DNA of 64,000 bases from NCBI RefSeq assembly GCF_011927665.1, contig NZ_JAATJA010000004.1, positions 124,001 to 188,000 of the forward strand, written 5' to 3'. Source of the DNA: Desulfobaculum xiamenense. GTDB taxonomy: Bacteria; Desulfobacterota; Desulfovibrionia; Desulfovibrionales; Desulfovibrionaceae. Positions 1 through 64,000 of this stretch are shown piece after piece. The notes beneath the pieces are model-generated. The model ran no database searches, was not told the DNA's origin, and saw only the letters and a program-made list of their open reading frames with translations. Every line of letters starts with the position of its first letter. Within the stretch, counting starts at the first letter, position 1. Both the position numbers and the translations under genes were made by a program.

Positions 1-27
1 CGTTTGCTCCGTCCACGCTCGTCTTCG

Positions 28-510
28 CTATCTTTCCCCGCTGTCCCGTGCGCCTTGCGGCAGCAGTATCCACTTGCGACGGGCCTGCATCACCACGAAG
101 GACTCCGTGTTGGTGATGCCGCCGATCTGGGACAGCTCTTCATTTATGAAGTGATAGAGGTCGTCTATGCCGTCGGTGAGTACGATTTCGACCAGCAGGT
201 CGTAGCGGCCGGTAATTACGGCCACCCAGTTCACCTTCTCCAGCTTCGATATCTGCTCCATCTTCCGGTCAAGCTTGTTGTGGCTCTCCACGCATAGGCC
301 CACAAGCGCCACCGTCAGCCCCTTCACGCGGAAGGGATCGACCAGCGCGGCCACGCGCAGCATTCCGGAAGTGATGAGATTCTTGAGTCTCGAACGAATC
401 GTCGGGCCGGTCACGCCGAGACGCTCGGCAAGCCTGCCCGTCGACTGCTGGCCGTCTTCGGTCAGCGCCGCTACGAGTCTGGCGTCCGTCTGGTCGAGCT
501 GTCTCTTCAT
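28..510 (-). CDS. Lrp/AsnC-family transcriptional regulator
   Basis: A 160-residue protein of normal length for Lrp/AsnC regulators. Residues 1-60 form the winged helix-turn-helix (LDQTDARLVAAL, then GVTGPTIRSRLKNL as recognition region). Residues about 70-145 are the RAM ligand-binding and oligomerisation domain (ITGRYDLLVEIV). Family members bind DNA as dimers or octamers and respond to amino acids or related metabolites; the ligand here cannot be read from the sequence. I chose the ATG at 510 because the family alignment begins there. An in-frame ATG at 558 would add 16 residues that do not look conserved, and neither start has a strong ribosome-binding site. A sigma-70 promoter lies at 597-626 with repeated AATTCGC motifs around it, which would suit autoregulation (inference). 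Confidence 0.9.
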   Translation of the reverse strand: MKRQLDQTDARLVAALTEDGQQSTGRLAERLGVTGPTIRSRLKNLITSGMLRVAALVDPFRVKGLTVALVGLCVESHNKLDRKMEQISKLEKVNWVAVITGRYDLLVEIVLTDGIDDLYHFINEELSQIGGITNTESFVVMQARRKWILLPQGARDSGER

Positions 511-596
511 GTGTTGTGTTCCGCTTCTCTCCCCGTCAGGGGTGATGTGAAAATTCATGATGCAGGAATTTTCCGATTCGTCAATTCGCGAAGCAG

Positions 597-626
597 TAAA
601 TATCGAATTCGCAAATTATCTGTCAA
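597..626 (-). promoter_or_regulatory. Sigma-70-type promoter for the Lrp gene
   Basis: On the minus strand TTGACA (626-621) is followed after 18 bp by TATTTA (602-597). The segment is AT-rich in a GC-rich genome and contains CGAATTCG (604-611), a palindrome that could be an Lrp site. Confidence 0.55.
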
Positions 627-780
627 TGTTTTTTCTCGGTGCCCCAGCGCCATTACAGCGTGACGTCTTTGCGATGATGCGCGCGGCCGCAGGGCCTGCG
701 GCGCACTGCGATACGTGTGGCGCGGGTGGGGAAGCGGTATGATGGGCTGGGGCGGATTTCGCGCAGTGGCTGGGGCGTAT

Positions 781-972
781 CGTTCATTGACAGGCGCAAG
801 CCGTAGGCTCCGCCGGCCAAGGGGCCGCCGGCCCCCTGGACCCCCGACATGGGGACAGCGGCAAAGCCGGAACGCACGCAATGGGGACGCGGACAATCGC
901 CTATTCGGGGATCCAAGGGAGCCGCGCTCCCTTGGCCGCCGGAGGCCGCGTCTTGCATCGGGCCGCGAACGA
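781..972. repeat. Dispersed hairpin repeat, copy A (inverted pair of half-elements)
   Basis: Positions 781-852 match the end of the element in the orientation of copies D and E (GTAGGCTCCGCCGGCC, then a GGGGCC hairpin). Positions 902-972 carry the same end in the opposite orientation with a perfect 10-bp stem CCAAGGGAGC/GCTCCCTTGG. The central stem based on GTCAAGGAAA, found in copies B, C and D, is missing here. Confidence 0.7.
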
Positions 973-1012
973 CAACGTCCATTCACGGCACCCCCTTCGC
1001 CGCGCGGAACGC

Positions 1013-1042
1013 AAAAAAGCCCCCGGCCTTGCGGCCGGGGGC
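1013..1042 (-). terminator. Intrinsic terminator
   Basis: Perfect 10-bp stem GCCCCCGGCC/GGCCGGGGGC with a four-base loop, followed on the minus strand by six T. It ends the transcript of the 81-residue gene. Confidence 0.85.
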
Positions 1043-1084
1043 GTGTCGTGTGCGTTCATCTGCTATGTTGAGACGGCGTACCGT

Positions 1085-1330
1085 CTAGAAATCGTACCAG
1101 GGCCAATCCTGTTCCTGACGCATTTCCCGCAGGGACATGGCGTCCTTGTTCTTCTTGCGGCGGCGGGATTCGGAAACCCGGGTGGTTCCGAGCTTTCCGC
1201 GAAGGCGCATGGCCTCGTCGTCGCTCAGTTCGCCGGTGATCCTCTTGATGTGGGGTGCCTGCTCGCTGTGCCAGCGGAGCAGCTTCATGCCAATGCGCCG
1301 TCTGTCTGCAAGTCTTTCCCTATCGATCAT
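1085..1330 (-). CDS. Small charged hypothetical protein (81 aa)
   Basis: I do not recognise this protein. It is hydrophilic and basic, with a RRRKKNKDAM stretch near the C-terminus, and has no signal peptide, membrane segment or cysteine motif. The ATG at 1330 is preceded by AAGGAGG four bases upstream, which decides the start over an upstream in-frame codon at 1402. A sigma-70 promoter (1386-1414) and a strong terminator (1013-1042) bracket it, so it is probably transcribed alone and expressed. Confidence 0.75.
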   Translation of the reverse strand: MIDRERLADRRRIGMKLLRWHSEQAPHIKRITGELSDDEAMRLRGKLGTTRVSESRRRKKNKDAMSLREMRQEQDWPWYDF

Positions 1331-1385
1331 GGGTCCTCCTTGTCCGTTAGCTGTTGAACCATTGGAACCCTTTCCCGTTAGCTTC

Positions 1386-1414
1386 AAGATAGGAATCCCC
1401 ACGGGAATTGTCTA
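1386..1414 (-). promoter_or_regulatory. Sigma-70-type promoter for the 81-aa gene
   Basis: Minus strand TAGACA (1414-1409), 17-bp spacer, TATCTT (1391-1386), about 55 bases before the chosen start codon. Confidence 0.45.
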
Positions 1415-1510
1415 TGTCCGAACATCCCGTTCTGACACGATTATTCCTATCGGCATGCGTGCAGCCCGTCGGCCGATGGCGCAATCTCCACCGCTTGCGA
1501 TTTTCCTCAC

Positions 1511-1553
1511 AAAAAGACGCACCGACGGCATTGGAAAATGCCGACGGCGCGTC
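1511..1553 (-). terminator. Intrinsic terminator of the stress-protein operon
   Basis: Long hairpin on the minus strand with 17-base arms beginning GACGCG and ending GCGTC, with one wobble and one mismatch and a TTCC loop, followed by five T. It sits just past the last gene of the 1598-2981 operon. Confidence 0.75.
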
Positions 1554-1597
1554 GTATTATCCCGCGTCATCGAAAAAGGGCTTTGGCCCGATCCCGC

Positions 1598-1903
1598 CTA
1601 GAATCCTCCGGCGCTGCGAAAGCGCGACTCGCGATAACTCAGGAAATCATGCCGCCGCCATGTGGCGTAGATGCCCGCCGCAACAAGGGCCGCGCAGGCG
1701 ACGGCGACAAGCCCCGGACTGTCCCAGACGACATGCGCCCGCCATTCCCCGCCCGGCAGCACTGCCGTGCGCACGAACAGGCCCGGCCACGAGCGCCCCT
1801 GCCCGAGAAGCTGATAGACGATCACCGGCATGGAGCCGACGTAGCACACGGCACACAGCGACCACAGGAAATGGCGCATCCAGTTGCGTAGGACAGGACC
1901 CAT
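1598..1903 (-). CDS. Small two-helix membrane protein (101 aa)
   Basis: Unrecognised inner-membrane protein. Two hydrophobic segments are visible: residues about 10-32 (FLWSLCAVCYVGSMPVIVY) and about 64-82 (GLVAVACAALVAAGIYATW), separated by a roughly 30-residue loop that is probably periplasmic. The ATG at 1903 has GGGAGGG six bases upstream. The preceding gene ends 14 bases upstream, so it is co-transcribed with the 206-residue membrane-anchored protein and the universal stress protein. A role in the envelope or in stress response is only a guess from context. Confidence 0.75.
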   Translation of the reverse strand: MGPVLRNWMRHFLWSLCAVCYVGSMPVIVYQLLGQGRSWPGLFVRTAVLPGGEWRAHVVWDSPGLVAVACAALVAAGIYATWRRHDFLSYRESRFRSAGGF

Positions 1904-1917
1904 GCTCACCCTCCCGG

Positions 1918-2538
1918 TCAGAATTTCAGATACAGCCAGTAGCCCAGCCCAAGGGCCACGATGAGAATCATCTCGATTACGGTGAACTTGACGAGAAACA
2001 GGCTTACGCGGCGCTGCTGCGGCGTCATGGTCAGCCAGCAGCGGCGCATGAATAGCCGCCAGAACGCGCCGGATAGGCCGCAGGCACCGCATACGCGCAG
2101 ATACTCGCGCAGGCTACGCAGCCAGAAGAACGCCCACTTGCCACGAAACTCGGCGGGCACGTTGGCTTGCATGGGCGGCTCGCCGGAGCTGGTGAACAGC
2201 GTGTTCGCCCCGTCGGCATGGGAGCGGGCCATGAGCGCCACGCCAAGCGGCTCGATCTCCGCCACCCACGAGACGTGGTTCGCGTGCATGCGGATGCGCA
2301 CTGTGAGCGGCTCGTCCAGCAGATGGTCGTGGACATCGAGCGTCTCGCCGTCGCACCGCGCGATTTCCCAGTGGGGATTGAGGCGGGCCAGCGTCTCTGG
2401 CGTGAGCGCGGTCCAGAATTCCGGGGCCCACGGCAGGTTGACCTCGGTCCATGTCGCGTCGCTGCGCATGAGGCGATCCATCATGTCCCGAAACTGTTGG
2501 CCGGACGTGTCCATCATCCAGCGAGAATACACGTTCAC
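1918..2538 (-). CDS. Hypothetical protein with C-terminal membrane anchor (206 aa)
   Basis: Unrecognised. About 180 mostly soluble residues are followed by one strong membrane segment at the very C-terminus (VIEMILIVALGLGYWLYL), with basic residues (RRCW, QQRR) just before it. This is a tail-anchored layout with the bulk of the protein in the cytoplasm. The likely start is the GTG at 2538, whose first bases overlap the stop of the universal stress gene (GTGA overlap), implying translational coupling. ATG codons at 2517 and 2514 are alternatives that shorten the protein by 7-8 residues. It is the middle gene of a three-gene operon. Confidence 0.7.
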   Translation of the reverse strand: MNVYSRWMMDTSGQQFRDMMDRLMRSDATWTEVNLPWAPEFWTALTPETLARLNPHWEIARCDGETLDVHDHLLDEPLTVRIRMHANHVSWVAEIEPLGVALMARSHADGANTLFTSSGEPPMQANVPAEFRGKWAFFWLRSLREYLRVCGACGLSGAFWRLFMRRCWLTMTPQQRRVSLFLVKFTVIEMILIVALGLGYWLYLKF

Positions 2539-2981
2539 GGAGCCACCAGCAACGGACAGGGTAATTCGGGGTGCAAGAGCCTGTCGTCCAGCCGCGCCCG
2601 AAAGCCGGGAGCCTGCCGCTGCTGTCGCGTTCCGACCACAATGAGATCCGCTCCTGTTTCGCGGGCGGCGTCGGTTATGGATTGCTCCAGAGGCCCCACC
2701 CGCCGCACGAACGCGGGATCGAGCGGGGCGATCTGTTCGCGGATGCGTTCCCACACGGCGCGCATCTCGCGGTCTATCTCGGCCTCCACGTAGTCCGCGA
2801 AATGGTTGCGTGTGGCGGAGGAATTGAGCCAGTCGTCCCCGGTCATGAGGCTCCAGTCCGCGTTGACCACGGAAAGCACGGTAAGCCGCGCTCCCCAGTC
2901 CCCGGCCAGCCGCGCGGCGAGCTGTTCTGCCCGCTGCGCGCCGGGGGTGCCATGTGTTGCCACGAGGATGTTTGCGAACAT
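2535..2981 (-). CDS. Universal stress protein (UspA family)
   Basis: A 148-residue single-domain Usp protein. It begins MFANILVATHGTPGAQRAEQ and ends with DLIVVGTRQQR, a degenerate form of the nucleotide-binding G-2x-G-9x-G(S/T) region, then PCPLLVAP, the family's closing strand. Family members are cytoplasmic dimers involved in stress survival, some of them binding ATP; the degenerate glycine loop makes ATP binding uncertain. GAAGGAAAC directly precedes the ATG at 2981. It is the first gene of an operon with two membrane proteins (1918-2538 and 1598-1903) and overlaps the next gene. Confidence 0.9.
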   Translation of the reverse strand: MFANILVATHGTPGAQRAEQLAARLAGDWGARLTVLSVVNADWSLMTGDDWLNSSATRNHFADYVEAEIDREMRAVWERIREQIAPLDPAFVRRVGPLEQSITDAARETGADLIVVGTRQQRQAPGFRARLDDRLLHPELPCPLLVAP

Positions 2982-3005
2982 GTTTCCTTCGGTGTGTTTC
3001 GCCGT

Positions 3006-3035
3006 GCCCCGGCCCGCGTGTTCACGGGCCGGGGC
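3006..3035. terminator. GC-rich hairpin without T-run
   Basis: Perfect 11-bp stem GCCCCGGCCCG/CGGGCCGGGGC with an eight-base loop, between the transporter-linked microprotein and the stress-protein gene. No T-run follows, so it may stabilise or separate transcripts rather than terminate fully. Confidence 0.45.
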
Positions 3036-3115
3036 GGCGGATGAGGGAGGGCCTGTGCGGACCGGCGGGTCCGCGTCGGCATGCGGAGGACGCCGCGCCG
3101 TCGCGCGGCCATCCA

Positions 3116-3286
3116 CTACGCCAACCATTTGGTGAACAGCAGGACGAAGAAGACCACCACGAGCACGAAGCCGAGGGCCGTCAGGTCCTCGTTGCGCTCG
3201 GAAGCGAACACCGACAGGGCGCGCTCCTCGTTGGAGGACTGCTCGTCACGCTGCACGTCGCAATTTTCCACTCTCACTTCGGACAT
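3116..3286 (-). CDS. Single-helix membrane microprotein linked to the YeiH transporter (56 aa)
   Basis: A small gene beginning MSEVRVENCDVQ and ending FTKWLA. About 35 acidic, polar residues are followed by one hydrophobic helix (LGFVLVVVFFVLLF). The start is firm: AGGAGGAACCC directly precedes the ATG at 3286, and this ribosome-binding site overlaps the stop codon of the transporter gene, whose last base is at 3296. That coupling, the short spacer and the single membrane span suggest an accessory or stabilising subunit of the transporter, as small one-helix partners do for other carriers. The function is inferred from position only. Confidence 0.8.
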   Translation of the reverse strand: MSEVRVENCDVQRDEQSSNEERALSVFASERNEDLTALGFVLVVVFFVLLFTKWLA

Positions 3287-3295
3287 GGGTTCCTC

Positions 3296-4936
3296 CTACT
3301 TGAGCACGACTTCCTTGACGAACAGGATGACCACCAGGAATGACAGCGTGGCCTTGGTCACGCCGGAGATGAGGCCGATGGCCAGCGGCCAACTGCCCGC
3401 CTGCGCGATGGCCTTGCGCGTGATCTGCATGCCGAGGCCGATGAGCCCGTAGGCGAAGAACCACATCATGGCGTCTGTCAGCGCGACGATGGTCTTGGAC
3501 TTCTTGTGGACCTGCTTCACGGCGTGATTCACGGCGGACTTGAGTTCCGCGGAAATGGCGATTTCCTTGCCCTTGGCGCGGGCGAGGATGGACTCCAGCG
3601 CATCCATGCGCTTTCTGGCCGTGGTGTCGTACACGGCGCTGTTGTCCTTGTCTGCGAAGTTTCCGGCCAACTGCCGCTGGTGGGCGAGGTCCGAAAGGGC
3701 CTCGGCCTCCTCCATGTGTAGACCGGGCACGCCCTGCGCCACGGCACCCTTCACCACCTCCAGCTCCTCAGGAGTCACCTCGGTGCGCTGGCTGTAGCTG
3801 AAGTCGAGATACTTGCCCTTGTAGTGGCTGGGCGGGCTGAACAGGCCGACGGACGACATGAGGAACAGCAGCAGGAAGCCGAGGATGAACAGTGGGAACT
3901 TGTCGATGACCACTTCCTTGAAGCTGAGCTTCTGTCCGACCTCGCGGCCATACCACATGGCCAGCACCAGCACGATGACCGGCAGGAAGAGCACGCGGGT
4001 GATGTTGAAGATCTCGCCGACCTTGAGGGTCTTGATGTCCACGGCGTTGTAGGCCAAGCAGGCCGCCGCCACCTGTGCGGAATTGAGGATGCCCGTGCCC
4101 GCCCACGCGCCGAACTGGGTGGGCGTCATGCCCACGATCTTGCCAATGGTGGGGAAGGCAAACATGCACAGCACGCCGAAGCCGAGGATGGTGCCGATGG
4201 TGTAGGCCATCTCCGAGCACCGCGCGCGCACCACCGGCGCGCAGGCCACGGTGGCCGACACGCCGCACACGCCCATGCCCGCCGAAAGCACGCCGCTCAT
4301 GGACTTGGGCTGGTTGAAGATGCGCCCCAGCCACAGCACCATAAACACCGTGCCCAGCACGAAGAAGCCGATCATCCACACGGAGGTCATGCCCAGCTTG
4401 GCCAGTTCCGCGAAGGAGTAGCGCGCGCCGAGCAGGATGACGCCCATCTTGAGCACGAAGCGCGCCGTCTTTACGCCCGAGGCCGCGAAGTGCGGGATGC
4501 CCCACGTGTTGGTGATGATGATGCCCACGAGGATGCCGAGCACCACGTAGTTGAGGTTCAGGACCTTGTACATGGAGAAGCCGAATGCCCCCTCAAGCCC
4601 CTTGGACGCGATAACCACCAGCGGTTCGGCGAACCAGCGGATGGTCATGGCCAGCAGGACGATGAACAGGATGCCGGGGATGGTGTTGATGACGAAGGTG
4701 TCGAAGTTGGTGATCGCCTTGTCCCGGCGCGCGTTGAGCAGCACTCCCGTCACCACGCCGAGAATGCCGCCCACGTAGCCGAGGATGACCATCGTATCCA
4801 TTTCCTTGTGAACGTGCAGGTATTTCAGCGCATCGGTCACCGCGCCGGACTGCACGAGCGCGGCATAGGCCAGCATGATCACGCTGACAATCCATACCGG
4901 CGCACATCCTGGACGATCCAGCTCTCCATGTGCCAT
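3296..4936 (-). CDS. YeiH/UPF0324-family putative sulfate or sulfonate transporter
   Basis: A 546-residue polytopic membrane protein of the YeiH (putative sulfate exporter) family. Family features include repeated glycine-rich helices such as GILNSAQVAAACLAY and VLSAGMGVCGVSATVAC. E. coli YeiH has about 350 residues; the extra length is largely a hydrophilic, charged segment of about 110 residues before the last helices (from SPPSHYKGKYLDF to VHKKSKTIVAL). TGGAGGCGAAC precedes the ATG at 4936. It is followed directly by a 56-residue one-helix gene. A strong sigma-54 promoter (4987-5003) precedes it, and the divergent genes encode a c-heme sensor kinase and a sigma-54 activator. In a sulfate reducer a role with sulfate, sulfite or sulfonates is plausible, but substrate and direction are not proven. 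Confidence 0.85.
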   Translation of the reverse strand: MAHGELDRPGCAPVWIVSVIMLAYAALVQSGAVTDALKYLHVHKEMDTMVILGYVGGILGVVTGVLLNARRDKAITNFDTFVINTIPGILFIVLLAMTIRWFAEPLVVIASKGLEGAFGFSMYKVLNLNYVVLGILVGIIITNTWGIPHFAASGVKTARFVLKMGVILLGARYSFAELAKLGMTSVWMIGFFVLGTVFMVLWLGRIFNQPKSMSGVLSAGMGVCGVSATVACAPVVRARCSEMAYTIGTILGFGVLCMFAFPTIGKIVGMTPTQFGAWAGTGILNSAQVAAACLAYNAVDIKTLKVGEIFNITRVLFLPVIVLVLAMWYGREVGQKLSFKEVVIDKFPLFILGFLLLFLMSSVGLFSPPSHYKGKYLDFSYSQRTEVTPEELEVVKGAVAQGVPGLHMEEAEALSDLAHQRQLAGNFADKDNSAVYDTTARKRMDALESILARAKGKEIAISAELKSAVNHAVKQVHKKSKTIVALTDAMMWFFAYGLIGLGMQITRKAIAQAGSWPLAIGLISGVTKATLSFLVVILFVKEVVLK

Positions 4937-4986
4937 GTTCGCCTCCAGTTTTGCATTGGAACGTGTTGATACGACACCGACATTGC

Positions 4987-5003
4987 AGGCAATCTTTGTG
5001 CCA
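4987..5003 (-). promoter_or_regulatory. Sigma-54 (-24/-12) promoter of the YeiH-type transporter
   Basis: Minus strand reads TGGCACAAAGATTGCCT. The invariant GG (5002-5001) and GC (4990-4989) are exactly 10 bp apart, matching the consensus TGGCAC-N5-TTGC. Expected transcription start is near 4977, about 40 bases before the ATG. The palindrome ACAATTGT at 5047-5054, about 45 bp further upstream, could be part of an activator site. Confidence 0.85.
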
Positions 5004-5188
5004 TTGTTGCGGTTGACCATTCTTGCCCACGCAACGGTCGTTTTGAACAATTGTCGTCGTCACGAAATGCAAACTTCGGAAAGCACCTGTAAACTCAAGG
5101 ACGCACCGCCCCTTGCGCCGACGGCCTATCCCGACTAGTGTGCCATGCACAGGACCATGCCCGACGCACCGCGCGGGTACATCACACC

Positions 5189-7642
5189 ATGCGAGTCACG
5201 AAACCGACCAAACTCCAGACGCGCTTCCTCATAGGCCTCGCGGGCATCGCCCTCGGCGGCGGCCTGCTCTTTGCCTGCGGCCTGTATTTCCATCTGCGTT
5301 CGCTCCTTGAGACGGAGGTCGCCAGCAAGGCGGAACTGATGCTCAATCAGGTGGAGGCGGTGCGCACCTATGTCCGCTCCACCCTGCGGCCCACCATGTA
5401 CCGCGTGCTGCCCAAGGATCAGTTCATCATCGAGGCCATGAGCACGTCCTACATCTCGCGCAAGGTGATGGACGGTATGGCCTCAGGAGACGTGACGCCC
5501 CACAACTACCGCCGCGTGGCCATAAACGCCCGCAATCCGCACTACGAGGCCAACAAGCGCGAGATCGAACTCATCCGCTACTTCCGCGAACATCCGAGCG
5601 CCACGACCTTCTCGCGTTTCGACACCATCGCCGGGCAGCAGTTCTACATCACCGCGCGCCCGGTCACCTTCGTGACCTCGTGCATGAACTGCCACGGCTC
5701 GCCGGACAAGGCCCCCCGCGAACTCATCGAACGCTACGGCAGCCAGCGCGGCTTCGGCCACGAGGCGGATGTGGTGGCTGGCGTGACGTCCGTCACCCTG
5801 CCCGTGGGTAGCGCCCTCTCACGCATCCGCGGGGCCACGCTCGGCTATATCTCGCTGGCCGTGGCTGGTGCGCTGCTCTTTTTCGGCATCGTCAATGTGC
5901 TTTTCAATCGCGTGGTGGTCCACAACCTGCGCCGCCTCACCGACGTGCTCGGGCATCACTTCACCGAGCAGGCCGATACCGATGTGTTGGACCGGCTCGG
6001 CAAGGGCGACGAGATTGAGGACGTCATGCACGGCGTGGAGGAACTGGCCGCGCACCTCAGCACCGCCCGGCGCGAGCTGGAGCACTACGCCGTGAACCTG
6101 CGGCGCATGGTGGACGACCGCACGGCGGACCTCTCCCTCGAAGCCATGGAGCGCCGCACGGACGTCATGCTCTTCGTGAGTCTGCTCGACACGCTTAATG
6201 TCAGCCACACCCGCCGCGAACTCATCGAGGCCTCGCTGCCGCGCATCGGCCAGCGGTTCAAGGCGCGCAGGGCCGCCTTCATTTGCACGCTGGCATCCCA
6301 GAATTTCTACTCGTGGCCCGTGCCCGACGTCCGCCCGCCACTGCCGGACGACTGGCAGCGCATCGTCGCCTCGGGCGAGGCACTCGTCTTCCACGACCGC
6401 GCCTACGTGCCCGTGCGTTCCTCGGACCACACCGTGGAGGGCTACCTGTACCTCGAAACCGGCGACAACGCGGAGATCGAACCCGGTCAGGTGCGCGACG
6501 TGCTTGTGGCTCTCGGCCAGCAGCTCGGCATCGCCATGGAGAATCTCAACGCGCTGGACACGCTGCTCACCCAGAACGACCTGCTCGGCTCCATCTTCGA
6601 GGGCATCGCGGACCCACTGCTGCTCATGGATGGCGGGTGCCGCGTGGTGCTTGCCAATCAGGCCGCGCGGGTGCTCGGCGCGTCGCAGGCCGACGAGGGC
6701 ATCGACGCCGCGCCGCGTCTTCTGGGCCTCGACCCCAACAACGGATCGGGCTGCCCCTTGCAGAGCGTTCTCGGCCGGGGCACGCCTCTGTCCTACGAGG
6801 AGGAAATCCCCGGTGGGCGGACCTTCCAGGTTTCGGTCTATCCCGTGCGCGGGGGGCAGAACCGCGACGGGCGCGCCGTCGTCTACGCGCGCGAGGTTAC
6901 GGCCGAAAAGCTCATGCTCACGCGCATGCAGCACAACGAGAAGCTCGTCACCGTGGGCAAGCTGGCCGCCGGACTCGCCCACGAGATCAACAATCCGCTC
7001 GGCATCATCGCCTGCTACGCGGAACTGTTGCGCTCCGCCGCGGGGGGGGACCAGCAGCGCGCCGACCTCGATGTCATCCTGCGCCATACGCGGCAGGCCC
7101 AGCGCGTGCTCCAGGAACTTTTGAACTTCGCCCGCCCGCGCAAGGCGTCCGACGGTCCCTGCGATCCCGGCGATGTGCTACGCATGGTGTGCGACGTGTT
7201 CGCCGTGCAGGCCGAGGCACGTCACGTCAACCTGACCACCGAGTTGCCCGTGGCCCTGCCGCTTATCAAGGCGGACCCCGCGTCTCTCGAACAGATTCTC
7301 TCGAACCTCTTGCTCAACGCCCTCGACGCCGTGGCCCGCGATACCGGGCAGGTCCACCTGCGCGCCGTGCACGATGCCACCCGCTGCGAAGTGCTCATCA
7401 TCGTTGCCGACAACGGTCCCGGCATCCCGCGCGAGAACCTCGGCCGCATTTTCGACCCCTTCTTCACCACCAAGGACGTGGGCCGGGGAACGGGCCTCGG
7501 ACTGGCCGTGGTCTACGGCCTCGTACGCGAGATGGGTGCCACCATCGACGTCGAAAATCGCGATGGCGCACAGTTCACGCTCACTTTCCCCGTTCCGGAG
7601 GATACGGATGCAACAGATGCAGATACACAACGCCCAGCCTGA
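5189..7642 (+). CDS. Membrane sensor histidine kinase with periplasmic c-type heme domain
   Basis: An 817-residue histidine kinase. Order: TM1 (residues about 12-33); a Tll0287-like (DUF3365) sensor domain with a covalent-heme motif CMNCH (C165, C168, H169); TM2 (about 215-238); HAMP-like linker; a GAF-like region (about 320-450); a PAS domain (about 470-570); HisKA with phospho-acceptor His in [11 protein letters not shown]; HATPase with DNGPGIP and [11 protein letters not shown]. The heme domain faces the periplasm and probably senses redox state or a small gas. I took the ATG at 5189 since TM1 follows directly; a GTG at 5138 is possible and the ribosome site is weak. The gene overlaps the sigma-54 response regulator by 35 bases, so the two form a cognate pair. 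Confidence 0.9.
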
Positions 7643-9026
7643 GGCGATACTCATCGTCGACGATCAGGAAGATTTCGCGCGCGGCCTCGCCCGCCTGCTC
7701 AAGCGCGAGTTCCCCGACGTCGCCACCCGCACCGCCACCAGCGGGGACGAAGCGCTGGACATCCTCTCCCGCGAACGTGTGTCGCTCATGTTCTCGGACC
7801 TGCGCATGCCCGGCATCGGCGGCATTGAACTCCTGCGGCAGGCCCTTGCCGCGGAGCCGAATCTCTCCGTGGTCATGCTCACGGGGTACGGCTCCATCGA
7901 ATCCGCCGTGGAGGCCCTCAAGGCCGGAGCCTACGATTTCCTGACCAAGCCCGTGGAGCCGGACGCACTCTTCCGCGCCACGGCAAAGGGGCTCGAACGC
8001 GCCCGTCTGCTCGGAGAGAACTCGCGCTTGCGCGAGCTCATGGCCAAAAGCGAACTCGGGACGGCCCTCATCGGCGAATCCGCGCCCATGAAGCGGCTCA
8101 AGGAGACCATCGCCGCTGTCGCCGCCAGCGACTACACCGTGCTCATCACCGGCGAATCCGGCACCGGCAAGGAAATGGTCGCCCGCGCCGTGCAGTCCGT
8201 GTCCGCCCGTGCCGCAAAGTCCTTTCTTCAGGTCAATTGTCCCGCCATTCCGGAGCAGCTTCTCGAAAGTGAACTCTTCGGGCACGTCAAGGGCGCGTTC
8301 ACCGGTGCCGACCGCTCCCGCAAAGGGCTCTTCGTCGCAGCCGACGGCGGAACCCTGCTCCTCGACGAAATCGGCGACATTCCCATGAACATCCAGACCA
8401 AGCTCCTGCGCGTGCTTCAGGAGCGCGAAGTCCGTCCCGTTGGCTCCAGCGCCTCCGTGCGTGTGGACGTGCGCATTCTCGCCTCCACCAATCAGGACCT
8501 CGAACGCAAGATGCGCGAAGGGCTCTTCCGCGAAGACCTCTTCTATCGTCTCAACGTCCTCAACGTGCATGTCCCCGCCCTCAACCGCCGCACCGAGGAC
8601 ATTCCGCTCCTCGCCCACCATTTCCTCTCGCAGGCTTGCCGCGAAATGCGCCTCATGCCCAAGGAGATCGCTCCGGAAGTTCTTGCGTGGCTCACCAGCC
8701 GTCCGTGGCCGGGAAACGTCCGCGAAATGCAGAACTTCATGCGTCGACTCGCCGTGTTTTCGCAGGGTGACGTCATCGATCTCGCCCTCGTTCGTCTTGC
8801 CGAGGCCCGGCCCGACGCCGAACCCGCCGACGACAGCCTCCCCCCGTACAAGGACGCCAAGTCCCGCGTCATGGACGAATTCACCCGCAACTACGTCACC
8901 GAACTGCTGCGCAAGACCGCCGGAAACATCTCCGAAGCGGCCCGCGTCTCCGGCCTCGAACGCGTTTCCCTTCAGAAGATCCTCCGCCGCCTCGATATCG
9001 ACGCCGAACGCTACCGCCGCGCGTAG
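7608..9026 (+). CDS. Sigma-54-dependent response regulator (NtrC type)
   Basis: A 472-residue protein with all three NtrC-type domains. The receiver (about 12-125) has acidic pair D18/D19, phospho-acceptor D64 in SDLRMPG and the Lys of TKPVEP. The AAA+ domain (about 150-390) has Walker A GESGTGKE near residue 182 and the sigma-54 contact loop GAFTGA near 229. The Fis-type helix-turn-helix lies at the C-terminus ([20 protein letters not shown]). GGAGG lies eight bases before the ATG at 7608, inside the end of the kinase gene, so translation is coupled. It should activate sigma-54 promoters when phosphorylated. The nearest visible target is the divergent transporter promoter at 4987-5003. Confidence 0.95.
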
Positions 9027-9065
9027 CCGCCACTTCGGGCGCTACGCGGAGGGTGGAGAAGAGAA

Positions 9066-9260
9066 TGCCTCTGGCGGCCGGGGCTTTGCCCCGGACCCCA
9101 GTCAAGGAAATGATTTCCTTGACAATCCTCACTATGGCTTCGTCGCTAAAAGCCGTACGGCTAGCCAAGGGCAGACGGCCTATCGCATATCGGGGGTCCA
9201 GGGGGCCAGCGGCCCCTTGGCCGGCGGAGCCTACGGCTTGCATTGATCAACGAACGATAC
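9066..9260 (+). repeat. Dispersed hairpin repeat, copy B
   Basis: Full-length copy in the convergent spacer between the response regulator and the radical SAM gene. In order: stem CCGGGGC/GCCCCGG (9078-9094, loop TTT); stem GTCAAGGAAA/TTTCCTTGAC (9101-9123); a short GGCTTCGTCGC region; stem CCAGGGGGCC/GGCCCCTTGG (9198-9220, loop AGC); conserved tail GGCGGAGCCTACGGCTTGCA. Confidence 0.85.
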
Positions 9261-9289
9261 GGTCGGCCATGGCGATTGCCGCATGGCGT

Positions 9290-10381
9290 CTAGACGCCGT
9301 GCAGGTGGGCGCAGTGTCGGCAGGGGTCCGGCGGGCGGTGGGTGGTGGCGAAGGCCTCGGCGATGGCGGCCACGGCGTGGTCGAGGCGGGCCGCGCTTTC
9401 GAAGTCCGCGCCGATGCCTGCGGTGAGCGCGTCGTGGATGTCGAGGCGGCGCTCAAAGGCGTGTCTGAAGGCCCGGTATGGCGCGCTGTCCCATATTTCG
9501 GCGAGGGGGCTGGTGGCGATGTTTCCGAAGCCGAGTCGGGAGGCCTGTGTGCGGCTGTCCCCGAAGCGGACGGGATATGGCCCGGTCATGGGCGGGCAGA
9601 GGTACACGCAGGGCGAGACTGTGCCGTCTGCGGCGATGAAGAGGCTGTGCAGCGGGTCGCGCGGGCAGACGGGCAGTTCCTCGGTGCGCATGGGCGGGGG
9701 GACGAAGCCGATGCCGTGCCGCCACGAGGCGACGCGTGCGGCAAGCCAGTGCCATGTGTGGCGTTCTGGGCGGTCATAGGCCACGAGAGCGGCCTGGGTG
9801 TCGCAACAGACATGGACCATGTGCGTGGGGACGACCCTGTCCGCCCCGGCGCGGGCGCATTGGCGCAGGATGGAGGGGATGGCGCGTGCGGTGCCGGGCG
9901 TGACGAGCAGGTTCACCAGCAGTGGCGGGTGGCGGTCGTGCCGGGCCGCATGGAAGGTGGCGAGCGCTTCGAGGGCGCGGGAGAAGGTGCCCCGACCGCG
10001 CAGGGCGGTCTGCGTGGCGTCGTCCGGGCCTGCGAGGCTCACGGCCATGGATGCCAGCCCGGCGTCGACGAGGGCGCGGGCCGTTTTATTGGAAAGGTGC
10101 GTGCCGTTGGTGGACAGGCTCGGCCGTGCCCCGCGCTTCGCCACGGCGCGCACGATGTCCGGCATGTCGTCGCGCAGGAGCGATTCGCCCCAGCCTTGCA
10201 GGTGCATGGATTCGCAGGATTCGGCCGCGTCGATGAGGGCGTCGAGAACGCGGGGCGGCATGTCCGCGTCGACCCACTGTTCCGGGAAGTTTCCGCGCAG
10301 GCAGGTGGCACAGCGCAGGGTGCAGCGGGAGGTCGGTTCGGCCTGAATGCTGGCGAAGGGGCTAGCGGGGGGGGCAGCCAT
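9290..10381 (-). CDS. Radical SAM protein with SPASM-type C-terminus
   Basis: A 363-residue radical SAM enzyme. The 4Fe-4S/SAM motif CTLRCATC lies at residues about 20-27 and the SAM-binding GWGESLL about 63. The C-terminal part carries extra cysteines (CPRDPLHS, CVYLC and the closing CRHCAHL) in the spacing expected for an auxiliary SPASM cluster. Such proteins modify peptides, cofactors or sugars through radical chemistry. The gene starts 20 bases inside the end of the glycosyltransferase gene, so the two are translationally coupled and probably act on the same product, for instance a surface glycan or a modified peptide. The substrate cannot be named. Confidence 0.85.
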   Translation of the reverse strand: MAAPPASPFASIQAEPTSRCTLRCATCLRGNFPEQWVDADMPPRVLDALIDAAESCESMHLQGWGESLLRDDMPDIVRAVAKRGARPSLSTNGTHLSNKTARALVDAGLASMAVSLAGPDDATQTALRGRGTFSRALEALATFHAARHDRHPPLLVNLLVTPGTARAIPSILRQCARAGADRVVPTHMVHVCCDTQAALVAYDRPERHTWHWLAARVASWRHGIGFVPPPMRTEELPVCPRDPLHSLFIAADGTVSPCVYLCPPMTGPYPVRFGDSRTQASRLGFGNIATSPLAEIWDSAPYRAFRHAFERRLDIHDALTAGIGADFESAARLDHAVAAIAEAFATTHRPPDPCRHCAHLHGV

Positions 10382-12422
10382 GGGACTCCCGGGGCTCCTT
10401 CGGTTGGAGGAGTTGGCGCAGGTCGTCCACCAGGGGGCTGTCGGCCAGGCGTTGGGCGTGGCGGGCGAAGAGGGCCGCCGCTGCGGGGATGCCCCGCTTC
10501 CGTGCCAGATGAAGGAGGTCGTCGACGTATGTGTTGAGCACGCTGAGTTCTACCATGTCTCGTGCGTGAATGCACTGGTAGCGGTGGCGGATGCGCAGAA
10601 GCTCCTGCTGGGTGTGGCTTTCGTCGGAGAGGGCCGAGTCCGAGAGCCATGCCAGTCCGGTGAAGTGGGGGATGTGGACGTGCCGGGAACTGCGCCCGAC
10701 GCGCAGAAAGAATTCCTGATCGCCAAGGGCGGGGAAGCGCTCGTCGAAAAAGCCGTGACTGGCGTGGGTTTGGCGTCGCCACATGGGATGTGGACCCACT
10801 GTGCACGAGACGAGATTGTACTCGAAGCTGTAGTCAGGCCAGCGCCACGCCCCACCGTGGCGGACACTCGGGCTGTGGTTGGCGAAGCTTTGGTGTGGCT
10901 CGTCCGTGAGCAGTGTGTCGCCAAAGGCGAGCAGGCTGTCCGGCCGGGCATCGAGGGTGGCGGCGAGACGCTCATGGGCGTCCGGCGCGAGGCGGTCGTT
11001 GGTGCTGAAGGGTGTGATGTATGTGCCGGTGCTGACGTGAATGGCCAGATTCCACGCCGGATAGATGCCGATGCGCTCCGGGGTGCGAATGTAGCGGATG
11101 TTGTTGTGCCGTTTCTGGAATTGGGCGACCACGGAACGTTCGTCTTCGGGCGATGCCGCATCGACGACGATGATTTCCGTCTGCGCGGCGATGCTCTGGG
11201 CCTCGAGGTCGGCGAGGCATTCGGCCATGAAGGCCTGCGAGGCATAGGTGGATACGATGACCGACACGCGGAAGGGGCGGGGAAGGTAGCCCGTATTGTC
11301 GATTTCGCAGCGGGCCAGCAGGCGATCCATGCCCCGGCGGCGGGTTGCGTTGAGCATGCCCAGCGCATCGGCATCGTCAGGGCGGGAGTCGAGGTGGTAG
11401 GTCAGTATCCGCGCGAGCTGTTCATCTTCACCGAGCGATTCGAGGAGTTGTGCAAGCAGCAGCAGGGCGCGGCGATCATGTCGATTTCCGCGCAGGGTTT
11501 CGTCGAGCAGGGCAAGGGCTTGCGCCGCATTGCCCTCGGCGAGGAGTCCTCGCGCAGCGTCGGATGCGTCTGCGCGGCGGGGGACTGGAGCGCCCTCCTC
11601 GTCGAGGACGAGAATTCCGCCGTCGCTACGTGCGGGCAGGTGGCCGCGCGAGGCGCTGTCTGGAACGTAGGCCAGCCATTGCGGGTCGAGGCGCAGGGGT
11701 TGCTGCGGCAGGCGGAGCAGGGGCATGGGGTGGCGGTCCGATACGAGGAACGTGTGGTCGGCGCAGAGCCATTCCGGTGGGAAGGGAACGCCGTGGAAAT
11801 CCGGATCTGCTTGATGGATGGCGCGCTGTGCGCGTTCCACCAGTCGCGCGAAGGGCAGATGCGCGCGGGTCAACGTGCGCAGGGACACGGGAATGGACGC
11901 GTCTTGTTCGGCCACGAGGATGTGGGTCATGACCGTGCATGCCCCGGTGAGGTCCGCCACGAGGGTGGCGTTCCCCATGTCGCGCGGGGGGGCGAGGATG
12001 GGGGCCGCCGGAGCGAGGACACGCGCCGGGGAACCGTCCGCCGGATGAAGGGCCAGCGGCAGATGCTGCGCAGGGTTCGCCTCGTGCGAGGGGTGGGAGG
12101 CGAAGGCCTCGGCAACGGCCTCGGGAGTGGCGAGGAACATGGCTCCGGGGCGCACGGCGAGGATAGGGCCACCGTGTCCGGCTGCCGAGCGCAGCTCGGC
12201 GGGACTCTCTGCCTCCACGGGGCGCGGGGCGAGAGGCATGATGCGTTCGGCCAGCCGCAGGATGGCGGTGTCCGTGCCATGGAACAGGGGCGGCGGGCCT
12301 CCGGCGTCCACGATGGACAGCGCCGAGGCCAGCGCCATGGGGAGATTATCCCGGCAGATCGGGATCGCCACGAGGAGGTGGAGCGTTTTCGTTTCGGAAA
12401 GATGTCTGTCGTCGGCGGGCAT
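10362..12422 (-). CDS. Large family-2 glycosyltransferase with N-terminal extension
   Basis: A 686-residue cytoplasmic protein. The GT-A glycosyltransferase family 2 domain is central (residues about 340-590): FRVSVIVSTYASQAFMAECL, EIIVVDAASPEDE, the GIYPAWNLAI region and a LGDQEFFLRVG motif in place of the usual acceptor-side ED. The N-terminal about 230 residues (LLVAIPICRDNLPMALASAL) are a separate region that I do not recognise. A short repeat-like stretch (ARGLLAEGNAAQALALLDET) between them looks TPR-like. The start ATG at 12422 has GGAG about 12 bases upstream. It overlaps the radical SAM gene by 20 bases. It probably transfers a sugar onto a glycan or protein; donor and acceptor are unknown. 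Confidence 0.8.
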   Translation of the reverse strand: MPADDRHLSETKTLHLLVAIPICRDNLPMALASALSIVDAGGPPPLFHGTDTAILRLAERIMPLAPRPVEAESPAELRSAAGHGGPILAVRPGAMFLATPEAVAEAFASHPSHEANPAQHLPLALHPADGSPARVLAPAAPILAPPRDMGNATLVADLTGACTVMTHILVAEQDASIPVSLRTLTRAHLPFARLVERAQRAIHQADPDFHGVPFPPEWLCADHTFLVSDRHPMPLLRLPQQPLRLDPQWLAYVPDSASRGHLPARSDGGILVLDEEGAPVPRRADASDAARGLLAEGNAAQALALLDETLRGNRHDRRALLLLAQLLESLGEDEQLARILTYHLDSRPDDADALGMLNATRRRGMDRLLARCEIDNTGYLPRPFRVSVIVSTYASQAFMAECLADLEAQSIAAQTEIIVVDAASPEDERSVVAQFQKRHNNIRYIRTPERIGIYPAWNLAIHVSTGTYITPFSTNDRLAPDAHERLAATLDARPDSLLAFGDTLLTDEPHQSFANHSPSVRHGGAWRWPDYSFEYNLVSCTVGPHPMWRRQTHASHGFFDERFPALGDQEFFLRVGRSSRHVHIPHFTGLAWLSDSALSDESHTQQELLRIRHRYQCIHARDMVELSVLNTYVDDLLHLARKRGIPAAAALFARHAQRLADSPLVDDLRQLLQPKEPRESHGCPPR

Positions 12423-12875
12423 TTATTTTCAATTCTCCAGGTGGTTGCGAGCTGTTTGCAGCTCCTTTTCTACTACAAACGATGCGCGTTGTGTAGCGGA
12501 TGGAAAGGGGCGGTCTGTCATTGTCCATGGCAGCGCTGTTGGGCGCAATTTGCGTCTGTATCAACACAGATTGGACGTATTATGCGCCTGTCCTGTATGG
12601 TTTTCGCAAAAAGTACCGCTGCAATGGTCATTTGTCTCTGGACTTTGTAGCGGAACAGCGGTAATCACAGTTCCTTGACTTTTCCGGGGTTGCTGGCCTG
12701 CGGTTTCGATTGCGAAAACGCCTGTGAGAACAGCGTTTTTGAATCGAAAACCGGCACCGCGCCCCGGCGGTGCAAAGGGAGATCGCGCGGACCCCAAGGG
12801 GTTGCGACGGCGGAACACCGCCGCGCAGTGGGTCCGGGCGATCGAGGTATCAACACGTATTAGGGAAGGTGTGTA
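12423..12875. other. Gene-free divergent spacer
   Basis: It separates the glycosyltransferase (minus) from the transporter (plus). No gene is supported. The right half holds a nested inverted repeat (12788-12836), probably in the transporter leader. A possible weak promoter (TTGGAC near 12571 with TGTATG 17 bp on) is visible. Confidence 0.6.
12788..12836 (+). promoter_or_regulatory. Structured leader upstream of the NSS transporter
   Basis: Outer arms CGGACCC and GGGTCCG enclose an inner stem GGCGG/CCGCC. The structure ends about 40 bases before the transporter ATG and could affect its translation. It matches no riboswitch consensus I recognise. Confidence 0.35.
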
Positions 12876-14378
12876 ATGAACGAACGTGAACAGTGGGGTT
12901 CGAGGATCGGTTTCATCCTCGCGGCCGTCGGCTCGGCCATCGGTCTCGGTAACATCTGGCGCTTCCCGTACATGGCCTATGAGAATGGCGGCGGCGCATT
13001 CCTGATTCCCTACATCTTCGCCATGCTCACCGCTGGCATTCCGTTCATGATTCTTGAGTTCGGCCTCGGCCACAAATTCCGTGGCAGCGCGCCCAAGACC
13101 TTCGCGGCCATCAATCCCAAGTGGGAGTGGCTGGGCTGGATGCAGGTGCTGGTGGCCTTCGTCATCTCCGTGTACTACATAGCCATCATCGGCTGGTCCA
13201 TCGCCTACACCGGCTTCGCCGTGACCCAGGCCTGGGGTGAAGCGCCCAAGGACTTCTTCTTCGGCAGCTTCCTCGGTCTGACCGGCTCGCCCTTCGATCT
13301 GGGCGGCATCCAGAATACGATCCTCATCGCCATGCTCATCGGCTGGGGCATCACCTGGGCGGCTTGCGTCTCCGGCGTCAAGACCGGCATTGAGCGCGCA
13401 GGCAAGGTTCTCATGCCCACCCTGTTCGTGCTGCTGCTCGTCATGATCGCGCGCGTGGTGTCGCTGCCCGGCGCGCAGGAAGGCCTCAACTGGCTCTTCA
13501 AGCCCGACTTCAGCGCCCTTTCCAACTACAAGGTGTGGGTCGCCGCGTACGGACAGATCTTCTTCACTCTGTCCATCGGCTTCGCCATCATGATCGCCTA
13601 CTCGAGCTACCTGCCCAAGAAGGCCGACATCAATAACAACGCCTGCATGACTGTGTTCATCAACTGCGGCTTCTCCATGGCCGCGGGCGTCATGATCTTC
13701 TCCGTGCTCGGCTACATGGCCGCCAAGCAGGGCGTGGGCGTCAACGAAGTGGTTTCCGGCGGCGTGGGCCTGGCCTTCATCACCATTCCTACCGCTATCA
13801 ATCTCATGCCCATGCCCGCGCTGTTCGGCACGCTGTTCTTCCTGTCCCTGACCATGGCCGGCGTCAGCTCCCACATTTCCATCGTGGAAGCCTGCATCTC
13901 TGCCTTCATGGACAAGATGGAGTGGAGCCGCGCCAAGGCCACCAACATCATCTGCGGCGTGGGCCTTGTCGTCTCGCTGGCCTTCTGCACCGGCGCAGGC
14001 CTGCTGATTCTCGACATCGTCGACCACTTCATCAACAACTTCGGCATTATGGGTGCGGCCCTCGTGGAGATATTCTTCGTGGCTTGGCTGTGTAACCTTG
14101 ATGTCGTGCGCGACCACGTGAACCGCAACTCCGAGTTCTACGTCGGCACCGTGTGGTCCGTGTGCCTGCGCTTCGTCACCGTGCCCATGCTGGCCTTCCT
14201 GTTCGTCACCAATCTCTGGGGCGATCTGAGCACCCTGTACGGCGGCTACTCGCTGGTGAGCATCGTGACCCTCGGCTGGGTCGTGTTCGTCGCCACCGTC
14301 GTTGTCGGCTTCATGCTTCAGGCCAGAAGAAGCCCGGCCGATTTCGTTTCCATCACCGACAATTCCCTGAGGAGGTAA
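12876..14378 (+). CDS. Sodium-dependent NSS-family amino-acid transporter
   Basis: A 500-residue polytopic membrane protein of the neurotransmitter:sodium symporter (LeuT-like) family. The signature first helix is present (GSAIGLGNIWRFPYMAYENG), with the sodium-site region and the unwound GLGNIWRFP motif. About 11-12 helices are visible. The ATG at 12876 follows GGGAAGG. The next gene encodes a 30-residue MetS-like small subunit, an arrangement known from the methionine/alanine importer MetP-MetS, so hydrophobic amino acids or methionine are plausible substrates (inference). A strong terminator at 14501-14532 closes the two-gene operon. Confidence 0.92.
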   Translation: MNEREQWGSRIGFILAAVGSAIGLGNIWRFPYMAYENGGGAFLIPYIFAMLTAGIPFMILEFGLGHKFRGSAPKTFAAINPKWEWLGWMQVLVAFVISVYYIAIIGWSIAYTGFAVTQAWGEAPKDFFFGSFLGLTGSPFDLGGIQNTILIAMLIGWGITWAACVSGVKTGIERAGKVLMPTLFVLLLVMIARVVSLPGAQEGLNWLFKPDFSALSNYKVWVAAYGQIFFTLSIGFAIMIAYSSYLPKKADINNNACMTVFINCGFSMAAGVMIFSVLGYMAAKQGVGVNEVVSGGVGLAFITIPTAINLMPMPALFGTLFFLSLTMAGVSSHISIVEACISAFMDKMEWSRAKATNIICGVGLVVSLAFCTGAGLLILDIVDHFINNFGIMGAALVEIFFVAWLCNLDVVRDHVNRNSEFYVGTVWSVCLRFVTVPMLAFLFVTNLWGDLSTLYGGYSLVSIVTLGWVVFVATVVVGFMLQARRSPADFVSITDNSLRR

Positions 14379-14382
14379 CAAT

Positions 14383-14475
14383 ATGTCCATCGAAGCAACC
14401 ATCATGATGATCATCGGTCTCGGCATCACCTGGGGCGGCGCCGCCCTGTGTCTGCGCAAGGCCATGTGCAAGTAG
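14383..14475 (+). CDS. MetS-type NSS transporter small subunit (30 aa)
   Basis: A 30-residue microprotein with a hydrophobic helix (IMMIIGLGITWGGAALCL) and a basic end, RKAMCK. Size, composition and position directly behind an NSS transporter match the MetS small-subunit family, which is needed for activity of the paired transporter in characterised cases. GAGGAGG overlaps the transporter's stop and lies seven bases before the ATG at 14383, so translation is coupled. Confidence 0.85.
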   Translation: MSIEATIMMIIGLGITWGGAALCLRKAMCK

Positions 14476-14500
14476 CCTCCTCATCACGGAGCGAATCGAA

Positions 14501-14532
14501 GGGGGGACACCGGAAGGTGTCCCCCCTTTTTT
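14501..14532 (+). terminator. Intrinsic terminator of the NSS transporter operon
   Basis: Perfect 11-bp stem GGGGGGACACC/GGTGTCCCCCC with a GGAA loop, followed by six T. Confidence 0.92.
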
Positions 14533-14812
14533 GCGCGCCACGGGAGCGTGCCGTCATTAGGTGTCATTACGAAGGAGTGCCTGTCGGTTCGAGGCGGCTT
14601 TCCTGTTGGCTTTTGGAAAATGTGGAGAAAAGGTGCCTGCCGGGTGTAAAATGCCAAAAGCACTGCCAGCGGCCGAAATTCGTTGAAGAAGTCGCGCCGT
14701 GGAAAGACATTGGGTGTGGCGGCGTGCGTTGACGCACCATGCGCGGCGGGAGTAACGAGCCAATGCGCCCTCCGGGTCAGAGGGCGGCAACAATCCCCCA
14801 AGGAGTCGCAAC

Positions 14813-15262
14813 ATGACCATAGAAGTGCTCACGAGCATCCTGCAGGCGTGCATCAGCCCCTGCGTGCTCATTTCCGGCGTGGGCCTGCTCATTCTGTCTA
14901 TGACCAACCGCATCGGTCGTCCCATCGACCGCATCCACCTGCTGCTGGACCGCCTGCGTACGGCGTCCGAGGCGGATGTTCCGGGCATGCGCAGGCAGAT
15001 CGCCATTCTCTATAACCGCTGCCGTGTGCTGCGGGCGTCCATCTCCCTTGCGCTGGCCAGCGTGTTTCTGGTCAGCCTCGTCATGCTGTGCCTGTTCGGC
15101 ATTCACGTCATGGCGTTGCATCTGGAGAATCTCGTGCAGGGGTTGTTCTTCGCGGCCATAGTCTGCCTGGTGCTGTCGATGGCCTTTTTCCTGTGGGATA
15201 TACGAATGACGCTCAATTCCATCGGAGTCGAGATGGAATTGGCACACAGGAATGAGAAGTAG
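14813..15262 (+). CDS. DUF2721-family membrane protein
   Basis: A 149-residue integral membrane protein resembling the DUF2721 family. The first helix (ILQACISPCVLISGVGLLIL) is followed by a cytoplasmic helical hairpin (MTNRIGRPIDRIHLLLDRLR), then two helices (SLALASVFLVSLVMLCLFGI and LFFAAIVCLVLSMAFFLWDI). The closing IRMTLNSIGVEME is typical of the family. The molecular function is unknown. AAGGAG lies seven bases before the ATG. It appears to be transcribed alone; a 9-bp stem (15278-15299) follows. Confidence 0.82.
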   Translation: MTIEVLTSILQACISPCVLISGVGLLILSMTNRIGRPIDRIHLLLDRLRTASEADVPGMRRQIAILYNRCRVLRASISLALASVFLVSLVMLCLFGIHVMALHLENLVQGLFFAAIVCLVLSMAFFLWDIRMTLNSIGVEMELAHRNEK

Positions 15263-15277
15263 GGAAGTGCATTGCGA

Positions 15278-15299
15278 CAGGGGGGCTTTTGCCCCCCTG
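15278..15299. terminator. Hairpin between convergent genes
   Basis: Perfect 9-bp stem CAGGGGGGC/GCCCCCCTG with a TTTT loop. It lacks a clear T-run, so it is a moderate terminator candidate only. Confidence 0.5.
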
Positions 15300-15344
15300 C
15301 CGTCATGTGGAGGATGGACCGGTTGGTCCGAATGGCACGCGTGG

Positions 15345-15719
15345 TCAGTCGGGAATGCGGGGTTGCGCTTCCGGGTTTTGTGGAGAGGATGTCCGCTTTA
15401 AGCGGAACGATTCCATGGCTTCTCTGACGCTGCCCGTGTGGGGGTAGGAGATGGAGAGCCCGGCCTCGCGCAGGGCGCGTGCGGCACGAGGGCCGCAATT
15501 GCCTGTCAGCACGGCGTGAACGCCTCGTTCGGCGAGGAACTGTGCGCACAGCACGCCGCATCCCTCCCGCATATCCTTGTAGGGATTAGGAAGCGCCTGC
15601 GTTTCACCGGTGCGCAGGTTCGCGATGTGAAAGAAGTTCGCACGGCCGAGCACCGGCTCGACGGGTGCGTCGAGGTCCTGACGTGTTCCGCAGATGGCGA
15701 TGATCGTGTCTTGCGTCAT
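15345..15719 (-). CDS. NifX/NifB-type dinitrogenase iron-molybdenum cofactor-binding domain protein
   Basis: A 124-residue single-domain protein of the NifB/NifX family, common in Desulfovibrio genomes often without nitrogenase. Family features: N-terminal strand TIIAICGTRQDLDAPV, GRANFFHIANLRTGETQALP, and GVLCAQFLAERGVHAVLTGNC followed by GPRAARAL. Relatives bind Fe-S or Fe-Mo-S clusters, including orange-protein-type clusters. The start is the ATG at 15719; a TTG two codons earlier is possible, and no convincing ribosome-binding site precedes either. Its partner is not visible here. Confidence 0.85.
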   Translation of the reverse strand: MTQDTIIAICGTRQDLDAPVEPVLGRANFFHIANLRTGETQALPNPYKDMREGCGVLCAQFLAERGVHAVLTGNCGPRAARALREAGLSISYPHTGSVREAMESFRLKRTSSPQNPEAQPRIPD

Positions 15720-16390
15720 GCGCAACCATGAAGCAACGATGGTGCCTTTTTTGTTATCCGCTTTTATTTCATCATGTTAGGCCTCACTTCGTGCAGACGG
15801 TGTGTGCGTGTGGGCGTGGAACGCGCCTAGTCTGCAGTTTTCGGCATGATGAATGCACAACCTGATATTCTCAAACTGGTTCCCTTTTTGTGATAGATGG
15901 ATCGAAAAGTTTGCATTGTCATCCATTGGTGTTCATTGTGGTGGATGACAGTGTGCTTTGCGTGAAGAAAGTGAGTGCGCCTCTGTGGCAGACTAAACGC
16001 ATAAAGGGGTGAGTGCTCACTACGTATTCGACGTCCTGGGAGAGCATGCGCCGTGTGGTGTATGAGATTGGATGTCGCGATAGGGCTCGAGTCGGTGTGG
16101 TGTTGCATCTTCGAGGGGACGATGCAGCCGGGACGATGTCCCGCGGGCGGGGGAAAACGCCTGTATGCCGAAGGGCGGGGACGTATGAAGAGGGCTGTCA
16201 TGATGGCGGCCGGGCGGGTTGTTCCGTCGCAATCGAACGGGTGAGCCTGTGCGCGGCCTGTGCGACTACCGTTTGGGGACGGGGGTCTGACCGCGCGAGA
16301 CGGGTGCGCCGTGATCGATAGGGGCTGCCACCGACTGGTGGCGGCGAAGCGTGTTTCGGCTGCCGAACGCGGTGGCCAAGGGAGGAAACC
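15720..16390. other. Long gene-free divergent spacer
   Basis: About 670 bp between the NifX-like gene (minus) and the chemoreceptor (plus). The only structure I see is the inverted repeat at 15917-15950. The left part (15730-16000) is AT-rich for this genome and suits promoters for both genes. The short reading frames at 16010-16320 lack ribosome sites and family resemblance. Confidence 0.6.
15917..15950. promoter_or_regulatory. Inverted repeat TGTCATCCA/TGGATGACA
   Basis: Two perfect 9-bp arms separated by 16 bp, in the AT-rich part of the divergent spacer. It could be an operator for either flanking gene. Confidence 0.4.
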
Positions 16391-18694
16391 GTGAGATTCA
16401 GGAGTATGGCAACGGGCTTCATGCTGACCGTCGTGCTGGTCATCATCACGTCGGTCGCCGCGATCGTCTTCTATGCCAACCGGGCCGTGTATCAGCTTGA
16501 GGTGGACACCAACACTGAGTTCATGGCGACGTTGACGGGTTCCATCGTCACCCAGCTGGACGATTTCATCGACAAGGGCAGCGATGTCGTCACCGGACTG
16601 GCCATGCAGAGCGCAGTTCAGAACGCGTTGGTGCGTAACTCCTCGTTCGGCATCGACCAGCAGTTGCAGAATATGATACGCAACAACAAGGCATTCGAGG
16701 CCGTGTTCATGTTTAATATGAACGGAAAAGTCGTCTCGGGCCTCAACGCCAACGGTTCGGACCTGCGTGGCATGGACGTGAGCGGATTCTCTTTTGTGCA
16801 GGGCATCGCTAACGGCGACGCCGCGTTCATCGATAGGAATCTCGTTCGTTCGCCGGTTTCAAAGCATTTGACCTTCTGTATCGCCGCCCCCGTGTCGCGC
16901 GGTGGCGAGTTGGTTGGCGGCGTGGTGGCAAGCGTGGACTGGGAGAAGTTCACGCAGAAGGTCGTCACCCCTGTGACCATCGGCACCAGCGGCTACGCCT
17001 ACATGTATGACCAAAACATGCGCGTGATTGCGCATCCTGATTCAAAAATTATTCTTCTTGATGCTCCGCTTGAGGATTTTGAGACCACAATCCGTGAGCG
17101 GCAGACCGGCACGCTGTTTTATGAATATGAAGGCGAAGGCAAGGTGGCGGTATTCAGTCATCACCCCGGCACCGGGTGGATTGTTGTTCTTACCGCCACG
17201 GAGCGCGATCTGGCGGCCGGGGCCACGCAGGTGCGTAACGTGCTCCTCGGCATCGGCGCCGTGGCCGTTTTCGTGCTCGCGGTTCTGGTTATGCTGTTGT
17301 TCCGACGCAGGGTCATCACGCCGCTCGGGCGTGTGGGCGCGTTTGCGGAGGCCGTGGCCTCGGGCGATCTGAAGGCTGAACTCAGCGGTGAATTCCGTTA
17401 CGAGATAGCCGATCTGGCCCGCCATATCGCGACCATGACCGGCGAATTGAAGTCCAAGCTGGCCTTCGCGCAGGGGGTGCTTGGCGGCATTGCCATGCCG
17501 TGTGCCGTGGCCGACGCCGAAGAGCGGCTGACCTTCCTCAATGCCGCCATGGTCGAGGCCGTGGGCCGCGAGGGCTCCTCGGACGACTACCTTGGGCGGA
17601 CCACAGCGGACTTCGCCTTTGGCGACGCGTCGCGCACCACGGTGCTGGCAAAGGCCATCCGCGAGAAGCGGCAGGTGACGCAGGAGATTGATTTCGTGAC
17701 CCACAAGGGCGAGAAGCGCGTGTTTTCCGTGGTAGCCACGCCGCTTTACGATCTGGACGGAAAGGTGTTCGGCGCGCTGACCATGTGGTTCGACCTGACC
17801 GAGGTCCGCATGCAGCAGACGGCCATCGAGCAGAAGAACGCCCTCATCGAGGACGTGGCCCACAAGGCCAGCACGGTGTCCGATCAGGTTGCGTCCGCAT
17901 CCGAGGAGCTTTCGGCGCAGGTGGAGCAGTCGAGCCGCGGTGCCGATCAGCAGCGCGGCATGGCCGCCGAGGCCGCGACCGCCATCGAGCAGATGAACGC
18001 CTCGGTGCTGGAGGTGGCCCGAAATGCCTCCGCCGCCGCTGAAATTGCGGAGCGCACCCGTAGCACGGCCCGCAAGGGTGTGGATGTCGTCGGCGAGGTC
18101 ATCCACGGCTTCGACCGTGTCCATTCCGGTTTCCTTCAGGTGGACGAGTCCATGAAGGGGCTTGGCACGCAGGCCGAGGGCATCTCGACCATCGTGCAGG
18201 TCATCGAGGATATCGCCGACCAGACCAACCTGCTGGCGCTCAACGCGGCCATCGAGGCCGCCCGCGCAGGCGAGGCTGGACGCGGATTCGCCGTGGTCGC
18301 CGACGAGGTGCGCAAGCTGGCGGAGAAGACCATGACCGCCACCAAGGAGGTCGGGCGGGCCGTGCATGCCATTCAGGACAGCACCGGCCGCACCATGCAG
18401 GACATGTCCGAGTCCGGCGCGATCATGAAGACGCTGTCCGGTCAGACTGAAGAGGCCGTTTCCTCACTTCGTGATATTCTTGCCATGGTAGAGGAGACCT
18501 CCGCGCAGGTGCAGTCCATCGCCAGCGCAGCCGAGGAACAGTCCGCGGCTAGCGAGCAGATCAGCCAGTCCGCTGGCGACATCAATCGCATTGCCGACGA
18601 GACGGCCGACGCCATGACCCAGTCCGCATCGGCGGTGACGTCCCTTGCGCGTCTGGCTGGCGACTTGCAGGAACTCATAGGCACCATGCGCTAG
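16391..18694 (+). CDS. Methyl-accepting chemotaxis protein with Cache, HAMP and PAS domains
   Basis: A 767-residue chemoreceptor. TM1 is at residues about 8-28; a periplasmic dCache-type ligand domain spans about 35-275 ([20 protein letters not shown]); TM2 is at about 285-305; HAMP follows, then a cytoplasmic PAS domain (about 355-475). The long signalling coiled coil carries the hairpin tip [20 protein letters not shown] and ends QELIGTMR without a CheR-binding pentapeptide. It starts with GTG at 16391 behind a strong GGAGGAAACC site. It relays an unknown small-molecule signal, through CheA/CheW encoded elsewhere, and is transcribed alone. An orphan CheD gene lies at 37047. Confidence 0.95.
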
Positions 18695-18720
18695 CGCATC
18701 GGTGGATTTCGTGAATCGGC

Positions 18721-18748
18721 GGGGCGGGAATCTGTGCGTTCCCGCCCC
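18721..18748 (+). terminator. Hairpin after the chemoreceptor gene
   Basis: Perfect 10-bp stem GGGGCGGGAA/TTCCCGCCCC with an eight-base loop but no T-run. Confidence 0.4.
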
Positions 18749-18867
18749 TGCCCGTGCGCATTGCTGCGCTCGGGTGGCTGCCGGCGCTGTTGACGTACGC
18801 CCCTGCGAGCGGTAGCCAAGGAAGATAGATACGTGAAATGAGTGGACCCTGTAGCAGAGGGAGGGAA

Positions 18868-19461
18868 ATGACCAGACAGAAGATTCTGGAAGCTGCGGCG
18901 CGGCTGTTCTCCGAAAGGGGATTCGCCAATACGCCGACGAGCCTGCTCGCCCGCGAGGCGGGCATCTCCGAGGGAAGCATCTACAGGCATTTCTCGTCCA
19001 AGGACGAGATATTCCTGCAACTGGTCCGCGAGGTTCGTATGCGTTTCGAGACGTCCCTTCGCGAGGCGCTCGAAGATGTGCAATGCCGGGGTGGGTTGGA
19101 GCAGGTGAGTTGCGTGCTTGAGGTCTACGCCGGTTTCGTGCGCGAGAACGAGCGGAGCTTTTCGCTCATCTTTCGCGATGCACCCAACCGTGCGGGGCGT
19201 GGGGACGACGAGGTGCAGATGCAGCTTCAGGCCATACACGACTTCATTCTGGACACCATCACCAAGGGGCTCACGGCCGCCTCGGCCGAAGGCGCGGTGC
19301 GCGGGGACATCGACATCCGCACCACCGCTGCGATGGTCTGTTCCCTTGTCCTCGGGATGACGCGCATGCGCTATTTCGGCTTTCTGTCGGACGCTGACGT
19401 GGGGCCGCAGGCGGTGCGGCGCAATCTCGAGATTCTTCTTCGTTCGCCCGGGCGCGGGTAG
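18868..19461 (+). CDS. TetR-family transcriptional regulator
   Basis: A 197-residue TetR regulator. The N-terminal DNA-binding domain (1-50) reads TRQKILEAAARLFSERGFAN, then TSLLAREAGISEGSIYRHFS; the C-terminal helical domain would bind the ligand. GGGAGGG lies directly before the ATG at 18868, and an upstream ATG at 18838 is less likely. TetR proteins usually repress a neighbouring efflux or metabolic gene, but the neighbours here are a chemoreceptor and a parvulin, so its target is not evident. A bidirectional terminator follows at 19482-19519. Confidence 0.92.
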   Translation: MTRQKILEAAARLFSERGFANTPTSLLAREAGISEGSIYRHFSSKDEIFLQLVREVRMRFETSLREALEDVQCRGGLEQVSCVLEVYAGFVRENERSFSLIFRDAPNRAGRGDDEVQMQLQAIHDFILDTITKGLTAASAEGAVRGDIDIRTTAAMVCSLVLGMTRMRYFGFLSDADVGPQAVRRNLEILLRSPGRG

Positions 19462-19481
19462 CCTCGCGCCTTGTCGGACGC

Positions 19482-19519
19482 AAAAGCCGGAGCGGCATGA
19501 CCGTTCCGGCTTTTCTTTT
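19482..19519. terminator. Bidirectional intrinsic terminator
   Basis: Stem AAAAGCCGGA/TCCGGCTTTT with T-rich flank on the plus strand and matching A-run on the other side. It serves the convergent TetR and parvulin genes. Confidence 0.85.
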
Positions 19520-19550
19520 GTGCGTCTGGCGGGGACGGCCCCGCGACGGG

Positions 19551-19829
19551 CTAGTTGCGCTCGCGGATGAGGATCAGGTGATAGCCGAACTGGGTGCGCA
19601 CGGGGCCGTGCACTTCGCCCACGGCGTCCTCGAAGCAGACCTTGTCGAACTCGGGGACCATCATGCCGGGGCGGAAGGAGCCGAGATCGCCACCGCGACG
19701 GCCGGAGGGGCACTTGGAATGCTTGCGGGCGAGATCGGCGAATTCGGCGCCCTCGGCGATCTGCTTCAGAAGGTCGTTACATGCGGCTTCGGTGTCGACG
19801 AGGATGTGGCTTGCGGTGCAGGTGGCCAT
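19551..19829 (-). CDS. Parvulin-type peptidyl-prolyl cis-trans isomerase
   Basis: A 92-residue single-domain parvulin, about the size of E. coli PpiC. It has the opening [12 protein letters not shown], the mid-domain [20 protein letters not shown], the [17 protein letters not shown] loop and the closing [13 protein letters not shown]. No signal peptide is present, so it acts in the cytoplasm, catalysing prolyl isomerisation during folding. AAGGAG lies seven bases before the ATG. It is monocistronic, ending at the bidirectional terminator. Confidence 0.93.
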
Positions 19830-19940
19830 GGTTGAACTCCTTTGTACCGTAAAGGTGCAGTGCGCGGTAACCGCGCGTTTTTTTATTTCTGGCGAACACT
19901 GCCACGACACATCGCAGGTTGCAACCCCGGTTGCACTTCC

Positions 19941-19968
19941 TTGACACATCGATAGGGGGCCTTATATC
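19941..19968 (+). promoter_or_regulatory. Sigma-70 promoter of the Tim44-like gene
   Basis: TTGACA (19941-19946), 16-bp spacer, TATATC (19963-19968), about 37 bases before the start codon. Confidence 0.65.
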
Positions 19969-20004
19969 TCCGGGGTTGCACCATTCAACAAACGGAAGTG
20001 CGTT

Positions 20005-20913
20005 ATGAACAATCTCTTGAAATTCGTTCTTGTACCGCTCGTGATGATTGCCATCGTGGCTGCGAGTGCGGATTTCGCCGATGCGAAACGCCTTGGCGGC
20101 GGTCGCTCCTTCGGCGGAAGCAAGTCCTATCAGAACAGCTACACGAAGCCCGTATCGCCCACCCGGCAGTCCGCGACATCCGGCACCGGAATGGTGAACA
20201 ATCAGCGCTCTCGCTTCGGAGGCTTCGGCGGATTCCTTGGCGGCATGCTCGCCGGATCGCTGCTTGGCTCGCTCTTCTTCGGCCATCCCTTTGCCGGTGG
20301 CGGATTTATGGATCTGATCATCCTCGGTGGCCTTGCGTTCCTGCTGTTCAAACTGTTCCGCAGGCGCAGTGCCTCTTCGCCCCAGTACGCCACGCAGGGG
20401 GCGGGCATGTCCTATGGCGGGGCCGGTCCCGATCCGGGGACGACGAGCTACCGCACAGGCGGACAGGATCAGGCCGCCAGCGGGTGGAGCACCCTCGGCG
20501 GCGGTGCCAGCGCGGCGCAGGAGCCGTCCGTGCCCGTGCCTCCGGGATTCGACGAGAAGGAATTTCTCGAAGGCGCGAAGGTCGCCTTCAGCCGTTTGCA
20601 GGGCTCGTGGGATGCGCGTGATCTCGAAGATATCGCCCAGTTCGTGTCCCCCGCCGTGCTCGCCGAAATCCGCGAGCAGGCGGCGCAGGACCCCACGCCG
20701 TCCAGAACGGAAATCCTCATGCTCAATGCCCGCCTTCTCGAAGTGCGGCAGGAGGGGCAGCGCACCGTGGCCACGGTCTTTTTCGACGTGTTCCTGCGCG
20801 AGAGTCCCGCCGCCGGGTCCGAACAGGTCCGCGAGGTGTGGCATTTCCTGCGCGAGGAAGGCGTCGCCGGGGATATGTGGCGTCTCGACGGCATTCAGCA
20901 GCTCGAAGGCTAG
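20005..20913 (+). CDS. Tim44-like domain membrane protein
   Basis: A 302-residue protein. An N-terminal signal-like helix (LLKFVLVPLVMIAIVAAS) is followed by a Gly/Ser-rich linker, a glycine-rich hydrophobic region (GGFLGGMLAGSLLGSLFFG), a second helix (GGFMDLIILGGLAFLLFKLF) and a low-complexity stretch. The C-terminal Tim44-like domain (about 185-300) includes FLEGAKVAFSRLQGSWDARD and the closing WRLDGIQQLE. Bacterial Tim44-like proteins are membrane-associated with no settled function. A TTGACA promoter precedes it and a strong terminator follows, so it is monocistronic. Confidence 0.88.
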   Translation: MNNLLKFVLVPLVMIAIVAASADFADAKRLGGGRSFGGSKSYQNSYTKPVSPTRQSATSGTGMVNNQRSRFGGFGGFLGGMLAGSLLGSLFFGHPFAGGGFMDLIILGGLAFLLFKLFRRRSASSPQYATQGAGMSYGGAGPDPGTTSYRTGGQDQAASGWSTLGGGASAAQEPSVPVPPGFDEKEFLEGAKVAFSRLQGSWDARDLEDIAQFVSPAVLAEIREQAAQDPTPSRTEILMLNARLLEVRQEGQRTVATVFFDVFLRESPAAGSEQVREVWHFLREEGVAGDMWRLDGIQQLEG

Positions 20914-20938
20914 CTTCTTTCGTCTCCATGGCTTTTGG

Positions 20939-20972
20939 GGCGGGAACCGCGTGTGCGGTTCCCGCCTTTTTT
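20939..20972 (+). terminator. Intrinsic terminator of the Tim44-like gene
   Basis: Perfect 12-bp stem GGCGGGAACCGC/GCGGTTCCCGCC with a GTGT loop, then six T. Confidence 0.92.
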
Positions 20973-21206
20973 GTCGTGTGCGGACGTTTGGGGGGCGTTT
21001 CGTTGCGGGATGCAGGGCTGCATGCAGTGACGGGATGCATGGGCGATGCTGAGGCGTTCGCGTGTCGTCGCGAGAGCGCGTCCCGTGTCGGTGTCGCAAC
21101 GTTCCGGGATCATTGTCCGCCCTTGCTGGCGGGGCCGATTGCGGCGAAAGGGGGCTTGCAATGCGGCTGGGAAAAGACTAGGGAAAGGGCCGAATTTGTG
21201 CAGCGC

Positions 21207-21235
21207 AACCACAAGGCCGATCCTTGTGGTTTTTT
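21207..21235 (+). terminator. Terminator with no upstream gene (leader attenuator or small RNA end)
   Basis: Perfect 10-bp stem AACCACAAGG/CCTTGTGGTT with loop CCGAT, continuing into a T-run. It lies 39 bases before the ATG of the zinc-ribbon gene and 234 bases past the previous terminator, with no protein gene between. Confidence 0.7.
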
Positions 21236-21273
21236 GTTTGCACTGGACTCTCGAGACAAGGATTGACAGACGT

Positions 21274-21822
21274 ATGGCCACGAAGAAGCTCATTGTCGGG
21301 GGATACACCGAGTCGCGCTGTTCCCGGTGCAAGGACATCACGAACCACGTCATCGCCGCCATGGTCAATGGCGAGGTGATCAAGGTGCAATGCTGCGCAT
21401 GCGGAAGCATGCACAAGCATCGCCCGCCCGTCGTGCCCAGAACGGAAACAGGCGCAACCGTGGTCAAGCGTTCGGGCGGCAAGGTTAGCCCCGTGCGCAA
21501 GCCCGGCGCGATCGAGCCTTCGGCGGCAGCGCCCCGTGGAGCATCAGCCACGCGGAGCACCACGCGCCGCAGTTCCGCCTCCCGCACGCCCGCCGTCGAT
21601 TCCGAGGCCGTGCGCAAGCTGTGGGAACGCGCCCTCGTTGCGCGTAGCCACCGCGAACCCAAGCCCTACAGCATGGAAACCGCCTACAACGTGGACGACG
21701 TGGTCGAGCACACCAAGTTCGGCACCGGCTACGTCTGCGAACTGGTGGAGACCGACAAGGTCAAGATCATGTTCCAGTGTGGCGAGAAGCTGTTGCGCTG
21801 CGCCATGCGTCAGGTCGCCTGA
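21274..21822 (+). CDS. Zinc-ribbon protein with UvrD/PcrA-tail-like C-terminal domain
   Basis: A 182-residue protein that I cannot name. The N-terminal 50 residues hold two cysteine pairs (CSRC and CCAC in the context SRCSRCKDITNHV and VQCCACGSMHKH), a zinc-ribbon layout. A basic Ser/Thr/Arg-rich linker (about 55-115) follows. The C-terminal 60 residues (DVVEHTKFGTGYVCELVE, then KIMFQCGEKLLRCAM) resemble the small beta-barrel (Tudor-like) tail of UvrD/PcrA helicases that contacts RNA polymerase, and similar folds in CarD-like proteins. A transcription- or nucleic-acid-associated role is inferred. The ATG at 21274 sits 14 bases after AAGGA. It has a terminator on either side, so it may be expressed by read-through or from its own promoter. 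Confidence 0.75.
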   Translation: MATKKLIVGGYTESRCSRCKDITNHVIAAMVNGEVIKVQCCACGSMHKHRPPVVPRTETGATVVKRSGGKVSPVRKPGAIEPSAAAPRGASATRSTTRRSSASRTPAVDSEAVRKLWERALVARSHREPKPYSMETAYNVDDVVEHTKFGTGYVCELVETDKVKIMFQCGEKLLRCAMRQVA

Positions 21823-21840
21823 TTTTACGCGTGAATGGAC

Positions 21841-21870
21841 GGGGCAGGATGATTCCTGCCCCATTTTTTT
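21841..21870 (+). terminator. Intrinsic terminator of the zinc-ribbon gene
   Basis: Stem GGGGCAGGA/TCCTGCCCC with a TGAT loop, then ATTTTTTT. Confidence 0.92.
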
Positions 21871-22099
21871 GCCCTGCGCCGATTTTTCGTCCTGCCGATA
21901 CTGCCCTTCCGTGTTGATTCTGTCTTTCTCTTCTGATAGTTGCGTGCGCTACTGGTGCGTTGTCTGCCGACTGCGCGCGCATTGTCGCGAGTGAAGGCGA
22001 ATCATCGCCACGGGCGCGTTGTTCCCGTTGCGATGGCGTGCTAGTGTTGTGTGGGGCCTTGTGGCGCGGTGCGTGGTCGATCATGAATGCGGGGAGTCG

Positions 22100-25000
22100 A
22101 TGAAAACGATTCGGGCCAAGATTTCAGCGGTGGTCGCCGTCGTCAGCCTGTTCATGCTGCTGTCGTCTCTTGGTGTCGCCTATGTCATATACGCCGATGG
22201 GTTCGCCGATCTCGAACGGCGGGATGTGTTGCGCAACCTCACCCGGGCCAGAAACGCCCTTGATGCGGAAATAGGCGGATTGACCGCGCTGTGCCGCGAC
22301 TGGGCGTGGTGGGACGACACCTACGACTTCATGAGCGAGCACGACGAGGAATACGTGTCGTCGAACCTCGCCATGAGCACCTTCGACGAGCAGCGGCTCG
22401 AATTCATTCTCTATATCGATCGTGACGGGGCGCTGTACGAGGGGCGCGTTGCCGATGTCGAGACCGGGAAGTTCCGCCCCCTTCCGCAACACCTGAACGA
22501 TGCCATTCGCTCCGGCAGACTGCTCGTGACCTCGCCCCAGTCTGGCGAGGGCGTCTCCGGTCTTCTGATTCTCGACGGCCATCTTTACATCGTCAGTTCG
22601 CAGTCCATTCTCACTAGTGATCTGAAGGGCCCCGGAGCCGGAGTCCTCGTCATGGGGCGCAGGTTCGGCCCGGAACTCGTGCGCGATCTGGCGGCCCGCA
22701 CGCGCTTGCATCTTGATCTGCGCATGCTGAACGACCCCACCCTGCCCGAGGACATGCGCAAACAGGCGGCCCGTCCCGGCCATGTCGAGCCGGTGGAAGA
22801 CGGCATGATCAGGGGCGTGGTTACCGTCGCCGATCTGTATGGAACGCGGTCCCTCCTGCTGGCCGTGACGATGCCCCGCGAGGTGTACGGACTGGGCATG
22901 TCCGTGCTGCGCTATCATCTGGCTGGCATTGCGGTGTCGGTGCTCATCATGGCGGTACTTTCCCTGCTGCTGCTTGATCGGCTGGTGGTGTCCCGCCTTG
23001 CCTATCTGAGCGGGCAGGTTGCGGGGATCGCCGCCAGTTCGACCTATGTGGACAGTGTGGACATGGCCGGAGAGGACGAGATCGGCAGCCTGGCCATGGA
23101 CATCAATCGCATGCTGGCTCAACTGCGGGAGAATGAGCAGTTCTTCGGACAGATACTGCATCATCTGCGGGTCGGCGTGGTCATCGTGGACGAATCGACG
23201 CTCGTGGTGATGGAGATCAACCCCCATGCGTTGTCCCTTCTGGGCTTGTCCCGGACGGACGTGGTGGGCCACCGCTGCCGCGACGTGTTCTGTCCGACCA
23301 TGGGCGCGGCATGCCCATTGGTCGCCGAGCACGGCGTGCGCGAGGCCGAGGAGGTCGAGCCGCTGGTGCGCAAGGTGCGCCGAAGCGACGACGTCCTCGT
23401 GAGCGTGGTCAAGACCGCGGCCTCCGTGACGTGGAAGGGACGTCGCTGCATCCTTGAGACGCTGGTGGATGTCACGGAACTTGAGGCCGCGCAGACAGCG
23501 CTTCGCGAGGCCGAGGAGCTGTACCGGACCGTGTTCATGAATACCGGGTCCGCCTCGATCCTCATCGACGACGATACGACCATCCGTCTCGTCAATCCGG
23601 AGTTCGAGAAGCTGGTGGGGCGTGGCGCGGCGGAGGTCGAGGGCAAGGTGTCGTGGATGGACATCTTCCACGAGGAGGATGTTCCCCGCATGCTCGAATT
23701 CCATCGCAGGCGCCGTGTCGATCCGATGTCCGTTCCGCGCGTCTACGAGTCGCGGCTCTATGACAGACAAGGCAATGTCCACGACGTGAGCATGACCGTG
23801 GCTCTGGTGCCGGGAGAGCGGGTCAGCGTGGCCGCCATCACGGACATTACAGAGCACAAGAAGGCCGAGGCCCGTCTGGTGCGGCAGGCATTCTACGACG
23901 AACTCACGGACCTGCCCAACCGCCAGCTACTCATGGAGCGTTTGCAGCGGGCCATCGATACAGCACACCGCGAGGGCGGGCTGGTGGGCCTTCTGTTGCT
24001 CGACCTCGACGATTTCAAGCTGGTCAACGACAACCTCGGGCATTCGAGCGGCGACCGCGTGCTGCGCATGGTGGCCGATCGCCTGTGCGAGGTGTTGCGC
24101 CGCAAGGACACCGTGGCCCGCATCGGCGGCGACGAATTTTTGGTGCTGGTCGACGACGCTCACGATACGGATACCTTCGCCCACCTCGCCACGGCCATCA
24201 ACGACCGCTTTTCGAAACCCTTCCGCGTGCAGGACTCGGACATCTATCTCGGGTTCAGCATCGGCATATCCGTGTACCCCGACGATGGCAGCTCCGATCC
24301 CGAGGGCATGGTCCGCAACGCGGACATGGCCATGTATCAGGCCAAGCGCACCGGACGGAACTCGTTTAGCATGTTCACGGCGGATCTGAACGAACGCGCC
24401 ATGAAGCGTCTGTCCCTTGAGGGCGAGCTACGTACGGCACTCGATCATCGCAATTTCGTGGTCCACTACCAGCCGCAGGTCGATCTGGTCACGGGCGAGG
24501 TTGCCGGGGCCGAGGCCCTCGTGCGCTGGATGCGGCCCGACGGGACCATGGTGCCGCCCGGAGACTTCATCCCCGTGGCGGAGGAAACTGGGCTGGTGGT
24601 GCCTCTCGATCTATGGGTGATGGAGGAGGCCGTGCGCCGCGCTGTGGTGTGGCGCGAGGAGGGCGTGTCCGCATTCAAGGTTTCCGTGAATCTCTCCGCG
24701 CGACATTTCGCCACTGGCAATCTGGTGGAAAAGGTGGAAGACATCCTGACGCGTGCCGGGCTGCCGCCGTCGCAGCTTGGGGTTGAGGTGACGGAGACGC
24801 TGCTCATGCAGAATATGCAGGCGGCCGTGGACGTGCTGACACGTCTGTCGGGGCTCGGGGTGCGCGTGCTGCTCGATGACTTCGGAACCGGGTATTCCTC
24901 GCTGGCCTACCTGAGCCGCCTACCCATCGACACCCTCAAGATCGACCGCTCCTTCGTCCTCGACATTTCGGGCGGGGATAGCGAAGGCGACGTGGTGGCG

Positions 25001-25201
25001 CGCGGCATTCTCTCTCTTGCGGCGAATCTGGGACTCACCGTCGTGGCCGAGGGCGTGGAAACCATGAAGCAGGTGGATTTTCTCAAGGCGCACGGCTGCC
25101 CCTACGCGCAGGGGTACCTGTTCTCCAAGCCGTTGCCGCACATGGAGTTTCGCAAGCTGTTCCAGCGTGGAAGCATCTTCCCGTCCACGAAGGAGACGTA
25201 G
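22100..25201 (+). CDS. CHASE4-HAMP-PAS-PAS-GGDEF-EAL c-di-GMP signalling protein
   Basis: A 1033-residue membrane protein. TM1 is at residues about 10-32; a periplasmic CHASE4 domain with its WAWWDDTYDFM signature spans about 45-270; TM2 is at about 282-302; then HAMP, two PAS domains (about 345-600), GGDEF (about 605-770) and EAL (about 785-1030). The cyclase signature GGDEF is intact (676-680) with an RxxD inhibitory site (RRKD) five residues before it. The phosphodiesterase signature EALVRW (805-) and DDFGTGYSS are intact too, so both activities are possible; which dominates cannot be told. GGGGAG precedes the ATG at 22100. The gene is monocistronic, ending in a strong terminator. Confidence 0.95.
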   Translation: MKTIRAKISAVVAVVSLFMLLSSLGVAYVIYADGFADLERRDVLRNLTRARNALDAEIGGLTALCRDWAWWDDTYDFMSEHDEEYVSSNLAMSTFDEQRLEFILYIDRDGALYEGRVADVETGKFRPLPQHLNDAIRSGRLLVTSPQSGEGVSGLLILDGHLYIVSSQSILTSDLKGPGAGVLVMGRRFGPELVRDLAARTRLHLDLRMLNDPTLPEDMRKQAARPGHVEPVEDGMIRGVVTVADLYGTRSLLLAVTMPREVYGLGMSVLRYHLAGIAVSVLIMAVLSLLLLDRLVVSRLAYLSGQVAGIAASSTYVDSVDMAGEDEIGSLAMDINRMLAQLRENEQFFGQILHHLRVGVVIVDESTLVVMEINPHALSLLGLSRTDVVGHRCRDVFCPTMGAACPLVAEHGVREAEEVEPLVRKVRRSDDVLVSVVKTAASVTWKGRRCILETLVDVTELEAAQTALREAEELYRTVFMNTGSASILIDDDTTIRLVNPEFEKLVGRGAAEVEGKVSWMDIFHEEDVPRMLEFHRRRRVDPMSVPRVYESRLYDRQGNVHDVSMTVALVPGERVSVAAITDITEHKKAEARLVRQAFYDELTDLPNRQLLMERLQRAIDTAHREGGLVGLLLLDLDDFKLVNDNLGHSSGDRVLRMVADRLCEVLRRKDTVARIGGDEFLVLVDDAHDTDTFAHLATAINDRFSKPFRVQDSDIYLGFSIGISVYPDDGSSDPEGMVRNADMAMYQAKRTGRNSFSMFTADLNERAMKRLSLEGELRTALDHRNFVVHYQPQVDLVTGEVAGAEALVRWMRPDGTMVPPGDFIPVAEETGLVVPLDLWVMEEAVRRAVVWREEGVSAFKVSVNLSARHFATGNLVEKVEDILTRAGLPPSQLGVEVTETLLMQNMQAAVDVLTRLSGLGVRVLLDDFGTGYSSLAYLSRLPIDTLKIDRSFVLDISGGDSEGDVVARGILSLAANLGLTVVAEGVETMKQVDFLKAHGCPYAQGYLFSKPLPHMEFRKLFQRGSIFPSTKET

Positions 25202-25234
25202 GACGGTCAACGCGTTTGGCGTGGGACATTTCGG

Positions 25235-25265
25235 AACGCCGGGGGCCATGGCCCCCGGCGTTTTT
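25235..25265. terminator. Bidirectional intrinsic terminator
   Basis: Stem AACGCCGGGGGCC/GGCCCCCGGCGTT with a two-base loop, T-run on the plus strand and A-run potential on the other. It serves the convergent GGDEF-EAL and acs genes. Confidence 0.88.
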
Positions 25266-25272
25266 CGTGGGA

Positions 25273-27240
25273 TCAGTCGTCGGGGAGAAGGGTGGTGACC
25301 TCGGCGGGATTCAGCCCGAGTTCCTCGGCGCGCAGGATGCGGCGCATGATCTTTCCGGAGGGAGTTCTGGGCAGGGTCTTGCGTGGCTCGATGGCCCGCA
25401 GTTCGGCCACGGGGCCAATCTCGTTCTGCACATGCAGGCGCAGGGCCTTGAGCAGTTCGTCGAGGTTCTCGAAATGGTCTTCCCAGCCGGGGGTGAGGAT
25501 GACGAAGGCCTTGGCCACCTCGCCCTTGATCTTGTCCGGCACGGGGATGACGGCCGCTTCGCTCACGAAGCGGTGGGAGGTCAGCGCGTTTTCCACGTCC
25601 ACCGTGCCGATGCGGTGCCCGGCGATGTTCATGACGTCGTCGGCGCGGCCCTCGATCCAGATGTAGCCGTCCTGATCGCGCCGGGCCAGATCGCCCGCGA
25701 AATACACGCCACCGGGGATGCGCTCCCAGTAGTCGCTGCGCAAGCGCGCGGAGTCGCCCAGCACGTCGCGCATCATGCCCGGCCACGGGCGGCGCAGGAT
25801 CAGATAGCCCGTGGTTCCGGCGGGCACGGCATTGCCCTGTGCGTCCACGATGTCCGCAGCGATGCCGGGCAGCGGCTTGTTCACCGACCCCGGCTTGAGC
25901 AGCGAGATGGGCAGGGGGCTTATCATTAGCATGCCCGTTTCCGTCTGCCACCACGTGTCCATGATGGGGCACTCCGAGCGGCCGATGTACTTGTACAGCC
26001 ATACCCACGCCTCGGGATTGCACGGCTCGCCCACGGTGCCCAGAAGGCGCAGGGTCGAGAGGTCCTTGCGCTTGGGATACTGGGGGCCGTAGCGCATGAG
26101 CATGCGGATGAGCGTGGGCGCGGTGTAGAGGATGGTGACGCCGTAGCGGTCTACCACGTCCCACAGGCGGTCGGCCTGCGGATATAGGGACGAGCCTTCG
26201 TACATGACCGTGGTGGTGCCCGTGACGAGGGGACCGTAGATCACATAGCTGTGGCCGGTGATCCATCCCGCGTCCGCCGTGCACCAGAAGATGTCCGTGG
26301 GCTTGATGTCGAAGACCCAGCTCATGGTGCGGTTGACGCCCACCATGTAGCCGCCGTGGGAATGGACGATACCCTTGGGCGTGCCGCTGGTGCCCGAGGT
26401 GTAGAGCACGAACAGCGGATCGTCCGCGTTCATGACTTCGGTCGGGGCCTCGGGGCGCTCGCGGCGCACGAGATCGTCGTACCACAGGTCGCGCGGCTCG
26501 TGCATTTCCACGTCCACGGTCACCCTGTGGGCCACCACGCAGGTTTCCACACATTCCGTGCTGGCCGAGGTCAGCGCCTCGTCCACCACGTTCTTGAGAT
26601 TCACGATCTTGCCGTTGCGGTAGAAGCCGTCGGCGGTGATGACCAGCCGGGCCTGCACGTCGCTTATGCGCTCGCGCAGAACCTTGGCCGAATAGCCGCC
26701 GTGGACCATGCTGTGCACCGCGCCGATCTTGGCCACGGCCAGCATGGAGATGACGGTCTCGGGCAGAAGCGGCATGTAGAGGACCACGTGGTCCCCCCGG
26801 CCGATGCCGAGGGAGCGCAGCGCGTTGGCGAAGCGGTTCACCGCGCGGTACAACTCGTAGTAGGTGTACTTGCGCTGGTCGCCGGGTTCGCCCTCCCAGA
26901 TGAGCGCCAGCTTGTTCTTGTTGCCGGTCTCGATATGGCGGTCCAGCGCGTTGTAGACGATGTTGCACTTCGCGCCGGGGAACCACTTGTAGAACGGCGC
27001 GTCGGAGTCGTCGAGGACCCTGTCCCACTTCTTGAACCAGTCCAGCTCGTGGGCGGCGTCTTCCCAGTAGGCAAGGGCGTCCGTGTCGGCCTTGGCCTGC
27101 GCGGCTTGCAGATTCTGGGGGGTGACGTTGGCCTCGATGACGATCTGCGGGAGGGGACGGAAGACCCGTTCCTCGTGCAGCAATGCGTCCAGGGCGCCTG
27201 TATGGTCCATCTCATGCTCCATGTTCGCGGTTTCCGCCAT
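25273..27240 (-). CDS. acs: Acetyl-CoA synthetase (AMP-forming), copy 1
   Basis: A 655-residue AMP-forming acetate-CoA ligase, about the length of E. coli Acs (652). Motifs: nucleotide-binding YTSGTSGTPKGIVHSHGG, acetyl-pocket Trp in [21 protein letters not shown], the hinge GRADDVMNIAGHRIG and the catalytic Lys in PRTPSGKIMRRIL. That Lys is the residue acetylated by Pat in homologues. The ATG at 27240 has only a weak ribosome site; an ATG at 27222 is possible. It lies 110 bases downstream of a LytTR regulator gene on the same strand. It activates acetate to acetyl-CoA, or runs the scavenging direction in this acetate-excreting physiology. Confidence 0.95.
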   Translation of the reverse strand: MAETANMEHEMDHTGALDALLHEERVFRPLPQIVIEANVTPQNLQAAQAKADTDALAYWEDAAHELDWFKKWDRVLDDSDAPFYKWFPGAKCNIVYNALDRHIETGNKNKLALIWEGEPGDQRKYTYYELYRAVNRFANALRSLGIGRGDHVVLYMPLLPETVISMLAVAKIGAVHSMVHGGYSAKVLRERISDVQARLVITADGFYRNGKIVNLKNVVDEALTSASTECVETCVVAHRVTVDVEMHEPRDLWYDDLVRRERPEAPTEVMNADDPLFVLYTSGTSGTPKGIVHSHGGYMVGVNRTMSWVFDIKPTDIFWCTADAGWITGHSYVIYGPLVTGTTTVMYEGSSLYPQADRLWDVVDRYGVTILYTAPTLIRMLMRYGPQYPKRKDLSTLRLLGTVGEPCNPEAWVWLYKYIGRSECPIMDTWWQTETGMLMISPLPISLLKPGSVNKPLPGIAADIVDAQGNAVPAGTTGYLILRRPWPGMMRDVLGDSARLRSDYWERIPGGVYFAGDLARRDQDGYIWIEGRADDVMNIAGHRIGTVDVENALTSHRFVSEAAVIPVPDKIKGEVAKAFVILTPGWEDHFENLDELLKALRLHVQNEIGPVAELRAIEPRKTLPRTPSGKIMRRILRAEELGLNPAEVTTLLPDD

Positions 27241-27350
27241 GCAATCTTTTCTAGCGCAGGGGCGGATGCCTTGTGATCCAAAATTCGGTCAAAGGGGCAA
27301 GATGCGGGGTAAGCGGCGCGCTCGCGTCCGTTCGTCCCGTTCCGGTCCCT

Positions 27351-28217
27351 CTACAGGCCGAGCATCTTCTTTAGCTCGGCGACGCGTCTGCGGCTGATGG
27401 GGAGCTCAATGCGCGTCTTGCCCGCCGTGCGCAGCATGAAGTTGCTGCCGGGCAGCGAGGCGATTTCCGTCACCATATCCAGATTGACCAGATACTTCCT
27501 GTGCACGCGGAAGAACCGGAACATGCGCAGCCTGTCCTCAAGGTTCTTCAGCCGGTAGGAGGTCAAAAATTTCTGGTTGGCGGTATGCACGTAGGAGTAG
27601 TCCTCGTAGGCCTCGATGAACACCACCTGATTGTACGGGATGAGCAGCGTCCGGCCGTCCATGGTCACGGCCAGCTTCTCGATGTCCACCTGCCGCGCCT
27701 GACTCGTGTATTCCCATGCCTGCGACAGCGCCTTGAGGAAGCGGTCCTCCTCGTCCTCGCCGAGGCGCACGCGGACCGTGGCCTCCTCGTCGACCTCCGC
27801 GTCGGGGTCGTTCCAGTGCGCGGGAACGGGAATCTCCTTGTAGTGCGCGCGGAACTGGCGCAATCGCTCGACCGTCTTCTCGAAGCGCTCCTCGTTCACC
27901 GGCCACAGCAGGTAGTCCGTGGCCCCCATCTCGAAGGCCGTGAAGGCCGGTCCCTCGTCCTCGGCGATGAAGACCAGCGCGGGCTTGTGCTTGCGACCGG
28001 AAAGCATCTGCGCCAGCTCAAAGCCGTCGGCCTCGCCTTCGAGCGCGACGCCCGTGACGATGACGCCATAGGGGATGTGCTCTAGCATTTCGAGCGCTTC
28101 GAAGGCCGAAACGGCCTCGCCCAGCACGCGCAGAAACTCCACGCCGGACAGGCGGGCGCGTAGCGATTGCCGGGTAAGCGGGTCGGGATGCAGAAGCAGG
28201 ACGTTCAGCTGGGACAT
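27351..28217 (-). CDS. LytTR-type regulator with degenerate receiver domain
   Basis: A 288-residue protein: N-terminal receiver-like domain (1-125), linker, and LytTR DNA-binding domain (about 180-288) with VVFIEAYEDYSYVHTA, the RFFRVHRKYLVNLDM helix-strand region and the closing LPISRRRVAELKKML. The receiver lacks its key residues: the phospho-acceptor Asp position reads VIVTGVAL (T55), the conserved Lys is Trp (YLLWPV, W105) and only one acidic residue remains at the N-terminal site (LLLHPDPL). It therefore probably does not respond to phosphorylation. It is followed by acs on the same strand, which may be its target (inference). Confidence 0.88.
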   Translation of the reverse strand: MSQLNVLLLHPDPLTRQSLRARLSGVEFLRVLGEAVSAFEALEMLEHIPYGVIVTGVALEGEADGFELAQMLSGRKHKPALVFIAEDEGPAFTAFEMGATDYLLWPVNEERFEKTVERLRQFRAHYKEIPVPAHWNDPDAEVDEEATVRVRLGEDEEDRFLKALSQAWEYTSQARQVDIEKLAVTMDGRTLLIPYNQVVFIEAYEDYSYVHTANQKFLTSYRLKNLEDRLRMFRFFRVHRKYLVNLDMVTEIASLPGSNFMLRTAGKTRIELPISRRRVAELKKMLGL

Positions 28218-28613
28218 GCAACTTCCGGATGTTGGTGCATCATGAAGGGTATCGCCTCTAAGCCACAGGAATAGCGCGAAAAGAAAAGGCAGGCAACCCG
28301 CGCCCTAGCGGACGTGCCGAGGGGCCGCCATGGTTGTGGGCCGCTTCGCTGGTCAACGCCTCCGGCGGCCGGGGCTTTGCCCCGGACCCCAGTCAAGGAA
28401 ATGATTTCCTTGACAATCCTCATTAGGGCTTCGTCGCGCAAAGCCGCACGGTGCGCCTAGGGCACCCACGGTTATCGCAGATCGGGGTTCCAAGGGGCCA
28501 GCGGCCCCTTGGCCGGCGGAGCCTACGTCTCGCACCGGTCAACGACCGATACGTCCCGGCCACTGCGCACTGCGCATTGCGCACGGCGGACGCCCACAGC
28601 GCTAGCCGGTGCG
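28218..28613. other. Gene-free spacer carrying repeat copy C
   Basis: Between the Pat-like gene's end and the LytTR gene's start. The only structure is the dispersed repeat at 28357-28555. The first 130 bases should hold the LytTR promoter, which I could not define. Confidence 0.6.
28357..28555 (+). repeat. Dispersed hairpin repeat, copy C
   Basis: Full-length, same orientation as copy B. Stem GTCAAGGAAA/TTTCCTTGAC at 28392-28414, and stem CCAAGGGGCC/GGCCCCTTGG at 28490-28512, here perfect over 10 bp. The middle third (28440-28475) differs most from copy B. Confidence 0.85.
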
Positions 28614-31328
28614 CTAGTCCTGCGATTCGTCGAGGTCCATGCGGAACTTGTAGACGTCGTCGTCGTAGCTTTTGGTGACGGTGAAGCCGACGGAGCCTGC
28701 CAGTGCGGCCATTGCGGCGTTTTCCATGAGCGCCTCGCCGATGATGGCGCGGGTTCCGCGCGTGCGCGCGTAGCCGATGAGCTTTCGCATGAGTGTCTTG
28801 CCGAGGCTCTGGCGCTTGATGTCGGAGCGCACGATGATGGCGAATTCCATGGCCGAGTTGTCGGGCTTGGTCATGCCGCGCACCACGCCGAGGGTTTCGT
28901 TGGGGCCGTCCTCGGATTCGAGGGAGGCGATGAAGGCCATTTCGCGGTCGTAGTCGATCTGGGTGAGGCGGATCATTTCGGAGCGCGGCAGTTCGCGGAT
29001 GAGTCCGAAGAAGCGGTAGCGGATGTCCTCGATGGACAGGCGGGAGAGGAAATCCCAGTGGGCGGGCTCGTCCTCGGGGCGGATGGGCCGCAGGGTGACG
29101 TGCATGCCGTTTGGCAGCTGGATGCACTCTTCCAGTTCGCGTGGGTAGGGGCGGATGGCGAGGCGTTCCGGGCCGGTGACTTCGGCCTCGGCGATCTCGA
29201 CGTCCGCATCGAGGGCCAGCACGCCCTGCTCGTCGGCGAACAGGGGGTTGATTTCGAGGCTCACGATCTCGGGGAGGTCCACGATGAGCTGCGAGACCTT
29301 GTTGAGGGTCTGGCAGAGTGCCTCGATGTCCGCCGGTGGGCGGTCGGCGTGGCCCTGCAGGAGCCGCGAGACGAAGGTCCGGGAGATGAGCTCCTTGGCC
29401 AGCGCCATGTTCAGCGGGGGCAGGGTGACGGCGGCGTCGCCGATGATTTCGGATTCGGAGCCGCCCTGCCCAAAGCGGATGTAGGGCCCGAAGATGGGGT
29501 CCGTGCCCATCTGGATGAACAGTTCGTGGGCGCGGGGCCTGCGTCCCATGCGCTGGACGATGAAGCCCGCGGTGCAGCAGTCCGGCTGGGCGAGGCATAC
29601 GCGGTGCATGACGGCCGCTGCGGCGTCGGCCACGGCCTCCGGGGTGTCGAGGTCCAGCGCCACGCCGCCAGCCTTGGACTTGCAGCGCAGGTCCGGGGAC
29701 AGCACCTTGATGGCCACGGGATAGCCCAGCTCGTTGGCGGCTTCCACGGCCCCCTCGGCGGTGGCGGCAAGGCGCGTGTCCACGACGGGAATCTGGTAGG
29801 CGGCGAGGATGTCCATGGCCTCGGGCACGGTGAGTCTGTCGCGCCCGGCGTCGAGGGCGTTGTGCAGCACGCGGCGGGCGGTGGCGGTGTCCGGCTGGTA
29901 GGACGACGGCAGCGAGGCCGGGGTCTCCACCAGCATGTCCTGATTTCGCCGGTAGTGGACGAGGTTCAGATAGGCACGCACGGCCTTGTCCGGCGTGGAG
30001 TAGACCGGGATGCTTTCCTCGTTGAAGACCTCGCGGGCCGCCTCGGCGTTGCCGCCGCCGACCCAACTGGTGAGCACGAGGCGCTTGGCGCGGCGGGCCA
30101 CCTCGGCCACGGCCTGCGCCACTTCGCGGCCGTCCACGAGGGCCGAGGGAAAATGCATGACGAGTACGGCGTCCACGTCCGGGGCCTTGAGCAGAATGCG
30201 CAGGGCCTCGGCGTAGCGCTCCGGCGGGGCGTTTGGCGCGATGTTGACCGGGTTGCCGATGCAGCCCTCCGCGTTGCAGCCGGGCATGGGTTCGTCGGCG
30301 AGGAGTTCGCCGAGTTTTTCGCGGGTGTCGGGGACCAGTTCAGCCAGCACGCCGCCACCCTCGATGAAGCGGTCCATGGTGATGAGGCCGGGGCTCATGC
30401 CGTTGACGACGATGGCGAGCCGCTCGCCCTTGAACGGCTTGGAGCGGGCGATGGTCTCGACGCTGTCGAAGAGGGCGTCGGTATCGTAGACGCGCAGCAT
30501 GCCCGCGCGGCGGAAGGCGGCGTCGTATACGGCGTCCTGCCCGAGGGGGCCGTCCTTGAAGCGGGCCATCTCGCGGGCGGCCTCTGCGGTGCGCCCGGCC
30601 TTGATGACGACGACGGGCTTGTTGCGGGCCGTGGCGCGGGCGGCGGACATGAACTGCCGGGCGCGTTCGATGTCCTCCACGTAGAGCAGCACCGCGCGGG
30701 TGTTGGGGTCCGAGTTGAGGAAATCGAGGATGGTGCCGAAGCCGAAGTCGAGCTTGGTGCCGAGGGAGATGAAGTAGGAAAAGCCGATGTTTCGCATATT
30801 GGCCCAGTCGAGCACCGTGGTGAACAGGGAATCGGACTGGGTGACGAAGGCGATGCGTCCGGGCTTGGCGTCGGTGTGGGCGAGGCTGGCGTTGATGCCC
30901 ACGCCGGGGCAGATGAAGCCCATGCTGCCCACGCCGAGGATGCGCAGATCCGTGCGCCGCGCGGCGCTGAGGATGGCGCCCTCCAGCATCTTGCGGACGT
31001 CGGACGGCAGAGCGGCGAAGCCCGTGCCGAGGATGACCGCTCCGGCCACGCCACGGTGCCCGAGCTGGAGCACGTAGTCCGGCACGGTCTCCGGTTCGGA
31101 GCAGATGATGGCGAGGTCCGGCGTGAGCGGCAGAGTGTCGATCTCGCGGTACACGGGCAGACCGGCCACCTCCGTGAGCGTTTCGTGCACGGGAATGATG
31201 GGGCCGATGAACTTGCAGGCCTGAAGATTGCGCAGTATGACCGCGCCCGGCGTTCCCGGCTCGTCAGTCGCGCCGATGACTGCCACGGACGTGGGCCGGA
31301 ACATGGTGTGCAGATTGGTCAGGTTCAT
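28614..31328 (-). CDS. Pat/YfiQ-like protein acetyltransferase (ADP-forming acyl-CoA synthetase-like + GNAT)
   Basis: A 904-residue protein with the Pat/YfiQ layout: CoA-binding Rossmann domain (about 1-140), succinyl-CoA-ligase-like domains (about 145-460), ATP-grasp-like domain (about 480-700) and a C-terminal GNAT domain (about 725-895; IKRQSLGKTLMRKLIGYA as acetyl-CoA loop). The catalytic His of true ADP-forming synthetases (context SHTGSLAG) is absent: the matching segment reads AREMARFKDGPLG. As in Salmonella Pat, the large part is probably a regulatory module and the GNAT does the chemistry. Known Pat proteins acetylate and switch off Acs. Here the gene lies between two acs genes, divergent from the second. 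I took the ATG at 31328, where homology to the family begins. Confidence 0.9.
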   Translation of the reverse strand: MNLTNLHTMFRPTSVAVIGATDEPGTPGAVILRNLQACKFIGPIIPVHETLTEVAGLPVYREIDTLPLTPDLAIICSEPETVPDYVLQLGHRGVAGAVILGTGFAALPSDVRKMLEGAILSAARRTDLRILGVGSMGFICPGVGINASLAHTDAKPGRIAFVTQSDSLFTTVLDWANMRNIGFSYFISLGTKLDFGFGTILDFLNSDPNTRAVLLYVEDIERARQFMSAARATARNKPVVVIKAGRTAEAAREMARFKDGPLGQDAVYDAAFRRAGMLRVYDTDALFDSVETIARSKPFKGERLAIVVNGMSPGLITMDRFIEGGGVLAELVPDTREKLGELLADEPMPGCNAEGCIGNPVNIAPNAPPERYAEALRILLKAPDVDAVLVMHFPSALVDGREVAQAVAEVARRAKRLVLTSWVGGGNAEAAREVFNEESIPVYSTPDKAVRAYLNLVHYRRNQDMLVETPASLPSSYQPDTATARRVLHNALDAGRDRLTVPEAMDILAAYQIPVVDTRLAATAEGAVEAANELGYPVAIKVLSPDLRCKSKAGGVALDLDTPEAVADAAAAVMHRVCLAQPDCCTAGFIVQRMGRRPRAHELFIQMGTDPIFGPYIRFGQGGSESEIIGDAAVTLPPLNMALAKELISRTFVSRLLQGHADRPPADIEALCQTLNKVSQLIVDLPEIVSLEINPLFADEQGVLALDADVEIAEAEVTGPERLAIRPYPRELEECIQLPNGMHVTLRPIRPEDEPAHWDFLSRLSIEDIRYRFFGLIRELPRSEMIRLTQIDYDREMAFIASLESEDGPNETLGVVRGMTKPDNSAMEFAIIVRSDIKRQSLGKTLMRKLIGYARTRGTRAIIGEALMENAAMAALAGSVGFTVTKSYDDDVYKFRMDLDESQD

Positions 31329-31603
31329 GTCTGATAGCTTCTCGCGGCGCAGCGCGCCCGTAAAGTGTCCGTTCACCCGCCGGGTTCGGCCGCCGACCAG
31401 CTCCCCGGGCAAGGCCGCCCTTCCTTGGGTCCGCTCATACCATGAATTCCTGCCGTTTACCAAAAAAACATGTCCACAGAAATTCCCAGAAGCTACAAAA
31501 GCGGGTATCCAACAAGTGATGGGGACGGGTCCGTGCTGCACCCGTTCCGCTGTGTTTTCCGTGATCCTCACGGGTATCAAACGATACGTGAAAGGGGTGC
31601 GCA

Positions 31604-33589
<1,986 letters not shown>

Positions 33590-33618
33590 GGCAGGGGAGC
33601 AGCACACCCCTTTCCTCG

Positions 33619-33646
33619 GGGCCGGGTGCGGATACGCGCCCGGCCC
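33619..33646 (+). terminator. Probable terminator after acs copy 2
   Basis: Stem GGGCCGGG/CCCGGCCC with inner pairs (TGCG/CGCG) and a pyrimidine-rich tail TCTTCATTT. Confidence 0.5.
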
Positions 33647-33889
33647 TCTTCATTTGCGGCATGCCTTGTCGCGCTCGGATTCCCCTGCGTGGCGTAGCGG
33701 ATGCATTCCCCCGCGCATCCAGTGCCCGCGCGGGTTTTCTACGATTGCGGACGCGGTATTGATGCTTGCCCAGCGGGCCGCTGTCTGGTATGCGCAAGAG
33801 TTCTGGTTTTCATGTACAAACCGTCATAGTGGATGTGGATAACCGTTCAAATGCCCGAGGGGAAATGCGGGCACAAAGGAGTGGAGAGC
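33647..33889. other. Leader and promoter region of the ABC transporter
   Basis: No gene supported. It must contain the promoter of the amino-acid transporter operon. I see no strong -35/-10 pair or riboswitch. Confidence 0.5.
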
Positions 33890-34642
33890 ATGGGTAAGAA
33901 ACTTCTCGCATCCGTCATTGGCCTGATGCTGACCGCAATGCTTGCAGGCGGCGCCATCGCTTCCGAGAAGGTCTACGTCAACGGCATCGATTTCGGCTTC
34001 CCGCCTTTCGGTTTTGTGGACAAGCATGGTGAGCCCACCGGCTTCGACGTCGAAGCCGTCAACTGGATCGCCGACAAGATGGGCTTTAAGGTTCGCCATC
34101 AGCCCATGGATTGGGATGGCATCATCCCCGCCCTCAACGCCGGCAAGATCGACTTCATCGCCTCCGGCATGAGCGCCACTGCCGAGCGCGCCAAGGTCGT
34201 CAACTTCACCAAGCCCTACTTCCGCGTGACGCAGGTGCTCGTGGTTCGTGGCGACAACACCCAGAACCTCGACGAAATCCTCACCTCCGGCAAGACCGTT
34301 GCCGTGCAGCGCGGAACCAACACCGTCAAGTATCTTGAGGAGCTGGCCGCCCGTCCTGGCATGAATTTCAAGGTCGCCAAGTACGACTCCACGGACCTGT
34401 CCATGCAGGATCTGCCCATCGGCCGCATCGACGGCTCCGCCATGGACAGCACCATCGCCTACGAGATGATGAAGGGACAGGACTACAGGATCGCCGGCGT
34501 GTTCGACGCCGAGAGCGAAGACTACTGCTACGCTGTGCGCAAGGCCGATGCCGAGCTGCTCGACAAGCTCAACAAGGGCCTCGATCTGCTCAAGGCCGAT
34601 CCCTACTGGGAAGAGCTGAAGGCCAAGTGGAACATCCACTAG
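33890..34642 (+). CDS. Amino-acid ABC transporter, periplasmic binding protein
   Basis: A 250-residue solute-binding protein of the polar amino-acid family (bacterial extracellular solute-binding family 3). A signal peptide is clear (KKLLASVIGLMLTAMLAGG, cleavage near AIAS). The mature part has the family pattern: YVNGIDFGFPPFGFVDKHGE, GFDVEAVNWIADKMGFK, DFIASGMSATAERAKVVNFT and the C-terminal LDLLKADPYWEELKAKWN. The ligand is not readable; glutamine, glutamate, cystine or basic amino acids are typical. AAAGGAG lies eight bases before the ATG. It heads an operon with two permeases and an ATPase, and a hairpin (34667-34707) behind it may raise its level over them. Confidence 0.93.
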   Translation: MGKKLLASVIGLMLTAMLAGGAIASEKVYVNGIDFGFPPFGFVDKHGEPTGFDVEAVNWIADKMGFKVRHQPMDWDGIIPALNAGKIDFIASGMSATAERAKVVNFTKPYFRVTQVLVVRGDNTQNLDEILTSGKTVAVQRGTNTVKYLEELAARPGMNFKVAKYDSTDLSMQDLPIGRIDGSAMDSTIAYEMMKGQDYRIAGVFDAESEDYCYAVRKADAELLDKLNKGLDLLKADPYWEELKAKWNIH

Positions 34643-34666
34643 TCATTTCTGCGGCGTAACGCTGCC

Positions 34667-34707
34667 ACCGCCCGGAGGGAGTCGGTCGCACGACTCTTCC
34701 GGGCGGT
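34667..34707 (+). terminator. Partial terminator/stabilising hairpin between binding protein and permease
   Basis: Outer stem ACCGCCCGGA/TCCGGGCGGT (10 bp) and inner stem GAGTCG/CGACTC. It has a short tail, TTTCG. Its position suits uneven expression of the binding protein over membrane parts. Confidence 0.7.
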
Positions 34708-34737
34708 TTCGTCTGTCTTAAGCAAAGCGGTTTCATA

Positions 34738-35451
34738 ATGGATTTCACCAAAGCATTCGCGGCGATCATGGATGCGCTGCCCTATCTGCTGTCCGGCATC
34801 TGGTGGACAGCGGCTCTCGTGGCCGGAGCCATGCTCCTCGGCCTGTGCATGGGCATCCCCATGGCCGTCGGGCAGGTCTACGGTTCGCCACGCGTGCGCC
34901 GTCTCGTCGGCTTCTACGTGTGGCTGTTTCGGGGCGTGCCCATTCTGGTGATGCTGTACCTTTTCTATTTCGGCATCCTCGCCTTCCTGACCGATGTGTT
35001 TCCCGCTCTGCGGGTCATCGGGCTGGACAGCGCCTTTGCTGCGGCGGCCATCGTGCTGGGGCTCACCAGCGGTGCCTACCAGTCGCAGCTGTTCCGGGGT
35101 GCCATCCTCTCGCTGCCGCCCGGCCAGCTCAAGGCCGCTCGCGCCCTCGGCATGAGCGATTCCGTGGCCATCACCAGCATCATTCTGCCTCAGGCCCTGC
35201 GGCTGGCCATTCCCGGCTGGTCCAACGAATATTCCATCATCCTCAAGGACTCCGCGCTGGCCTTCGCCATCGGCGTCATGGAACTCATGTCGCGCACGCG
35301 GTCCGTGGCCTCCACCACGCACCAGCCCCTGCCGCTCGCCCTGTTTGCGGGTGTGCTGTTTTTCGTGCTGACGTGGGTCGGGCTCAAGGCCCTGCGCCGT
35401 CTTGAGGATAAAGTGAGAATTCCGGGGTACACCCGGGAGGGATCCTTCTGA
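34738..35451 (+). CDS. Amino-acid ABC transporter permease 1
   Basis: A 237-residue inner-membrane permease of the HisMQ family. About five helices are visible, with the cytoplasmic EAA-type coupling loop as LPPGQLKAARALGMSDSVAI followed by ILPQALRLAIPGWSNEYSII. It has a first-helix segment LLSGIWWTAALVAGAMLLGL. It should pair with the second permease (36210-36902) around the ATPase. Its stop codon overlaps the ATG of the ATPase gene by one base (TGATG). Confidence 0.93.
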   Translation: MDFTKAFAAIMDALPYLLSGIWWTAALVAGAMLLGLCMGIPMAVGQVYGSPRVRRLVGFYVWLFRGVPILVMLYLFYFGILAFLTDVFPALRVIGLDSAFAAAAIVLGLTSGAYQSQLFRGAILSLPPGQLKAARALGMSDSVAITSIILPQALRLAIPGWSNEYSIILKDSALAFAIGVMELMSRTRSVASTTHQPLPLALFAGVLFFVLTWVGLKALRRLEDKVRIPGYTREGSF

Positions 35452-36209
35452 TGTCCGACATCATTCTTCGCGTTCAGGGACTCAACAAGTCCTTCGGCGA
35501 GAACCACGTGCTCAAGGACGCTTCGCTCGCGCTGACCCGTGGCGAGCTGAAAGTCCTCATCGGTCCGTCCGGCGGTGGCAAGAGCACCCTGCTCCAGTGC
35601 ATGAATTTCCTCATCACCCCGGACACCGGGCGCTTCTGGCTCGACGGGGAGGAGGTGCACGCCACCGACAGAAAGTCCCTGTACGCCTATCGCCAGAAGG
35701 TGGGCATGATCTTTCAGGACTTCAACCTGTTCGACCATCTCACCGCTATGGAGAACGTTCGTATCGCCCTCGTGAAGGTGCGCCACATGTCCAAGCGCGA
35801 GGCCACCGACCGCGCCATGGCCGAGCTGGAGCGCGTGGGGCTGGCCGGACGCGCCGGACTCTACCCCGCCCAGCTTTCCGGCGGCCAGAAGCAGCGCGTG
35901 TCCATTGCCCGCGCTCTGGCCATGGACCCTGAGGTGCTGCTCCTCGACGAGCCGACCTCTGCGCTGGACCCCGAACTCATCGGCGAGGTGCTGGCCGTCA
36001 TCCGCGATCTCGCGCAGGGCGGCATGACCATGGTCATGGCCACCCATCAGATCACGTTTTCCTCGCAGCTTGCAGACGAATTCATCTTCATGCAGCAGGG
36101 TGCCATCATCGAGCAGGGTTCCCCGCGCGAACTTCTGGGCCGTGGCGCGACCACCCGCACGCAGGAGTTCTGCTCCAAGATCAACGAACTGACCGGGGAG
36201 TCCCTGTAA
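35451..36209 (+). CDS. Amino-acid ABC transporter ATP-binding protein
   Basis: A 252-residue GlnQ-type ATPase. Walker A is GPSGGGKST (about 38-46), the Q-loop lies in [12 protein letters not shown], the signature is LSGGQKQR and Walker [13 protein letters not shown], with the switch His in MATHQITFS. It powers import through the two permeases. It sits between the two permease genes with a one-base overlap upstream and an immediate TAA-ATG junction downstream, so the three are translationally linked. Confidence 0.95.
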
Positions 36210-36902
36210 ATGGACGAGTTCCTCCAATTCGTCATGGAACGCATCGTTCCGGGGCTGAACGTGGGACTGCTGGTCAGCCTGAAGCTGATCATCCCTTCCT
36301 CGGCTCTGGGCGTTGTGTTCGGCGTCATCACCGGCGCGCTGCGCGTCTACGGACCCGTGCCCGTGCGCAGGTTCGCGGACCTGTACGTGTCTCTCTTTCG
36401 TGGCACACCGCTGGTGGTGCAGCTCTACTTCTGGTACTTCGCGCTGCCCTATATCTCCCTTGGTGGGCTGCGCATCGTCATGACGCCCATGCAGTCGTCC
36501 ATCGTGGCCTTTGCCCTGTGCAGCGCCGCGTATCAGTCCGAGTACGTGCGCATGGGGCTCATGTCCATCAAGGCTGGCCAGATCAAGGCCGCGCAGGCGC
36601 TGGGCATGACGCCCATGCAGACCGTGGTCAACATCGTCCTGCCGCAGGCCGTGCGCCGCGCGCTGCCTGGCTGCGGCAACGAGATCATCTATCTCATCAA
36701 GTACTCGTCGCTGGCCTCCATCATCACCGTCAACGAACTCACGGGTATGGGCCGCGAAATCGCCAAGGCCACCTGGCGCAACATCGAGGTCTTTTCAGTG
36801 GTGGGCCTGTACTACCTGCTCATCGTCAGCCTCGCCACGTGGGGACTCAAGCGCCTTGAGGAGCGTACCTCCATTCCCGGCTTCAACCGGGCCAGAGGCT
36901 AG
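36210..36902 (+). CDS. Amino-acid ABC transporter permease 2
   Basis: A 230-residue permease of the HisMQ family. Helices are visible from residue 12 on (IVPGLNVGLLVSLKLIIPSS), as is the coupling loop IKAGQIKAAQALGMTPMQTV followed by LPQAVRRALPGCGNEIIYLI. It is the last gene of the transporter operon and starts directly after the ATPase stop codon. A strong terminator follows at 36936-36979. Confidence 0.93.
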   Translation: MDEFLQFVMERIVPGLNVGLLVSLKLIIPSSALGVVFGVITGALRVYGPVPVRRFADLYVSLFRGTPLVVQLYFWYFALPYISLGGLRIVMTPMQSSIVAFALCSAAYQSEYVRMGLMSIKAGQIKAAQALGMTPMQTVVNIVLPQAVRRALPGCGNEIIYLIKYSSLASIITVNELTGMGREIAKATWRNIEVFSVVGLYYLLIVSLATWGLKRLEERTSIPGFNRARG

Positions 36903-36935
36903 CGGAAGGCGCTTCTTAAATCAGCGTTTTCGAAA

Positions 36936-36979
36936 CGAAACGGCCCCGACATTGCCTAGGCGATGTCGGGGCCGTTTCG
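36936..36979 (+). terminator. Terminator of the ABC transporter operon
   Basis: Perfect 17-bp stem CGAAACGGCCCCGACAT/ATGTCGGGGCCGTTTCG with a ten-base loop. No long T-run follows, but the stem is very stable. Confidence 0.8.
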
Positions 36980-37046
36980 CGTGGGGCGGTTGCGTCGCCT
37001 CATGCATCATCATCTTTGACCAGCCGAGATTGCCGGTGCTATCGTC

Positions 37047-37583
37047 GTGGGACAGGTGCCCGCAACTCCACACAGGCTGGTCGACGTGTTCCGCAGAATC
37101 CTCGCGAGCTATCCCGGTCTTCCCTTTCACAACCTTGGCGTGGGCGAGGCCGTCGCCTCGTGCGAGCCATCGGCCGTGACCACCGTTCTCGGCTCCTGCG
37201 TGGCCGTCACCTTCCATTGCCCGCGCACGCGCTGCGGAGCCATTTTTCACGCGCTACTTCCCTCCAGAGGCTCCAAGCACTCGCCTTCGGAATACGGTCC
37301 CTATCGTTTCGCCGACGAGGGCGTGCGCAGTATGGCCGAAAGGATGAAGGCCCACGGTTGCGCCCTGCGTGATCTCGAATGCAAGGTCTTTGGCGGAGCC
37401 AACGCGCTGTTCGCGGAAAAGTATTCCGTGGCTGTGCGCAACGCGGAAACGGCCGTCGCCGCGCTGGCGGAACTCGGCATCCGGCCGTGCGCCATCGACG
37501 TCGGCGGGACGCGGGGGCGGAAGCTCTTTTTCCTTACGCACACCGGCGAGGTCTTCATCCGGCGCTTTAGCGGCGACGATTGA
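37047..37583 (+). CDS. cheD: CheD-family chemoreceptor glutamine deamidase
   Basis: About 178 residues. The CheD signature is present: the catalytic Cys in TVLGSCVAVTFHCP, His in GAIFHALLP, and the later GGANALFAEKYSVAVRNAET and DVGGTRGRKLFFLTHTG. CheD deamidates glutamines on chemoreceptors and interacts with CheC phosphatases. It is an orphan here: no che gene adjoins, and a chemoreceptor lies 18 kb away (16391). The start is uncertain; the frame opens with GTG at 37047 without a clear ribosome site, and GTG codons at 37056 or near 37087 are alternatives. It is convergent with the DUF1992 gene, eight bases apart. Confidence 0.88.
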   Translation: MGQVPATPHRLVDVFRRILASYPGLPFHNLGVGEAVASCEPSAVTTVLGSCVAVTFHCPRTRCGAIFHALLPSRGSKHSPSEYGPYRFADEGVRSMAERMKAHGCALRDLECKVFGGANALFAEKYSVAVRNAETAVAALAELGIRPCAIDVGGTRGRKLFFLTHTGEVFIRRFSGDD

Positions 37584-37591
37584 TCCCCACC

Positions 37592-37987
37592 TTATTCCCG
37601 TCCCGGCTTCGCGCGTCCGACATTCACCCGCCGTACGACCTCGTCGTAATACGCCTCGTCCAGTTCGATGGACCTGCCCCGCGCGGCGCTCATCTTCGTC
37701 AGCAGCACGTTCAGCTTCTGCATTTGCAGGCAGCGCGTCTTCTCGTCCGAGCATTGCGCCAGCAGGTCCACCGTGCGCTGGATTTCGCGATCAGCCACGA
37801 TCTCCGGCGGCAGGTGTCCGGAGTTGCGCAGAATCTTGTATGCCATGCGCAGGTCCTCCGGGATCATGGAGTCGTCCTCGAATTCGATGCGCCTGCCCCG
37901 GCCCTCAAGGCCGTCGAAATCGCCGCGCTCCTGCGCCTCGCGGATGCGCTGCTCAACCACGTCGCCCATGATGTTCCACAAGCTCAT
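37592..37987 (-). CDS. DUF1992 / DnaJ-related domain protein
   Basis: A 131-residue cytoplasmic protein of the DUF1992 family (annotated elsewhere as DnaJ-family domain protein, without a J domain). Family marks are MGDVVEQRIREAQERGDFDG, then GRGRRIEFEDDSMIPEDLRM and AYKILRNSGHLPPEI. No catalytic motif is known. AAGGAGG lies nine bases before the ATG at 37987. It appears monocistronic, and repeat copy D sits just upstream. Confidence 0.88.
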   Translation of the reverse strand: MSLWNIMGDVVEQRIREAQERGDFDGLEGRGRRIEFEDDSMIPEDLRMAYKILRNSGHLPPEIVADREIQRTVDLLAQCSDEKTRCLQMQKLNVLLTKMSAARGRSIELDEAYYDEVVRRVNVGRAKPGRE

Positions 37988-38079
37988 GCCTGTTGTCCTC
38001 CTTCGCCGCGCTGTGGCTGGCCGTATCGTTCATTGCGTCATGCAAGACGTAGGATTCGCCGGCGCGTAGCCCGACCGTC

Positions 38080-38270
38080 TCGTTCGTTGAGGGATGCAAG
38101 CCGTAGGCTCCGCCGGCCAAGGGGCCGCTGGCCCCCTGGACCCCCGACATGCGATAGGCCGTCTGCCTGTGGCGAACCGTGCGGCTTTGCGTGGCGAAGC
38201 CCTAGTGAGGATTGTCAAGGAAATCATTTCCTTGACCGGGGTCCGGGGCAGCGCCCCGGCCGCCGGAGGC
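38080..38270 (-). repeat. Dispersed hairpin repeat, copy D
   Basis: Full-length, opposite orientation to B and C. Stem CCAAGGGGCC/GGCCCCCTGG at 38117-38139, stem GTCAAGGAAA/TTTCCTTGAC at 38214-38236 (loop TCA), and stem CCGGGGC/GCCCCGG at 38243-38259 with loop AGC instead of the AAA seen (same strand) in B and C. Confidence 0.85.
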
Positions 38271-38313
38271 GAACTTTTCGCGCATGCCCGGCCGCCGGAG
38301 GCAAACTTTTCGC
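38259..38313. repeat. Tandem direct repeat at the end of repeat copy D
   Basis: A unit starting GGCCGCCGGAGGC and ending ACTTTTCGC occurs twice, 32 bases apart, with one base difference (GAACTTTT versus AAACTTTT). Confidence 0.75.
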
Positions 38314-38341
38314 CTCGTTTCGCCTGGCCGTTAGCGGCATC

Positions 38342-38367
38342 AAAAAGGCCCCGGAGAACCGGGGCCT
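38342..38367 (-). terminator. Intrinsic terminator of plsY
   Basis: Minus-strand stem GGCCCCGG/CCGGGGCC with a four-base loop followed by five T. Confidence 0.88.
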
Positions 38368-38396
38368 GCGTGGCGTGAAGCGGGAAGGGAAGGCGG

Positions 38397-38984
38397 TTAG
38401 GCCTTTTTCTTCCAGGATTTTTCCTCGCCGCGGGCGAGGCGCTGGATGTTTTCGCGGTGCCGCCAGAAGACGATGACCGCGATGATGGCCGCGAAGATGG
38501 CGAGGGTCGGCTCTCCGGAGAGGAGGAGCAGGACCGGCATGGCGGTGACCAGCGTGAGGGAGCCGAGGGACACGAAGCCGGAGGCCATGACCACGGCGAT
38601 GAGGAGCAGTGCGGCGATGACGGTGCACCACGGGGCCAGCGCGAGGAATACGCCGACGGTGGTGGCTACGGCCTTTCCGCCCTTGCCGTGCAGGAACACG
38701 GACCACACGTGGCCGCAGACGGCGGCCAGCGCGACGAGGCCGAGGAAGAGGGACGACTGGCTGAAGGCCGCCGCGCCGAGCACGGGCAGAAAGCCTTTGG
38801 CCACGTCGAGGACGAGGGCCATGACGCCGTACTTGAAGCCGCACAGGCGGGCCACGTTGGTCGCCCCGGTGTTGCGGCTGCCGTCGAGGCGCGGGTCCAC
38901 GCCGCAGCAGGCCTTGGCCACGAACAGCCCGAAGGGGATGGATCCCAGAAGATAGGTAATCGCAATCCAACCGAGTGACAGCAT
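38397..38984 (-). CDS. plsY: Glycerol-3-phosphate acyltransferase PlsY
   Basis: A 195-residue inner-membrane acyltransferase that moves the acyl group of acyl-phosphate to glycerol-3-phosphate, the first step of phospholipid synthesis. Conserved loops are visible: GSIPFG near residue 14, DPRLDGSRNTGATNVAR (about 30-46), DVAKGFLPV (about 60), GHVWSVFLHGKGGKAVAT (about 90-108) and WRHRENIQRLARGEE at the C-terminus. About five membrane helices. AAGGAGAACAAG directly precedes the ATG at 38984. It is monocistronic. Confidence 0.95.
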   Translation of the reverse strand: MLSLGWIAITYLLGSIPFGLFVAKACCGVDPRLDGSRNTGATNVARLCGFKYGVMALVLDVAKGFLPVLGAAAFSQSSLFLGLVALAAVCGHVWSVFLHGKGGKAVATTVGVFLALAPWCTVIAALLLIAVVMASGFVSLGSLTLVTAMPVLLLLSGEPTLAIFAAIIAVIVFWRHRENIQRLARGEEKSWKKKA

Positions 38985-39087
38985 CTTGTTCTCCTTGATG
39001 ATTGAACCATCTCCACCTACCAGCACTCGCCGCGATGGGCAAGCCCGTGCACGGGGCGGCGGCTGTTGGTGGCGCTGCAACGAGAAG

Positions 39088-39113
39088 GGGGCACGGTCCT
39101 TGGACCGTGCCCC
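39088..39113 (-). terminator. Hairpin terminator after the second NSS transporter
   Basis: Perfect 12-bp stem GGGGCACGGTCC/GGACCGTGCCCC with a two-base gap between the arms. The following minus-strand tract is CCCTTCTCG, not a full T-run. Confidence 0.6.
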
Positions 39114-39138
39114 CCGTTCGGTGCGATGTCGTGCGGCG

Positions 39139-40626
39139 CTACTTGGAGATCCGCGCGGGATCGTAGGCCTTGACGGTCTGGATGAGCCAGCCGAGGAGCA
39201 CCACGCCCGCGACCACGGACCAGCCGAAAACGGTCACGGCAGCGGTCGGGTATCCGCCGTAGGGCTTGGCGATGTCGCCAACGAGATTCTGGATGGCCAT
39301 GTAGCCCAAGAGCAGCGGGGTGACGAACTTGAGGCTGAACACCCACCAGCGGCCGATGGCAAAGTCGGACACGGCGTTGATGTGCTTGCGCAGGTCTTCG
39401 ATGTTGAAGAGCCACGCCATGGCGGTGATCTCCACGAGGCCGGTCATAAGCACGCCGAAGTTGTTGATGAAGTGGTCGACAACGTCAAGCACCAGCAGGC
39501 CGCCGTCGCAGGCGAAGATGGCGCTTCCGGCGAAGCCCGCCAGGCAGTATGCGGTGACGGCGGTCTTGCGGGAGATGTCGAACTTGTCGCGGATGGCGGC
39601 GACGCAAGCCTCGCAGATGGAGATCTGGGAGGAGATGCCAGCCACCACGATGGCGGTGAAGAACAGAGTGCCGAAGACCTTGGGCATGGGCAGGAAGTTG
39701 ATGGCCTGCGGAATGGTCACGAAGCACAGGCCCACGCCGGAGCTGACGACCTCGTTCACGGCCACGCCCTTGGCGGCGGCCATGTAGCCCAGCACGCCGA
39801 AGATCATGATGCCCGCGAGGATGGCGAATCCGCCGTCGATGAACACGGTCATCACGGCGTTGTTGTTTACGTCGGAATCCTTGGGCAGGTAGCTGGCGTA
39901 GGTGACCATGATGGCGAAGCCCACACCGAGGGTGTAGAAGATCTGGCCGTATGCGGCGATCCACACGCTGCCCTTGGTCAGGGCGGCGAAGTCGGGCTTG
40001 AAGAGCCAGTTGAGGCCTTCCATGGCGCCGGGCAGGAACAGCACGCGGCCCATGATGATGAGCACGAGGATGATCAGCAGGGGCATGAAGATCTTGTTGG
40101 CACGCTCGATGCCGGTCTGCACGCCGCCGAACAGGATGCCCCAGCATGCGCCCCACGCGAGGACGATGGTGCCGAAGACGGGCCAGTTCATGCCGCCGAA
40201 GTTGAGCGGGGAGTCCGTGACGTTCAGGAAGGTGTTCATGAAGAATGTGCCTGTGTCGGTACCCCAGGCCTGCGTCATGGCGAACCACACGTAGGAGATG
40301 GCCCAGCCGATGACGGCCACGTAGTACAGGGAGATGACGAAGGCCACCATCACCTGCCACCAGCCCAGCCACTCCCAGCGGCGCGAGATGGAGGCGAAGA
40401 TGCGGGGTGCGGAACCTTCGAACTTGTGCCCGATGGCGAATTCGAGGATCAGGAGCGGAATGCCCGCGGTGAGCATCGCGACGAAATAGGGAATGAGGAA
40501 CGCGCCGCCGCCGTTTTCGTACACCATGTACGGGAAGCGCCAGATGTTGCCGAGGCCGATGCAGGAACCCACCGCAGCGAGGATGAATCCCGCGCGGGAG
40601 CCCCACGTCTCCTGATTCGAGGTCAT
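39139..40626 (-). CDS. Sodium-dependent NSS-family transporter, second copy
   Basis: A 495-residue LeuT-fold transporter related to the one at 12876-14378. The first-helix motif GSCIGLGNIWRFPYMVYENG is intact and about 11 helices are visible. Unlike the first copy it has no MetS-type small gene behind it: its stop is followed by a hairpin and then plsY. AAGGAAGGG precedes the ATG at 40626. A nested inverted repeat (40805-40835) and AT-rich DNA upstream may hold its promoter and operator. The substrate is unknown; amino acids are likely. Confidence 0.92.
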   Translation of the reverse strand: MTSNQETWGSRAGFILAAVGSCIGLGNIWRFPYMVYENGGGAFLIPYFVAMLTAGIPLLILEFAIGHKFEGSAPRIFASISRRWEWLGWWQVMVAFVISLYYVAVIGWAISYVWFAMTQAWGTDTGTFFMNTFLNVTDSPLNFGGMNWPVFGTIVLAWGACWGILFGGVQTGIERANKIFMPLLIILVLIIMGRVLFLPGAMEGLNWLFKPDFAALTKGSVWIAAYGQIFYTLGVGFAIMVTYASYLPKDSDVNNNAVMTVFIDGGFAILAGIMIFGVLGYMAAAKGVAVNEVVSSGVGLCFVTIPQAINFLPMPKVFGTLFFTAIVVAGISSQISICEACVAAIRDKFDISRKTAVTAYCLAGFAGSAIFACDGGLLVLDVVDHFINNFGVLMTGLVEITAMAWLFNIEDLRKHINAVSDFAIGRWWVFSLKFVTPLLLGYMAIQNLVGDIAKPYGGYPTAAVTVFGWSVVAGVVLLGWLIQTVKAYDPARISK

Positions 40627-41095
40627 TGAAATCCCTTCCTTGTGTGAACCGGTAATCTGTCAAGACCGTCCGGATTGGAGCCGGACAATGCCGAAAAGAA
40701 AAAAACTATTGCCAAAATTTTTCGTTTGGAAACTTTTTCCCCTGCTAATTTTTGCGTTGCAAAAAATCAGCTACAAAAGTTACCTTTGCGGAAAATAAGG
40801 GTGTCTTGATACATTCGTTTGCACAAACAATCAAGTCCTTTGGTCGTTTTTCACGATGGTGAAGGATTCCAATCCGGTGCGGGGGGACGGGCAATTCCGG
40901 GCGGCGGAGGTGTACGGTGCAGGGCGGAGGGGGTGCCTAGGCAGGGGGTGCGTCGGTGCGGGGCAGAGCGTTGTGATGCAGGGGACTTCCCTGCGGGTGC
41001 AACAGGTATTAGACTTGTGCTGGCAAATGCCGTAGAGAAGTCTCCACGTCCGATCGGGCGGAACCACTTTTTTCCGATTTCATCGTCGACAACAT
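40627..41095. other. Divergent AT-rich spacer between NSS transporter and lepA
   Basis: No gene. Positions 40680-40800 are unusually AT-rich. Holds an inverted repeat ATTTTTGC/GCAAAAAAT around 40748-40767 and the nested repeat at 40805-40835. Confidence 0.6.
40805..40835. promoter_or_regulatory. Nested inverted repeat, candidate operator
   Basis: Inner palindrome GTTTGCACAAAC (40817-40828) lies within outer arms CTTGAT (40805-40810) and ATCAAG (40830-40835), placed off-centre. On the minus strand TTGATT and TATCAA are 17 bp apart, so it may overlap a promoter for the NSS transporter. Confidence 0.4.
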
Positions 41096-42901
<1,806 letters not shown>

Positions 42902-42943
42902 AGACGGGCGCGGGAACGCCCGCCGCTTCGGACTCAACCTCGG

Positions 42944-42975
42944 GAAAGGGGCCGCGCCATGCGTTCGCCCCTTTC
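42944..42975 (+). terminator. Hairpin between lepA and lepB
   Basis: Stem GAAAGGGGC/GCCCCTTTC with a 14-base loop and a short TTCC tail. A partial terminator or processing site within the operon. Confidence 0.5.
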
Positions 42976-43001
42976 TTCCGGAAACGCGACAGGACACACT
43001 C

Positions 43002-43601
43002 ATGAATCCCAGATGGCACAAGGTTGTACGTGACTACGCGGAGGCGCTCATCATTGCGCTGATCCTCGCGTTTTTCATACGTTCTTTCGTGGTGCAGGCC
43101 TTCAAGATTCCCTCGGGTTCCATGCTTGAAACCCTGCAGATCGGCGATCAGTTGCTGGTCAACAAGTTCCTCTACGGCATCAAGGTCCCCTTCACAGACA
43201 TCACCGTCGTTCCGATCTCCGACCCCGAGCACGGCGACATCATCGTCTTCCGCTATCCCCTCGACGAGTCCAAGGACTACATCAAGCGCGTCATCGGCCT
43301 GCCCGGAGACACGCTGGAGATGCGCGACAACGTCGTCTACCGCAATGGGGAGCGCCTCGACGAACCGTACCTCGCTGGACTTCCGGCCAAGAACTTCCCC
43401 CCGGCCCACAATTTCGGCCCGGTCACCCTGCCCGACAACAAGTACTTTTGTATGGGCGATAACCGCGAGAACTCCTCGGACTCCCGCTACTGGGGCTTCG
43501 TGGACCGTTCGCAGATTGTGGGCAAGGCGTGGCGCATCTACTGGTCGTGGGACGGGCCTTTCAGCATCCGCTGGAGCCGCCTCGGTAGCCTCGTGGAGTA
43601 G
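43002..43601 (+). CDS. lepB: Signal peptidase I
   Basis: A 199-residue type I signal peptidase. An N-terminal membrane helix (ALIIALILAFFIRSFVVQAF) is followed by the catalytic Ser in PSGSMLETLQIGD, the general-base Lys in YIKRVIGLPGDTLEMRDN and the GDNRENSSDSRYWGFV box. It cleaves signal peptides at the outer face of the inner membrane. AGGACAC lies close before the ATG. It follows lepA in the common lepA-lepB arrangement. Confidence 0.96.
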   Translation: MNPRWHKVVRDYAEALIIALILAFFIRSFVVQAFKIPSGSMLETLQIGDQLLVNKFLYGIKVPFTDITVVPISDPEHGDIIVFRYPLDESKDYIKRVIGLPGDTLEMRDNVVYRNGERLDEPYLAGLPAKNFPPAHNFGPVTLPDNKYFCMGDNRENSSDSRYWGFVDRSQIVGKAWRIYWSWDGPFSIRWSRLGSLVE

Positions 43602-43637
43602 CCGCCACGTAGTCGAGGTTTGCCTTTCCGCATGTAT

Positions 43638-43668
43638 GGGGCCGGTCCGCAGGGATCGGCCCCTTTTT
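43638..43668 (+). terminator. Intrinsic terminator of lepA-lepB
   Basis: Stem GGGGCCGGTCC/GGATCGGCCCC (one wobble) with a four-base loop, then five T. Confidence 0.9.
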
Positions 43669-43741
43669 GCGTCTGAACGCATGGATTGGCCGCACGTCTT
43701 GCGTGGGGTCCGCATCGCGTGCGCCGGATGATGGCGAGGGG

Positions 43742-45229
43742 TTAGCGCGGGCCGAGAGCCTTGAGCTGTTCGCGCGTGATGTAGTCGAAGAGCGTCCTGG
43801 TCATGTCGCCATACACCTTGATCGCATCAAGATTGATGGGGATATCTACGAACTGCAGGAGTATCCGGTCCTCTCCCCCATGGATGTGCGGCATGACGCC
43901 CGAGAAGAAGAACCCCATGGCCTCGCACTGCTCGACAAGGGCTGGCGACGCGGCGTCGTTGGTCGGGATGAAGGCGAACACGGCATCCTTTCGCATGGTG
44001 CGGCATTGACGCAGCCGGATGCCCACCTCGGCCGCCGTTTCCGCGCCGATGGCGTGGACGATGATGAAGCTCGCGTTGAGTGCGTCCGGAAGGTCGATAA
44101 CGCTGATGGAGGAGGTCTCAGCAGGGGGAGTGACGGCGGGTGTTCCGAAGTCCCTCGGGACTTCCATCCAGCCGTATATGTCGTTCACCATGGCCTGATG
44201 ATGTGGCGGGATGTAGATCGTGCGGCGGGAGTGATCGAAGGCATAGTAGTGGTTCACGACAGAACCCTTGGCCTGTCGGGAGGTCTTCAGTTCCTTGGCC
44301 TGCATGCCGGAAGCGGCGATGCCCAGCATGATGCAGCATGGCCTGGAACCCCTGTCCTGCATGCCCTTTTGCGAAAACGTATGCGTGGTGACGGAGCAGT
44401 CGAAAATCCCCTTGGCCCCATCCGCTTCCGCAATGTCGAAGAGGACGTTGGCCATTTTCAGCGGCACCTGTGGCGAACGAAATGCCGGGTCCACGAATGC
44501 CAGCCCCAGTTCCGGGGCCGGGTCGTCAGGGCAGTGATACTTGAGCCCGATGTGCCCGAAAATGCGCCCACTCTCCGGGTCGATCGCGATGACGGATTTG
44601 AATTCTCCCTTGGCGACCTTTTCGGTTAGCAAGCCGGGGTCGTAGAGAAGTTCCTCGTGGGTGAATCCATAACAGCGCCATGCCAACCGGCAGACTTCGG
44701 CGAGGTCGTCTGCACGGCGGGCCAGACGTATGAGTGGCGCTTTCACTGTTGTACGCGGTTTTTTGACTGATGCCTGTTTGTCGTCAACCAGTTCGGCGGG
44801 CAGGGTTCCAGTTTGAATCCTCTTGGTCAGGCGCACCTCTCTGCCGTCGCGGCCATGGGAAAGGACCGTGACCGAATCCATGAACGTGTGCATTGCCCGT
44901 GCGTCGGAATTGCAGGAGTTGTCTGCGGAGAATTGTGCAGCGCGTTTTTGATCGAAAGGGATGCCTTTGTCCCTGACGGAAATGATTAGCGCGTCGTTTT
45001 CGACGAAAAAGTCTAAATATATCAGTTCATCCGGGCCTACTTCGTCCGGATAGTAATTCGTTGCATTGATGAAGGCCTCTTCAACGGCCATTTTGACGCC
45101 GAAGATTTCTGTCTTGTTGAAGCCGAGTGTCTGCGCAACATGGCGCGCACAGTCGACTGCGGTTGCAGCCATGATCTTGCGGACCGGGAGAGAGAGCTGA
45201 GCCAGAAAATAGCGTGCGTGGTGGTGCAT
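43742..45229 (-). CDS. HATPase (anti-sigma-factor-kinase-like) fused to GNAT acetyltransferase
   Basis: A 495-residue fusion. Residues about 10-145 are an RsbW/SpoIIAB-type ATPase domain: N-box VKMAVEEAFINATNY (E50/E51, N55) and G1 box SVRDKGIPFD, with no histidine phospho-acceptor domain. Residues about 170-340 are a GNAT-like acetyltransferase (IRLARRADDLAEVCRLAW, GRIFGHIGLKYHC). The last 100 residues (SISVIDLPDALNASFIIVHA, AVFAFIPTND) look like a further GNAT-related or alpha/beta domain. The ATG at 45229 is preceded by AGGAAAC, better than an ATG at 45265. No anti-sigma antagonist or sigma gene adjoins. A regulatory role combining kinase and acetyl transfer is inferred only. Confidence 0.85.
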   Translation of the reverse strand: MHHHARYFLAQLSLPVRKIMAATAVDCARHVAQTLGFNKTEIFGVKMAVEEAFINATNYYPDEVGPDELIYLDFFVENDALIISVRDKGIPFDQKRAAQFSADNSCNSDARAMHTFMDSVTVLSHGRDGREVRLTKRIQTGTLPAELVDDKQASVKKPRTTVKAPLIRLARRADDLAEVCRLAWRCYGFTHEELLYDPGLLTEKVAKGEFKSVIAIDPESGRIFGHIGLKYHCPDDPAPELGLAFVDPAFRSPQVPLKMANVLFDIAEADGAKGIFDCSVTTHTFSQKGMQDRGSRPCCIMLGIAASGMQAKELKTSRQAKGSVVNHYYAFDHSRRTIYIPPHHQAMVNDIYGWMEVPRDFGTPAVTPPAETSSISVIDLPDALNASFIIVHAIGAETAAEVGIRLRQCRTMRKDAVFAFIPTNDAASPALVEQCEAMGFFFSGVMPHIHGGEDRILLQFVDIPINLDAIKVYGDMTRTLFDYITREQLKALGPR

Positions 45230-45422
45230 GTTTCCTGTTTCCAGATGGGTGTTGGTGTAGCGCATTTGGTTACCGCATCAAAGAAGGCAGTGCAATGCTC
45301 TTGTTCTGTTTTGGGGAGTGGTGGAGGAATTTCGTGAGGCAGCGGGTGGTTGCGCTGATATGTGTAAGGATGTATTGAAAACGCGAACTGCCTCTTCACG
45401 AATTTTCTTCATGGATGTTCAC

Positions 45423-46952
45423 ATGCTCGCTAAAGCCTCCTGCGCTGCCCTCATGGGTATCGACGCCTTCAAGGTCGAACTCGAAGTGGATTTTTCGCGA
45501 TGCGGCATGCCCGCCTTTACCATGGTCGGGCTGGCCGAAGGGGCCGTGCGCGAGAGTAAGGAACGCGTGATGGCCGCGCTACGCAATTGCGGATTCAGGC
45601 TTCCGCCCTCGCGCATCACCGTCAATCTCGCTCCGGCCAATCTGCGCAAGGAGGGGAGCGCCTACGATCTGCCCCTCGCCCTCGGCCTGCTCGCCGGTGC
45701 CGGTGTGCTCGACGCCGAAAGTTTGAATGGCTGGTTTCTGGCCGGGGAACTGTCCCTGACTGGGGAACTCAAGGGCGTGTCCGGGGTGTTGCCGCTGGCC
45801 GTGCGCGCACGCGATGACGGGGCGCGGGGGCTCATCGTGCCCGCCGTCAACGCCGCCGAGGCCTCGGTCGTGGACGGCGTGTCCGTCTATGCCGCGCAGA
45901 CCCTCGCTGACGCCGTGCGTCTTGTGACGGGTGATGCCGACGCCGCTCCTGTGACGAACGGGCTCGACGAACTCTGGGCGGACCGCGAGAATTTCCCCAT
46001 GGACTTCGCCGAGGTCAAGGGACAGGAGCACGCCAAGCGTGCCATTGAGATCGCGGCCGCTGGCGGGCACAACCTCATTTTCATCGGACCTCCCGGCAGC
46101 GGCAAGACCATGCTCGCCAGCCGCATCCCCACGGTGCTTCCGCCGCTCGGCTTCGACGAGGCGCTGGAAGTGACCAAGGTCTACTCCGTGGCCGGACTGC
46201 TGGACGGCAGGGCGCTGTGCGTGTCGCGCCCATTCCGGAGTCCGCATCACACCATTTCCGATGCCGGACTCATCGGCGGCGGCGCGCATCCGCGCCCCGG
46301 CGAGGTTTCGTTGGCGCATCGCGGCGTGCTCTTCCTCGACGAGTTGCCGGAGTTCAAGAAGCACGTGCTGGAAGTCCTGCGCCAGCCGCTGGAGGACGGG
46401 CGGGTCACCATCTCCCGCGCCGCCGTGTCCCTGACCTATCCTGCGGACCTCATGCTGGTGGCGGCCATGAATCCGTGCCCGTGTGGCTACCTTGGCGATT
46501 CGGCCCACGCGTGCACCTGTTCCCCGCATCAGATCGCCAACTACCGCTCGCGCTTGTCTGGCCCCCTGCTGGACCGCATCGATCTGCATGTGGAAGTGCC
46601 CGCCGTGAAGTATGAGGACCTCAAGGCCTCTGGTTGCGGCGCGGATTCGGCGGGCATGCGGGCGCGCATTCAGGCCGCGCGCGAGGTGCAGGCGAGGCGC
46701 TATGCCGGGCAGGGCGTGCTGACCAACGCCGATCTTGGCGGGCGGCTCTTGGAGCGCCACTGCGCCCTGTCCGAGATGGAGCATGCCTTTCTGGAAAAGG
46801 CCGTGCATCGCCTCGGCCTCTCGGCCCGCGCCTACACCCGCGTGCTGCGCATCGCACGGACCATTGCCGATCTCGATGGTGCGCAGCGCATCGAATGCGG
46901 CCATCTGGCCGAGGCCATCAACTATCGGAGTCTGGACAGGCCAAGCGCCTAG
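45423..46952 (+). CDS. YifB/ComM-family Mg-chelatase-like AAA ATPase
   Basis: A 509-residue protein of usual YifB/ComM length. The N-terminal Lon-like domain (MLAKASCAALMGIDAFKVEL; PSRITVNLAPANLRKEG) is followed by an AAA+ Mg-chelatase-type ATPase: Walker A GPPGSGKTML near residue 220, Walker B LFLDELPEF, a Cys-rich insert AMNPCPCGYLGD and a C-terminal helical domain (LSARAYTRVLRIARTIADLD). ComM in Vibrio and Haemophilus is a branch-migration helicase for natural transformation. The start at 45423 follows the family pattern; ATG 45411 is possible and neither has a strong ribosome site. Confidence 0.92.
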   Translation: MLAKASCAALMGIDAFKVELEVDFSRCGMPAFTMVGLAEGAVRESKERVMAALRNCGFRLPPSRITVNLAPANLRKEGSAYDLPLALGLLAGAGVLDAESLNGWFLAGELSLTGELKGVSGVLPLAVRARDDGARGLIVPAVNAAEASVVDGVSVYAAQTLADAVRLVTGDADAAPVTNGLDELWADRENFPMDFAEVKGQEHAKRAIEIAAAGGHNLIFIGPPGSGKTMLASRIPTVLPPLGFDEALEVTKVYSVAGLLDGRALCVSRPFRSPHHTISDAGLIGGGAHPRPGEVSLAHRGVLFLDELPEFKKHVLEVLRQPLEDGRVTISRAAVSLTYPADLMLVAAMNPCPCGYLGDSAHACTCSPHQIANYRSRLSGPLLDRIDLHVEVPAVKYEDLKASGCGADSAGMRARIQAAREVQARRYAGQGVLTNADLGGRLLERHCALSEMEHAFLEKAVHRLGLSARAYTRVLRIARTIADLDGAQRIECGHLAEAINYRSLDRPSA

Positions 46953-47002
46953 CCGTCGGCAACGGGCGGCGTGGCGTATCATCTCAACGCGGGAGGACAC
47001 CG

Positions 47003-47176
47003 ATGCCATTTTTGAAACCCATGTGTGAAATCTGCCCGCTACGGCGCTTTGCGGAGCGTCGTCCGCAATCCCTCATCGCCCGCATTTGGCGCTGGCACAT
47101 ATCGTGGTGCCCCGGCTATCGGCTCTACAAGCGTCAGGCGCAGGGCGAAGCGCAGGCCGAGGCCGGGCGCGGATGA
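47003..47176 (+). CDS. Cysteine-containing microprotein (57 aa)
   Basis: A short gene beginning MPFLKPMCEICPLRRFAERR and continuing with IARIWRWHISWCPGYRLYKR. GGGAGGACACCG precedes the ATG, a strong ribosome site. Three cysteines (CEIC and WCPGY) and a basic, aromatic core suggest a small metal-binding or membrane-surface protein. It lies 50 bases behind the ComM-like gene and is probably co-transcribed. No family recognised. Confidence 0.72.
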   Translation: MPFLKPMCEICPLRRFAERRPQSLIARIWRWHISWCPGYRLYKRQAQGEAQAEAGRG

Positions 47177-47205
47177 AAAAGGCCCCCGGCGGTTGCGCGG
47201 GGGCC
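47176..47205 (-). terminator. Intrinsic terminator
   Basis: Minus-strand stem GGCCCCCG/CGGGGGCC followed by five T; it ends the long minus-strand transcript coming from the cysteine-cluster gene. Confidence 0.85.
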
Positions 47206-47232
47206 GTGGAGACAGTGTTGTAGAAACGTGCG

Positions 47233-47904
47233 TTAGGGGTGCGCCATTCGCGTAAGGCGGCTTCGGCCATCGCGGGTGACGATGTCCACGCCGTACTGGC
47301 GGATGGTGCGGTGCAGCGGGCGGCCGAAGAGAAAGTCGCAATCCTCGGCGGACGCGCCGGTGCGTTCGCGAAACACGGTGCGGAAGTTGGCGTCGTAGTC
47401 GATCATTTCGAAGACTGCGGCCTCCGCGCCGGGATCGTCGTTGACGAAGCCGAGCATGGCGTCCTCAAGACGCTCGTAGGGGCATTCGGCCTCGTGCGCC
47501 TCGACGAGGTCGAGCAGGGGATGGCCCTCGGGCAGGATGTCCGCGCGGACGATGCGGTCCACGGCGTACATGGCCTCGACCTCTGCGGTGTCCCAGCATT
47601 TGAGGGCGGCGCATTCCACGGGGCGGTTGTCGTAGATACGGCACATGTTGCCGTCCAGTTCGAGCTGCGCGCAGGACCACGACAGGCCCGTGCCGCGCAG
47701 CTTCACGAGTTCCTCTTCCAACGGGGCGAGCTGGCCGGTGATCTGGTCGTGGACGAATTCGCCACGGCGCAGGGTCACCACGTCGCCGAATCCGAGGATT
47801 CCCTCTGCGAACAGGCGCAGGTCGTCGCGGTGCAGCGACGGGCCGCCCTTGCGGCAGCAGGTGCCACACTGTTCGCAATGCGTTCTGGTCTTTTCCTGAG
47901 TCAT
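47233..47904 (-). CDS. YkgJ-family cysteine-cluster protein
   Basis: A 223-residue YkgJ-type protein, thought to bind zinc or an Fe-S cluster. Cysteines are arranged as CEQCGTCCRKGGP (about 10-22), SCAQLELDGNMCRIYDNRP (about 76-95) and then ECAALKC. These are the family's spaced CxxCxxCC and C-x8-C-x8-C blocks. AAGGACA precedes the ATG. It is the last gene of the minus-strand group that begins with the cobyrinate-type amidase, 80 bases behind the GNAT gene, and ends at a strong terminator. Confidence 0.88.
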   Translation of the reverse strand: MTQEKTRTHCEQCGTCCRKGGPSLHRDDLRLFAEGILGFGDVVTLRRGEFVHDQITGQLAPLEEELVKLRGTGLSWSCAQLELDGNMCRIYDNRPVECAALKCWDTAEVEAMYAVDRIVRADILPEGHPLLDLVEAHEAECPYERLEDAMLGFVNDDPGAEAAVFEMIDYDANFRTVFRERTGASAEDCDFLFGRPLHRTIRQYGVDIVTRDGRSRLTRMAHP

Positions 47905-47984
47905 TGTCCTTATATTCCTTCCTTCAGGTGTGCCGTCGAGGGAACCGTGCCCACTGTGGGCGCTTCCGGTGATCCCTGCGGCAG

Positions 47985-48464
47985 TCAGTTGCGTGTCTGG
48001 GACAGGTCGAGTGTCATCGGCGTGTAGCGGATGCCGTTCTTCTCCTGTTCCGGGCCGTCGGCCGCGAATCCGAAGCGCTTGTAAGCGCCGACGGAATTGG
48101 GCGACGAAAAGACCGTTATCGCGTCAAGGGTCGGGTCGCGTTCGAGGCAGGCCGTGGTGGCATGGCGGAGGAGCATGCGCCCGATGCCCTGCCGCTGGCA
48201 GTGCGGGGCGACGAAGAGCATGGCGATGTGGTGCCCGTCGCGCACCTCCACGACGCCGACGAGCGTGCCGTCGCGCTCCGCGGCGAAGGCGAAGCCTGTT
48301 CCGGAGAGGCGCTCCCGGAGGCTTTGCGGTGTGACGAAGCTCTTGAATTCCTCAATGCCTTCGCGTGGATAAAGCGGGGCCACGCCGTGGTCGAACGATT
48401 CCTCGATGAGGGCCGCGGCCTGTGCGGTTTCGTCCGGGAGAAGCGGTCTGCACGTCATGCTCAT
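47985..48464 (-). CDS. GNAT-family N-acetyltransferase
   Basis: A 159-residue single GNAT domain. Acetyl-CoA loop FVAPHCQRQGIGRMLLRHA (Q/RxxGxG pattern) at about 85-100, and the C-terminal VFSSPNSVGAYKRFGF signature, in which a Tyr can act as general acid. The substrate is unknown. AAGGAG lies ten bases before the ATG at 48464; an ATG two codons in is possible. It starts four bases after the kinase gene ends, so it belongs to the amidase-phosphoesterase-kinase operon. Confidence 0.9.
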   Translation of the reverse strand: MSMTCRPLLPDETAQAAALIEESFDHGVAPLYPREGIEEFKSFVTPQSLRERLSGTGFAFAAERDGTLVGVVEVRDGHHIAMLFVAPHCQRQGIGRMLLRHATTACLERDPTLDAITVFSSPNSVGAYKRFGFAADGPEQEKNGIRYTPMTLDLSQTRN

Positions 48465-48468
48465 GTGA

Positions 48469-49845
48469 TTATCTCCTTGGGACCGTCTGAGTCGAGCACA
48501 CGGCGCGAACCCAGTTGCGGCAGGTCAGGTCGTGCCGCCACAGGAAGCCGAGTTCCATGTCGGCGTACCACGCGGCGGTGTGCGTCCGGTGGTCCGCGGT
48601 CCACAGGCGCTTGCAGGCCGTGGAAAAGAGCGACTCCACGCAGAAGTCGCGTCCCTTGCGAACCGGCGTGACGAGGGAGAGCAGTTCCGGCGCTGTGGGC
48701 AGCCGCCATCCGTCATACCCGGCGAAGCGCGCGGAGCCAAGGGCGCGGGCGTAGGCCTCGGCCTCGGTCCAGTCCATGGCCTGCGCAGAACAGCCCGTCT
48801 GCCAGACAAGGCCGGTGGTCGCGTCGTACACGGTGTCGCCTCGGTCCTGAAAGTCGTTGGCGCAGAAGGCGATGGGGCGGCCAAGGTCGTCCACGTCGAA
48901 GGCTGCGTCCGCGTCCACGGTACCGGTGCGCAGGGGCGTGGCGCGCAGGGGTGCGGTCCACGTTTCCACGAGGTGCTCCACGTCCGGTGCGATGTCGGGC
49001 GAGATGTTGGGCAGGGCGCAGGTGGCGTCGATGCGCTCGCGCCATGCTGCGACGAGTGCAGCGAGGGCGTCGCGCATGGCGCGGGCGGTGGGGAAGCGTT
49101 CCTCGCGGTCGCGGGCTAGTGACTGGCGGAGAAAGGCGTCCCATGTCGCGTCGAGTTCCGGATTGAAATGGCTGGCGGGCTGGTTGGCGACCTCGGGCAG
49201 ATGCCCGGTCAGCATGCGGAAGAGCATGACGCCAACGGCGTAGAGGTCGGCGCGGGCGTCGGCGGCGTCCGGCGCGGCTTCCTGCTCCGGTGCGGCGTAG
49301 TAGGGCGAGCCAACTCGTTCCGAGCCGTGCAGGCGCATGCGTTCTCCGCGCAGGCGCGACAGGCCGAAGTCGATGAGCTTGACCGTGCCGTCCGGCGCGA
49401 GGAGCAGGTTGAAGGGCTTCATGTCGCGGTGGACGATGCCCGAGTCGTGCAGGCAGGCGAGGGCGTTGAGGGCCTGCGCGGCGATGTCTGTGGCGCGGTC
49501 GAGACGCAGTACGCGCGAGGGGGCTTCCACGCGGTAGGTCTCGCCGATGAGTGCGCCGACGTTGTCGCAGCAGTATTCCATGGTGAAGAAGGGGCGTCCG
49601 GCGGCGTCGCGCCCGGTGTCGAGCACTGTGGCGACGTTGTGGTGGCGGATGTCAGCCATGGCCTCGGCCTCGGCCAGAAAGCGCCGTTCGAGTTCGTCAC
49701 GCCCGGCCACCGCTTCGAGGAGTTCCGTGGGGGCAAGAATCTTGAGAGCCACGATAGGACCGTCCGCCTTGCGGACCTTGTACACCGCGCCCATGCCGCC
49801 GCGCCCGAGCAGACCGAGAATTTCGTACTGAGCGATGCTGCGCAT
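48469..49845 (-). CDS. Ser/Thr protein kinase fused to a DUF1566 (Lcl) domain
   Basis: A 458-residue soluble protein. The PknB-type kinase occupies residues 1-270: Gly-loop LGRGGMGAVY, K35 in VALKIL, catalytic HRDMKPFN (D141), DFG 159-161 and APE in YYAAPEQEA. All catalytic residues are present. After a linker, residues about 335-455 are a DUF1566/Lcl-type domain (TGLVWQTGCSAQAMDWTEAE, GYDGWRLPTAPELLSLV). No membrane helix is visible, unusual for PknB-like kinases. Only two bases separate it from the upstream metallophosphoesterase gene. A kinase-phosphatase pair acting on the same target is a fair inference. Confidence 0.92.
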   Translation of the reverse strand: MRSIAQYEILGLLGRGGMGAVYKVRKADGPIVALKILAPTELLEAVAGRDELERRFLAEAEAMADIRHHNVATVLDTGRDAAGRPFFTMEYCCDNVGALIGETYRVEAPSRVLRLDRATDIAAQALNALACLHDSGIVHRDMKPFNLLLAPDGTVKLIDFGLSRLRGERMRLHGSERVGSPYYAAPEQEAAPDAADARADLYAVGVMLFRMLTGHLPEVANQPASHFNPELDATWDAFLRQSLARDREERFPTARAMRDALAALVAAWRERIDATCALPNISPDIAPDVEHLVETWTAPLRATPLRTGTVDADAAFDVDDLGRPIAFCANDFQDRGDTVYDATTGLVWQTGCSAQAMDWTEAEAYARALGSARFAGYDGWRLPTAPELLSLVTPVRKGRDFCVESLFSTACKRLWTADHRTHTAAWYADMELGFLWRHDLTCRNWVRAVCSTQTVPRR

Positions 49846-49847
49846 GG

Positions 49848-50579
49848 CTACTCGAACAGTCTGCGCGCGAAGACCTCGGGAACGCCCTGCGCGAGCATGC
49901 GCTCGGCCATGGGGCGGGCGTCGTAGGCCACAAGCCGCACTTCGAGGGTTCGGGTTTGCGTGTCGAATATGACGTACTTCGCGCGGCGGTCGAAGTCGTC
50001 GCGCGGCTGGCCGACGCTGCCCACGTTGACGATGTGCTTGCGGTCGCGCGGGAGCGTGTGCACTCCGGGGGTGAGCGTCGTGCGAACGGGAGTGCCGTGG
50101 TCGTCGGCGACGAGTTCAAGCATGTGCGTGTGCCCGACGAAGCAGATGTCCTCCGCGAGGCGGGCGAAGGTTCGCGCAAGGCGTTCCTCGTCGGCGGCAT
50201 AGAGGTAGAAGTAGGGGCTGTCCGGTGGATAGCCGTGTACGAAGCGCATGCCCCGGAAGACGATGGCACGGGGCAGGGAGGCGATATAGGCGCGCGTGTC
50301 CGCGGAGATGAGGGCGGCGGTGATCTCGACGGCGATACGTGGCTTTTCGCCGAACCACACGCGGTGGCGTTCGCGCAGGACGCCGTGCTCGTGGTTGCCG
50401 AGCACGGAAAGGGACGTGCGCGAGCGCAGCAGGGCCACGCAGTCGTCCGGATTCGGGCCGTAGCCGATGATGTCACCAAGGCTTGCGATTTCGTCGACGC
50501 CGACGGCGTCCATGTCCGCAAGCACCGCCTCGAAGGCGTTCAGATTGCCGTGAATGTCCGAAAGCACCGCCAGCTTCAT
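49848..50579 (-). CDS. Metallophosphoesterase (YfcE/MJ0936-like)
   Basis: A 243-residue calcineurin-type phosphoesterase. All metal-binding motifs are present: VLSDIHGN (D8, H10), SLGDIIGYG, LGNHEHG, HGYPPDS and GHTHMLEL. Relatives hydrolyse phosphodiesters, and some act as protein phosphatases. It is encoded directly upstream of the Ser/Thr kinase gene with a two-base gap, and 30 bases downstream of the amidase gene. It may counter the kinase; a nucleotide substrate is the alternative. Confidence 0.92.
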   Translation of the reverse strand: MKLAVLSDIHGNLNAFEAVLADMDAVGVDEIASLGDIIGYGPNPDDCVALLRSRTSLSVLGNHEHGVLRERHRVWFGEKPRIAVEITAALISADTRAYIASLPRAIVFRGMRFVHGYPPDSPYFYLYAADEERLARTFARLAEDICFVGHTHMLELVADDHGTPVRTTLTPGVHTLPRDRKHIVNVGSVGQPRDDFDRRAKYVIFDTQTRTLEVRLVAYDARPMAERMLAQGVPEVFARRLFE

Positions 50580-50609
50580 CTGTTGACCGCCTTGTCCGTT
50601 CGTGAGCGG

Positions 50610-52004
50610 TTAGGCTCCCTCGTCGCGGAAGCGTCGTGCCGCAGCGACGAAGTGTGGTGCCCACCATGGAGCGCCGAGGGCATGGATGTGCATGTAGCCC
50701 GCGAAGACGTTATCCCGCACGATTCCGTCGCGCCCGGCGATTGTGCCGGTGCCGCGCACGACGTCGAGGACCGTGGTCGGCTGTTCCGCGCCGTCGGCCA
50801 CGCAGCGCGAATAGTGGAATTCGTGCCCAACGAGGCGAGCGCCCAGCGGATGGAACGGGTTTTCGCGATCCACGACGGCCTCGCTGTAGCCCAGCCCCTG
50901 CGGGCGCGGTTCGAAGACCGTGCGTATGTCGAGCACCCCGGCCATGGGGTGGTCCTTGCCCTCGAAGGTAACGCTTTTGCCGAGGTACATGAAGCCTCCG
51001 CATTCGGCGTAGAGGGGAAGTCCCGCGTCGGCCAGCGCGCGCACGCGTTCGCGCCCGGCGGTGTTGGCCGACAGGCGGGCGGCGAGGGTTTCGGGAAAGC
51101 CGCCGCCGAGATATAGGCCGTGGATGGTAGGCCACGGCGCGTCATCCACCAGCGAGAGTTTCACCAGCCGTGCCCCGGCGCGGCGCAGGGCTTCGAGATT
51201 TTCCTCGTAGTAGAACCACAGCGCGTCGTCGCGCACGTAGCCGATGATCACGTCCGGTTCCGGGGCCGGAGCGGGCCACAGTGCGGGCACGGGCAGCGTG
51301 GGCGTAGGCGCGGAGCACGCCATGGACCAGATGCGGTCGAGGTCCGTGTTCTCGCGCATGATGCGGGCGAGATTGGCGAGGATGTCCTCCTGCCCGGCGT
51401 ATTCGCGGTTGGACACCAGCCCCATATGGCGCTCTGGGATGGGGTCCGGGGAAATCTTGGGGAGCGCGCCGAGAACGGGGACGTCCGTGTACTGTTCGAT
51501 GGCGGAGCGCAAGATGGCGCGGTGGCGCTCACCCGCCGTGCGGTTGAGGATCACCCCGCCGATGCGCACGCCCTGTTCGAAATTCGCCACACCTGCCACC
51601 ACGGCGGCGGCGGTACGCGTCATCTTCGTGCAGTCCAGCGACAGGAGCACCGGCGCTTCGAGGGCGCGGGCCACGCTGGCCGTGGAGCACGAGCCTTCCA
51701 CGTCCATGCCGTCGAAGAGACCACGGTTGCCCTCAATGACGGCCACGTCGCAGCCGAGCGCTCGGTCATGGAGCACGGCGCGCATCGTGTCGTCGCTCAT
51801 GAAGAAGGGGTCGATGTTGGAGGCGGGACGCCGCGCGGCAAGGCCGAGCCACATGGCGTCGATGTAGTCGGGGCCCTTCTTGAAGGGCGCGACGGTGCGG
51901 CCGTCCTCGACCCATGCGCGGGTGAGCCCCAGGGAATTGATGGTCTTTCCCGCCCCACCGGACAGGCCGGTGACGACGAGACGCGGAAGGCGCAGCGGAT
52001 TCAA
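50610..52004 (-). CDS. Cobyrinate a,c-diamide synthase family protein; probable siroheme amidase of the dsr locus
   Basis: A 464-residue CobB/CbiA-family protein: ATP-binding domain with P-loop TGLSGGAGKT (residues about 11-20), KKGPDYIDAMWL and EGNRGLFDG, and a C-terminal class-I glutaminase domain with catalytic Cys in LYAECGGFMYLG and His in EFHYSRC. The family amidates tetrapyrrole carboxylates with glutamine and ATP. Directly behind dsrABD it most likely makes the siroheme amide known from Desulfovibrio sulfite reductase, as DsrN does in sulfur oxidisers; cobalamin synthesis is the alternative. The start is probably TTG at 52004, ten bases after GGAG; a longer frame from 52115 would run through a stable hairpin (52026-52073). 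Confidence 0.88.
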   Translation of the reverse strand: MNPLRLPRLVVTGLSGGAGKTINSLGLTRAWVEDGRTVAPFKKGPDYIDAMWLGLAARRPASNIDPFFMSDDTMRAVLHDRALGCDVAVIEGNRGLFDGMDVEGSCSTASVARALEAPVLLSLDCTKMTRTAAAVVAGVANFEQGVRIGGVILNRTAGERHRAILRSAIEQYTDVPVLGALPKISPDPIPERHMGLVSNREYAGQEDILANLARIMRENTDLDRIWSMACSAPTPTLPVPALWPAPAPEPDVIIGYVRDDALWFYYEENLEALRRAGARLVKLSLVDDAPWPTIHGLYLGGGFPETLAARLSANTAGRERVRALADAGLPLYAECGGFMYLGKSVTFEGKDHPMAGVLDIRTVFEPRPQGLGYSEAVVDRENPFHPLGARLVGHEFHYSRCVADGAEQPTTVLDVVRGTGTIAGRDGIVRDNVFAGYMHIHALGAPWWAPHFVAAARRFRDEGA

Positions 52005-52025
52005 GGGGGAGATTCTCCTACGACG

Positions 52026-52073
52026 AAGCCGATCCTTCGGGACCGCCGCAAGGGCGGCCCGGAGAATCGGCTT
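52026..52073 (-). promoter_or_regulatory. Long hairpin between dsrD and the amidase gene
   Basis: Outer stem AAGCCGAT/ATCGGCTT (8 bp) continued by CGGG/CCCG and CCGCC/GGCGG. No T-run follows on the minus strand. It probably lowers read-through or marks a processing site between dsrABD and the amidase operon. Confidence 0.65.
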
Positions 52074-52156
52074 TGATTCTGGATCGTTGCATCCCGGAGG
52101 GGTGCAAGCCACCATTCGCCCCCTGTTGGATGGCGAAACGGCGACGGGCTAGGTGC

Positions 52157-52399
52157 TTAATCCTCGCCCTCGGCACCGGCCTGCTTGCCAGCGCCCTTGA
52201 GGCCGTACATGGTGGTGGAGCCGGAGGACCAGAACTCCATGACTTCTTCGTTCACCAGAGCGGTGAGGATCTTCTTGACGTCACGGGCCTTCTCGTCAGG
52301 GAAGAGCTTCGTGAAGTCATTGAAGTAAAACTTGCTCTTGGACTTGGACTGGCAGAAATCAATGATCTGCTGTTTGGCTTCAGCCATATCGAGAGCCAT
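52157..52399 (-). CDS. dsrD: Dissimilatory sulfite reductase accessory protein DsrD
   Basis: An 80-residue DsrD, close to the 78 residues known from D. vulgaris, with its winged-helix core (AKQQIIDFCQSKSKSKFYFN, then FPDEKARDVKKILTALVNEE and FWSSGSTTMYGLK). DsrD has been reported to stimulate DsrAB activity, although its fold is DNA-binding-like. AGGAGAGG precedes the ATG. It follows dsrB across a UUCG-looped hairpin (52423-52448), which could set its level relative to dsrAB. Confidence 0.97.
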   Translation of the reverse strand: MALDMAEAKQQIIDFCQSKSKSKFYFNDFTKLFPDEKARDVKKILTALVNEEVMEFWSSGSTTMYGLKGAGKQAGAEGED

Positions 52400-52422
52400 A
52401 GTAGCACCTCTCCTAGGTAATC

Positions 52423-52448
52423 GAGGCGCGGGCCGAAGCCCGCGCCTC
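52423..52448 (-). promoter_or_regulatory. C(UUCG)G hairpin between dsrB and dsrD
   Basis: On the minus strand a perfect 11-bp stem GAGGCGCGGGC/GCCCGCGCCTC closes a TTCG loop with the stabilising C-G closing pair. Without a T-run, it is more likely to protect the dsrAB message or modulate dsrD than to terminate. Confidence 0.8.
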
Positions 52449-52463
52449 TGTTGAAGGCTTATC

Positions 52464-53609
52464 CTACCACTTAAAGTTAGTGGTCTGACGCCAGGTGTAG
52501 TAGGCGGGATCGCGGAAGTCGTCGATCAGGTGCTCGGAGAACTCCAGGCCGCACTTCTCGAAGAAGCGCTCCCAACCGATGCGCTCAGCCCAGACGCCCA
52601 GGCGCTCGTACTTGCGGGCGTCGGTGCGGTAGGCTTCCACGATCTGGCGGATAACCTTGGCCAGTGTGGGCCAGCGGGGCGGCTCGTTCGGGATGAAGGC
52701 CACGACGACCTTGGAGAACTTCGGATTGCTGATGCGGTTGGAGATCTTGCCGCCAGCCATGATGACCAGGCCGTCACCGTCCCTGTCGGACAGGGGCAGC
52801 GAGGGGCACATGGTGTAGCAGTTGCCACAGAACATGCAGCGCTCGTTCTTGATGGCGACGGAGTTGACGGTCTTGCCGTTGATCTCGGTCTTGGACGGAC
52901 GGATGGCGCCCATCGGGCAAGCGGCAACGGCCAGCGGGATCTCGCACAGGTTGTCGAGGTACTCGTGGTCGATGATGGGGGGCTTGCGGTGGTAGCCGAG
53001 GATGGCGATGTCAGAGCAGTGCACCGCGCCGCACATGTTCAGGCAGCAAGCCATGGCGATGCGCAGGGGAGCGGGCATGTTGTGAGCGCCGAACTCCTCG
53101 AACAGCTCGTCCATGACAACCTTGACGGTGCCGGAAGCGTCAGTGGCGGGGGTGTGACAGTGCACCCAGCCCTGAGTGTGGACGATGTTGGTGATGCCGG
53201 CGCCGGTGCCGCCCACGGGGAACTTGTGGGAACCAGCGGGGAACTTGCGGGAGTTCAGATCGGCCTTGAGAGCCTTGGCGGTCTCGAGGTCCTCGACCAT
53301 GAACTCGACGTTGTTACGAGTGGTCCAGCGGACGTAGCCGCCGCAGAACTTCTCGGCGACGTCACAGATCTCGCGGACGTAGCCCACGGAGCACAGACGG
53401 GCAGCGCCCACACGCACGGTGTAGACTTCGTCGCCGCTCTCGGCCTTGTGCATGAGCATGCCAGGCTCGATGATCTCGTGGTACAGCCACTTACCCTTGT
53501 TCTTCGCGATAACCGGCGGATAGAACTCGTCGTATTTTCTGGGGCCGATGTCGGTGATACGGCCTTCCATCGGTTTTGCGGGATTGTAGCCAGCGGAAAT
53601 GAATGCCAT
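52464..53609 (-). CDS. dsrB: Dissimilatory sulfite reductase beta subunit
   Basis: A 381-residue DsrB of normal length. It has the sulfite reductase repeats with the cluster/siroheme ligands in [14 protein letters not shown] and the DsrB-type [12 protein letters not shown], and an inserted ferredoxin domain ([16 protein letters not shown]) with an intact 4Fe-4S motif preceded by VAACPMGAI. With DsrA it forms the alpha2-beta2 enzyme reducing sulfite with DsrC in the cytoplasm. It starts 12 bases after dsrA ends. Confidence 0.98.
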
Positions 53610-53621
53610 TGTCTAATCCCC

Positions 53622-54935
53622 CTATCTCTGATGTCTCTTGCGGAATTCGTTGATGTCGCGGTCCCAGCCACCCTCAACATCCTCTTCTTTCCAGAAGATG
53701 TAGGGGTTGGAGCGGGGTTCCTGCACGTGGCGGGGATCGGCCTTGATACCGGTGACTTCCAGAAGCTTCTGGAAGCCCTGGCGCTTGATGGTCTCACCAA
53801 TGCGCTCACGGTTCTTGCCTTCTTCCATCCACCAATCCCACAGGTTCTCGACGACTTCCTTGACCTCGTCGTAGGGCTCTTCGACGGGCACGAAAGGCAC
53901 GAGGAGGGAGCCCATCTGCGCGCCATCCAGAATCGGGGCCTTGGCACCGACGAAGATGGAAGCGCCACGCTCGTCACCGATGTGCAGAGCGCGAGGCATG
54001 GTGTTGATGCAGTGCATGCAGCGGTAGCATTCTTTGTTGTCGATGGTCAGCTTGGAACCATCCCAGCTCATGCAACCGGTGGGGCACAGGTCAACGACTT
54101 CCTTCTGGATGTCGAACTTGCCCCAGTCGCGAGTGGAGTGCGCACCCGCGTTGGGGCGGAACTCGCCGGCGACGTAGGCCTTGACGGCTTCCTGGTCGAC
54201 CTTGATGTCGTCCTTCCAGGTGCCGATGACGGAGAAGTCGGAACGGGCGATGGAAGCCACGCAGCCGTTCGGGCAGCCGTCGAACTTGAACTTGAACTTG
54301 TAGGGGAAGGCGGGACGATGCAGCTCGTCCTGGTACTCATTGGTCATGTGGTAGCTGAGGTCCTGGGTGTCGTAGCATGCGAATTCGCAGCGGGACTGGC
54401 CCAGGCAGGCAGCGGGAGTACGCAGGTTGGAGCCGGAACCACCGAGGTCGGTGTTGAGCTCGTGGGTCAGCGTCCAGAAGATCTCCTCAAGCTGGGGAGT
54501 GGTGGTGCCGAGCCACACGAGGTCGCCGGTGGAGCCGTGCATGTTGGTCAGACCGGAACCGCGGAAGTCCCACAGATCCATGAGCTTACGCAGGTAGTCG
54601 GTCTTGTAGTACTTGCCAGAGGGCTGGTTCACACGGACAGTGTGGAAATGGGCAACGCCGGGGAAACGCTCGGGCTGGTCGGCGTAACGGCCGATGACGC
54701 CACCGCCGTAGCCGAAGACGCCCACGATGCCGCCGTGCTTCCAGTGCGTTTCGCCATCCTCGTAGGACATTTCGAGGATTCCCAGCAGGTCGTCACAGAC
54801 GTCCACAGGAATCTGGTACTCGATATTGTCCGGATTGGCTTTGCGCCGCTCGGCTTCCTGCTTGATGTCGGACACGAAGCTAGGCCAAGGCCCAGTCTCC
54901 AGTTGGTCCAACAATGGGGTTGCGTGTTTCGCCAT
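53622..54935 (-). CDS. dsrA: Dissimilatory sulfite reductase alpha subunit
   Basis: A 437-residue DsrA of normal length. Cluster and siroheme ligands are in [17 protein letters not shown] and [14 protein letters not shown], and the inserted ferredoxin domain has [15 protein letters not shown] with its fourth Cys in LCPTGCMSW. It begins [20 protein letters not shown]. It catalyses the six-electron reduction of sulfite, the last stage of sulfate respiration. TGGAGGT precedes the ATG. It heads dsrA-dsrB-dsrD; its promoter (55110-55138) and a Rex-like operator lie about 140-200 bases upstream. Confidence 0.98.
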
Positions 54936-55070
54936 TCTTTTACCTCCATTATCTTTGAATGTGGTTCAGCCTCATCAACACGAGCCGCCCGCGAACCAAA
55001 AGGCGCGCACCACGACGCACCTTTCCCTGCCGTCCACGCTTATGCCGAAATCGGCGGCGGCATTCACACG

Positions 55071-55088
55071 TCGTGAACGTATTCACAT
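55071..55088. promoter_or_regulatory. Rex-like operator downstream of the dsr promoter
   Basis: TCGTGAACGTATTCACAT matches the general Rex consensus TTGTGAA-N4-TTCACAA except for two bases. A second overlapping repeat TTCAC-N5-GTGAA spans 55063-55077. It would lie about 15-30 bases into the dsr transcript, a repressor position. Rex is the NADH-responsive repressor of many energy genes. Confidence 0.55.
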
Positions 55089-55109
55089 TCTCATCAATAA
55101 TCCTGCCAG

Positions 55110-55138
55110 ACGCTAGGAAGATTCCCAATCTTTGTCAA
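55110..55138 (-). promoter_or_regulatory. Sigma-70 promoter of dsrABD
   Basis: Minus-strand TTGACA (55138-55133), 17-bp spacer, TAGCGT (55115-55110). Predicted start near 55103 gives a leader of about 168 bases. Confidence 0.6.
55118..55132. promoter_or_regulatory. Perfect palindrome within the dsr promoter spacer
   Basis: AAGATT-CCC-AATCTT, a 6-3-6 perfect inverted repeat filling the spacer between -35 and -10. A likely site for a repressor or a MerR-type spacer-binding activator. Confidence 0.5.
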
Positions 55139-55186
55139 CCCAAAATGCCCGAACAGATTGGACAAACAACATACTTTGCGCACCTT

Positions 55187-55356
55187 GCATGCATTCCGAT
55201 GCATGCTCCGTAGCGAAACAGGTTCCATTTGCGTTTGTTGGCCGCTTATTTGGGCGACATGCAACGCATTCCATGTCTGGAATGAAGCATGTGCGCTTTT
55301 TTGAACTTGTTTGAGCGTCCCTTTTGCGTCTTGTGCACATTGTCCAAATGCGCACA
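55187..55356. promoter_or_regulatory. Cluster of three inverted repeats upstream of the dsr promoter
   Basis: GCATGCAT-TCCG-ATGCATGC (55187-55206, perfect); CATTCCA-TGTC-TGGAATG (55267-55284, perfect); and TGTGC-A-CATT...AATG-C-GCACA (55332-55356, one mismatch). They lie about 85-250 bases upstream of the predicted start. Confidence 0.45.
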
Positions 55357-55527
55357 TCCTGCCCTTTCGTCGCTCGGAATGTTCCCATCTCGTGCGTCTG
55401 GCGTGAAATTCCGTTCATGCTCCGCTTTCCGGGATGAAGCTGGCGGATATGCCATGCGTCCGGCCAATGAGTGCGTGTGCGTCCAGTGTCCTGTGCAAAA
55501 AAACTGTCCGAACGCAGTGGGCAATGC

Positions 55528-55559
55528 AAAAAAAGGGGGCCGGGATGATCCCGGCCCCC
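55528..55559 (-). terminator. Intrinsic terminator of the 115-aa gene
   Basis: Minus-strand stem GGGGGCCGGGA/TCCCGGCCCCC followed by seven T. Confidence 0.93.
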
Positions 55560-55583
55560 ATGGCGATTCAGTGTTGCACGCGG

Positions 55584-55931
55584 CTAGGCGTATATCTCGC
55601 GCTCAAGCCACCCGCGAATTTCCTTGTTGATGGGGTAGACGCCCTTGTTGTGGCCTACCTCGCGCTGGAAACGGCGGCCGATCTCGTCCGGCACCACGAG
55701 ACATGCCAAATCTTCCGCGCCCTCGGAATTGCGTCTCACGAGACAGACCTTGGGCTTTTCTTCCCAATTGTACACGATGAAATAGTTCGAGACGTCGCTC
55801 TTGCTGCGGACTCGGTTCTCGTAGCTTCCCCCGTATCCGGTGTTGCCCCACTCAAGGTAGTAGGCAACGGCGTCGGCGGGTTCCATGTCCCAGTCTATCT
55901 CTATATTCTTGAACTTCTTGAGCATTCCCAT
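55584..55931 (-). CDS. Conserved-looking hypothetical protein upstream of the dsr locus (115 aa)
   Basis: A soluble, charged protein beginning MGMLKKFKNIEIDWDMEPAD and containing YYLEWGNTGYGG, DVSNYFIVYNWEEKPKVCLV and a C-terminal VGHNKGVYPINKEIRGWLE. No family, membrane or metal motif recognised. AAGGAGG lies four bases before the ATG at 55931, deciding it over a longer frame. It has its own TTGACT promoter (56086-56113) overlapping a Fur-like inverted repeat, and a strong terminator, so it is a separate regulated unit between the dsr promoter and the ferredoxin cluster. The function is unknown; the position and AT-rich regulated promoter hint at a role in anaerobic or iron-linked metabolism. 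Confidence 0.8.
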   Translation of the reverse strand: MGMLKKFKNIEIDWDMEPADAVAYYLEWGNTGYGGSYENRVRSKSDVSNYFIVYNWEEKPKVCLVRRNSEGAEDLACLVVPDEIGRRFQREVGHNKGVYPINKEIRGWLEREIYA

Positions 55932-56085
55932 GGTGTCCTCCTTGTGGCTTTGGTTGGCGGCGGTTGCCCGGCCGCCTTCGAGGACTTTGCTCCCGCTCCC
56001 GCCGGGCGGCCTCGTGGCCGCCCGCAGCGTGTGAATACCTTGCCATTTTCGAATGCGGCGACGCGGGATGTTGTCCTTGTGATTA

Positions 56086-56113
56086 ATAGTAACCGTTATC
56101 AATAAGAAGTCAA
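56086..56113 (-). promoter_or_regulatory. Sigma-70 promoter with Fur-like box
   Basis: Minus-strand TTGACT (56113-56108), 16-bp spacer, TACTAT (56091-56086). The spacer and -10 hold TGATAACGGTTACTA, an imperfect inverted repeat resembling the 7-1-7 Fur pattern. The 30-bp AT-rich patch stands out from GC-rich surroundings. Confidence 0.5.
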
Positions 56114-56173
56114 CAGGGAATTTTCGCCAACGTGCGTTTTGCCGCGCAGCGGTTGGCGCAGTGGCTAGCCGTT

Positions 56174-56362
56174 TCGTTCATTGACGCATGCAAGCCGCTA
56201 GCTCCGCTGGCCACGGGGCCGCTGGCCCCCTGGACCCCCGACATGCGATGGGCCGTTTGCCTGTGGCGCGCCGTGTGGCTTTGCGCGACGAAACCCATGT
56301 TGGGATTCTCAAGGGCCCACGGGCCTTGAGCGGGTCCGGGGCAGCGCCCCGGTCGCCGAAGG
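56174..56362 (-). repeat. Dispersed hairpin repeat, copy E (compensatory changes)
   Basis: Same orientation as D. The central stem has a different sequence from B, C and D: CTCAAG/CTTGAG plus GCCC/GGGC (56308-56330) in place of the AAA/TTT inner pairs, so both arms changed together. Stem CCGGGGC/GCCCCGG at 56336-56352; stem at 56211-56233 has one mismatch. Confidence 0.82.
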
Positions 56363-56424
56363 CCTTGCCCCGCGCAGCGGTTGCGCCTGCGGCGACGGTG
56401 GCACGCTGCGCGCCATGCGGCATG

Positions 56425-56454
56425 AAAAAGCCCCCGGCGCTGGGCGGCGGGGGC
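56425..56454 (-). terminator. Intrinsic terminator of the ferredoxin-linked gene cluster
   Basis: Minus-strand stem GCCCCCG/CGGGGGC with GC-rich inner part, followed by five T. Confidence 0.88.
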
Positions 56455-56480
56455 TTTGTGGTCGGCGGAAGCGGGGGAGT

Positions 56481-56750
56481 CTAGCAGAGGTGCACGCGGT
56501 CCTCACGGATGAGGCGCTTGGCGACTTCGAGGTCATAGAGTCCCATGGGATTGCGGTCCGGGTGGCCGTACTGCACGGCCGCGGCCTTGACCACGTCGAT
56601 GGGAATCCACTCGTGGGTTTCCCAGACGTGGGGCATGTCCTTGTGCCACATGCGGAATTCGATGTCTCCGTCGGGCGTTTCGCGGACGTACATGCGCACG
56701 TCGTGGGTCTGCATGCTCGGATAGTAGTAGAGGCCCCTATCGTCCTTCAT
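56481..56750 (-). CDS. Hypothetical protein, last gene of the ferredoxin-linked cluster (89 aa)
   Basis: Unrecognised soluble protein rich in aromatic and charged residues: LYYYPSMQTHDVRMYVRETP, then DIEFRMWHKDMPHVWETHEW and a C-terminal AKRLIREDRVHLC with a terminal Cys. AAGGAG lies eight bases before the ATG. It starts 19 bases after the 237-residue gene and ends at a strong terminator, so it closes the cluster. Confidence 0.78.
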   Translation of the reverse strand: MKDDRGLYYYPSMQTHDVRMYVRETPDGDIEFRMWHKDMPHVWETHEWIPIDVVKAAAVQYGHPDRNPMGLYDLEVAKRLIREDRVHLC

Positions 56751-56769
56751 GGAAATCTCCTTGTATCAT

Positions 56770-57483
56770 TCACTGAAGGGGGCTTTGCCGGGTCAGTGCC
56801 GTGTGCGCCTCGGCGGCCAGAGCGCCGAGGGTGGTGTGTTCCAGTTCGCCGTCGCGGAACAGGTCCACAGGGGAGGCGTCACGCAGAAGCGACTCCAGTG
56901 CGGCGGCGTGCTCGGGTTCCCCGACCAGCCCGATGGTCCAGCAGATGAATCCTCGCGACGCGGGGTCGTTCTCGCTGATGAGGGCCTTCAGGAGGTCCGG
57001 TAGCGCGTGACGAACGAGTTCCGGCCGCACCTGCGCGAGGCGTCCCAGTCCCCAGTAGACCGCCCGTCGCAGTGGCGGGTGGTCCATGTAGTTGTCGTCG
57101 CCCAGGCAGTCGAGGCACTGGACGTAGGACGCGAGCTTGCGGTGGAACTCGCGGGCGAGGCCTTCGTGGCGGGCCATGGTTTCGGCCATGGACTCGGGAA
57201 TGCCCCAGCCCACGTTTCCGGATTCCTCGTTCATGTGCCACATGAAGCGGCGCATGACGACGCGGGCGGCTTCCATGTCTTGCGTGGCCATGCGGGCCAC
57301 GGTGGCCCCGAGGAGCGTCACGGCGCGCCAGCGCACGTCCTCCCGCGGGGCCAGAAGCAGCGAGAACAGCGGGCCCACGAGCGCGGCCGTGGGCTGCGCG
57401 TCGAGTTCCTTTGCCCTGTCCCTCCAGTCGTCGGCGGAGAGGACGAGGCGCACCTGTTCCTTCAGCTTTCGAAAGCCGCCCAT
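56770..57483 (-). CDS. HEAT-like helical protein (237 aa; possibly DVU0298 family)
   Basis: A 237-residue all-helical protein. Alternating helices such as REDVRWRAVTLLGATVARMA, HPPLRRAVYWGLGRLAQVRP and PASRGFICWTIGLVGEPEHA look like HEAT repeats, which usually bind other proteins. I suspect it belongs to the DVU0298 family known from sulfate reducers, but could not check. No catalytic motif. It starts 11 bases after the TPR gene, so a scaffolding pair of repeat proteins is encoded next to each other in the ferredoxin-linked cluster. Confidence 0.78.
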   Translation of the reverse strand: MGGFRKLKEQVRLVLSADDWRDRAKELDAQPTAALVGPLFSLLLAPREDVRWRAVTLLGATVARMATQDMEAARVVMRRFMWHMNEESGNVGWGIPESMAETMARHEGLAREFHRKLASYVQCLDCLGDDNYMDHPPLRRAVYWGLGRLAQVRPELVRHALPDLLKALISENDPASRGFICWTIGLVGEPEHAAALESLLRDASPVDLFRDGELEHTTLGALAAEAHTALTRQSPLQ

Positions 57484-57494
57484 GTCGGCCTCCT

Positions 57495-58121
57495 CTAGGC
57501 TTGTTCGGCTCCGAGTTCCTTCATGATCTCATCGGCCACGGCAAAGCCATTCTCGCGGGCCTTGTCGGCGTGTTCGCGCGCCTTGGCCTTGTCGCCGCGC
57601 TCCAGTTCGAGCAGGCAGAGGTTGTTCCATGCCGGTCCGAAGGAGGGGGCGAGATCGAGGGCCTTGCGCAGCTGGGCCTCGGCCTCGTCGAACTGCTTGT
57701 CCATGATGTAGGCGCTGCCGAGGGTGGACAGGGCCTGCACGTAGTCGGGATCGCGGTTGACGGCCTTCTTGAGGTAGACGATGGCGCGGTCCACGTCGCC
57801 CTTCTGGAGGTAGCAGAAGCCGAGGTTGGCGAAGGGGACGGCGAACTGCGGGCGGCAGTCCTTGGCGATCTTGTTCATGTTGAGGCAGCCGTCGATGTCG
57901 CCGCGCTGGAGGCAGATGCCGCCGAGCTGGACATAGGCTTCGGCCATGCGGGGCGAGTTGTCCACTGCCTCGCGGAAGGCCTTTTCGGCTTCCTGCCACA
58001 TGCGCTTGTGCAGGTAGGCGACGCCGAGATTGTAGTGGTGGCTCGCACACTGGGGGTTGGTCTCGATCTGGGACCTGAGTTCGGCAATATACTCGTCAAC
58101 GTTCTTGGCTTGCGTCGTCAT
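57495..58121 (-). CDS. TPR-repeat protein
   Basis: A 208-residue soluble protein with about five tetratricopeptide repeats: HYNLGVAYLHKRMWQEAEKA, AYVQLGGICLQRGDIDGCLN, PFANLGFCYLQKGDVDRAIV, ALSTLGSAYIMDKQFDEAEA and AWNNLCLLELERGDKAKARE. TPR arrays bind partner proteins. No signal peptide. It begins 39 bases after the 122-residue gene and is followed 11 bases on by the HEAT-like gene. Confidence 0.9.
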   Translation of the reverse strand: MTTQAKNVDEYIAELRSQIETNPQCASHHYNLGVAYLHKRMWQEAEKAFREAVDNSPRMAEAYVQLGGICLQRGDIDGCLNMNKIAKDCRPQFAVPFANLGFCYLQKGDVDRAIVYLKKAVNRDPDYVQALSTLGSAYIMDKQFDEAEAQLRKALDLAPSFGPAWNNLCLLELERGDKAKAREHADKARENGFAVADEIMKELGAEQA

Positions 58122-58160
58122 GTTCGTATCCTTGGTTATCCGGTCGCATAACGCCGGGAA

Positions 58161-58529
58161 TTACTTCCACTCCCAGTTCATCTCCCCTTTGCCCTCGCGG
58201 CGCAGGAGTTCAGAATACCACACGCAGAAATCGTACATGGCCCGGTAGCGTTCGTCCTTGTTGACGATACCCATTGCCACTTCGAGAGCGCCCCGGCTGT
58301 AGCTGGCGCCGACCTTGATCTGCTGTCCCCGCTCACGCAGGAACTGCTTCACGAGTCCCTCGATGGTACGGTTGGTCTCGTCGCGGCGGATGTCCATGGG
58401 CTCGAAGGGGATCTGGAAGGGATCCCAGTTGTCGTAGCCGATCTTGTCGATGAACTTCCGCCTGCGCGGCGACATCTTGTCGTACATCAGGCGTTTTTGT
58501 TCTTCCTGTTCGGGCGTGAGCGCTGGCAT
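58161..58529 (-). CDS. Hypothetical protein of the ferredoxin-linked cluster (122 aa)
   Basis: Unrecognised basic soluble protein. Notable parts are MSPRRRKFIDKIGYDNWDPF, a WDPFQIPFEPMD segment and a helical C-terminal half with GALEVAMGIVNKDERYRAMY. No cysteine or membrane segment. The ATG at 58529 directly follows the stop of the cysteine-cluster gene, so translation is coupled and the two products may work together. Confidence 0.8.
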   Translation of the reverse strand: MPALTPEQEEQKRLMYDKMSPRRRKFIDKIGYDNWDPFQIPFEPMDIRRDETNRTIEGLVKQFLRERGQQIKVGASYSRGALEVAMGIVNKDERYRAMYDFCVWYSELLRREGKGEMNWEWK

Positions 58530-59366
58530 CTACTTTCTCTCCGGGGATGCGCCGATTTCCCAGACGGTTCCGCCGCCGCAGGTGTCGCAGGCGCTGGAGC
58601 CGGGCTTTTCGCCGCAGGTGCTGCACGACTTGCCGGAGAGGGCCTCGGCGGCGACGGCTCCCGGAGCGGGTGCGGTCGGCTGCGCGGGCGCTGCGGCCGC
58701 GGGTGCGTCGTTCTTCTTGCTGCCCGCGCCGAGGAATTCGGCGTCGTAGGTGTTCATGAGGGACATGGACAGCGGGACGAGCATTTCGGAAAGCTGGTCG
58801 TAGGAGGATTCGACGGCATCGGCGATTTCACGGGACAGCTCCATGAGCCGGTCCTGAATCTTTTCGATGCGCACGGTGGGGTACTGCTTGCCGGGCTCGA
58901 AGCCTGCCTTGGCGCAGGTGTGCGCGCGGCCGCCGATGGCGGTGGGCACGCCGTAGAGACGGCAGGTCACCGGGCGGGAGTCGTAGAGGTCGCACTTGCC
59001 TTCGTCGTTGAGCAGGGAGCAGCGGACGCGCGCCTTGGCGATCATATCCATGATTTCCGAGGCGAGGGCACCCTCGCGGGAGGCCTTGAAGGCTTCGCGC
59101 TTGATCTTGTAGGTCTGGCGGTCTGCCTCGTCGGCGCGGTCGAGGATGTCGCTGCGCTCCTGTCCGGCGAAGCGTTCGTTGAACTTCGTGTTGAGGTAGA
59201 GGGCTTCGACGAGGCTCAAGTCGAAGAGGGCATGGCAGCAGTCGCTGCAGCCCACGCTACACTTCACGCAGTCGCCGTGCTCGGCCTGCACGTGGGCGAA
59301 AACCTTGTCCACGTCGGCGACAAGGGCTTCGTACTTTTCGAAAATATCGGAGAAATCAAGTTCCAT
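58530..59366 (-). CDS. YkgJ-family cysteine-cluster protein with C-terminal zinc-knuckle-like tail
   Basis: A 278-residue protein. The YkgJ core (about 30-160) has CVKCSVGCSDCCHALFD and CSLLNDEGKCDLYDSRPVTC, the family's metal or Fe-S ligand blocks. An Ala/Pro-rich linker (about 222-245) leads to a separate tail with two CxxC pairs (CSTCGEK and CDTCGGG), like a rubredoxin or zinc knuckle. That fusion is longer than a plain YkgJ protein. It is the first gene of a tight five-gene run (56481-59366), 227 bases behind the ferredoxin gene. Confidence 0.88.
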   Translation of the reverse strand: MELDFSDIFEKYEALVADVDKVFAHVQAEHGDCVKCSVGCSDCCHALFDLSLVEALYLNTKFNERFAGQERSDILDRADEADRQTYKIKREAFKASREGALASEIMDMIAKARVRCSLLNDEGKCDLYDSRPVTCRLYGVPTAIGGRAHTCAKAGFEPGKQYPTVRIEKIQDRLMELSREIADAVESSYDQLSEMLVPLSMSLMNTYDAEFLGAGSKKNDAPAAAAPAQPTAPAPGAVAAEALSGKSCSTCGEKPGSSACDTCGGGTVWEIGASPERK

Positions 59367-59525
59367 GGTCTACTCCACCCTGAATCCGGGCCGCTATGCC
59401 CGAACGCTTGCGTTTGGTCCAACGGTCTGAAGGGTAAGTTCAGATTGCGGATTGTCGAGTCCCGAACGCGAAAAAAAGAGCAAAGTCCGGCGGGATGGGG
59501 CCTTGCCGGTCCCTTGATACGACAA

Positions 59526-59555
59526 AGGGAGCGGTACGTGCCGGCACCGCTCCCT
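59526..59555 (-). terminator. Hairpin after the ferredoxin gene
   Basis: Stem AGGGAGCGGT/ACCGCTCCCT with a ten-base loop; short TTTG tail on the minus strand. Probably partial, giving more ferredoxin message than downstream cluster message. Confidence 0.5.
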
Positions 59556-59593
59556 CTGAAAAAACATCTGTCGCGAATCGCGAAAGAGTAAGA

Positions 59594-59782
59594 CTACTCT
59601 TCCTCGACGGTGATGGCGTCCTGCTCGCAGACTTCCACGCAGGACTCGCAGCCCAGGCACTCTTCCATGTTCACGGGCGTAGCCTTGCCATCCTGGAGCT
59701 CGTACACCTCAACGGGGCACACGTCCACGCATTCGCCGTCGCCGACACACTTGTCCACGTCAACAGTAACTTTGTAACCCAT
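59594..59782 (-). CDS. Ferredoxin with Asp at one cluster-ligand position
   Basis: A 62-residue ferredoxin for two clusters. The second motif is complete (CLGCESCVEVCE). The first reads CVGDGECVDVCP, so Asp replaces the second Cys of the usual CxxCxxCxxxCP. This is the pattern of Desulfovibrio africanus ferredoxin III, whose cluster is 3Fe-4S or a metal-bound 4-metal form with the Asp as ligand. It acts as a cytoplasmic low-potential electron carrier, possibly also sensing iron. GGAGG lies six bases before the ATG at 59782. Confidence 0.95.
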   Translation of the reverse strand: MGYKVTVDVDKCVGDGECVDVCPVEVYELQDGKATPVNMEECLGCESCVEVCEQDAITVEEE

Positions 59783-59864
59783 CGTATACCTCCAATTGGA
59801 TTTTCCCTTCCGTCGCCGAAAGGTAATGCTTTCTCCCTACCCGCCCCGAATGGGGGCGAGGAAA

Positions 59865-59896
59865 GCCTGGATGTGCAAACGGCGCGTCATCCAGGC
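59865..59896. promoter_or_regulatory. Inverted repeat between the protease and ferredoxin genes
   Basis: Perfect 9-bp arms GCCTGGATG/CATCCAGGC with a 14-base gap, 83-114 bases before the ferredoxin start. It could be an operator in the ferredoxin promoter or a weak terminator for the protease gene (TTTCC follows). Confidence 0.4.
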
Positions 59897-60001
59897 ACAA
59901 CCGAATATCGCCTGCCTACCCACGTGTCAAGGCTTAGGAAACAGCAAGACACGCTGCGCCGCGTCTTTCCGGCCATGGCTGACCGTAACGGCGCGTGGGC
60001 G

Positions 60002-61381
<1,380 letters not shown>

Positions 61382-61385
61382 GGAG

Positions 61386-62243
61386 TTACCGTCCGCCCGC
61401 CATGGCCCGAAGTCTGCTCACGCGTTCCTCGACCGGAGGATGGGTGCTGAACAGGTTGGCGAGCTGCTGTCCGGTGAAGGGATTGACGATGAACATGTGC
61501 GCCGTGGCCGGGCTACCGTCGTGCATGGGCACCTGCTGGCTCCACGTGGTGAGTTTCTCCAGCGCGGAGGCCAGATACAGCGGGGTGCCGGAGATGCGCG
61601 CGCCGGTTTCGTCGGCGAGGTACTCGCGGGAGCGGGAAATGGCCATCTGGATGAGCATGGCCGCGATGGGGGCCACGATGGCCAGCGCGATGGCGACGAT
61701 GGGGTTGGACCCCTCGCCTTCCTCGTCGCGCCCGCCGAAGCCGAACAGGGCGGCCCACTTGATCATGCTGGCCACGTACATGATGACGCCGCCGAGGGTG
61801 GCTGCGATGCTCTGGATGAGGATGTCGCGATTGGCGACGTGGGCCATCTCGTGGGCCAGCACGCCGCGCAGCTCCTCGGGGGAGAGCAGGCGCATGATGC
61901 CCTGCGTCACGGCCACCACAGCGTGCTGGGGGTCGCGTCCGGTGGCGAAGGCGTTGGGGGCGTCCTGCGGGATGAGGGCCACGCGGGGCTTGGGCACGCC
62001 CGCGTTGTGGGCGAGTTCCTCGACCATGGCGTGCAGGGCCGGGGCGTCTGCGGGCGAGAGCTCGCGCGCGCCGTACATGGCCAGTACCATGCGGTCCGAA
62101 TACCAGTAGCTGCCGACGTTCATCACCAGTGCGAGGACGAAGGCGACATAGAGTCCGCCGCGGCCGCCCATGGCGCCGCCAAGCAGAAGGATGAGGGCTG
62201 TCAGCAGCCCAAGCAGCAGAGCCGTCTTCAGCTGGCTCGTCAT
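61386..62243 (-). CDS. htpX: Membrane zinc metalloprotease HtpX
   Basis: A 285-residue M48-family protease. N-terminal helices ([19 protein letters not shown] and [18 protein letters not shown]), the zinc motif HEMAH (131-135), a second helix pair ([37 protein letters not shown]) and the third ligand region [15 protein letters not shown]. It removes misfolded membrane proteins under stress. AAGGAG lies about ten bases before the ATG at 62243. Terminal [14 protein letters not shown] is typical. Confidence 0.95.
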
Positions 62244-62545
62244 GATGGGGAACTCCTTTCGACCGGCATTCGCCGGTGTTTTTGCGTTATTTCTGCGTCC
62301 GGTTGCGGATGGATGGACCATGAGCGCGTCCGGTTGCATACGCAGCGTCCTAGTGCCCGGATGACGATGCAGGCCGGGGCGTCCCACCCGTATGCACGAG
62401 ACACGATATACACTCGTTTTCCACTGTCAATGCCTGATGGCGGCAATGAATTTTGCAATTTCACACGGGCGCATGTATTCCATTTCCAGCATGCGCAGAG
62501 CCGGGGAATCCCGTCCTGTCCCGTGCGCAACCGAGGAGCATGTAC
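62244..62545. other. Divergent spacer between htpX and cobT
   Basis: No gene and no cobalamin-riboswitch core found. A possible cobT promoter (TTGCAA at 62453-62458, 17-bp spacer, TATTCC at 62476-62481) is the only site seen. Confidence 0.5.
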
Positions 62546-63613
62546 ATGAAGGAACGCCTTTCGGCCGCCATCGCGGCCATTTGCCCGGTGGACCCGGCCC
62601 TTGAGCCGCTTGCCCGCCATCATCTGGACAATCTGACCAAGCCGCGCGGCAGCCTCGGGGTGCTGGAGAATCTGGCGGCGAAGGTTTTCTGCATTCAGGG
62701 CGGCGGGACCCCCGTTGTCGATCCGGCCCGCATCTACACCGTGGCCGGGGATCATGGCGTGACTGCCGAGGGCGTGAGCGCGTCGCCGCAGGAGGTCACC
62801 CGTCAGATGGTGCTGAATTTCCTGAACGGCGGCGCGGGCATCAACGTGCTCACCCGCACCTATGGCATCGATCTGCGCGTGGTGGACGCCGGGTGCGCGG
62901 GCGGAACCTTTCCGGAGCATCCGCAGCTCATCCAGCGCAAGGTCGCGCCCGGAACGGCCAACCTCGCCGTTGGCCCGGCCATGAGCGAGGAGCAGTGCCT
63001 TTCTGCGCTACTGCTCGGTCTGGACCTCGCCGATGCGGCACATGCCGAGGGCGTGCGCGTCATCGGCACCGGCGAGATGGGCATCGGCAACACCACGCCG
63101 TCCACGGCCATGTACTGCGCGTACTTCGGCCTCGAACCCGAGGAACTGGCCGGTCCCGGAACGGGACTGTCCCCGCAGGCTGTGGAGCGCAAGGCCGCCG
63201 TCATCCGCAGGGCGCTGTCCGTCAATGCCGCCGCCGTGGACAGCGGCGATCCTTTGCGCATCCTCGCGGCGCTTGGCGGTTACGAGATCGCTACGCTGGC
63301 GGGGCTCATCCTCGGTGCGGCGAAGAATCGCTGCCTCGTGGTGGTGGACGGCTTCATCTCCACGGCGGCCTACGCAGCCGCGTGGAAGATGTGTCCTGCC
63401 GCCGAGGACTACTGCGTGTTCAGCCACGCCTCGGCGGAACCGGGGCATGGGCGCGCCATGCAGGCCATGGGCGCGACGCCCCTGCTCCATCTGGGGCTGC
63501 GCCTCGGCGAGGGCACAGGTGCCGCCGTGGCCATGGGCGTTTTGCGCGGCGCGGTCAATATCTACAACGAAATGGCCAGCTTCGAGCAGGCTGGCGTGAG
63601 CGTCGTCCACTAG
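62546..63613 (+). CDS. cobT: Nicotinate-nucleotide-dimethylbenzimidazole phosphoribosyltransferase
   Basis: A 355-residue CobT, the usual length. Family marks are LTKPRGSLGVLENLAAKVF, AGDHGVTAEGVSASPQEVTR, GTGEMGIGNTTPSTAM and the C-terminal catalytic region LGLRLGEGTGAAVAM containing the general-base Glu. It makes alpha-ribazole phosphate for the lower ligand of cobalamin. The ATG at 62546 is seven bases after AGGAG; the ATG two codons earlier sits too close to it. Apparently monocistronic. Confidence 0.96.
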   Translation: MKERLSAAIAAICPVDPALEPLARHHLDNLTKPRGSLGVLENLAAKVFCIQGGGTPVVDPARIYTVAGDHGVTAEGVSASPQEVTRQMVLNFLNGGAGINVLTRTYGIDLRVVDAGCAGGTFPEHPQLIQRKVAPGTANLAVGPAMSEEQCLSALLLGLDLADAAHAEGVRVIGTGEMGIGNTTPSTAMYCAYFGLEPEELAGPGTGLSPQAVERKAAVIRRALSVNAAAVDSGDPLRILAALGGYEIATLAGLILGAAKNRCLVVVDGFISTAAYAAAWKMCPAAEDYCVFSHASAEPGHGRAMQAMGATPLLHLGLRLGEGTGAAVAMGVLRGAVNIYNEMASFEQAGVSVVH

Positions 63614-63636
63614 GCATCGCTCGGCATAGGCATTTC

Positions 63637-63666
63637 GCGGCCCGTCATCTCCGGATGGCGGGCCGC
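63637..63666 (+). terminator. Hairpin after cobT
   Basis: Stem GCGGCCCG/CGGGCCGC with inner CAT/ATG pairs, followed by only TTGCG. Moderate candidate. Confidence 0.5.
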
Positions 63667-63764
63667 TTGCGTTGTGCGCCGGGGGCGTTCCGCGTTGACG
63701 GGCCGGGTGCAACCTGCAATACATTGGAACCATTGACCGCGACACGTTGGACACGGAGGTGGAC

Positions 63765-64000
63765 ATGGGCATTCCATGGTGGGCGAGGATGGGTGCGAAG
63801 CTGGCCCTGCGGCCCCTTGGGATAGACTACGGCCTGTGGCGCAGGGTGGGGCTGTTCCGGCACGGGGCCATGGACGACCCGAACCATGCCATAGCCGTGT
63901 TCGACAGGCATTTCGCCCACTACAACGGCGGGCCGGGATTCGTCTGCCTCGAACTGGGCTGCGGCGACGCCCTGTCCAGCGCGCTCATTGCACGCACCCG
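63765..64000 (+). CDS. SAM-dependent methyltransferase, N-terminal part (cut by window edge)
   Basis: The first 78 residues of a protein running off the window. It starts MGIPWWARMGAKLALRPLGI behind GGAGGTGGAC. The segment FVCLELGCGDALSSALIA carries the class-I methyltransferase glycine motif (ELGCGDALSS). Substrate unknown. Confidence 0.75.
   Translation, partial: MGIPWWARMGAKLALRPLGIDYGLWRRVGLFRHGAMDDPNHAIAVFDRHFAHYNGGPGFVCLELGCGDALSSALIART

Follow-up and report, generated by a model that had tools for sequence, protein, structure and literature searches.

The closest published system is DVU0540-DVU0539/DVU0542-DVU0545 of D. vulgaris Hildenborough (PMC3333781, PMC4641369, and PMC10102598). 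As described in the available parts of these papers, a kinase and a sigma-54 response regulator are encoded divergently from a sigma-54-dependent operon with a PSE transporter and universal stress proteins. When placed in an E. coli reporter, the DVU0542 promoter responds to DVU0539 as an activator (PMC3333781), and gel shift experiments confirmed the binding site of this regulator. Nine sigma-54 operons of D. vulgaris encode TSUP or PSE transporters, listed without substrate data in the part of PMC4641369 available. When molybdate is present, DVU0540 (the kinase) and DVU0542 (the first stress protein) are important, the remaining genes of the cluster are detrimental, and no molybdate phenotype is reported for the counterpart regulator in lactate-sulfate medium (PMC10102598, available text). 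What activates DVU0539 is described as unknown in the available text of PMC6456213. No heme sensor for this system came to light in the available texts: "heme" at the start of a word is absent from PMC4641369 and occurs in PMC3333781 only in the title of a reference. Since control of a PSE and UspA operon by a kinase-regulator pair through sigma-54 is published for D. vulgaris, the general kind of circuit is already known.

Two further systems resemble parts of the locus described here. In Salmonella, a YeiH-type membrane protein is likewise under a dedicated activator and linked to sulfite stress; however, this activator, YeiE, is of the LysR type and binds sulfite, and no heme kinase is mentioned in the available part of the paper (PMC12880088). 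The sCache_heme or Tll0287-like domains (PMC12889525; PDB 5b82) share with the present sensor the PF11845 assignment, a CxxCH motif, a predicted periplasmic location, fusion to a histidine kinase, and, in the case of the NO-binding member, the lack of an axial Cys, but no target genes are described for them in the available text. Among the matches listed by a literature text search (titles and the starts of abstracts, with subscription papers mostly outside it), no paper tied a heme sensor to the PF03601 transporter family.

Here, we describe a locus of Desulfobaculum xiamenense in a window of 64,000 nucleotides, by which we mean the whole stretch of DNA that was analyzed. Through a conserved switch that recurs in many related bacteria, the transporter is very probably turned on by a heme-type sensor together with its activator. 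The best explanation as a whole, to which we assign a probability of about 0.8, is a two-component, sigma-54-dependent switch of the transporter operon and of a second PF03601 gene. A preliminary description had proposed that a sigma-54 promoter links a c-heme two-component system to the transporter; the present analysis adds the operator dyads, the second target, and the published D. vulgaris counterpart.

Organization and conservation of the locus

The five genes of the putative operon lie on the minus strand in the order PSE-P56-UspA-P205-P101, and the kinase gene followed by the regulator gene is divergent on the plus strand. This order differs from that of D. vulgaris (UspA-PSE-133 aa-UspA in the available descriptions). 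The features are the following:

3296-4936, minus strand: PF03601/YeiH-type (PSE) transporter of 546 aa, long variant (Pfam and comparison with homologues)
3115-3286, minus strand: P56, a single-span membrane peptide of 56 aa kept beside the transporter (synteny and predicted span)
2535-2981, minus strand: universal stress protein UspA, PF00582 (Pfam and synteny)
1918-2517, minus strand: P205, a START/SRPBCC-like domain with a predicted C-terminal membrane span, start codon assumed (predicted model)
1598-1903, minus strand: P101, 101 aa with two predicted membrane spans, at the end of the operon in the form conserved across Desulfovibrionaceae
5189-7642, plus strand: sensor histidine kinase with a periplasmic Tll0287-like (sCache_heme) domain (Pfam and PDB match; CxxCH codons at 5681-5695)
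7608-9026, plus strand: NtrC-type response regulator with a receiver, a sigma-54 AAA domain with GAFTGA, and a Fis-type HTH (Pfam and regulator tree)
4988-5003, minus strand: sigma-54 -24/-12 promoter of the transporter operon, TGGCACAAAGATTGCC (matrix and conserved position)
5068-5085, minus strand: proximal 18-bp dyad, TGCTTTCCGAAGTTTGCA, a likely regulator binding site 82 nt upstream of the -24 element (spacer scan)
5088-5105, minus strand: distal 18-bp dyad, TGCGTCCTTGAGTTTACA, 102 nt upstream of the -24 element (spacer scan and comparison with the second transporter)

The transporter ATG at 4936 is preceded by GGAGGC. The divergent kinase with CxxCH and NtrC-type activator with GAFTGA named in the preliminary description were both recovered, the motifs being CMNCH at kinase residues 165 to 169 and GAFTGA at regulator residue 229. 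A radical SAM/SPASM protein is encoded on the minus strand (9290-10381) beside the regulator gene. Of the 53 named loci mentioned below, 9 have relatives of it close to the cassette (L047, L057, L064, L065, L069, L074, L075, L089, and L090); none of the seven cassette relatives with the full seven-gene order does.

In a search of 149 genomes, including its own, the transporter was 72 to 75% identical over its full length in seven others, all of which keep the seven genes in the same divergent order. The transporter, P56, UspA, the START-like protein, the heme-type kinase, and the NtrC-type regulator are found together across many Desulfobacterota. A scan of named genomes gave 53 loci, including Salidesulfovibrio brasiliensis, Pseudodesulfovibrio, Desulfocapsa, Desulfobulbaceae, Desulfosarcina cetonica, and Desulfomonile. 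Counted from the table by eye, matches to both kinase and regulator were present in 31 of them; L066 and L076, with weak matches only, were excluded from this figure, and contig ends cut many other loci. The long transporter and the stress protein were also kept in seven loci of Nitrospirae/Nitrospiria, Gammaproteobacteria, Muproteobacteria, and Sulfuricaulis (L081, L084 to L088, and L093), with no kinase or regulator match within the stretch examined. Several of these seven carry a second PF03601 gene close by.

In one locus of Desulfobulbaceae (L089, 14217-18628), the cassette continues with a protein kinase-Usp-CZB-like fusion, in which the CZB match falls under the Pfam cutoff, a calcineurin-like phosphoesterase, and a Tll0287-protein kinase fusion. 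Relatives of the phosphoesterase were found in 21 of 61 clustered loci. As to the last fusion, the words "serine," "threonine," and "Pkinase" are absent from the text of PMC12889525.

The heme-type sensor kinase

The kinase matched PF11845 (Tll0287-like) with 117.8 bits against a cutoff of 24.1, as well as HisKA and HATPase_c, and its sensor domain matched PDB 5b82 with an E value of 2.4e-6. The CMNCH motif lies between predicted membrane spans at residues 14 to 32 and 221 to 239, so that the heme motif should face the periplasm. All but one of 60 sensor proteins contained CxxCH, the exception being a truncated row, and 58 of 59 sensor domains had no cysteine besides those of the motif. Because the domain has no other cysteine, we propose that the sixth ligand of the heme is exchangeable. 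Apart from this kinase, a Tll0287-like domain was found in this genome only within a 547-aa frame (L114, G000:C1:187613-188071). An HExN motif, which would permit phosphatase action in HisKA kinases, is present at residue 598 of the kinase. Such a capacity fits the D. vulgaris counterpart, for which the authors propose in the available text that the kinase opposes the regulator (PMC10102598).

By analogy with related domains, it is plausible that the kinase responds to NO or to a redox change. According to the available part of a 2026 preprint (PMC12889525), a signaling-type member without an axial Cys binds NO, releases it slowly, and forms no stable complex with O2, and a stand-alone member looks redox related; NO and redox change are therefore the leading candidate signals here. 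We give roughly even odds to a kinase that senses the redox state or another heme ligand (H2S, CO, or oxidants) instead of NO. Sulfide is abundant around these cells, which speaks for such a ligand. The redox-like behavior of the stand-alone domain members (PMC12889525, available text) also favors this reading. Against it, the signaling-type member shown there to bind NO lacks the axial Cys, and the present sensors are also without the second Cys.

The transporter and the operon proteins

The transporter matched PF03601 with 164.9 bits (cutoff, 24.5). Residues 367 to 476 of this long variant, about 110 in number, have no counterpart in shorter homologues. Comparison with the PDB by sequence gave no match up to an E value of 1, and a structure model of the transporter was set aside at a pLDDT of 64. 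By analogy, the substrate is likely to be sulfite or sulfate, and export of sulfite is plausible: Salmonella YeiH is required for sulfite resistance, according to the available part of a 2026 paper (PMC12880088), and sulfur metabolism features in the lineage names of many of the loci. A considerable probability, somewhat short of even, nevertheless remains with a transporter that moves another substrate (molybdate, another sulfur anion, or an organic sulfonate) or that imports. Disruption of genes of the DVU0543-DVU0545 stretch raises the fitness of D. vulgaris with molybdate (PMC10102598, available text), the PSE members of that organism come without substrate data, as noted above for PMC4641369, and the extra residues of the long variant also speak for a different substrate. 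In the main text available for an NO transcriptome of D. desulfuricans 27774 (PMC5701242), the terms "putative sulfate," "sulfate permease," and "universal stress" are absent.

P205 gave no Pfam match. Its confidently predicted model (pLDDT, 91) has a START/SRPBCC-like helix-grip fold, and structure alignment gave Z scores of 8.4 to 10.4 across 50 rows among the matches listed. These were mostly of the START/Bet v1 type (plant hormone receptors, StART domains, and aromatase/cyclases), with some unnamed proteins and one phosphoglucomutase. The best E value with Foldseek was 1.1e-3, with none at or below 0.001, and CoxG of Mycobacterium smegmatis was among the matches. Judging from the modeled fold, our guess would be a lipid or quinone ligand.

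A regulator lineage associated with the transporter loci

The regulator gave Pfam matches over the cutoff to PF00072, PF00158, and PF02954. In a tree of 58 rows (57 different), the 44 transporter-linked rows (43 different) formed one group with support of 100/98; outside it fell seven other regulators of this genome and seven further rows. Within the group, rows tied to the long, short, and second transporter types were partly mixed, which indicates that one regulator lineage serves several transporter types.

These data bear on the question of whether a real promoter might be served by another sigma-54 regulator of the genome, with the adjacent kinase-regulator pair serving other targets. Candidates for such a role exist, as 26 further matches in the genome span the AAA region of the regulator with E values below 1e-50 (AAA-region matches, GAFTGA content aside), and in D. 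vulgaris some binding sites are common to the paralogues DVU0539 and DVU0946 (PMC3333781, available text). However, kinase, regulator, and transporter are syntenic, and the regulator group in the tree follows the transporter loci. Moreover, the runner-up by score among the regulators of this genome shows 46% identity, with AAA-only matches reaching 51%, compared to 56 to 65% for transporter-linked regulators elsewhere in Desulfovibrionaceae. We consider control by another regulator improbable and retain the adjacent pair as the probable controller.

The predicted sigma-54 promoter

The minus-strand sigma-54 sequence with exact GG-N10-GC spacing that had been quoted at 4987-5003 is present at 4988-5003, one base inside that interval. 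It shows no mismatch over the 10 consensus bases (TGGCAC-N5-TTGC, with the GG-N10-GC core). The element had been placed about 40 bases before the start; this distance holds for the expected transcription start but not for the element itself, whose -12 end lies 51 nt from the ATG. With up to two mismatches allowed, the loose consensus matched 28 times in the window compared to 32 matches expected, and the motif alone therefore proves nothing. When scored with a weight matrix derived from 22 sites at other loci, with the window site excluded, the site ranked first in the 64 kb with 16.0 bits (next, 12.4), a score under the lowest of the 22 training sites (17.4). Shuffling the upstream 350 nt 60 times (by dinucleotides or, failing that, plainly) never gave an equally good site.

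The comparison of promoters covered 55 of the 61 loci L033 to L093. Left out were L035, which seems to share its contig of 18,950 bases with L045 (the regulators are identical), and five loci that were cut or partial (L062, L067, L082, L091, and L092). All 13 Desulfovibrionaceae loci with a divergent kinase carry a -24/-12 element with at most one mismatch 62 to 80 nt before the transporter start. Such a site was found within 350 nt of the transporter in only 4 of the remaining 42 loci; one of these 42, L046 of Desulfonauticus, lacks any GG-N10-GC site over that distance, and its kinase and regulator genes are located downstream. Sites further upstream (up to two mismatches) were seen in 22 of 26 regions, a count made without a shuffle control. 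As L034 and L043, and likewise L040 and L042, are close relatives, the counts are not independent events. A chance sigma-54 match, raised by the nonenriched loose consensus, can be dismissed as very improbable, because the site is the best in the window by matrix rank, its position is kept in the 13 loci, and dyads lie upstream of it.

Candidate operator dyads

Alignment of the intergenic regions revealed a palindrome upstream of the -24 element. Its general form is TGYNNNC-N4-GNNNRCA, 18 bp long, and the window holds two copies 20 bp apart. Across the 39 regions with the kinase start inside the listed stretch, this form matched 12 times in the 13 Desulfovibrionaceae regions (9 regions positive) and 54 times in the 26 kinase-transporter intergenic regions of other lineages (25 positive). 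The pattern was derived from the same sequences in which it was later counted, and a scan of spacers 0 to 12 served as its control: spacer 4 alone was enriched, all others giving at most 2 matches in the 13 regions and at most 7 in the 26. Shuffled sequences gave means of 0.2 and 1.1 matches and maxima of 2 and 5, respectively. The four Desulfovibrionaceae regions without the pattern were L037, L041, L044, and L079; L037 has a close variant by eye. From these comparisons, the two 18-bp dyads are likely to be the activator site. The link through a sigma-54 circuit proposed in the preliminary description gains good support from the conserved promoter, the single-spacer dyads, the divergent synteny, and the grouping of the transporter-linked regulators. 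The redox or gas signal and the sulfur-oxyanion cargo that it also suggested are plausible by analogy with members of the two protein families.

The tight palindrome TGCWAAC-N4-GTTWGCA occurs exactly once in each of five of eight genomes, in four of them at this promoter. There is no exact copy in the genome of the window, whose dyads are degenerate. The exact dyad of the fifth genome, G115 (C1:3534715), was dropped as a target, since it lies within a terminator-like hairpin after another gene rather than at a promoter. In the present genome, dyad-like sequences alone were not clearly enriched, with 76 compared to 62 in the reversed control in one scan and 11 and 16 compared to 19 and 24 in a second. 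The specificity lies in the combination of promoter and dyad. Dyad-like places in this genome amounted to 27 rows, of which 3 had no mismatch (this promoter, the second transporter, and C2:544706). Five loci from the first of the two scans and from the composite search described below were inspected. A sigma-54-like site at a suitable distance is present at L115, which is the second transporter, and absent at L094, L095, L097, and L098.

A second PF03601 gene as a probable target

A composite pattern of promoter and dyad, applied to eight genomes, matched this promoter in five and the second transporter of the present genome, and nothing else; the reversed pattern gave no match. The composite missed this promoter in three of the eight genomes, and it was drawn up after the second place had been noticed, which means that the count was not made blind. 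In this genome, the second PF03601 gene encodes 578 aa (L104:9850-11583). Its dyad, TGCGTCCTTGAGTTAGCA, lies 105 nt before a sigma-54-like site, TGGAACGAGTGTTGCT, and equals the distal dyad of the window at 16 of 18 bases. The same regulator very probably drives the second gene via the same dyad. Among 30 loci of this second transporter type, including the present one, 25 showed a sigma-54-like site (up to two mismatches) and 14 showed the dyad, counted without a shuffle control. For the shorter PF03601 genes, which often have UspA adjacent, a distance of 70, 80 to 83, or 102 nt between dyad and sigma-54 site was read from the table by eye, again without a shuffle control, in 13 of 22 loci. 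In L161 (4202-9585), a single heme-type kinase-regulator pair lies beside three PF03601 genes, with six dyads between.

Proposed mechanism and implications

In the switch that we propose, a membrane kinase with a periplasmic c-heme-type domain would control the phosphorylation of the NtrC-type regulator encoded next to it. NO or a redox change would act at the heme through the exchangeable sixth ligand. The regulator would bind the two adjoining 18-bp dyads (5068-5105) and, through GAFTGA, open sigma-54 RNA polymerase at 4988-5003, upon which the divergent five-gene transporter operon would be transcribed. The promoter, dyads, operon, and second target are each supported by sequence comparison as parts of this explanation; we infer the binding of the regulator to the dyads, the direction of phosphorylation control, the attachment of heme and its ligand, and outward transport of sulfite or sulfate. 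As to physiology, we suggest that sulfite might accumulate when its reduction is blocked, for example by nitrite or NO, and would then be exported.

A broader view, which we put forward tentatively and regard as rather unlikely in its full extent, is that of a widespread sulfur-anion emergency system. A periplasmic c-heme kinase of the NO-binding type, one regulator lineage, and one operator would serve several PF03601 types, along with UspA, the 56-aa peptide, and the membrane-anchored START-like protein. The outcome would be export of sulfite at times when its reductase is blocked by NO or nitrite. The cassette of Desulfobulbales would add heme-type sensor protein kinases and the phosphoesterase.

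The locus brings together a sensor domain and a transporter family for which NO binding and a sulfite phenotype, respectively, have recently been reported. The candidate operator, the second target, and the wide range of homologues make the activating conditions of DVU0539 and the substrate of the PSE transporters directly testable.
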